Source of the DNA: Minisyncoccota bacterium
GTDB lineage: Bacteria > Patescibacteriota > Microgenomatia > UBA1400 > PJMF01
Assembly (NCBI GenBank): GCA_009991965.1
Contig: JAACWQ010000009.1
Location: forward strand, 1-32,267
Length of the DNA stretch: 32,267 nucleotides
Direction of reading: 5' to 3'
The position numbers were made by a program, and so were the translations under genes. Below are positions 1-32,267 of the stretch, in pieces (the first letter of the stretch is position 1; every line of letters starts with the position of its first letter). The notes beneath the pieces were generated by a model. It did no database searches, was not told the origin of the DNA, and worked only from the letters and a program-made list of their open reading frames with translations.

Positions 1-210
1 AAGGAGTCTGAATTCCGTTGGAATTACAGAAAACAAATGTACCAAGAAATCCTTAAAAGGCTGAGGAAAAATCCGCTTTAACTTTACTAGCCCCATAATA
101 ATTTTGGTTGGCGCTTGATCAAATGTAAACGCTTCAACTTGACTAACAAAGCATGCACAAAAAATAAGTGATAGCAAAAATGAAACATATAATTGGGCAA
201 TTCTAATCAT
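1..210 (-). CDS. Secreted protein, N-terminal part only (cut by window edge)
   Basis: An uninterrupted reading frame of 70 codons runs from an ATG at 210 down to base 1 and continues beyond the window. It begins with a short basic segment (MIRIAQ), a hydrophobic core of about 15 residues (roughly 7-22), and a good signal peptidase I site after Val-Glu-Ala (residues 25-27), so the product is probably exported. The visible mature part (about 43 residues, starting FTFDQAP) matches no family I recognise. A TATAAT box on the same strand (221-226) lies 10 nt upstream of the ATG with no Shine-Dalgarno between, which suggests a leaderless message. The gene diverges from the one at 248. Function unknown. 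Confidence 0.7.
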   Translation of the reverse strand, partial: MIRIAQLYVSFLLSLIFCACFVSQVEAFTFDQAPTKIIMGLVKLKRIFPQPFKDFLVHLFSVIPTEFRLL

Positions 211-220
211 CAGGACGGGA

Positions 221-241
221 ATTATACCAGTATGCTATTCT
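221..241. promoter_or_regulatory. Divergent -10 elements between two genes
   Basis: On the minus strand TATAAT (bases 226-221) lies 10 nt before the ATG at 210. On the plus strand TATTCT (236-241) lies 6 nt before the ATG at 248. No convincing -35 box is seen for either, so the plus-strand element is tentative. The two starts are only 37 bp apart. Confidence 0.45.
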
Positions 242-247
242 CAAGGT

Positions 248-556
248 ATGAAAAATTCAAAAAAACCCCAGACACTAGATGATGCATTTTCCGATGTAAA
301 CACAGAAATGCTCGAAATGTTTCTCAAGAAACACAAAGACTACGGGAAGGGAAACATTTTGGCCAATGGCGAACTTGGAATTGCCATGCGTGTGAGTGAA
401 AAGGTGGAACGAGCCAAACATTTATTGGTTAGCCAACAAACACCGACCAATGAGTCACTCGAAGAAACCTGGATTGATATTGCCGTTTATGCCGTGATTG
501 CCGTTTTATTCCGCAGGAAACAATTTCAAGAGCTCGAAGTCACGCCAGAAGCCTGA
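248..556 (+). CDS. DUF1599/Nmad1-like small protein
   Basis: A 102-residue, probably all-helical cytosolic protein. The stretch KHKDYGKGN (about residues 28-36), then GELGIAMRVSEKVERAKHLL, then an acidic helix ESLEETWIDIAVYAVIA, resembles the DUF1599 family (also called nucleotide modification associated domain 1), which has conserved YG, R-x-x-[DE]-K-x-x-R and E-x-x-x-D-x-x-x-Y elements like those of all-alpha nucleotide-binding or pyrophosphatase folds. Family members occur in phages and bacteria and are tentatively linked to nucleotide metabolism; the function here is not established. No Shine-Dalgarno is at a usable distance and a -10-like box sits 6 nt upstream. The last 31 bases overlap the 3' end of the opposite-strand kinase gene. 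Confidence 0.55.
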   Translation: MKNSKKPQTLDDAFSDVNTEMLEMFLKKHKDYGKGNILANGELGIAMRVSEKVERAKHLLVSQQTPTNESLEETWIDIAVYAVIAVLFRRKQFQELEVTPEA

Positions 557-1470
557 GCACGCAGTGCCAATTTAAGCGCGCCATGAACCGGTGGCTTTTC
601 GGAAAAGACGATACGAATGTGCGCATACTTTGCTTGCAATCTACCGATAAGCGGATCTTTAATTTCTGGTAACTCTACTACCGAACCAGACAAAACACAC
701 TCAAATGCTTCGACAGCAAGTTGTAAGCGAGCAACCACTGCATCGATATGATTCTCTAAATCTGCAATAGTCTTATCGATAATACGCAACGCCACCGCAT
801 CATTTTGTGCTGAAGCTTGTGTGCAAAGTTTTGATAAATCTGCGATTTCTTTTTTCGGCAGGGGAGGAGAATAAACTTTTGACTTGAGGTCTGCGATGCT
901 TTGAATAGCGAAATGTTGACAGACCAACTGCTGCAAAATTGAAGGCTCCGCACGACCATCAAAACTTTTGACTGCCTCACGCAAAACCTGTCTTCCAATA
1001 GAATAGCCCGATCCTTGATCGGCAAGTAAATAATCTGCCCCGCCCGCAGTGGCTGTCTCACCACGTGCGTTTTTACCATAGCAATTTGAACCAGTCCCAG
1101 AAATCAAAACTACAGCTTGCGCTGCATCCGAGCCATTTTCCAAAGCAATCACGGCATCATTTACTAAGATAAAATTGGCGACATGAAATTGATCGAGCAC
1201 TGGCTTGAGCGAACTCAAGGCGGCAGTATAATCTGCTGGACTATCCATACCAGCTAGTCCCATAGCAGCATGCGAAATCAGTTGATTTGCATCGAGATGT
1301 TCTATCGATTGACGAATCGCTTCATGCAGACTGAAGCTCGCAGCCCCAACCGAAGTACTCGTCAGATTGGTCGGACCAGATAAGCCCGTACCAAGGATCG
1401 CGCCTGTACTATCCGCACACACCACATTGGTTTTTGTTCCACCTCCGTCTATCGCAAGTACATATGACAT
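526..1470 (-). CDS. BadF/BadG-type sugar kinase (N-acetylglucosamine kinase-like)
   Basis: A 314-residue ASKHA-fold kinase. Phosphate-1 motif DGGGTKT is at residues 8-14, phosphate-2 motif SGTGSNCYG at about 123-131, then a GGADYLLADQGSGYSIG stretch typical of N-acetylglucosamine kinase and related BadF/BadG/BcrA/BcrD ATPases. A C-terminal LSGSVVE segment fits the adenosine-binding loop. The expected reaction is ATP-dependent phosphorylation of a free hexose or amino sugar in the cytosol. It is the last gene of the minus-strand carbohydrate cassette, 21 nt after the GH15 gene, with a GAGGGAG ribosome binding site just upstream. The context suggests it phosphorylates glucose released by the upstream hydrolases, but the family more often uses GlcNAc, so the substrate is open. 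Confidence 0.8.
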   Translation of the reverse strand: MSYVLAIDGGGTKTNVVCADSTGAILGTGLSGPTNLTSTSVGAASFSLHEAIRQSIEHLDANQLISHAAMGLAGMDSPADYTAALSSLKPVLDQFHVANFILVNDAVIALENGSDAAQAVVLISGTGSNCYGKNARGETATAGGADYLLADQGSGYSIGRQVLREAVKSFDGRAEPSILQQLVCQHFAIQSIADLKSKVYSPPLPKKEIADLSKLCTQASAQNDAVALRIIDKTIADLENHIDAVVARLQLAVEAFECVLSGSVVELPEIKDPLIGRLQAKYAHIRIVFSEKPPVHGALKLALRAQASGVTSSS

Positions 1471-1491
1471 ATATTCTCCCTCAGCACGTAC

Positions 1492-3495
1492 TTATAACTC
1501 ATGAATAATGTTTGGGTCAGCGGGACTTTGCAACTCGAGCCGTCGTTCTAGATAAGTGAGTACCGTTTCGATAAACACCGCATGACTCCAAACTAGCGGG
1601 GTAGCGGACAGAGACCCACCAGTGTAGGGATCGAGTTGCTCTGCCAAAACTCCAGAATTGTAGCGGTGATCTACCACCCAATCCAAACTTGCGAGCAATG
1701 AATCGAGATCGGTAAGCCGAGTATCAGGATGCAACATTGTTCGCTGTATCTCCCAAAGCGTGGTAATAAACCAAGGGTTTGAGAGATCTTTTGTCTTGAA
1801 ATAATTGTCTCGTTCATAGCGGATAATACCGCCTGTCTGCCCCGGACTGATCAATCGTTTCTGAACTTGTTCAACTGTCTTTTGCAAAAGTGGGTCTCTC
1901 AGATCAAACATACCGAAGTACCAAAGTCCAAACAAAGAACTTGAGTCAATCGTTTCATCAAGCACAATCTGGTCATCTACTATTGTGGCTAAACGAACAA
2001 ATGACTGTTGCTTTTCACTATAGAGATGATCAACGGTAGCTTTTTTAATTTCCTCCGCGGCCTTGCGATACTCCCGCATATGATTGCGTTTGTCGAGTAA
2101 TTCGGAAAACTTGGCAGCAGCTTGCAGACCGCCATAGACTGCAGCGCAAGTGTATGTAGAAACTCCAATTTTTTCTTCCCACAAATCATACGAGGGGAGA
2201 GGAAGCATTGTCACTTCGTTGCGAAAACGAACAAGAAACGTTGCGATTTTTTCAATCAGTGGCTTATATAAGTCCTCTATGAACTCCAAATCCTTTGTTG
2301 CTTCGTAGTACCTCCAAAGAGCGACGAGCACGCTGGCACTCTCATCCTCTTGAATCGGCAACTGCAAAATTTTGTCTTTGAGCCACTCGCTTTGGGAAGT
2401 CGCCGCATGCCAGGTAGAACCCAAGCTTTCGTCTGAGCGATATCTGTGGTGCAAGTACCCATCCTCGTGCAAAACATCCTGACAAAATTTGAAAAACGGT
2501 TTGGTCGTCTCTGCGTATCCCGCTTTGCACATCGTCATAACAATAAAAGCGGCATCTCTCGGCCACATGTACGTGTAGTCGTCCTTGCCATACTCCATCA
2601 TCGCACTATCGGCCGAAGCAATGATGCTGCCGCGGTTGTCCATGTGAGAACGCAAAATAAAAAGAGACGTGTCAAACAAGCGCTGCTGCTCTTTGTTCAA
2701 ACCAGTGAGGTCGTGTCGACGAGTTTTTAACCATGCAGTCCAGTAAGATTCTGTCGAATGAACTATCGATGCTGGCGTTTTTTGAAGTACCAATTCATTG
2801 AGTTTGTAAGCAGTATCGAGTGACTCTTCGGCACAAATCCAGTAATACAAACGAGCTTTTTCATTTGGCTCACAGCTCATTGAAAAACGAATGACAGAGT
2901 CTACCGAACCATGTTCAACTGCATTTTTTCCCAAAACACCATCTTCGGCATCTTTATAGGTGCCTTCTTTGCCCTCAAATGCATACGCGCCAACAGAGTA
3001 ATCATCAATCGCAGTGCCAGCTGCAGTGCGACCATTGACGATAAATACGCGCCTGCCTTTGTAGTGCACGATCGCGTTGTGTGTAGGATCAAAAAAAGCA
3101 GTATTTCTTTTTTTGCTTTCACTAATAGTAAAGACTTGATGGAAAAAAAGCCGAAAATCGCGCTTCTGCTCTGAGTGATTGTAGATGTCAACTTGACGTA
3201 CAAAAACAGTCGTTTCGTTATAGACCGCGTCTTCCATGACCAGCGTGACCGCCAAAGCTTCATTTTTACAAACAAGATAACCAACCATTGTCTCAGGCTT
3301 ATAACCAATAGTTATCTCCCAGGTGCCGTCATCCAACCAAGAAAACTTATCTTCTACCCAAATTCCAATTCGGTGTTTTTCTCCCAACACATGATTCTCC
3401 AACCCAACGTATGGGTAGTACAAATCACGTACAAACCCGTAATTATCGAGACAAACCACAAATTTTCCGTTACCAAGTGTCAGGGCACGCGCCAC
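1492..3495 (-). CDS. GH15 glucoamylase-like glycoside hydrolase
   Basis: A 667-residue protein of the bacterial/archaeal GH15-related type: an N-terminal beta-sandwich (about 1-260), then an (alpha/alpha)6 barrel. Recognisable barrel motifs are YMWPRDAAF (about 310), LWEEKIGVSTYT with the expected catalytic acid Glu (about 430), NPWFITTLW (about 585) and AEQLDPYTGG with the expected base Glu (about 625). Family enzymes remove glucose from non-reducing ends of alpha-glucans, or cleave trehalose or related disaccharides. No signal peptide is seen, so it is probably cytosolic. The start is GTG at 3495, chosen because AAGGAGG lies 6 nt upstream on this strand. It sits between GH57 and the sugar kinase in a likely glucan-turnover cassette. 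Confidence 0.88.
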   Translation of the reverse strand: MARALTLGNGKFVVCLDNYGFVRDLYYPYVGLENHVLGEKHRIGIWVEDKFSWLDDGTWEITIGYKPETMVGYLVCKNEALAVTLVMEDAVYNETTVFVRQVDIYNHSEQKRDFRLFFHQVFTISESKKRNTAFFDPTHNAIVHYKGRRVFIVNGRTAAGTAIDDYSVGAYAFEGKEGTYKDAEDGVLGKNAVEHGSVDSVIRFSMSCEPNEKARLYYWICAEESLDTAYKLNELVLQKTPASIVHSTESYWTAWLKTRRHDLTGLNKEQQRLFDTSLFILRSHMDNRGSIIASADSAMMEYGKDDYTYMWPRDAAFIVMTMCKAGYAETTKPFFKFCQDVLHEDGYLHHRYRSDESLGSTWHAATSQSEWLKDKILQLPIQEDESASVLVALWRYYEATKDLEFIEDLYKPLIEKIATFLVRFRNEVTMLPLPSYDLWEEKIGVSTYTCAAVYGGLQAAAKFSELLDKRNHMREYRKAAEEIKKATVDHLYSEKQQSFVRLATIVDDQIVLDETIDSSSLFGLWYFGMFDLRDPLLQKTVEQVQKRLISPGQTGGIIRYERDNYFKTKDLSNPWFITTLWEIQRTMLHPDTRLTDLDSLLASLDWVVDHRYNSGVLAEQLDPYTGGSLSATPLVWSHAVFIETVLTYLERRLELQSPADPNIIHEL

Positions 3496-3569
3496 AAGTC
3501 CTCCTTTTTATTATTTCAGTAGCTTCAGCACTGTTTAGTGTAGCAAGTTCTTTGCGGACCTGGCAAGAA
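3496..3569 (-). promoter_or_regulatory. Spacer between GH57 and GH15 with hairpin and candidate promoter
   Basis: Reading on the minus strand, an imperfect hairpin (3546-3571; 7 bp AGTTCTT/AAGAACT extended by two more pairs across a bulge) starts at the GH57 stop codon but is not followed by a T run. A TACACT box (3542-3537) then gives a possible -10 for the GH15-kinase pair, with a leader of about 35 nt ending in AAGGAGG. This could let the hydrolase and kinase be expressed apart from the two upstream genes. Confidence 0.4.
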
Positions 3570-4751
3570 CTATTCCAGGCGTTCGAGCAGATGTGCCAAC
3601 ACTACTGCATACTGTCGATATGCTTCAAACGGAGAATCATACGGGCTAAAGTAAGCATGGACATCACCATCTGCTGACCACTTAGTACACATATAGTAAA
3701 AGTGATCACTGGTTTGGAGAAAGCGCCAGTCGGCGAGCAGAGCTGCATTCTTGGTTGCAATGATTTTTTCCTCGAGCGAATATATGATGCGCAAGGTATC
3801 TTGCTGTAAAGCGTTGCCGGTCCAGGCAGTTAAATCTCTGTCAACATCCGCCCAAGAAATTGGCTTAGGGACATCATAGACCCCCGCACTTTTTGTCTGT
3901 AATGCTGTGCTTGGAGTTACAAATACATATTGTTCGTTGTGAATTGCATCGGACACAAAGGCTGTAAAAAACTCAAAAATGCCTGTTTCCTCCCACTGAT
4001 GCTCTCCAAACGTTTCAAAATCCATAAATAAATTGACACACTCACTCGGACCATAGCTTTTAAACCACTCAAGGTATTGTCTGACTGAAAGGGGAAACCA
4101 CTTCCAACTACGATCTGAAAAACGAAACGCAATATCATCCGAAAGTTGTGCTTGTTTGAGAAGCAGGTGAAGCTGAGATTTTGTAGCACTCTGGTACACC
4201 TGAGTCGGTGGCCTATCTCCAAGATAGCGTGGAACGGCTTCGGTCAGCATGCCGATATATTTGAGCTTTGCCACTTGCTCCGCAATGGCATTGGAGTAAA
4301 TGAGCTCAGTGTTACGAAAAACAGTCGGAACCACACCAAATAGTTTTTTGAGCATCTTTTTGTGCTGCGCTATTTGCGCCGCAAATTCTGTGTTGGAGTA
4401 CAAACTTGCCAAGCTGTGATAATAAGTCTCGGATAACAACTCAACCCGACCAGTTTTGACTAGACTTTGCAAAAGCACAATAAGCTCTGGTTCATAAGCC
4501 TGAGCCTGGTCCAAAAAAACGCCAGAAAGTGAAAGTGCGAAAGTGAATTTTGGTTCAGTCGCCAATAACTCCCGTAGCAACCGCAACATAGGATAATACG
4601 ATTTTTTTGCGACTTTAGAAAAGATGACTTTGTTATCATCTCGTTCCGTAAGGCGAAAGTAGCTCGGCACTTCTGACCCAATCGTGGTGAGCGGAACTGG
4701 CGCCAGACGTAGTGGTTGGTGGAGCTCAAAATACAAACAAATCTGGGGCAT
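3570..4751 (-). CDS. GH57 alpha-glucan hydrolase or transferase
   Basis: A 393-residue enzyme with the five conserved GH57 regions: ELHQP at residues 9-13, SETYYHS (region 2), FRNTELIYS with the nucleophile Glu (region 3), MDFETFGEHQ with the catalytic Asp (region 4) and ADVDRDLTAWTGN (region 5). The family includes alpha-amylases, amylopullulanases, 4-alpha-glucanotransferases and branching enzymes. At this length, without a C-terminal DUF1957 domain, an amylase or transferase is likelier than a branching enzyme. The frame is open upstream, but the start is set at 4751 because that ATG overlaps the stop of the glycosyltransferase gene by one base (TAATG), a typical translational coupling, and because the product then begins just before the HQP motif. 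No signal peptide is visible. Confidence 0.85.
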   Translation of the reverse strand: MPQICLYFELHQPLRLAPVPLTTIGSEVPSYFRLTERDDNKVIFSKVAKKSYYPMLRLLRELLATEPKFTFALSLSGVFLDQAQAYEPELIVLLQSLVKTGRVELLSETYYHSLASLYSNTEFAAQIAQHKKMLKKLFGVVPTVFRNTELIYSNAIAEQVAKLKYIGMLTEAVPRYLGDRPPTQVYQSATKSQLHLLLKQAQLSDDIAFRFSDRSWKWFPLSVRQYLEWFKSYGPSECVNLFMDFETFGEHQWEETGIFEFFTAFVSDAIHNEQYVFVTPSTALQTKSAGVYDVPKPISWADVDRDLTAWTGNALQQDTLRIIYSLEEKIIATKNAALLADWRFLQTSDHFYYMCTKWSADGDVHAYFSPYDSPFEAYRQYAVVLAHLLERLE

Positions 4752-5956
4752 TATTTTCCCAAAAAAGCAGTGCGATAGACCCGCCTCACTTGATCTGCAG
4801 CGCGAGACCAAGTAGCTCTCGACACTTCAGATTGTTGGGCAACTACCTGTGTTTGATGCGTTTGTGTATCCGTGAGTAACTGTACTACCTGTTGAGTCAT
4901 CAGATCAATATCCCAAAAATCGGCCACAAGTGCACTCGGCATCGCTTCATAAACTCCAGACTGCTTCGAAACAATAACTGGTGTGTTGCGCTGTGCAGCC
5001 TCAAGCGCTACCAATCCAAATGGCTCAGAAACCGATGGCATGACAAAAACATCGGATCGATCCAAAAGTAACTCTCGCTGCTTGTCGCGCACAAAACCAG
5101 AAAAGAGAACTGAGGCAGTTAGTTGTTGGTCCGCTACGCGCCAAAGTAATTCGTGGTACAAGTCACCGTCTCCAGCCAAGATGAAAAGTGCATTTGGAAT
5201 TTGCATAAGAACTCGCTGAGCAAGTTGCAAGAAAAACTCCGTGCCTTTTTGCATGGTCAATCGACCCATGAAAGTGACGACAGGTCGCTTCGTTGCAAAT
5301 GGCGATTGCGCAGTACTGAGCTGGACCGGAACGATACCATTGTGAACCACAGAAATTTTATCGCGTGGAACGCCATATTTTGCGATGAGCAATTCTTTGG
5401 TGTAGTAACTCACCGCAATGACTCTCGTCGCTGCTTGCAGTCCCTCATACTCTGTCTGCTGAATAAAATTACTCCCGTTCCCCGAGGGGATACGATCGTA
5501 CTCAGTCGAATGTACTTGCGCCACAAACGGCTTTTTTAGTTTTTCCGCTACCTTTGTCGCAGCGGGAAATGCCATCCAATCATGCGCGTGAATCACATCA
5601 CTGTTGCGATGCAGTAGTGCTTGATCAACAACTTTTTGAGTGTACTGAGCAACTTGCTCCTCCAAGTATGATTGGGGAGAAATTTTGGAACTCATCTCTG
5701 GTAAAGAAATAGGCGTCGTTTGATAGGCGAGAAACGGTGGATGCGCTATCGACAAAACTCCAAGATCAGCGCCACAATCTAGAATTTCCATATGACTGGC
5801 ACTAAAACCAGTTTTATACGGCAAAGTAAAGTAAATTTGTGTGTTCTGCTCAGCGAGAGCTTGCGTAAGGCCTTGGCAGGCCACACCTAAACCACCACTA
5901 TTGTGTGGCGGATACTCCCAACCAACCATGAACACACCTGTTGGTGATGCTTGCAT
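4751..5956 (-). CDS. GT4-family glycosyltransferase, glycogen synthase-like
   Basis: A 401-residue GT-B enzyme. The N-terminal domain carries GWEYPPHNSGGLG (about residues 11-23), the glycine-rich entrance seen in glycogen/starch synthases and related GT4 enzymes, and HAHDWMAFPA. The C-terminal domain has the FMGRLTMQKG nucleotide-sugar loop and the EPFGLVALE (E-x7-E) retaining motif. The likely role is transfer of glucose from a nucleotide sugar to an alpha-glucan. It is the first gene of the cassette and is coupled to GH57 by a TAATG overlap. The start is ATG at 5956; upstream in-frame codons would run through the promoter region and do not resemble the family. GT4 substrates cannot be read from motifs alone, so another glycan product is possible. 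Confidence 0.75.
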   Translation of the reverse strand: MQASPTGVFMVGWEYPPHNSGGLGVACQGLTQALAEQNTQIYFTLPYKTGFSASHMEILDCGADLGVLSIAHPPFLAYQTTPISLPEMSSKISPQSYLEEQVAQYTQKVVDQALLHRNSDVIHAHDWMAFPAATKVAEKLKKPFVAQVHSTEYDRIPSGNGSNFIQQTEYEGLQAATRVIAVSYYTKELLIAKYGVPRDKISVVHNGIVPVQLSTAQSPFATKRPVVTFMGRLTMQKGTEFFLQLAQRVLMQIPNALFILAGDGDLYHELLWRVADQQLTASVLFSGFVRDKQRELLLDRSDVFVMPSVSEPFGLVALEAAQRNTPVIVSKQSGVYEAMPSALVADFWDIDLMTQQVVQLLTDTQTHQTQVVAQQSEVSRATWSRAADQVRRVYRTAFLGK

Positions 5957-5971
5957 AGTACTACTGCCTTT

Positions 5972-6039
5972 AGTGTACGCGAAACACTTGCGAGAATGCA
6001 ATGCGCATCTTGGCAAAGTGAGGTAAAACGGCATACACT
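5972..6039. promoter_or_regulatory. Back-to-back divergent promoters for the glucan cassette and ldh
   Basis: Minus strand: TTGCAT (6001-5996), 18 nt spacer, TACACT (5977-5972), 15 nt before the glycosyltransferase ATG. Plus strand: TTGGCA (6010-6015), 18 nt spacer, TACACT (6034-6039), only 6 nt before the ldh ATG, so that transcript would have essentially no 5' leader. Both -10 boxes have the same sequence. Confidence 0.55.
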
Positions 6040-6045
6040 GATTGT

Positions 6046-6966
6046 ATGAAGTTTGACACAAATAAAGTAACAATTGTCGGCTGTGGCAAAGTCGGCATGA
6101 CCGCTGCCTTCTCGCTCCTATATACAGGACTCGTCAACGAGCTTATTTTATTTGGCCGCTCGAAAGCAAAACTCATGGGAGAGCAACTCGATCTCGAGCA
6201 CGCACTGAGTTACTTGCCCCACGCGAAGGTCACTGCAAGTGAAAACTGGGCTGATATTGCAGAGAGCGATGTCATTGTGTACTCGGCAGGCGCAGCGCAA
6301 AAACCTGGTCAGACAAGACTCGATCTCGTCGAGGGTAATGTCAAAATTCTCGAAACAATGTTGCCAAATATCATCCGACATGCACCAAACGCAGTACTTC
6401 TGATCGTTGCAAATCCCGTCGATATTCTCACCTACAAAGCGTACCAACTGTCTGGTTGGCCAAAAGGAAGAATCTTTGGCTCGGGTACTTCGCTCGACAC
6501 AGCTCGCTTTCGCTATCACCTTTCCGAATTCTTACACCTCAACCCGCAAAGTATTCACGCCTATATTTTGGGTGAGCATGGGGACAACTCTTTTCCGGTG
6601 ATATCAAGCGCGTCAGTTGGCGGACAAGCACTAAGTAACATGGACAACTTTAGCGAAGAACAGGCGCTGAAAGCGTACACAAAGTCTCGCGACGCGGCAT
6701 ACAAAATTATCGAAACTAAGGGTGCTACGTACTATGGCATTGGCGCTGTTGTTGCACATATTGTCAGCAAAATTCTCCGAGATGCCCGCACCGTCTTGCC
6801 TCTTTCGATTCCGTTGCATCAATACCATGGACACTCTGGCGTTGCACTCAGCGTCCCGTGCGTCCTTGGTAGAGTGGGGGTTCAAGAAACGCTCCAAGCA
6901 AAACTTGATTGGAAAGAAAAGCAACAACTCGAAAAAGCCGTCACAACACTCAAACAATATCTCTAG
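6046..6966 (+). CDS. ldh: L-lactate dehydrogenase, possibly NADP(H)-dependent
   Basis: A 306-residue LDH/MDH-family enzyme: Rossmann motif VGCGKVG (11-17), GAAQKPGQTRLDL whose Gln before KPG is the lactate-type (not malate-type) discriminator, a substrate-binding Arg in LDTARFR and the catalytic His in GEHGDNS. It interconverts pyruvate and lactate in the cytosol and fits with the pyruvate kinase at 28169. The unusual point is the loop after the second beta strand: NAD enzymes have Asp here (as in IDINK), whereas this protein has FGRSK with Gly37-Arg38-Ser39, a pattern associated with NADP preference. A -10 box ends 6 nt before the ATG and there is no Shine-Dalgarno. The 3' end overlaps mutM by the four bases CTAG. 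Confidence 0.85.
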   Translation: MKFDTNKVTIVGCGKVGMTAAFSLLYTGLVNELILFGRSKAKLMGEQLDLEHALSYLPHAKVTASENWADIAESDVIVYSAGAAQKPGQTRLDLVEGNVKILETMLPNIIRHAPNAVLLIVANPVDILTYKAYQLSGWPKGRIFGSGTSLDTARFRYHLSEFLHLNPQSIHAYILGEHGDNSFPVISSASVGGQALSNMDNFSEEQALKAYTKSRDAAYKIIETKGATYYGIGAVVAHIVSKILRDARTVLPLSIPLHQYHGHSGVALSVPCVLGRVGVQETLQAKLDWKEKQQLEKAVTTLKQYL

Positions 6967-7817
6967 AAAATTTTTGGCTGACACTGCGGGCAAAAAAACG
7001 TCCCACGACCACCAATTTTTGTTCGCTCAATTGGAGTTGCACAATTTGGACACGGCTCACCATCTTTTCCATAGGTGCGAACAACGTCCTGGTAGGAACC
7101 TGCAAATCCATCAATGTGACGGAAACTGTGAATAGTCGCCCCCTGTTTCTCAATACCGAGGTGAATAACCTTTTGCAGGGCAGCCAGCAGAGCACCCGAC
7201 TCCAGCCTACTCAGCGAATTTGCCGGTCTCGCAGGATGCAACTTCGACAAATGCAGTGCATCATTGGCATAAATATTGCCAACACCCGCCACTACTCCTT
7301 GATCCATAATAACTACTTTGACAGGTTGTCTGCTTCGTTGCAGTTTTGCAAAGAAAAATTCTGGAGTAATCTCTGGTGAAATTATATCTGGCGCGTACTT
7401 TTGTAATTCTTGCCGAAACTCTACTTCATCCACCGCCTTAATCCAGCCAAACAATCGCATATCATTAAAAAATACTTTTGAATCATCAGAAAATTCTAAA
7501 ATTGCTCGTGTGTGTTTACTCGGTAACTCTGCAACCCAATCTGCTGTTGGGTGACCACCACCGAGTCGCACCACCGAGTCTTGATAGAGAATTTGTCCGG
7601 TCATCTTGAGGTGAATCAAAAGCGCATTTTCATTTTCAAACCGAAGCACCAGTATCTTTGCTTGGCGAGACACTTTTGCTACTATAGCTGACTCCACTAG
7701 AGATGAATCTCCTCGGACACTCTTTGTGTGAAGGACAATAATCCGCAATAATTTTTTGCCAACAAGATGCGGCTCAATTCGCCTGGCGATGGTTTCAACT
7801 TCGGGTAATTCTGGCAT
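6963..7817 (-). CDS. mutM: Formamidopyrimidine-DNA glycosylase (Fpg/MutM)
   Basis: A 284-residue base-excision repair enzyme that removes oxidised purines such as 8-oxoguanine and nicks the abasic site. It starts with the diagnostic PELPEVE, whose Pro (after Met removal) is the Schiff-base nucleophile and Glu the acid. Also present are HLKMTGQIL with the beta-hairpin Lys, GVGNIYANDALH (helix-two-turn-helix) and a C-terminal CPNC...CPQC zinc finger. The start at 7817 is fixed by the MPELPEVE terminus. On this strand TATACT (7832-7827) lies 9 nt before the ATG with no Shine-Dalgarno. It is convergent with ldh; the two TAG stops share the palindrome CTAG. Confidence 0.95.
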   Translation of the reverse strand: MPELPEVETIARRIEPHLVGKKLLRIIVLHTKSVRGDSSLVESAIVAKVSRQAKILVLRFENENALLIHLKMTGQILYQDSVVRLGGGHPTADWVAELPSKHTRAILEFSDDSKVFFNDMRLFGWIKAVDEVEFRQELQKYAPDIISPEITPEFFFAKLQRSRQPVKVVIMDQGVVAGVGNIYANDALHLSKLHPARPANSLSRLESGALLAALQKVIHLGIEKQGATIHSFRHIDGFAGSYQDVVRTYGKDGEPCPNCATPIERTKIGGRGTFFCPQCQPKIF

Positions 7818-7853
7818 CAAGAAGAGAGTATACCCGTCTGGCAGTATTCTTGC

Positions 7854-7859
7854 TATAAT
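7854..7859 (+). promoter_or_regulatory. -10 box for tRNA-Lys
   Basis: TATAAT 16 nt upstream of the first tRNA base. It lies between the divergent mutM start and the tRNA. No clear -35 box. Confidence 0.5.
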
Positions 7860-7875
7860 TCGCGACACGTTATGT

Positions 7876-7948
7876 GGGTCCGTAGCTCAGTCGGTAGAGC
7901 AGAAGCCTTTTAAGCTTTGTGTCCCGGGTTCGAGTCCCGGCGGACTCA
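7876..7948 (+). tRNA. tRNA-Lys (anticodon TTT)
   Basis: A full 73-base cloverleaf. The acceptor stem GGGTCCG/CGGACTC has 7 pairs including one G-T. The D arm contains GCTC/GAGC, the anticodon stem GAAGC/GCTTT encloses loop CTTTTAA with anticodon TTT, and the T arm is CCGGG-TTCGAGT-CCCGG. Discriminator base is A; CCA is not encoded. Confidence 0.96.
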
Positions 7949-7990
7949 CCCTTGATTTCAAGCCTGGTTCCAGTGCTATACTATCTACGC

Positions 7991-9661
7991 ATGCTCAACA
8001 CGCAGAAACTACTCTACATTTTGCCCGATGTGGCTTACATCGCCGAGTTGCTCCCGACCAAAAAACCACACACTTTCTCTGTTCAAACTTTTCGGCAAAT
8101 TAATGGCACCTTTATTGACGACAACGAGTTCATTTCCGAACATATCTTCAAGCTATTTTCAAAACTAGATGCAGGTGAATCGTACACACTTATCCTCCCT
8201 GATTTTTTGTTTACAAATACAATTGTTACGGTCAACGAAACTTCAGACGTAAAAATTAAGCAGTACCTCAAGACAACGTTGCTGCCACAATTGACGCTCG
8301 ATGCCTCGACTCACCTTATTGAAACCTTTGTACTAACAGAGCTCAAAGGAAGTGCTCGAGTTCAGCTCTCGGCAATTGAACACTCAATCTTGGCTCCAAT
8401 CAAAGTCGGGGCATACTCAGCCAAAGTCACCATAGTCTCGGTCTCACCAATCAGTTGGGCGATAAAATCCATTGTTTCCCTCGAACCATCTATTACTGTT
8501 TTACAAATTGGAAATACACTTCATAGCGCTCTGCAGTACATCGGTGTCGACCAAACAATGCAAACAACTGTCGATGACACAGAAGTAATTGCAGAGACTA
8601 TTAAAACACTCAAGGGCGCGGAGCCGAGTATCCAAACCATTTACTTGCTGACCAATGATCTAGTCGAGAAACGCCTCGCAGAGCTGCTTTCAAATACGTT
8701 GCCTCTGCAACAACTCAGTTCGCTGTCTGACGATGCAGAAAAAATGCCGTCGTACGTTCGTCAAATAATAGAGTCGAGTATGCGCACGTTCTCAATTGAG
8801 GACTATCCAGTTCCGAGATTTCCAGTAGCTGCTGCAACAGATGCAGAAGTCGCTTCGTATAAAGAACAACTGGCCACAGTGCCACAAGGAGAAGTCATGC
8901 CAACTGACAACTTACCAAAACCAACAAAGCAAGCTGAGCTTGTAGCTCCAGATGAAAAGTTGCTCGATTCGGGGGATGAGGAAATTGCTACTGAAACTGA
9001 GATAGAGGAAGAACCAGAGGTGAAAAAACCAGCACCAGCCGTTGTGAAGGATGTAAACATTTCGCAGTTTACACCAAGTAAAGAACCTGATAAAACTCTA
9101 ACAGAAGAGGAACCTATGCTTGAAACTACTGCAAAGCCCATCATCAAAAATAAACAGACTGCTGCTCCCATGCTAAAGATGGTGTTTATCACCATTGCTG
9201 CTTTCGCTGTAACGGTGGCTGTTGGTATCGGTGTCGGACTCTTATTCCTCAAGTTCACCAGCAACTCACAAACTGACACAAGCCCTGTTGTCGTGGTAGA
9301 AGAACCTGTGGTAACTCCCGAACCAGTTGTAACTCCAGACCCAGACGCTTCGCCAGCTGCGAGTATCGACGTTGCTAAGTTCAAATTGCTCATTGTGAAT
9401 GCAACTACAAAAGCAGGATACGCTGGCACCATTAAAACGAAGCTGACTGACGCTGATTTCGCCAATGTCACTGCTGGCAACGCCAAGGGTGAATATGACA
9501 AACCAGGTACCTATCTACTTCCCTCCGAGAAATTTATGAAAAATGCCGAATTGCTCAAGCTAGTAGGAGCAGCTACTAATCTGACAATTACAGAAATGGA
9601 AGATAAGGACACAGAAGATCCAGCAAAAACCTATGATGCCGTGCTGGTATTAGCTGAGTAA
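7991..9661 (+). CDS. Single-pass membrane protein with PilM-like N-terminus and LytR_C C-terminus
   Basis: A 556-residue protein. Residues 1 to about 265 look like a degenerate PilM/ASKHA-type domain (alternating strands, segments such as TLILPDFLF and ITVLQIG), without clear ATPase motifs. A long acidic, Pro/Glu-rich linker follows (about 280-385), then one hydrophobic helix (about 394-421), a PVVTPEPVVTPDPD repeat-like spacer, and a C-terminal domain (about 463-556) starting KLLIVNATTKAGYAG that fits LytR_C. The linker would be cytosolic and LytR_C outside, suggesting an envelope role. TATACT (7977-7982) ends 8 nt before the ATG with no Shine-Dalgarno. The exact function is unknown; the PilM assignment is by pattern only. 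Confidence 0.6.
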   Translation: MLNTQKLLYILPDVAYIAELLPTKKPHTFSVQTFRQINGTFIDDNEFISEHIFKLFSKLDAGESYTLILPDFLFTNTIVTVNETSDVKIKQYLKTTLLPQLTLDASTHLIETFVLTELKGSARVQLSAIEHSILAPIKVGAYSAKVTIVSVSPISWAIKSIVSLEPSITVLQIGNTLHSALQYIGVDQTMQTTVDDTEVIAETIKTLKGAEPSIQTIYLLTNDLVEKRLAELLSNTLPLQQLSSLSDDAEKMPSYVRQIIESSMRTFSIEDYPVPRFPVAAATDAEVASYKEQLATVPQGEVMPTDNLPKPTKQAELVAPDEKLLDSGDEEIATETEIEEEPEVKKPAPAVVKDVNISQFTPSKEPDKTLTEEEPMLETTAKPIIKNKQTAAPMLKMVFITIAAFAVTVAVGIGVGLLFLKFTSNSQTDTSPVVVVEEPVVTPEPVVTPDPDASPAASIDVAKFKLLIVNATTKAGYAGTIKTKLTDADFANVTAGNAKGEYDKPGTYLLPSEKFMKNAELLKLVGAATNLTITEMEDKDTEDPAKTYDAVLVLAE

Positions 9662-9675
9662 TCTCAGGTTACCTG

Positions 9676-9703
9676 TTGCCAGAGTCGAGGTAGTCGGTAT
9701 AAT
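9676..9703 (+). promoter_or_regulatory. Promoter of the ATP synthase operon
   Basis: TTGCCA (9676-9681), 16 nt spacer, TATAAT (9698-9703): a near-consensus housekeeping promoter. The predicted start leaves a leader of roughly 40 nt before atpB, unlike the leaderless arrangement at most other unit starts here. A short palindrome CAGGTTACCTG (9665-9675) abuts the -35 box. Confidence 0.7.
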
Positions 9704-9748
9704 CAGCAACTGTGCTGCGAGTAAAAATACGCATTAGAGACGTACGTT

Positions 9749-10531
9749 ATGACCGCCGATAGCATTCATATTTCACTCTCAGCCGAGACAATTTTCCATG
9801 TCGGTAATTTTGCTATAACCAATTCAATGTTTACAACTTCCGTTGTAAGCTTCCTCATGATCTTGATCGCAGTACTCGCAAACCGGCAACTAAAAGCGAC
9901 AGATCGCCCCACGGGATTACAGAATTTTGTTGAGTGGGTGATAGAGGCGCTCTTTACTTTAGTGCACTCCATTACGCAAGATCTCAAAAAAACCAACCGC
10001 TTTTTCCCGCTTATTGCAACATTTTTCTTGTTTATTTTGCTTAACAATTGGTTTGGCTTGCTACCAGGCGTAGGCAGCATTCTCAAGTCGAAAGCAACCG
10101 ATGAGCACGCAATAGAAGAAGTTGCACAAGAGCCAGCTCCACCACTATTTCGAGCCGGTACCGCTGATCTCAATACCACGTTAGCGCTTGCACTCATTTC
10201 AATTCTTGCAACCCAACTCTTTGGCATGCAGTCACAAAAACTGAGTTACTTCAAGAAATTTCTCAATTTTAGTAGTCCGATTATGTTCTTTGTCGGCATT
10301 CTTGAACTCATCTCTGAGTTCGCAAAAATCATTTCTTTTGCGTTTCGTCTCTTTGGCAATATTTTTGCCGGCGAAGTTTTACTCGTTGTTATTGCCGCTT
10401 TGTTGCCTCTTGGTGTTCCCTTACCATTCTATGGCCTCGAGTTGTTTGTTGGATTTATCCAGGCGCTCGTATTTTCTATGCTATCACTAGTATTTTTTAA
10501 CATGGCTACAATAAGCCATGACGAACATTGA
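9749..10531 (+). CDS. atpB: F1Fo ATP synthase subunit a
   Basis: A 260-residue polytopic membrane protein forming the stator half-channels for ion flow past the c ring. The essential stator Arg is present (Arg200 in SFAFRLFGN), followed by FAGEVLLVVIAALLPLG. LNNWFGLLPG and LFRAGTADLNTT are typical of subunit a, the latter following a charged external loop (about 113-133) between the first membrane helices. First gene of the operon. Its TGA stop lies next to the AGGAGG ribosome binding site of atpE. Confidence 0.95.
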   Translation: MTADSIHISLSAETIFHVGNFAITNSMFTTSVVSFLMILIAVLANRQLKATDRPTGLQNFVEWVIEALFTLVHSITQDLKKTNRFFPLIATFFLFILLNNWFGLLPGVGSILKSKATDEHAIEEVAQEPAPPLFRAGTADLNTTLALALISILATQLFGMQSQKLSYFKKFLNFSSPIMFFVGILELISEFAKIISFAFRLFGNIFAGEVLLVVIAALLPLGVPLPFYGLELFVGFIQALVFSMLSLVFFNMATISHDEH

Positions 10532-10756
<225 letters not shown>

Positions 10757-10782
10757 AGCGCGAAACCGCAAGAAGGGTATAC

Positions 10783-11265
10783 ATGAACATACAGCTCGCA
10801 CAGCTCGTGTACCAAACGATCAATTTTTTGATAGTTTTTGGCGCACTCTCGTACTTGCTCTACAAACCAATTCTTAAGATTTTCGCAGAAAGATCAAAGC
10901 GAATTGAAGAGGGACAAAAAGCTGCACAAAAAGCCCTGCAGGAACAGGAAAATGTAGAAGCAATGAAGCAAAGCTCAAAAACAAAAATTGAGAGAGAACG
11001 AGAGAAAGTTCTCAAAGAAGCTACAAGTGCTGCAAAGGAACAATCAGCCCAAATTATTGCAACTGCAAAAACTCAGGCTGAAACTGAGATCTCACATCTC
11101 AAAGAACAATGGAAAGATCAGCAGCGCAAAGACAAAGCTGAAATGGAGTCACAACTCGTCGAGCTCGTGATAGCAACAACGACCAAAGTGCTTGGTTCTC
11201 AGCTGACCTCCAAGGATCATCGTGCGCTTATTAAGAAGGAGCTTCAACTGATCGCTGCACAATAA
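10783..11265 (+). CDS. atpF: F1Fo ATP synthase subunit b
   Basis: A 160-residue peripheral-stalk subunit. One N-terminal membrane helix (about 8-28) followed by PILKIFAERSKRIEE, the usual b-subunit junction, then a long charged coiled coil rich in Lys, Glu and Gln to residue 140. The last 40 residues (VELVIATTTKVLG...LIKKELQL) match the delta-binding end. AGAAGGG lies 5 nt upstream of the ATG. Confidence 0.93.
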   Translation: MNIQLAQLVYQTINFLIVFGALSYLLYKPILKIFAERSKRIEEGQKAAQKALQEQENVEAMKQSSKTKIEREREKVLKEATSAAKEQSAQIIATAKTQAETEISHLKEQWKDQQRKDKAEMESQLVELVIATTTKVLGSQLTSKDHRALIKKELQLIAAQ

Positions 11266-11275
11266 AGATACTGGT

Positions 11276-11716
11276 ATGACACAAAAAAAAGAGATACTCA
11301 TCGTAACGCCACAAGTGCTTTCTGCTGCGCAAAAAAGTGGACTGACCGCACTGTTAGTGCAAAAGATTGGCACCGTAACCCCGAAGTATCTCGTAGATCC
11401 AGCTATTGTGGGTGGACTCAAAATAACTATTAATGGACAAGAGCTCGATGGCAGTCTGCTTGGAGAAGTACAAAATCTACAATCTCAGTTGCCAATTGTT
11501 TCTGTCACTACTGCAGTCGAACTTACCTCGGCAGAACAAGCCGAAATAGAAAAAATCGTCAACAAAAAAATCGGCTCTGCTGAATACAAAATCACCGTAG
11601 ACCCTAGTGTGCTTGGAGGAATTAAGATTGTGATAGATAGTCAAGAGTTTGATGGAACTCTCAAAGGAAAGTTGCAGACCTTGCGACAAGTACTGCTCAA
11701 AAAAGTAGCGGCATAA
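11276..11716 (+). CDS. atpH: ATP synthase delta-like subunit with two tandem C-terminal (OSCP) domains
   Basis: A 146-residue protein at the delta position of the operon. Canonical delta (about 175-180 residues) has an N-terminal six-helix domain that grips the alpha subunits and a smaller C-terminal domain that binds subunit b. Here the signature of the C-terminal domain, V-D-P-x-[VI]-x-G-G-[LI]-K-I followed by E-x-D-G and a final leucine helix, occurs twice, at residues 40-72 and 108-140. Comparing residues 30-72 with 98-140 at a constant 68-residue offset gives 21 of 43 identities without a gap. The N-terminal six-helix domain is absent. Start ATG is 10 nt after atpF with only a weak ribosome binding site. 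Confidence 0.85.
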   Translation: MTQKKEILIVTPQVLSAAQKSGLTALLVQKIGTVTPKYLVDPAIVGGLKITINGQELDGSLLGEVQNLQSQLPIVSVTTAVELTSAEQAEIEKIVNKKIGSAEYKITVDPSVLGGIKIVIDSQEFDGTLKGKLQTLRQVLLKKVAA

Positions 11717-11727
11717 GAAAGTAGCAT

Positions 11728-13225
11728 ATGAAGCAACAAGATAAACTACAAGCATTACTCGGTGAACTCATCGCTAGTGCAAATATCACCACAACCCCTG
11801 AATCCGTTGGGACAATCATGTCTTTCGGTGATGGCGTTATCCGTGTCAAAGGTCTCGAAGCAGTCCAAGCTGGTGAGCTCGTAGATATTGGAGAGGGACA
11901 ATTTGGCTTGGCCCTCAGTTTAGAAAAAGAGTATACGGCTATTGTTGCACTCGGCGCAGCCAAACACATCAGTACTGGCCAAACGGTAAAACGAACCGGA
12001 AAGATTCTTTCTATTCCTGTTTCCGATGACATTATTGGCAGAACAGTTAATCCGCTCGGGGTCCTCCTTGACGGAAGCAAAGCCCTGACAAAAACCAAAG
12101 ATATGGTGCTAGAAAAAATTGCTCCTGGTGTAATGGCTCGCCAATCTGTTTCGGTCCCACTGCAAACAGGCATTAAGGCAATTGACGCCATGATTCCGGT
12201 TGGAAGAGGACAACGAGAACTCATTATTGGCGATAGAGCGACAGGCAAAACAGCTATCGCACTTGGTACTATTCTCAATCAAAATGATCAAAATGTTATC
12301 TGTGTCTATGTCTGTATTGGACAAAAACGATCAAATCTTGCACAAATCACCAATATGCTTAGAGCTGCGGGCGCAATGGAGTACACCATAATCGTGGCTG
12401 CCACCGCGTCTGAAACAGCTGCAGAGCAATTCCTCGCTCCATATGCAGGACAAGCAGTTGCAGAGTACTTCCTCGAACAAGGCAAAGATGTTTTGGTTAT
12501 TTTTGATGATCTTTCCAAACATGCACAAGCGTATCGAGAAATTTCACTACTGCTTCGCCGACCCTCCGGTCGAGAAGCCTATCCTGGCGACGTTTTTTAT
12601 CTGCACTCACGCTTGCTCGAACGAGCATGTCGTTTGAATAAAGAGCATGGCGGTGGCTCGATCACTGCGCTGCCGATCATTGAGACACAAGCAAATGACG
12701 TCTCTGCATATATTCCAACCAACGTTATTTCAATAACCGATGGTCAAATTTACCTTGAGGCAGATTTGTTCAACTCGGGTATGAAACCAGCAATCAATGT
12801 TGGACTTTCTGTATCTCGTGTCGGCTCCGCTGCACAAATTAAGCTCATGAAGCAAGTCGCTGGTACCATGAAACTTGACCTCGCCCAGTATCGAGAGCTC
12901 CAAGCATTCGCACAGTTTAGTTCTGATCTCGATGACCGAACAAAAAAGCAACTTGCTCGCGGTGGCCGTGTCAACGCCGTCCTCAAACAGGGTTGGGACA
13001 CACCACTCAAAGTGGAAGAGCAGGCTGTTGTGATCTTTGCAGCAACACGTGGCCTACTCGACACGATTGATCAAGATAAAATCCCTGCCTGGGAGATTGA
13101 GTTTATCTCACATATGCGAACTGCACAGAAAAAATTGCTCGCTCAACTTGTTGCTGACGGCAAGTTTGAAGAAAAAACAGAAGCAAAGCTACAATCTGTG
13201 ATTAAGTCATTTAACGAAACTCACT

Positions 13226-13233
<8 letters not shown>
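11728..13233 (+). CDS. atpA: F1Fo ATP synthase subunit alpha
   Basis: A 501-residue non-catalytic F1 subunit. The N-terminal amphipathic helix that normally docks onto delta is kept (residues about 4-18), followed by SVGTIMSFGDGVIRVKGL. The P loop is GDRATGKT (168-175), with Ala where the family usually has Gln (GDRQTGKT). The arginine finger region SVSRVGSAAQ and the C-terminal helical domain are normal. Length is typical. Its last 8 bases overlap atpG. Confidence 0.96.
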
Positions 13234-15498
<2,265 letters not shown>

Positions 15499-15506
15499 GA
15501 ATATTG

Positions 15507-15926
15507 ATGTCAGGCTTACAACTACGAGTCGTCTCCCAAGAACAAGAACTCGTAAACAGCGAGGTATCGCAGGTGACCGCACCTTCAGAAGGTGGAGAAA
15601 TTACCATTTTGCCTGGACACGCCGCACTCGTTGCCCAACTACAAGTTGGAGAGCTCACGTATGTTATTAACAACAAACCGAGCACCATCGTGGTCTCAGC
15701 TGGTTTTTTGAGCGTCTCCCGTGCAGATGAGGTGATTGTTATTGTCGATAGCGCAGTCGATGAAAGAAATATTAGTCTGCAAAAAGCTGAAGCAGCCGTC
15801 AAAGCAGCGCAACAAACTGTGGTCTCAAGCAAAGAAAGAGAAGAATTAATTCGTGCCGAAGCCTCGTTGCGTAGAGCAATGCTCGAGGTAAAAGTCGCAC
15901 TCCGATCCAAAAAAACGAAAATATAG
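15507..15926 (+). CDS. atpC: F1Fo ATP synthase subunit epsilon
   Basis: A 139-residue protein. The N-terminal beta sandwich (about 1-85) has VTAPSEGGEITILPGHAALV, the hallmark of epsilon, and a two-helix C-terminal domain follows (about 90-130). Start ATG 15507 is chosen over a TTG one codon earlier because AGGA (15497-15500) is 6 nt upstream. Last gene of the operon. No terminator follows, so transcripts may read into greA. Confidence 0.92.
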   Translation: MSGLQLRVVSQEQELVNSEVSQVTAPSEGGEITILPGHAALVAQLQVGELTYVINNKPSTIVVSAGFLSVSRADEVIVIVDSAVDERNISLQKAEAAVKAAQQTVVSSKEREELIRAEASLRRAMLEVKVALRSKKTKI

Positions 15927-15934
15927 ATTTCGTA

Positions 15935-15962
15935 TTGCCAGAAAGAAAAAAGCTACTATACT
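15935..15962 (+). promoter_or_regulatory. Promoter of greA
   Basis: TTGCCA (15935-15940), 16 nt, TATACT (15957-15962). The -10 ends 8 nt before the first ATG, so the greA message from this promoter would be leaderless or nearly so. It lies in the 44-nt gap after atpC. Confidence 0.65.
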
Positions 15963-15970
15963 CAACGCGT

Positions 15971-16459
15971 ATGATGAATGCCGCTACACCAGTCAATCAG
16001 ATGATTACACTTACCCAAGGCGGTCTTGACGAGCTCAATGAGGAGTTGCGCATTCTTGTAGAAGAGAAGCTTCCTGCAGTTATCACACGCATCGCAATTG
16101 CTCGAGATCATGGAGACCTGTCTGAAAATGCCGAGTACCACAGTGCCAGAGATGAGCAGCAACTTTTGCAGGCAAGAATTGATGAAATCGAGATGATTTT
16201 GTCAAAGTCTACCGTCGCAAGTAATACCACCAGCCACACCAATGTTGGCCTAGGTTCTACTGTCACCATTCAGAAAAAAGGCGGTAAAAAAACAAAAACC
16301 GTCACCTTAGTCGGAGAGTTTGAGGCAGATCCAGAAGAAAATAAGATCTCAAATGCCTCACCATTGGGAAAAGCGCTCGCTGGTAAGAAGAAGGGCGACG
16401 AAGCGAAAGTAGCAGCACCTGCGGGGGAATTGCTCTACACAATAATCGCAATAAAATAA
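15971..16459 (+). CDS. greA: Transcript cleavage factor GreA
   Basis: A 162-residue elongation factor that enters the RNA polymerase secondary channel and stimulates cleavage of backtracked RNA. The N-terminal coiled coil starts at MITLTQGGLDELNEEL, its tip has the acidic DHGDLSENAEY, and the C-terminal FKBP-like domain contains LVGEFEADPEENKIS and SPLGKALAGKKKGDE. The start is at 15971 or the adjacent ATG 15974; these fit the promoter spacing. A later ATG at 16001 would also give a normal GreA. A strong terminator follows directly. Confidence 0.95.
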   Translation: MMNAATPVNQMITLTQGGLDELNEELRILVEEKLPAVITRIAIARDHGDLSENAEYHSARDEQQLLQARIDEIEMILSKSTVASNTTSHTNVGLGSTVTIQKKGGKKTKTVTLVGEFEADPEENKISNASPLGKALAGKKKGDEAKVAAPAGELLYTIIAIK

Positions 16460-16476
16460 AAATGTACTGAAGTTTG

Positions 16477-16506
16477 AAACCCCCGCCTACAGCGGGGTTT
16501 TTTGTT
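16477..16506 (+). terminator. Rho-independent terminator after greA
   Basis: CCCCGC, 5-nt loop, GCGGGG, flanked by AAA on the left and a run of seven T with one further TTT on the right. It separates the ATP synthase-greA block from lysS and is the only classical GC-stem/T-tract terminator I see in the window. Confidence 0.92.
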
Positions 16507-16550
16507 TAGCATGAAAATATGAGTACTTACCAGTACAATACAAAGGGAAT

Positions 16551-18914
16551 ATGAACACAATACAACATTCGGATCACTGGGTTGACGCTGTCACAACGAA
16601 ACTACTTGAATGGCAAACGAAACAGTCAGTACCCAACCTACACGTCGATGACATGAAAACTCCCTCTGGGAGAGTGCATACTGGTGCGCTTCGCGGCGTG
16701 GTACTTCATGATCTAGTGGCAAAAGCACTTGAGAGCAAAGTCGCAAGCCAAATTGCAAACACCTATGTTTTCAATGATATGGATCCAATGGATGGTTTGC
16801 CTGGCTATCTACCGGCTGAAAAATTCGAACAATATATGGGTGTGCCACTCTACCAAATTCCTGCACCAAGTATTGCGGAGTCGGGCGTCGATTTTTCACA
16901 CGCCACAGATGCAGAAAAAAAACGATACGCCGAAGCAAAAAGTTTTGCCGAGTTTTACGCCTTCGACTTTATTGATGCGTTTCGAACACTTGGCTGCTCA
17001 CAACAAATTATCTGGAGCCACGAACTCTATCAATCGGGAAAAATGGATGCTGTCATCAAAACTGCGCTCGATTCTATCGACAAAATTCGAACTATCTATA
17101 AAGAAGTTGCCGACTACCAACTGCCAGATAACTGGTTTCCTTTTCAGGTTACCTGTCCAGAATGTGGCAAAGTAGGCACAACACTTACCACTGGTTGGGA
17201 CGGCACAGAAGTCACCTTTGAGTGTCAACCAAACAAAGTCACCTGGGCCAAAGGCTGTAGCCATACTGGATCGATTTCACCATTTGGGGGAACGGGGAAA
17301 TTGCTCTGGAAAGTAGACTGGCCAGGTCACTGGGCTGCTCTCGGCATAACCGTTGAAGGCGCAGGCAAAGATCACACCAGTGCCGGCGGCTCTCGAGATA
17401 TGGCAAACGCGCTCTGCAAAGAGGTTTTTGCGATCGAAGCACCATTTGACATTCCTTACGAATGGATCCTGATTCGTGGCGCCAAGATGAGCTCGAGCAA
17501 AGGCATTGGCACCTCTGCGCGAGAATTTGTCCAACTCTTCCCACCAACGGTTGGTCGCTTCCTCTTCGCCAGCAAAGACTACAACCAAGTCATTGACTTT
17601 GATCCCGCATCGTTTTCGATTCCAGATTTATTTGATGAATATGACCAAGGAGCTAGAATTTTTTGGGAAACAGAAGTAGGTGACAAACGACTCGGTCGTG
17701 CCTTCGAATTATCACAGATTGGTAGAACTCCAACCGCACATTTTTTGCCAAGATTCCGCGATCTCGCCCTCTGGATGCAACATCCAGAGATTGATCTCGT
17801 CAAACAATTTTCTGAGATTGCGGGCGCACCACTCACTCCACAAGAGATCGAAGAGTTAGAAATGAAACGAGTCTATGCAGAAAAATGGGTAAAATTCTAT
17901 GCACCAGAAGAGTACCAACTGCGACCAAAAGTGGAACTGCCAGAAGCAGCAACTGAATTATCGGTAGAACAAATCCAGTTCTTGCAAGATGCACTTACAA
18001 TGCTAGAGGAAAAAGATTGGGATCCTACGGATTTGCAACAAGGTCTCTTTGACAAAGCAAAACAAGGTCTCGGAGCCAAATACGCATTTCAAGCAATCTA
18101 TCTCGCGTTCTTGGGCAAAAAATCTGGACCAAGAGCCGCGTGGTTTTTGCTTTCGATCGAACCGGAGTTGAGAACAAAACGAATTACAGAATTACAAAAT
18201 CTAAAAACTGAAGTTGTGGTTGAACCAGATTCAAATACGAACAACCTTATTAGTACCGAAGTAAAACAACAATTCCCTGGCATCTTTTTCGCCTCAGTAA
18301 AGATTTCTGGCGTTCAGATACAAAAAGAAAGTAAAGAACTGCAAGAATTAACCAAAAAAATACTGCAGTCGCTCACCGTATCTACAACTGAAGACATAAC
18401 GAGTCTTGCGCCAATACAGGCATATCGCAAACTCCTAAAAGCAACTGGGACCGATTTCCACAGCAAGCGCCCTTCGCCAGAAGCATTGCTGCGAAGAATC
18501 ATGCAAGGAAAGAATTTATATCAAATAAATACTGCTGTGGATGCATACAACCTCGCGGTGCTCGAAACTGGCGTTGGACTTGGTGGTTTTGATGCATCGC
18601 AACTTACTGGACCAGTGCAACTTCGCTTTTCAAACCAAAATGAGTCGATGCAACTACTTGGGGATTCCGAACCAACGCTGACTAGAGAAAATCAACTTGT
18701 CTATGCTGACGCAGAAAAAGCTATTACAATCGACCTCAACTACAGAGACATTGACGCGACAAAAATTACGACAGATACTACCGATATTCTGCTCTTTGCT
18801 GATGGTGCCCCAAACCTGGCAGAAGACGATATACTAGCTGCACTACAAAAAGGCGCCGAATACATTCAACAGTTCTGCAGCGGCACGATCGAATCAATAG
18901 TAGTCAACAAATAA
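16551..18914 (+). CDS. lysS: Class I lysyl-tRNA synthetase fused to a B3/B4-type domain
   Basis: A 787-residue protein. Residues 1 to about 550 are an archaeal-type class I LysRS: HIGH-equivalent SGRVHTG (39-45), a zinc-finger-like insertion beginning CPEC (202-205), GAGKDHTSAGGSRD, KMSSS (312-316) and an alpha-helical anticodon-binding region. Class I LysRS is usually about 500-550 residues. The remaining part (about 570-787) resembles the B3/B4 domain of phenylalanyl-tRNA synthetase beta and its free-standing relatives: APIQAYRKLL, RPSPEALLRRI (640-650), INTAVDAYN (659-667), ETGVGLGGFD, and a late strand with DLNYRD. B3/B4 domains hydrolyse mischarged tRNA in PheRS. A TACAAT box 11 nt upstream and a weak GGG ribosome site precede the ATG. 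Confidence 0.9.
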   Translation: MNTIQHSDHWVDAVTTKLLEWQTKQSVPNLHVDDMKTPSGRVHTGALRGVVLHDLVAKALESKVASQIANTYVFNDMDPMDGLPGYLPAEKFEQYMGVPLYQIPAPSIAESGVDFSHATDAEKKRYAEAKSFAEFYAFDFIDAFRTLGCSQQIIWSHELYQSGKMDAVIKTALDSIDKIRTIYKEVADYQLPDNWFPFQVTCPECGKVGTTLTTGWDGTEVTFECQPNKVTWAKGCSHTGSISPFGGTGKLLWKVDWPGHWAALGITVEGAGKDHTSAGGSRDMANALCKEVFAIEAPFDIPYEWILIRGAKMSSSKGIGTSAREFVQLFPPTVGRFLFASKDYNQVIDFDPASFSIPDLFDEYDQGARIFWETEVGDKRLGRAFELSQIGRTPTAHFLPRFRDLALWMQHPEIDLVKQFSEIAGAPLTPQEIEELEMKRVYAEKWVKFYAPEEYQLRPKVELPEAATELSVEQIQFLQDALTMLEEKDWDPTDLQQGLFDKAKQGLGAKYAFQAIYLAFLGKKSGPRAAWFLLSIEPELRTKRITELQNLKTEVVVEPDSNTNNLISTEVKQQFPGIFFASVKISGVQIQKESKELQELTKKILQSLTVSTTEDITSLAPIQAYRKLLKATGTDFHSKRPSPEALLRRIMQGKNLYQINTAVDAYNLAVLETGVGLGGFDASQLTGPVQLRFSNQNESMQLLGDSEPTLTRENQLVYADAEKAITIDLNYRDIDATKITTDTTDILLFADGAPNLAEDDILAALQKGAEYIQQFCSGTIESIVVNK

Positions 18915-18921
18915 AGTTCTT

Positions 18922-19455
18922 ATGTCCCTCCCAACCCGCCAACAATCACAAGACATGCTCACCCAGTATGTGAAAAATCCTGCGCTGCTCAAACACTGCT
19001 ACATGGTGGCCGCAGCGATGGAGGCTTGCGCGGTAGCCCTGGGTGAAGACGGTGAATTGTGGCACCAAGCCGGTCTGCTGCACGATCTCGATTGGGAGGC
19101 ATTTCCAGACGAACATCCAAACAAAGCCATCAATGAACTATTGGTAGAGTACCCGAACGAATTATTGCAAGCTATTGCAGCCCACGCGCCCGATAGAACT
19201 GGCAAACAACCTGAGACACAAATAGAGCGCTATTTATTTGCAAATGACGAACTCTCTGGCCTCATGCACGCCGTTTCCCTCATGCGTCCGGGTGGATTCA
19301 ACGATATGAAGCCAAAGTCTATTAAGAAAAAATTGAAAGATAAATCGTTTGCCGCCAATGTCAGTCGAGACGATATCAATCAGGGTTTTGAGTTGATTGG
19401 TAAAACACCAGACGAACACATCGAATTTCTCATCACCGTGTTTCAAAAAGAGTAG
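18922..19455 (+). CDS. HD-superfamily metal-dependent phosphohydrolase
   Basis: A 177-residue helical protein with the HD signature: His25, adjacent His54-Asp55 in GLLHDLDWE, His88 in AAHAPD and Asp109 in FANDELSG. These would bind a divalent metal pair or single metal and hydrolyse a phosphate ester or nucleotide. It begins 7 nt after lysS with no evident ribosome binding site, implying reinitiation, and ends 8 nt before serS. The substrate cannot be read from the sequence. Its fixed place between two aminoacyl-tRNA synthetases hints at a link to translation or nucleotide turnover. Confidence 0.75.
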   Translation: MSLPTRQQSQDMLTQYVKNPALLKHCYMVAAAMEACAVALGEDGELWHQAGLLHDLDWEAFPDEHPNKAINELLVEYPNELLQAIAAHAPDRTGKQPETQIERYLFANDELSGLMHAVSLMRPGGFNDMKPKSIKKKLKDKSFAANVSRDDINQGFELIGKTPDEHIEFLITVFQKE

Positions 19456-19463
19456 GAGGACAT

Positions 19464-20738
19464 ATGCTCAGTATTCAGTACATCACGCAAAACCAAGCTG
19501 AGCTTGAGGCAGCCTGCAAAAATAAAAACCTTGATCCTAAAATTGTCGCGGAAGTGCTCTCCCTAGATATAAAGCGCAGAGAGCTACAGGGCAAAACCGA
19601 CGAGCTACGCAAACAAAGCAATGAAATTGCCGAGGCTATAAAACAAGCTGTCGGAGCGGGTAATAAACCGACGCCAGAACAAATCGAGACCGGCAAAAAA
19701 ATCAAAGAGCAACTCAAAGAATTGGAGCCAGCACAAAAAGAAGTAGAGACAGCATTCGCACAAAAAATGTACTTTATTCCCAATGTGCCAGCCGCCGATG
19801 TGCCCATTGGCCCAGACGAGTCTGGTAATCGAATTATAAAAACTGTTGGCACGCCACCGCAATTTTCGTTCACCCCAAAGCATCACCATGAACTCATGGA
19901 GCAAGCAGACATGCTTGATACCAAGCGAGCAGTGCGGATTGGTGGCTTCCGCTCGTATTTTTTGAAAAATGATGGGTTACTGCTTGAACAAGCACTCTTG
20001 CAATACGCATTGCGCAAACTCAAAAAAGTTGGCTTTGACCTCCTCTCTGCACCCGTGCTGGTGAACGAAGAGACAATGTGGGGCACTGGCTACCTACCCT
20101 GGGGGCAAGAAGATCACTACCTTACACAAGATAATCAGTTTTTGGCCGGCACCGCAGAAGTAGCGCTGACTGCCTTTCACGCTGGAGAGCTCTTGCGCGA
20201 AAAAGATTTGCCAATAAAAATGGCAGGCATTTCTCCTTGTTTTCGCCGAGAAGTTGGTGCGCACGGCAAAGATACTCAGGGCATAGTTCGCGTCCACCAA
20301 TTTAATAAAGTTGAACAAGTCGTGTATACGACTGCCGACGAGGATGAAACTCGCAAGTGGCACGAGCGTATGGTAGGACTGAGTGAAGAATTACTGACTG
20401 ATCTTGGTCTGTCTTATCAAGTGCTTCTGATGTGTACTGGAGATATGGGCGCAGGTCAGCGCAAAAAATACGATATTGAAACTTGGTTTCCAGCCCAGGA
20501 AAAGTACCGAGAAACTCACTCAGCTAGTTACTTCAATGACTTCCAGGCGCGTCGGCTTAACATTAAGTACCAAGCAGGTGACGGCAGCAAAAAGTTTGTT
20601 TATACGCTCAATAACACCATGGCCGCATCACCTCGCCTCCTCGCAGCAATAGTCGAGAATTTTCAGCAAAAAGATGGTAGTATTGCCATTCCGACCGTAC
20701 TAGAGGAATTCATGGGCAAAAAACTCATCACTCCATAG
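19464..20738 (+). CDS. serS: Seryl-tRNA synthetase
   Basis: A 424-residue class II synthetase that charges tRNA-Ser. The N-terminal antiparallel coiled coil (about 30-100), which binds the long variable arm, is present. The core contains GTAEVALTAFHAGELL, motif 2 (SPCFRREVGAHGKDT) and QFNKVEQ, and motif 3 around NNTMAASPRLLAAIVENFQ, slightly unlike the usual LA-x-G-R form but retaining the Arg. An AGGAGGA ribosome binding site lies just upstream. Confidence 0.96.
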   Translation: MLSIQYITQNQAELEAACKNKNLDPKIVAEVLSLDIKRRELQGKTDELRKQSNEIAEAIKQAVGAGNKPTPEQIETGKKIKEQLKELEPAQKEVETAFAQKMYFIPNVPAADVPIGPDESGNRIIKTVGTPPQFSFTPKHHHELMEQADMLDTKRAVRIGGFRSYFLKNDGLLLEQALLQYALRKLKKVGFDLLSAPVLVNEETMWGTGYLPWGQEDHYLTQDNQFLAGTAEVALTAFHAGELLREKDLPIKMAGISPCFRREVGAHGKDTQGIVRVHQFNKVEQVVYTTADEDETRKWHERMVGLSEELLTDLGLSYQVLLMCTGDMGAGQRKKYDIETWFPAQEKYRETHSASYFNDFQARRLNIKYQAGDGSKKFVYTLNNTMAASPRLLAAIVENFQQKDGSIAIPTVLEEFMGKKLITP

Positions 20739-20746
20739 GAAACCAC

Positions 20747-23581
20747 ATGCTAGGATTTTTAACTCGAATATTCGACTCCAACCAAAAACAACTTGATAAA
20801 TATCAGGCGATTGTAGAACAAATCAATGTGCTTGAGCCAAGCATGCATAAGTTGACAGATGCGAAGCTGGCTGCCCAAACAAAAAAGTTTGAAAAGATCA
20901 TTGCCAAAGGTCGAGAAGCAGGCACAGATGAAGCGCAAATTTTGCACGAGCTGTTGCCAGAGGCATTTGCCACAGTCCGAGAAACTTCTCAGAGAGTTCT
21001 TGGTATGCGGCAATTTGATGTGCAACTGCTCGCTGGGATTGCCTTGCACTACAGCTCTATTACTGAACAAAAAACTGGTGAAGGAAAAACCCTGACCGTC
21101 GTCGGACCACTGTATCTCAATGCACTACTACAAAAAGGTGCGCACTTGGTTACAGTCAATGACTACTTGGCCGAACTCGGCGCTGGCTGGATGGGACCGA
21201 TTTATTCTTTTTTGGGGCTCAGCACTGCGGTCATTTCTCACGAAAAATCAAGTTTGTACGACGCGAAGCACTCATCTGAAGAGCGCGGTGATGAACGCCT
21301 TGAACACTTTAAACCTATCACTAGAAAAGAAGCATATGCTGCCGACGTTACCTACGGCACCAACAATGAGTTTGGCTTTGACTATCTGCGCGATAACATG
21401 GTGCAATCTATCGAGCAAATGGTGCAACGACCCAAAGATACTCATCACTTTGCGATTGTTGACGAAGCTGACTCTATTTTGATCGACGAAGCGCGCACAC
21501 CACTGATCATTTCTGCACCAGACAGTGAGCCGACCAAAAAGTACTTTGAGTACTCAAAAATGGTTACTTCTCTGGAAAAAGATGCCGATTTTTCTATCGA
21601 TGAAAAAGCACGCAGCGTGACCCTGACTGACCTCGGCGTCAAACGCGTAGAACAAAAACTTGGCGTCAAAAATTTGTATGAAGAAAGTTTCGACACAATT
21701 CACCATATAGAAGCTGCGCTCAAAGCAAAGACCATTTTCACCAGAGACAAAGACTACATCGTGCGCGAAAAACAAGTCGTGATTGTTGATGAACACACTG
21801 GCCGCCTCATGTTTGGCCGACGTTACTCCGATGGTTTGCACCAGGCTATTGAGGCAAAAGAAAATGTGCCAATCCAGCAAGAGTCCCGCACGCTCGCAAC
21901 AGTTTCTATCCAAAACTACTTCCGCCAGTATAAAAAACTTTCGGGTATGACTGGTACTGCTATTACCGAGGCAGAAGAGTTTAAACAAATTTATGACACC
22001 GATGTATTAGTCATTCCCACCAACGTCACTGTCATTCGCGAGGATAAAGCTGACATTGTCTACAAAACTGCTGCCGCCAAATACTCCGCGATTGCTGCGG
22101 AGGTTGCTCGCATTCACGCCACAGGACAACCAATTTTGATCGGCACCCGCTCAATCGAACACAACGAAATTGTTTCACAGTTTTTAACACGCAAAAAAGT
22201 TCCTCACCAAATTTTGAATGCAAAGAACCATGAGCGAGAAGCATTTATCATTGCTGATGCAGGCAAAGTTGGCGCGATTACCGTAGCAACCAACATCGCG
22301 GGACGTGGTGTCGACATCGTGCTCGGTGGGTCAAAGCCAGAACAAAAAGATTTTAAAACTCCTGCACAATACAAGAAAGCAGTCGAGAACTGGAAAAAGG
22401 CACACAACGAGGTGGTTGCGGTACATGGTCTCTATATTTTGGGTACCGAGCGACATGAATCTCGCCGCATCGACAACCAACTTCGTGGACGGGCTGGTCG
22501 TCAGGGTGATCCCGGCGCTTCTCAATTTTATATTTCGCTTGAAGACGAGATCATGCGTATTTTTGGCGGCGAGCAAATTGCCAAGGTAATGGACTTCCTC
22601 AAAATCGAGGAGAACCAACCAATCGAACACGCCATGATCGGCAAATCGATAGAGTCGGCACAAGTCAAGGTTGAGGGCTTCTTCTTTGACCAACGCAAGC
22701 GTCTTGTCGAATTCGATGATGTAATGAACAAACAGCGCGAAATCATGTATAAACGTCGCCGTCGCCTGCTCGAACAAGCAGAAACAGGAAAAACAACAGA
22801 GGCATCAGACTTGCACAATGAGATTGCTGGTTATATCAGTGACGAAGTGGCAAGTATTGTCTCAATTCATGCCCCGCAACAATACGCCGACAGTGAATTT
22901 GGCGAACTGGTGCGAGAATTTTCCAAACTTGTTCCATTCGACACAGCTTCACAACAGCAACTTTCGAAGCAACTGAGCCAAAAAGGCACGACCGAAGAAA
23001 TAAGCGAGGAGCTCACCAAACTTGCAGACAGAGCATACAAAACTCGAGAAAAACAATTTGGCGTACAACAGATGAGATTCCTCGAACGCGTCATCTCGCT
23101 CACCACTTTGGACGAACGATGGATGGAACATCTCGATGCTATGGAGGGTTTGCGAGATGGTATTTGGCTGCGAGGAGATAAGCAAACTGTGCTCTCTGAA
23201 TATAAAAAAGAAGCGTTTGGCATGTTTACGCAACTCATGGACAGTATTGAGTCGAGTATTGCCAGTCGCATTTTCCGCGTACAACCACGTGATCAAGCAA
23301 CCCGAACAGTGATTCCTACTCGAGTCATCGAGCACAAAGACGATATTCACGAATCACTGACGAAAGAAGTGGCCGACGCAACGGTCCCACAAGCTCGTGG
23401 CAATAACACTACCGGTAGTACGAGTGACTTGGCTGCGGCACTTGGATCTGCGCACACAGAAGCAAAACCAGAACCTGGCTCAAAGAAAATCAAAATTGGA
23501 CGCAATGACCCCTGTCCTTGCGGCAGTGGTTTAAAATATAAAAAGTGTGGATTAATCGGAGCAACAGAACACAGAGCTTAA
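20747..23581 (+). CDS. secA: Preprotein translocase ATPase SecA
   Basis: A 944-residue motor that drives unfolded preproteins through SecYEG. Present are TGEGKT (Walker A), GTNNEFGFDYLRDNM, VDEADSILIDEARTPL (DEAD/Walker B), GMTGTAITEAEEF, ATNIAGRGVDI and QLRGRAGRQGDPG in order. The scaffold and wing domains follow, then a linker and the C-terminal SEC-C-type tail CPCGSGLKYKKCG. In that tail three of four zinc ligands are kept and the last Cys/His is Gly. An AGGA ribosome binding site overlaps the serS stop codon. Confidence 0.96.
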   Translation: MLGFLTRIFDSNQKQLDKYQAIVEQINVLEPSMHKLTDAKLAAQTKKFEKIIAKGREAGTDEAQILHELLPEAFATVRETSQRVLGMRQFDVQLLAGIALHYSSITEQKTGEGKTLTVVGPLYLNALLQKGAHLVTVNDYLAELGAGWMGPIYSFLGLSTAVISHEKSSLYDAKHSSEERGDERLEHFKPITRKEAYAADVTYGTNNEFGFDYLRDNMVQSIEQMVQRPKDTHHFAIVDEADSILIDEARTPLIISAPDSEPTKKYFEYSKMVTSLEKDADFSIDEKARSVTLTDLGVKRVEQKLGVKNLYEESFDTIHHIEAALKAKTIFTRDKDYIVREKQVVIVDEHTGRLMFGRRYSDGLHQAIEAKENVPIQQESRTLATVSIQNYFRQYKKLSGMTGTAITEAEEFKQIYDTDVLVIPTNVTVIREDKADIVYKTAAAKYSAIAAEVARIHATGQPILIGTRSIEHNEIVSQFLTRKKVPHQILNAKNHEREAFIIADAGKVGAITVATNIAGRGVDIVLGGSKPEQKDFKTPAQYKKAVENWKKAHNEVVAVHGLYILGTERHESRRIDNQLRGRAGRQGDPGASQFYISLEDEIMRIFGGEQIAKVMDFLKIEENQPIEHAMIGKSIESAQVKVEGFFFDQRKRLVEFDDVMNKQREIMYKRRRRLLEQAETGKTTEASDLHNEIAGYISDEVASIVSIHAPQQYADSEFGELVREFSKLVPFDTASQQQLSKQLSQKGTTEEISEELTKLADRAYKTREKQFGVQQMRFLERVISLTTLDERWMEHLDAMEGLRDGIWLRGDKQTVLSEYKKEAFGMFTQLMDSIESSIASRIFRVQPRDQATRTVIPTRVIEHKDDIHESLTKEVADATVPQARGNNTTGSTSDLAAALGSAHTEAKPEPGSKKIKIGRNDPCPCGSGLKYKKCGLIGATEHRA

Positions 23582-23583
23582 CT

Positions 23584-24480
23584 ATGACAGTCGTCACCGG
23601 CACAGCAAATCCTGGACTCGCAAAAGAAATTGCAAAAAATTTGCAGGCAGATTTTATCGCCGCAGAGTGTTCAACATTCAATAACGGAGAACAAAGAGTC
23701 TGGATCGACGCGAAGCTTGCAGGTCAAGCAGTCGTACTAGTCCAATCACTCAACGCTCCAGTCGATAGTAACATCATGCAGTTGCTACTCATGGTCGACG
23801 CTGCTGAACGTCAGGGCGCCAAACAACTCTTTGTTGTCATTCCCTGGCTTGGTTACTCACTACAAGATAAAGTCTTTCGACCAGGCGAAGCTATCGCTGC
23901 AAAAGTTGTGGCAGACATTCTTTCTCGACCAAGCATCACTCGAATTTTCCTAATCGATTTGCACAGCGCGAGCATTCCGGCATTTTTCTCAACGCCAACA
24001 ACACACCTCAGTGTTCTCGATCTTTTTGTAGAATTCACCAAAAAAAACTTTGCGCTCGAAAACTGCGTGGTGGTAAGTCCAGATTTTGGCGGTATCAAAC
24101 GAGCGAGACAATTTGCAACTGAGCTCAATATTCCATTTGCTAACATCGATAAAAGTAGAGATGTCATTGACGGCGAAGTAACCGCAACCGCAATCCACGG
24201 AGTGATTGCAGGTAAAATTTGTCTAACCTACGACGACTCAATCGTCTCAGGTGGAACAGTGATTGAGACGACACAACTACTCAAAAAAGAAGGCGCAAAA
24301 GAAGTACATATTTTTGCGAGTCACGGTATCTTTGCAAAAGACAGCCAAACCATTTTGCGAACCTCGGGTGCCAACTCCATCGTAGTAACCAATTCAGTTC
24401 CCCAAGATACACACGATTCTAAAATCAAAATTATTGACATTTCCCCACAAATTGCTGAGGCTGTTTCTCAGTTTGTCTAA
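23584..24480 (+). CDS. prs: Ribose-phosphate pyrophosphokinase (PRPP synthetase), divergent
   Basis: A 298-residue enzyme expected to make PRPP from ribose 5-phosphate and ATP for nucleotide synthesis. Family features: FNNGEQRV (near residue 36), PWLGYSLQDKVFRPGEAI where bacterial enzymes have YARQDRK, DLHSASIPAFF, DFGGIKRA and the PRPP loop YDDSIVSGGTV. The FxPGE form and the shortened length recall archaeal-type enzymes. The Arg that usually precedes Gln-Asp is Leu. The start is ATG 23584, immediately after the secA stop; a longer upstream frame would overlap the conserved SecA tail. Confidence 0.85.
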   Translation: MTVVTGTANPGLAKEIAKNLQADFIAAECSTFNNGEQRVWIDAKLAGQAVVLVQSLNAPVDSNIMQLLLMVDAAERQGAKQLFVVIPWLGYSLQDKVFRPGEAIAAKVVADILSRPSITRIFLIDLHSASIPAFFSTPTTHLSVLDLFVEFTKKNFALENCVVVSPDFGGIKRARQFATELNIPFANIDKSRDVIDGEVTATAIHGVIAGKICLTYDDSIVSGGTVIETTQLLKKEGAKEVHIFASHGIFAKDSQTILRTSGANSIVVTNSVPQDTHDSKIKIIDISPQIAEAVSQFV

Positions 24481-24515
24481 GTCCGTAACGCAAATGCCTG
24501 GTAAAATAGGAAGTA

Positions 24516-26198
24516 ATGAAATACTCAAAACTGTTCGGCAAAGCTACTTTTGACTCGAGCAAAGACTCAAAGTTTGCAAGCTACAACTTATTAATTAAAG
24601 GTGGGTTTATCCGTGAATCCAGCGCGGGCAGATTCTTCTTTTTACCACTCGGTTGGCGCGTGCATGACAAAATGAAAGCCATCATTAAAGAAGAAATGGA
24701 TGCTACCGGTGCACAAGAAATGCTCGTGCCTACGCTTCACCCACTTGGTCTTTGGGAAGAAACCAACCGAACAAATTCAGTTGGTTTTGAACTTATGAAA
24801 ATTAAGGATCGTAATGGTGCGGAGTTCGCGCTTGGTGGCACAGCCGAAGAAATGTTTGTCGATGTTGTTCGCAAGCTGCACCTGTCACACAAAGATCTGC
24901 CAATCAACCTCTATCAATTTTCCAACAAATTTCGCGATGAATTTCGCGCTCGTGGCGGTCTCCTTCGCGTGCGTGAATTTATTATGAAAGACGCGTACTC
25001 ATTCCATACCAACGAGGAAGATTTTTTGAAGGAATACGAAGTTATGGCTGCAGCGTATAAGCGAATGTATCAGCGAATGGGACTTGAGGCGCTCCAAGTA
25101 GCCGCAGATAACGGCTACATCGGCGGCGAATACTGTCATGAATACCAGGTTGAGAGCGAACTTGGCGAAGGACGGTTTTTTGTTTCTGAGGATGGGAAGT
25201 ATTCGGCGCATGAAGATATTGCAGAGTTTGAATGTGAGGAAAAAAATTCAAACGAAGAATTACTGGAATACGAAGAAGTTGACGCGATAAGAGGCACAAC
25301 CATGGAGGATGGTGTCAAATTTCACCATTTGCCACTCTGGCAACAGATTAAAGACGTACTATTTGCAACTGAATCTGGCGAGCTCGTACTGGCAATTATT
25401 CGTGGTGATCTCGACGTAAATGAGATTAAACTTGCGCACGCAATTGGAGCGCACACACTTCGACATGCCACTGAAGAGGAAGTTCGCACGCTGGATACAG
25501 AGCCAGGCTTTATTTCCCCGGTCGGTTTGAGCGGAAAAGTAAAAATAATTGGAGATACATCACTCCGTACGGTGGTAAATGCATACGGTGGTGCCAATGT
25601 TTTACATCGAGATGCGCTCAACATAAATATTGACCGCGACTATCAGCTCGATCTTGAAACCGACATCGCTATGGCCCAACCAGGTTTCAAAACCAGAGAC
25701 GGCACAAGCACGTTAGTAGAGAAGCGAGGTATTGAAGTCGGCAATATTTTTCAACTTGGATACCATTACTCAAAAAAGATGAAAGACGCTACCTTCACCA
25801 GTGAGTCGGGAGAACAGTTACCTTTTTACATGGGCTGTTACGGCTTTGGTATTGGTCGCACTCTTGCGACTGTGGTAGAGAAACACCATGACGATAGAGG
25901 TATTCTCTGGCCTGCGAGTATTGCACCATATCAGGTGCATCTCATCTCGTTGCAAGGTGGAGAAGAGCAAGCAGCAGTTGTTTACAACAAACTACAAACA
26001 GCTGGCATAGAAGTACTCTGGGATGAGCGTGAAGAATCTGCCGGTGTAAAGTTCGCCGACGCCGACCTTTTGGGTATACCGACTCGACTTATCGTCTCAA
26101 AAAAGACTGGAAACCAAGTTGAGTGGAAAGCTCGGACCGACGAGAAAAGTGAGCTTATCAGCCTCGATGAATGTCTCAATCGTTGCGGTAATTCCTGA
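24516..26198 (+). CDS. proS: Prolyl-tRNA synthetase, bacterial type with INS editing domain
   Basis: A 560-residue class II synthetase. Motif 2 region FRDEFRARGGLLRVREFIMKD and motif 3 region GCYGFGIGRTLATVVE are intact. Between them lies the INS (YbaK-like) editing insertion, with IIRGDLDVNEIKLAHAIGA containing the editing-site Lys and GFISPVGL. The INS domain removes alanine from mischarged tRNA-Pro in characterised enzymes. The C-terminal anticodon-binding domain ends the protein. TAAAAT (24502-24507) and AGGA (24508-24511) both lie just upstream, so this start could be leaderless or SD-driven. Likely last gene of the lysS-to-proS run. Confidence 0.95.
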   Translation: MKYSKLFGKATFDSSKDSKFASYNLLIKGGFIRESSAGRFFFLPLGWRVHDKMKAIIKEEMDATGAQEMLVPTLHPLGLWEETNRTNSVGFELMKIKDRNGAEFALGGTAEEMFVDVVRKLHLSHKDLPINLYQFSNKFRDEFRARGGLLRVREFIMKDAYSFHTNEEDFLKEYEVMAAAYKRMYQRMGLEALQVAADNGYIGGEYCHEYQVESELGEGRFFVSEDGKYSAHEDIAEFECEEKNSNEELLEYEEVDAIRGTTMEDGVKFHHLPLWQQIKDVLFATESGELVLAIIRGDLDVNEIKLAHAIGAHTLRHATEEEVRTLDTEPGFISPVGLSGKVKIIGDTSLRTVVNAYGGANVLHRDALNINIDRDYQLDLETDIAMAQPGFKTRDGTSTLVEKRGIEVGNIFQLGYHYSKKMKDATFTSESGEQLPFYMGCYGFGIGRTLATVVEKHHDDRGILWPASIAPYQVHLISLQGGEEQAAVVYNKLQTAGIEVLWDEREESAGVKFADADLLGIPTRLIVSKKTGNQVEWKARTDEKSELISLDECLNRCGNS

Positions 26199-26409
26199 GT
26201 AATGTACGGGAATTATTTAGGCTTATAATTAACATTTCTGCGATCAGCAAATGTGTTATAGCGCTCTGATTCAATGCATTTTACCGCTGTGTTTTATCTA
26301 TATCACGCCATATAGTACTCATACATTCCGGTGAGGAACAACCCACGACAACTGTCCTTATTCGCAAGAATTTTGGCTGTTGTGGTGGGTTTTCTGTTAT
26401 ACTCCACCC
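26199..26409 (+). other. Structured intergenic region, possible small RNA or leader
   Basis: No coding potential. It holds TATAAT at 26224-26229 (without a clear -35), then three inverted repeats: 26232-26254 (ACATTT-CTG/CAG-AAATGT with a one-base bulge), 26298-26315 (CTATAT/ATATAG) and a long hairpin at 26340-26391. A transcript from the TATAAT ending at the last hairpin would be about 155 nt. I do not recognise a known RNA family. Confidence 0.3.
26340..26391 (+). terminator. Long hairpin followed by short T tract (terminator-like)
   Basis: AACCCACGACAAC (26340-26352) pairs with GTTGTGGTGGGTT (26379-26391) at 12 of 13 positions. The 26-nt loop itself contains ATTC-GCAA-GAAT, a GNRA-type mini-hairpin. 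Four T close the stem, then CTGTT. It fits a terminator for proS or a small RNA, and it covers the -35 area of the following gene. Confidence 0.5.
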
Positions 26410-27288
26410 ATGAAGAAACGCAAAACAATTGTCATCCATCATGCCCCCGACCTCGACGCGATTGGCGGTGTTTGGCTTTTTACCCGTTTCGCCCCCCAAG
26501 ATTACTCCGACGCAAAAGTTTTATTTGTAAACCCTGGCGAGACACTCACTCCGACAGAAATAGCAAAAGAGCAACTCGATCCACAAGATATCATTCACGT
26601 CGATACTGGTCTCGGACAATTTGACCATCACACGGTAGAAAAAAGTAGTCGCACTATCTGTGCCACTTCGCTCGTATTCGAACATCTCATCAGTAAGCAT
26701 CTTGAGATTGCCCAAGACCCAGCACTCAGATCACTCGTTGCTTTCATTACCGAAATCGATCATTTTGGCGAAATCTACTGGCCGGAAGCAGAGAACACTC
26801 GATATGCATTTATGATCCACGAACTGATCCGCGGACAAGAACTGGCGGACCAGCAGAGCGACGAACGCCAAATGATGTTTGGCTTACAGTGTTTGGACAA
26901 TGCCTACAATGTTTTGGTGCAACAACACAAAGCGAGTGAAATTCTTGAGTCAGAAGGTCAAACATTTGCTATTGCTGCCGGAAAATGCCTTGCAATCAGT
27001 AGTAAAAACGATGATGTTATCAAGCTCGCACAAAAAAAAGGCTACACTTTAGTCATACGCAAAGATCCGGCTATAGGCACGGTACGGATTAAAGCACGTC
27101 CAGACAGCAGTATCACGTTGGATAAACTACACGAAGCAATCATTGCACAAGACACAGTCGGCAGTTGGTATTATCATCCCAGCGGCAAGATGCTCATCAA
27201 CGGCTCAAGAAAAAATACCACGCAAAAACCAACGCCTTTGAGCTTGGAAAGTATCGTGTCTCTCACCAAAAAACTGTATGGAACATAG
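26410..27288 (+). CDS. DHH/MYG1-like phosphoesterase-superfamily protein
   Basis: A 292-residue cytosolic protein. HHAPDLDAIGG (10-20) resembles the first metal-binding motif of DHH phosphoesterases, and HVDTGLGQFDHH (about 64-75) the DHH motif. The C-terminus (WYYHPSGKMLINGS) contains a GK/GS segment. Family members cleave phosphodiesters or short oligonucleotides; this protein is closest in layout to MYG1-like or small DHH proteins, but the subfamily is unclear. The start at 26410 is chosen since the upstream in-frame codons fall inside the promoter: TATACT (26398-26403) ends 6 nt before this ATG. No Shine-Dalgarno. Confidence 0.65.
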   Translation: MKKRKTIVIHHAPDLDAIGGVWLFTRFAPQDYSDAKVLFVNPGETLTPTEIAKEQLDPQDIIHVDTGLGQFDHHTVEKSSRTICATSLVFEHLISKHLEIAQDPALRSLVAFITEIDHFGEIYWPEAENTRYAFMIHELIRGQELADQQSDERQMMFGLQCLDNAYNVLVQQHKASEILESEGQTFAIAAGKCLAISSKNDDVIKLAQKKGYTLVIRKDPAIGTVRIKARPDSSITLDKLHEAIIAQDTVGSWYYHPSGKMLINGSRKNTTQKPTPLSLESIVSLTKKLYGT

Positions 27289-27314
27289 CCGCTGTCCAAA
27301 ATCATCAAAGCCTC

Positions 27315-27343
27315 TTACCAAAACGAGTAAGTAGCGGTATAAT
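27315..27343 (+). promoter_or_regulatory. Promoter of rpsU
   Basis: TTACCA (27315-27320), 17 nt, TATAAT (27338-27343), ending 9 nt before the rpsU ATG. No ribosome binding site fits in between, so the message is probably leaderless. Confidence 0.6.
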
Positions 27344-27352
27344 ACCGACCTT

Positions 27353-27601
27353 ATGCCAATCATCATTCGATCAAAAAAAAGCGATAGTGTTCACGACATT
27401 ATCAAACGGTTCAAAAAAGCGGTAACGCAAACTGACATCGTCCAAATTGCCAAAGACGGCATGTACTTTGTTAAACCATCAAAGAAACGATCGATCAAAA
27501 AAACGGAAATGAAACGACTTCGACGCAGAGCGCAAAGCCTCAAGCGTATGAAAAATGTTTCTCCTGTTGCACTGCAACGAATCAAAGAGCGACTCGGTTA
27601 A
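27353..27601 (+). CDS. rpsU: Ribosomal protein bS21
   Basis: An 82-residue, highly basic protein. The N-terminal beta segment PIIIRSKKSDSVHDIIKRFK, where a single alpha helix begins, and the C-terminal RLRRRAQSLKR tract match bS21, a small-subunit protein near the anti-Shine-Dalgarno end of 16S rRNA. It is slightly longer than the common 60-70 residues. Its role in initiation is notable given the many apparently leaderless genes in the window. It has its own promoter and is followed on the opposite strand by a convergent gene 5 nt away. Confidence 0.92.
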   Translation: MPIIIRSKKSDSVHDIIKRFKKAVTQTDIVQIAKDGMYFVKPSKKRSIKKTEMKRLRRRAQSLKRMKNVSPVALQRIKERLG

Positions 27602-27606
27602 TTCGT

Positions 27607-28092
27607 TTACTTTTTTCTTGACTTAACTTTTGCTGCCACTGAAAATTCCCACTGATCGCCATCGCTGGTGTCAAAACTTTTTGAGTTGGTTAATTGGAAA
27701 TAATTGAGCAAATGATTACTCAGTGTCTCTTCTAATTCTTTTTTCTGGGCAGATAATTCGGCAATGGAGTTGCGAATAGCCACCGTTTGAGGACTTGCGA
27801 GCAAGCGTGCTTTTTCTTCTTTGACTTGTAAAGATTTTTGTTGCGCAGTCTCTTCCGCTTCCGAAAGTCGGGCATCATTCTCATAAACTGAGCGAAGGCT
27901 CTCGCGTTTCAATTTGAGGTCTTCACCAATTTTTTCGGACTCAAGAGCATTCCGCTCAATCACATTTTGCAATTGTACTAATGAATCGGCGAGGTCATCT
28001 GATTGTGTCACTTCGTCAAGTACATCGCTAGATTTTGACACTGCCAAAGCTTCTTCTGCGAGATCCTGGGCGGTCTTTGTTTGTGGTGTCAT
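27607..28092 (-). CDS. Hypothetical coiled-coil protein
   Basis: A 161-residue acidic protein, predicted cytosolic. Residues about 35-125 are rich in Glu, Leu, Lys and Gln with heptad-like spacing (LVQLQNVIERNALESEK, LQVKEEKARLL, LSAQKKELEETL), a long coiled coil. The tail ends basic (KVKSRKK). No enzyme motif and no recognised family. The start at 28092 is supported by AAAAGGA 5 nt upstream; a longer open frame would run antisense through the pyk start. It shares an overlapping divergent promoter region with pyk. Confidence 0.7.
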   Translation of the reverse strand: MTPQTKTAQDLAEEALAVSKSSDVLDEVTQSDDLADSLVQLQNVIERNALESEKIGEDLKLKRESLRSVYENDARLSEAEETAQQKSLQVKEEKARLLASPQTVAIRNSIAELSAQKKELEETLSNHLLNYFQLTNSKSFDTSDGDQWEFSVAAKVKSRKK

Positions 28093-28120
28093 GGAGTCCT
28101 TTTCAATCAATACAAACCAC

Positions 28121-28161
28121 ATAATCTTCCACTTGAGAAGAACTGTCAACCATTGGATAAT
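28121..28161. promoter_or_regulatory. Interlocked divergent promoters for pyk and the coiled-coil gene
   Basis: Plus strand (pyk): TTGAGA (28133-28138), 17 nt, GATAAT (28156-28161), ending 7 nt before the pyk ATG. Minus strand: TTGACA (28149-28144), 17 nt, GATTAT (28126-28121), giving a leader of about 20-25 nt with an AAGGA site. Each -35 box lies inside the other promoter's spacer, so polymerase could not occupy both at once. Confidence 0.6.
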
Positions 28162-28168
28162 ACGCACA

Positions 28169-29596
28169 ATGACACCACCACAAAAATCCACAAAAATCGT
28201 TGTAACAATTGGCCCAGCCACAGAAACAGAGGAAGTCATTGAGCAGCTTATCCTCGCAGGCATGAACGTCGCACGCTTTAACACTAAGCACGGAACACCA
28301 GAGTGGCATCACGACCGCATCATGCGAGTCAAAGCAGTCGCACAACGTCTCAATACCCCTGTTGCAATCCTTATCGACCTACAAGGCCCAGAAATCCGCA
28401 TTCAAACTCCAGGTGAACAGCCTGTGGAGATTGTCGAAGACGAACACATCACATTTAGCGTAACACAAAGTGGCGATGAAAAGACCATCATCATTCCACA
28501 AGAAGTAATCGATGCCGAACAAGAAGGCAATACGCTGATTATTGATGATGGTTTGGGAGAATTTGTTATTGTTGGCAAAGAGAGTGATGCACTGATAGTC
28601 GAAGCAAAAAATACCTGCAGTATTGGTCATCGAAAATCACTCAATACCCCTGGTGTAGTAATCAATATGCCGCCACTTGTTGCACAAGATTATGTACATC
28701 TTGACGCAGCTACAAACGATATCGTTGAATTTGTCGGACTCTCATTTGTACGCAATGCCCAGGACGTTCATAACTTGCGAGAAGAATTGAAAAAACGAAA
28801 TCTTGATGCTGATGTTGTTGCGAAAATAGAAAACCAAGCAGCCCTTGATAACCTCGACGAAATTGTCAAAGCAGCGGATGTTGTAATGATCGCACGTGGA
28901 GATCTTGGGGTGGAGGTACCATATGAGGAGCTAACTCACTGGCAAAAAACTATCGTAACACTCTGCAGAGAGCAGGCTAAACCTGTCATTACCGCTACGC
29001 AAATGCTCAAAAGCATGGTCAACTTCCCATACCCTTCTAGAGCGGAAGTCAGTGATGTGGCGAACGCTGTCTACGACGGCACCGATGCAGTTATGCTCTC
29101 TGACGAGACAACCATTGGGAAATATCCAGTAAAGGCAGTTGCTGCACAGGCAAAAATTGTTGCCTACAACGAACAATTTGCCAAACCTCCCGCTATACTG
29201 TCGCCAGATATTGACGTGAGTCACTGGGTAACTCACGCCGCTTCAATGCTACTCAAAACTTCGAGCGACCCTTCAAAAAGCCTAGTGATAAATAGAGTAG
29301 TGTGTTTCTCAGAAACAGGCGCAACAGCCAAGCAGCTCATGCGCTTCCGCCAAATTCGTGAAATCGACGTCGTTACTGACTCTCAATTAACTTACAATCA
29401 GCTAAGTATCGTATACGGTGTTCGACCATGGATGATGTCGCTCGAAAATGAAAATCTCTCTAACACAGATAGCGTTGTCTCTCAATTGACAAACCTCGGC
29501 ATCGTAAAAAGTGGAGAGGTCGTTTTGCTCATCCACGGCTCACACTGGAAACAACCTGGCCTCACCAATGTATTAAAAATAGTAACAATTCCTTAG
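28169..29596 (+). CDS. pyk: Pyruvate kinase
   Basis: A 475-residue glycolytic enzyme converting phosphoenolpyruvate and ADP to pyruvate and ATP. Barrel motifs are present: TIGPAT (13-18), MNVARFNTKHG (32-42), IDLQGPEIR (69-77), VAKIEN with the catalytic Lys, ARGDLGVEVP, TATQMLKSM and VMLSDETTIGKYP. The C-terminal domain is complete. Two motifs are unusual: NTKHG has Lys40 where most enzymes have the potassium-ligand Ser of NFSHG, and DLQGPE replaces DTKGPE. The start at 28169 follows from the promoter spacing and the conserved N-terminus; the open frame upstream is antisense to the coiled-coil gene. Leaderless arrangement. Confidence 0.93.
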   Translation: MTPPQKSTKIVVTIGPATETEEVIEQLILAGMNVARFNTKHGTPEWHHDRIMRVKAVAQRLNTPVAILIDLQGPEIRIQTPGEQPVEIVEDEHITFSVTQSGDEKTIIIPQEVIDAEQEGNTLIIDDGLGEFVIVGKESDALIVEAKNTCSIGHRKSLNTPGVVINMPPLVAQDYVHLDAATNDIVEFVGLSFVRNAQDVHNLREELKKRNLDADVVAKIENQAALDNLDEIVKAADVVMIARGDLGVEVPYEELTHWQKTIVTLCREQAKPVITATQMLKSMVNFPYPSRAEVSDVANAVYDGTDAVMLSDETTIGKYPVKAVAAQAKIVAYNEQFAKPPAILSPDIDVSHWVTHAASMLLKTSSDPSKSLVINRVVCFSETGATAKQLMRFRQIREIDVVTDSQLTYNQLSIVYGVRPWMMSLENENLSNTDSVVSQLTNLGIVKSGEVVLLIHGSHWKQPGLTNVLKIVTIP

Positions 29597-29605
29597 GAGG
29601 ATATT

Positions 29606-29848
29606 ATGGCAAAACAAAAAGGCTTTTTCTCATTGGTCACTGGCATTGTGCTTGGTGCAGCTGCATCATACCTATCAAATGAGAAGAACAGAGAAAAAAC
29701 AAAAAAAGTGATCTTGAGCACTGCAACCAAAGTAAAAAAGGCTGAGGCTGAATATAAAAAGAATCCAACAGCATTCAAGAAAAAAGCTATCGCTCAAGCA
29801 AAAAAGAAAATTACTGCGTCCACAAAAAAACCTAGTAAGAAATCCTAA
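29606..29848 (+). CDS. YtxH-like small membrane protein
   Basis: An 80-residue protein with one N-terminal hydrophobic helix (about 7-23, FFSLVTGIVLGAAASYL) followed by a very Lys- and Ala-rich tail. The G-x2-x-G-A-A-x-x-x-L helix followed by charged repeats resembles YtxH-type proteins, whose function is mostly unknown. AGGAGG lies 5 nt upstream, and it follows pyk by 9 nt, so the two are likely cotranscribed. Its TAA stop overlaps the stop of the convergent nucleotidyltransferase gene. Confidence 0.6.
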   Translation: MAKQKGFFSLVTGIVLGAAASYLSNEKNREKTKKVILSTATKVKKAEAEYKKNPTAFKKKAIAQAKKKITASTKKPSKKS

Positions 29849-30606
29849 GCCTGTCGAGAGAGCATAAGCTCTGACACTTTTACTAGTTCTGCCGGAGTAT
29901 TGATCCCCAAGGCTTCTTCTGCTTCGATCTGAATTGTTGCGACTTTTTGCCCTTGGTCAAATGCTGCTTGCAGCAAATCTGTGAGGTAATACTCGCTCTG
30001 GGCGTTCGTATTTTCTAGCTTGGTGATATTTTCCCACAGCCACTCAGCCGAAAAACAGAAGTAGCTCGGATTTACTTCGGTAATTTGTTTTTCTGCCTCT
30101 GTGGCATCTTTCATCTCGACAATTCGCGCAACACTGCCGTCTTCATTTCGAATAACTCTACCAAAATTAATGAGGGCTTCTCGCCAACCTTGAAAATCAG
30201 GCACTTTGACTACACCCAATGTCATTGCAGCTTGCGCTTCATGATGTTTGGCCACAAGTCGCTTGACCATATTCGCCGTTACCAGTGGGTGATCGCCATA
30301 CAACGTTACGATCGTATCTGCTGTGCCAATGAGCTCAAAACGCGCACAACCAACAGCATGACCGGTCCCCAGTTGTTGCTCTTGCGTCACATAATTGAAG
30401 TCATTGCCAAGATATTCGCGAACCATTTCTGCCTTGGCACCAACAACAATTGTAGGCGGATAGGAAAGTTCTAATTTTTTAAGCTCTGCTGCCAAATAAC
30501 CAATAATTGGCTTGTTATTGAGGGGAGTGAGTACTTTGGGCAACTCACCGCCCATACGCTTTCCCAAACCTCCAGCTAAAACAATTATTCTGACGCCATC
30601 AAGCAT
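29845..30606 (-). CDS. Sugar-1-phosphate nucleotidyltransferase (GlmU N-terminal domain type)
   Basis: A 253-residue protein corresponding to the pyrophosphorylase half of GlmU only. LAGGLGKRMGGELPKVL (near residues 9-25) is the nucleotide-binding loop with catalytic Arg and Lys; QLGTGHAV and YGDHPLVT are the uridine and metal sites of UDP-GlcNAc pyrophosphorylase. The left-handed beta-helix acetyltransferase domain is absent. It probably makes UDP-GlcNAc or a related nucleotide sugar for the cell envelope. The start at 30606 is preferred to a frame 12 codons longer because it lies just before the conserved strand and 7 nt after AATAAT (30619-30614). Confidence 0.8.
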   Translation of the reverse strand: MLDGVRIIVLAGGLGKRMGGELPKVLTPLNNKPIIGYLAAELKKLELSYPPTIVVGAKAEMVREYLGNDFNYVTQEQQLGTGHAVGCARFELIGTADTIVTLYGDHPLVTANMVKRLVAKHHEAQAAMTLGVVKVPDFQGWREALINFGRVIRNEDGSVARIVEMKDATEAEKQITEVNPSYFCFSAEWLWENITKLENTNAQSEYYLTDLLQAAFDQGQKVATIQIEAEEALGINTPAELVKVSELMLSRQA

Positions 30607-30662
30607 AGACGGTATTATTACCTGCGAATACTTGAAAGGCAAGCAACAGCTCTACACTGCGG

Positions 30663-30668
30663 TATAAT
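30663..30668 (+). promoter_or_regulatory. -10 box for tRNA-Arg
   Basis: TATAAT ending 9 nt before the first tRNA base, implying a very short 5' leader. No clear -35 box. Confidence 0.55.
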
Positions 30669-30677
30669 GTCATTCGA

Positions 30678-30750
30678 GCGCCTATAGCTCAGTGGATAGA
30701 GCAACTGCCTTCTAAGCAGTAGGTCGCTGGTTCGAGTCCAGCTGGGCGCA
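30678..30750 (+). tRNA. tRNA-Arg (anticodon TCT)
   Basis: A 73-base cloverleaf: acceptor GCGCCTA/TGGGCGC, D arm GCTC/GAGC, anticodon stem ACTGC/GCAGT around loop CTTCTAA (anticodon TCT), T arm GCTGG-TTCGAGT-CCAGC, discriminator A. CCA is not encoded. It ends one base before the end of the opposite-strand membrane-protein gene. Confidence 0.96.
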
Positions 30751-30751
30751 C

Positions 30752-32092
30752 TCATTTTTTTCCATACCAAGCATCGAGCACCCAGGTATTGTTTCCGTCT
30801 TTGAATTGCTCAACGTACTGTTCTTGCGTTTGTTTACCAATCAAGTAGGTGAGTGATCGCTTTGCCACAAAGAGACGTGGAACCAAGAACAATATCGAAA
30901 TAGCAAATATAACGTGAATCCAAAATGGCTCTGTACGTTTTGAAAGCCAGACGAGCACGAGCAACAATCCAGAAATAAACCCTGCCAATGCATAGCGCGT
31001 AGAAAGTGGTGGTACAAACCACCAAATGGCTAGCTGGTTAGCGGTGAACAATGCCAAGATTTGCAACCGCTGACTTTTCCAAATTTGCCTTCTCAAAAAA
31101 TAGATTGCGAACGGTAACAAGCCCAAAAGTGGAAAAGTATAGTCTCTGGTAAAAAATAAGTTCATAAAGATAAACGGAAATCTCTGAAGCTGTCGCGCAA
31201 TGTATTCAAATGCAGATAGCTGGTTCACTTGCACCTGCGTAGAAAAGAAAAACGAACCGGTGTGGGACTGGGCAAAAAGGTAAAAGGGGAGAGCCAACAA
31301 AACTAGCACAACAAACAATAGCAATCGTATTTTTCTCTTTGTTGTTCGCGCGTAAAAATATACCAGTACTGGCAAGAGTAAAATTGAGAATGCCTTACTT
31401 GCTAACGAAGCAGCAAACGAAAGAGCACTTAAAAGAAAGTATTTTTTCGCGTATTCATTCTTTGCAGAAAAACCTTCCTGCAGAAGCCAAAGACCTGCTA
31501 GTTCGAAGCAAGCTTTTGCAACATCAATATAAAAACTCGCAGACTGCCACGCGACAACCTGAAACAAACTCACAGAAAGTACTGCGACAAACGACCACCT
31601 TCGAGAAAGAAATATACGCGAGAGCTGGTAGGTGATTGCTACCAACGAAAGAGCAAAGCCATACGCCACTAGCTTTGTTCCCAGGCTCTGGGCAAATCCG
31701 AATCCTAATGCAAAAATACTATCTGCAAATTGCGGGTTTGCACTCTGATACAACTCTGGAAGATACGTATACCCATGTTGTTCTTGCAGCAATTCTGCCA
31801 GCGGCAAGTGATACCACAGCGCATCAAAACCAGTTTCTGGCACAAAAACTTGCAACAAATGCAGGAGCCAAACTAAGCAGAGCAGGATAAAAACAATCTT
31901 CTCAAAGCGAGGGACTCTCAGTACGACTTTTTTTACTCTCCAGGCAAAAATAACAAGCAATCCGAACGGAAGCAACAAGAATACCCAAAGCCACCAGTAG
32001 AAAAATCCAAAAAATCCCGCCAAGCTCGCAACAGCTCCGCAGATCAACCAACTCATCACTAGTAGTACTGTCAGCACTCGGCTTCTCAGCAT
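30752..32092 (-). CDS. Polytopic membrane protein, GT-C-like glycosyltransferase
   Basis: A 446-residue hydrophobic protein with about ten or more membrane helices. After the first helices comes VPETGFDALWYHLPLAELL (about 85-105), the acidic first external loop typical of GT-C polyprenyl-phosphate-sugar transferases (Asp near WYHLP). The C-terminus is a soluble basic tail. It would act at the membrane in glycan or protein glycosylation. The start is ATG 32092, with AAGG 5-9 nt upstream on this strand; a GTG two codons earlier is possible. The assignment rests on topology and the loop motif only. Confidence 0.6.
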   Translation of the reverse strand: MLRSRVLTVLLVMSWLICGAVASLAGFFGFFYWWLWVFLLLPFGLLVIFAWRVKKVVLRVPRFEKIVFILLCLVWLLHLLQVFVPETGFDALWYHLPLAELLQEQHGYTYLPELYQSANPQFADSIFALGFGFAQSLGTKLVAYGFALSLVAITYQLSRIFLSRRWSFVAVLSVSLFQVVAWQSASFYIDVAKACFELAGLWLLQEGFSAKNEYAKKYFLLSALSFAASLASKAFSILLLPVLVYFYARTTKRKIRLLLFVVLVLLALPFYLFAQSHTGSFFFSTQVQVNQLSAFEYIARQLQRFPFIFMNLFFTRDYTFPLLGLLPFAIYFLRRQIWKSQRLQILALFTANQLAIWWFVPPLSTRYALAGFISGLLLVLVWLSKRTEPFWIHVIFAISILFLVPRLFVAKRSLTYLIGKQTQEQYVEQFKDGNNTWVLDAWYGKK

Positions 32093-32105
32093 AGACACCT
32101 TAGTC

Positions 32106-32112
32106 TATAATA
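32106..32112. promoter_or_regulatory. Symmetric bidirectional -10 element
   Basis: TATAATA reads TATAAT on the plus strand, 9 nt before tRNA-His, and TATTAT on the minus strand (32112-32107), 14 nt before the membrane-protein ATG. One element may serve both genes. Confidence 0.5.
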
Positions 32113-32120
32113 ACCCATCT

Positions 32121-32198
32121 GGTGGTATTAGCTCAGTTGGTTAGAGCGCCGCTCTGTGGCAGCGGAGGTCGCCGGTTCAAATCCGGTATACCACCCCA
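32121..32198 (+). tRNA. tRNA-His (anticodon GTG)
   Basis: A cloverleaf with the histidine-specific extra G at -1 (32121) facing C73 (32195). Acceptor stem GTGGTAT/ATACCAC, anticodon stem CCGCT/AGCGG around CTGTGGC (anticodon GTG), T arm GCCGG-TTCAAAT-CCGGT. CCA (32196-32198) is encoded, unlike the other two tRNAs here. Confidence 0.95.
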
Positions 32199-32220
32199 AA
32201 CATTGATTAACTTATAGGAC

Positions 32221-32249
32221 TTGACAATTTTTAAAATCTAAACAATAAT
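32221..32249 (+). promoter_or_regulatory. Candidate promoter for a gene beyond the right edge
   Basis: TTGACA (32221-32226), 17 nt, AATAAT (32244-32249). The consensus -35 box and correct spacing make it plausible. The remaining bases to the window end hold no start codon in a usable context. Confidence 0.45.
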
Positions 32250-32267
32250 CACACCATTAAAACCTCC

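What the first reader, a model, noticed from the sequence alone, without database searches (positions are those of the whole stretch)
16551..18914. Class I LysRS carrying a C-terminal B3/B4 (PheRS editing-like) domain
Seen: HIGH and KMSSS motifs of class I LysRS in the first 320 residues, and a C-terminal region of about 215 residues with RPSPEALLRRI, INTAVDAYN and ETGVGLGGFD, the pattern of B3/B4 domains. Known: B3/B4 in PheRS beta hydrolyses Tyr-tRNA-Phe; free-standing B3/B4 proteins exist. Class I LysRS is not generally described with such a domain. Inference: the fusion could clear mischarged tRNA-Lys (or another tRNA) or bind a small-molecule amine.
Basis: partly seen in the sequence, partly recalled or inferred. 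Interest (0 to 1): 0.7.

Follow-up and report, generated by a model that had tools for sequence, protein, structure and literature searches.

The report
Lysine tRNA synthetase with proofreading tail
In many tiny uncultured bacteria the enzyme that loads lysine onto its tRNA carries a built-in tail that looks like a proofreading module, and the same tail sits on two unrelated kinds of lysine-loading enzyme, so it probably removes wrong amino acids from lysine tRNA, a job no lysine enzyme is known to do with a separate domain.

Summary
ORF 16551-18914 (787 aa, Ca. Pacebacteria, Patescibacteria) is an intact class I LysRS (res. 9-546) joined by a short disordered linker to a complete B3/4 domain (res. 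563-787). AlphaFold models the tail at pLDDT 95; its best solved matches are CtdA, the canavanyl-tRNA(Arg) deacylase, then PheRS beta. The fusion is not an accident of one assembly: 52 of 374 genomes sampled in the class carry this tail type, about a third of class I LysRSs there have it, and it is under purifying selection like the core.

The decisive new fact: the same tail clade also sits on class II LysRS, unrelated to class I, in ten genomes. At least five of these placements are independent and nested among class I tails, often in the same gene order (greA-lysRS-HD-serS). The tail therefore follows lysine/tRNA-Lys and not a synthetase fold. Related B3/4 domains are fused to ArgRS, TyrRS, MetRS and TrpRS.

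Best explanation: a cis post-transfer editing module for tRNA-Lys, working like CtdA. The mischarged amino acid is unknown; a non-cognate basic amino acid is my guess. PheRS's tyrosine-pocket residues are not conserved. No activity was tested; other phyla were not surveyed.

The parts
16551..18914 (+). Fused gene: class I lysyl-tRNA synthetase with C-terminal B3/4 domain, 787 aa
   Evidence: Single ORF; Pfam/NCBIfam; AlphaFold + Foldseek
16575..18188 (+). Class I LysRS core, res. 9-546
   Evidence: TIGR00467 296 bits; Foldseek 1irx E 5.8e-35
16677..16688 (+). HIGH-equivalent motif HTGA (res. 43-46)
   Evidence: H43 and G45 invariant in 52 fused class I LysRSs
17484..17498 (+). KMSSS motif (res. 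312-316)
   Evidence: K312, M313, S316 invariant
18195..18236 (+). Linker between core and tail (res. 549-562)
   Evidence: pLDDT below 50 at res. 554-561; dN about 0.97 against 0.14 in the flanking domains
18237..18911 (+). Lys-type B3/4 domain, predicted aminoacyl-tRNA deacylase (res. 563-787)
   Evidence: PF03483 96 bits on the isolated tail; pLDDT 95.1; CtdA fold match E 8e-16
18549..18551 (+). Codon of Asn667, conserved in all Lys- and Arg-type B3/4 domains aligned and equivalent to E. coli PheT N254
18582..18584 (+). Codon of Gly678, equivalent to E. coli PheT His265
   Evidence: 57/58 Lys-type and 22/22 Arg-type have Gly; mapping
18747..18749 (+). Codon of Asp733, invariant in Lys-type tails (58/58), Glu/Gln in Arg-type; aligns with E. 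coli PheT G318 at the editing site
15935..16459 (+). Upstream greA; part of the conserved gene order greA-lysRS-HD-serS
   Evidence: recurrent neighbours
18922..19455 (+). HD-domain (HDIG) hydrolase gene; fused to class II LysRS in relatives
   Evidence: PF01966, TIGR00277, fusions
19464..20738 (+). serS (SerRS), end of the conserved gene order
   Evidence: neighbours

Best explanation
The tail is a cis-acting post-transfer editing module for tRNA-Lys. After the LysRS core charges tRNA-Lys, the CCA end of a wrongly charged tRNA reaches the B3/4 pocket, helped by the flexible linker, and the ester bond is hydrolysed; correctly charged Lys-tRNA-Lys is spared. It works like the freestanding CtdA, which strips canavanine from tRNA-Arg, but is fixed to the synthetase and tuned to lysine. 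[quoted passage not shown] Inferred: deacylase activity and tRNA-Lys specificity. Guessed: that the removed amino acid is a non-cognate basic one (Arg, ornithine, thialysine or another lysine analogue), from the invariant Asp733 in the pocket region and from the arginine-analogue substrate of its nearest characterised relative.
For: Fold and profile: PF03483; closest solved structures CtdA 9f7e/9mkl (122 and 120 bits; TM about 0.8). One clade of Lys-type tails (98/92 support; 100 for the split from Arg-type) sits on class I LysRS (55 rows) and on class II LysRS (10 rows), with 2 more cut at contig ends. Five class II cases need five separate placements even counting only strongly supported branches, and class II cores carrying the tail are scattered among bare ones. 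Class I and class II versions occur in the same gene order, e.g. L033 and the window. No free-standing Lys-type tail was found; the only unfused pieces lie at contig ends. Purifying selection equals that on the core (dN 0.145 against 0.136, linker 0.97). Pocket-region positions are strictly conserved and differ from the Arg-type. Published gap: E. coli class II LysRS mischarges tRNA-Lys with Arg, Thr, Met and others and does not deacylate Arg-, Thr- or Met-tRNA-Lys (PMC5370406). CtdA deacylates canavanyl-tRNA-Arg (PMC10018355).
Against: No activity data. The tail is absent from about two thirds of class I LysRSs in the class (17 of 49 strong matches have long frames) and from closely related genomes, so it is not essential for lysylation. 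The known PheRS pocket residues are not conserved and the segment holding E. coli T354/A356 is missing, so catalysis cannot be read off from PheRS. Substrate choice is a guess. One class II LysRS (L212) has a tail that groups with the Arg-type in a short-search tree.
Confidence: 0.68

Rival explanations
1. The tail is an editing domain for another tRNA (for example tRNA-Phe or tRNA-Arg) that is merely carried on LysRS.
For: B3/4 domains are known to act on tRNA-Phe (PheRS) and tRNA-Arg (CtdA; PMC10018355). The own MAG shows no PheS/PheT match.
Against: Arg-type domains form a separate clade and have their own fusions to ArgRS. Relatives with the LysRS tail also have PheS and PheT, so the own genome's lack is most simply a gap in the assembly. 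Repeated association with two unrelated LysRS cores is unexplained.
Confidence: 0.1
2. The tail is a non-catalytic tRNA-binding or docking appendix that raises affinity for tRNA-Lys or joins partners.
For: Appended tRNA-binding modules are common on synthetases; L125 carries a tRNA_bind domain after the B3/4 domain.
Against: Conservation is strong in the pocket region (N667, G678, D733, T737), and the whole editing fold is kept.
Confidence: 0.12
3. The domain senses or hydrolyses a free small molecule (lysine analogue, polyamine) instead of an aminoacyl-tRNA.
Against: Characterised B3/4 proteins act on aminoacyl-tRNA (PMC10018355, PMC11295145), and fusion to six different synthetases points to tRNA substrates.
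Confidence: 0.05
4. The apparent fusion is an annotation, assembly or readthrough artefact of two proteins.
For: None found.
Against: One open frame without stop in dozens of independent assemblies and many families.
Confidence: 0.02

Closest known systems
CtdA, canavanyl-tRNA(Arg) deacylase (PDB 9f7e, 9mkl; PMC10018355)
   Same: Whole-domain B3/4 fold (TM about 0.8); shared conserved positions such as D664, N667, G678 and an N-[YW]-R segment; predicted deacylase of a near-cognate basic amino acid
   Different: CtdA is freestanding and acts on tRNA-Arg. The tail is fused to LysRS, is 18-21% identical, has Phe680 and Asp733 where CtdA/Arg-type have Glu and Glu/Gln, and falls in a separate clade from Arg-type domains
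PheRS beta-subunit B3/B4 editing domain (bacterial PheT)
   Same: Same domain family and fold, cis attachment to a synthetase
   Different: E. coli R244, H265, G318, E334 align with Y657, G678, D733, F749, and the segment with T354/A356 is missing; different host enzyme and tRNA
Class I lysyl-tRNA synthetase (1irx; TIGR00467)
   Same: Complete core with HIGH and KMSSS motifs
   Different: Typical members end near residue 520-550; this one adds about 230 residues
Freestanding B3/4 'PheRS beta-related' proteins
   Same: Same domain alone, widespread (Streptomyces, Bacteroides and others)
   Different: Not fused; those aligned here from relatives group with the Arg-type or elsewhere, not with Lys-type tails

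Membership tests
Class I LysRS (TIGR00467) | Score above curated cut-off over the whole core | tested here: met
   296.2 bits against 147.55, res. 9-546
Class I LysRS (TIGR00467) | HIGH and KMSKS-type signature motifs | tested here: met
   H43-T-G45 and K312-MSSS, invariant key residues across 52 proteins
Class I LysRS (TIGR00467) | Lysylates tRNA-Lys | not testable with these tools
   Own genome has no bacterial class II LysRS match at E<=1e-60, so this should be its only LysRS
B3/4 domain (PF03483) | Profile match above gathering score | tested here: met
   91.5-96 bits against 29.3
B3/4 domain (PF03483) | B3/4 three-dimensional fold | tested here: met
   Model pLDDT 95.1; Foldseek CtdA TM 0.79-0.82, PheRS E 2e-11
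PheRS-type tyrosine editing site | E. coli PheT pocket residues R244, H265, E334, T354, A356 (list from memory) | tested here: not met
   Y657, G678, F749; T354/A356 segment absent
CtdA (canavanyl-tRNA-Arg deacylase) | Groups with Arg-associated B3/4 proteins | tested here: not met
   Lys-type and Arg-type are separate clades with group-specific residues
CtdA (canavanyl-tRNA-Arg deacylase) | Deacylates canavanyl-tRNA-Arg | not testable with these tools
   Needs biochemistry
Aminoacyl-tRNA editing module (general) | Hydrolyses a mischarged tRNA and spares the cognate one | not testable with these tools
   Inferred from fold, conservation and repeated LysRS association only

The most novel reading that the evidence does not exclude
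Patescibacteria own a dedicated lysine-specific B3/4 editing module, the first candidate post-transfer editing domain of any LysRS. It has been kept or re-acquired at least five times when the catalytic core changed between the unrelated class I and class II forms, and it is one branch of a wider use of B3/4 domains as plug-in proofreading modules on LysRS-I, LysRS-II, ArgRS, TyrRS, MetRS and TrpRS.
Probability: 0.62. Interest if true: 0.85.

Novelty: new variant of a known kind. Interest (0 to 1): 0.74.

Why it matters
LysRS is the textbook exception that exists in two unrelated classes, and no separate post-transfer editing domain is described for either in the passages of the reviews read here (PMC7373986, PMC11295145); E. 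coli class II LysRS is reported not to clear mischarged Arg-, Thr- or Met-tRNA-Lys (PMC5370406). A tail that follows tRNA-Lys across that class divide is a natural experiment pointing to selection for proofreading of lysine codons, and it makes the question of what gets mischarged on tRNA-Lys directly testable. It also suggests that reduced-genome bacteria equip many synthetases with interchangeable editing modules.

Tried and rejected
Artefact or chance match: rejected by the single ORF, profile scores, fold and recurrence.
Replacement of a missing PheRS editing domain: the own genome gave no PheS/PheT hit, but PheT is found in nearly all relatives of the family and PheS in all seven relatives checked, so this is most simply a gap in the assembly.
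Decayed tail remnants next to bare class I LysRS: none found by tblastn; lysRS is followed directly by the HD gene or serS in most.
Range outside the phylum: the genome search centre could not be moved to another phylum, and the single genome-contig scan used patterns too close to the window (1 locus), so range outside Patescibacteria is not established. Plasmid records gave only weak B3/4 matches (best 36.6% identity), those named being PheRS beta-related proteins.
Literature: nine full-text searches surfaced no report of a LysRS-B3/4 fusion among the titles and abstracts returned; the terms 'B3/4' and 'B3/B4' with a slash cannot be searched, so absence is weak evidence.

Full report
What is there. 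The ORF at 16551-18914 encodes 787 residues without a stop. Residues 9-546 are a complete class I lysyl-tRNA synthetase (TIGR00467 296 bits; PDB 1irx E 4e-60), with the HIGH-type and KMSSS motifs. Residues 563-787 are a complete B3/4 domain (PF03483 91.5-96 bits). AlphaFold gives pLDDT 95.1 for the tail alone. For the whole protein it gives 91.3, with the only internal low-confidence stretch at the linker, 554-561. Foldseek against the PDB returns CtdA (canavanyl-tRNA-Arg deacylase) first and PheRS beta next for the tail, and class I LysRS 1irx followed by CtdA for the whole. The sister locus found in a named collection belongs to Ca. Pacebacteria.

How widespread it is. In 88 genomes of the order, ten have a class I LysRS with the tail. 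In 374 genomes of the class, 52 carry a strong (E below 1e-80) Lys-type tail. In a class sample of 147 genomes, 50 have class I LysRS; of 49 with a strong match, 17 have open frames above 730 residues, consistent with the tail. In a phylum sample of 380, further cases appear in other classes. The core tree shows fused and bare class I enzymes interleaved, with at least four gains or losses forced by strong branches. Bare genes are followed directly by the HD gene or serS in most cases, without tail remnants.

The key result: the tail crosses the class I/class II divide. L033 (G081) is a class II LysRS (TIGR00499 524 bits) carrying a tail 54% identical to the window's. It lies in the same gene order, greA first and an HD gene and serS after, with other genes in between. 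Further class II fusions are L100, L114, L120 and L125 in the class and L205, L206, L208, L209 and L210 in the phylum. In a tree of 90 B3/4 domains the 59 Lys-type tails form one clade (98/92); the five class II tails in it lie in five separate places, forced even by strongly supported branches alone. An enlarged tree (short search, SH-aLRT only) has 55 class I and 10 class II tails in the Lys clade and forces at least six changes for the class II label, part of which is due to L212, a class II LysRS whose tail groups with the Arg-type instead. Class II cores with the tail are scattered among class II cores without it. [quoted passage not shown] The simplest reading is that the tail belongs to tRNA-Lys/lysine. 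Whether each case is a core replaced under a retained tail or a tail moved between cores cannot be decided from these trees.

A wider family of plug-in modules. The same searches found B3/4 domains at the N-terminus of ArgRS (15 cases, more), at the N-terminus of TyrRS (L040, L152, L220, L221), at the C-terminus of MetRS (L146, and L219 by weak similarity to that MetRS), and between a YbaK-type tRNA_edit domain and TrpRS (L147, L216). Pfam confirms the architectures of L146, L147, L040, L152, L037, L129 and L131. Arg-type domains form their own clade and are often freestanding, as CtdA is; Lys-type tails were never found freestanding except in pieces at contig ends.

Residues. In an alignment of 58 Lys-type and 22 Arg-type domains, N660, V663, Y666, N667, G678 and D720 are common to both. 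Lys-type tails have F680 (57/58), D733 (58/58) and P688 (57/58), where Arg-type have E (22/22), E/Q and D/N. Mapping to E. coli PheT by two methods (hhalign probability 97%; MAFFT) puts G678 at H265, D733 at or next to G318 and F749 at or next to E334; MAFFT shows that the segment with T354 and A356 is absent. G318 is the residue whose change blocks access to the PheRS editing site (PMC4066437). So the fold is that of an editing domain but the tyrosine pocket (residue list from memory) is not kept; an invariant acidic residue at this position would suit a cationic side chain. This last step is inference. Between the window and its sister L004, dN in the tail (0.145) equals that in the core (0.136), while the linker drifts (0.97); synonymous sites are near saturation.

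Mechanism. I commit to a cis post-transfer editing module for tRNA-Lys that works like CtdA. The literature leaves room for it: E. coli class II LysRS mischarges tRNA-Lys with Arg, Thr, Met and others and does not deacylate the Arg, Thr and Met products (PMC5370406), while its known editing is pre-transfer (PMC7373986). The domain, fold, conservation and two-class association are shown; deacylase activity and tRNA-Lys specificity are inferred; the mischarged amino acid is a guess.

Limits. No biochemistry. Genomes outside Patescibacteria could not be surveyed for the tail. Published reports under the spelling 'B3/4' could not be searched for directly. Several trees used short searches, and some B3/4 rows have long branches.

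Noticed in passing
window 18922-19455; L161, L162, L164-L171, L208, L209: The HD-domain hydrolase next to lysRS is fused to the C-terminus of class II LysRS in at least ten relatives, never to class I in this sample. Orders LysRS2-B3/4-HD (L208) and LysRS2-HD-B3/4 (L209) occur. Since class II LysRS makes Ap4A (PMC5370406), an Ap4A-hydrolase role is worth testing.
   Followed up: partly
L129-L131, L133-L136, L138, L139, L143-L145, L149, L037, L038: ArgRS with an N-terminal B3/4 domain, likely a CtdA-like editing module fused in cis to ArgRS; unfused B3/4 beside ArgRS in L142, L150, L223.
   Followed up: partly
L147 1760-3928; L216 2663-4912: Triple fusion YbaK-type tRNA_edit domain + B3/4 + TrpRS: two different editing-type domains on one synthetase.
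   Followed up: partly
L146 2955-5135; L219 3743-6166; L040, L152, L220, L221: B3/4 domains on MetRS (C-terminal; L219 by weak similarity) and TyrRS (N-terminal).
   Followed up: partly
L005 (G065, same genus as the window): LysRS core 80% identical to the window's but tail only 31% identical and of another subtype that groups with G004 (100/99), so the tail module appears to have been exchanged within a genus.
   Followed up: partly
G000 (whole genome of the window): No PheS or PheT found although relatives have both; probably an assembly gap.
   Followed up: yes
L120 4053-6698; L125 2375-4966: Class II LysRS-B3/4 proteins with a further C-terminal domain: DUF2000 in L120, tRNA_bind in L125.
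   Followed up: no
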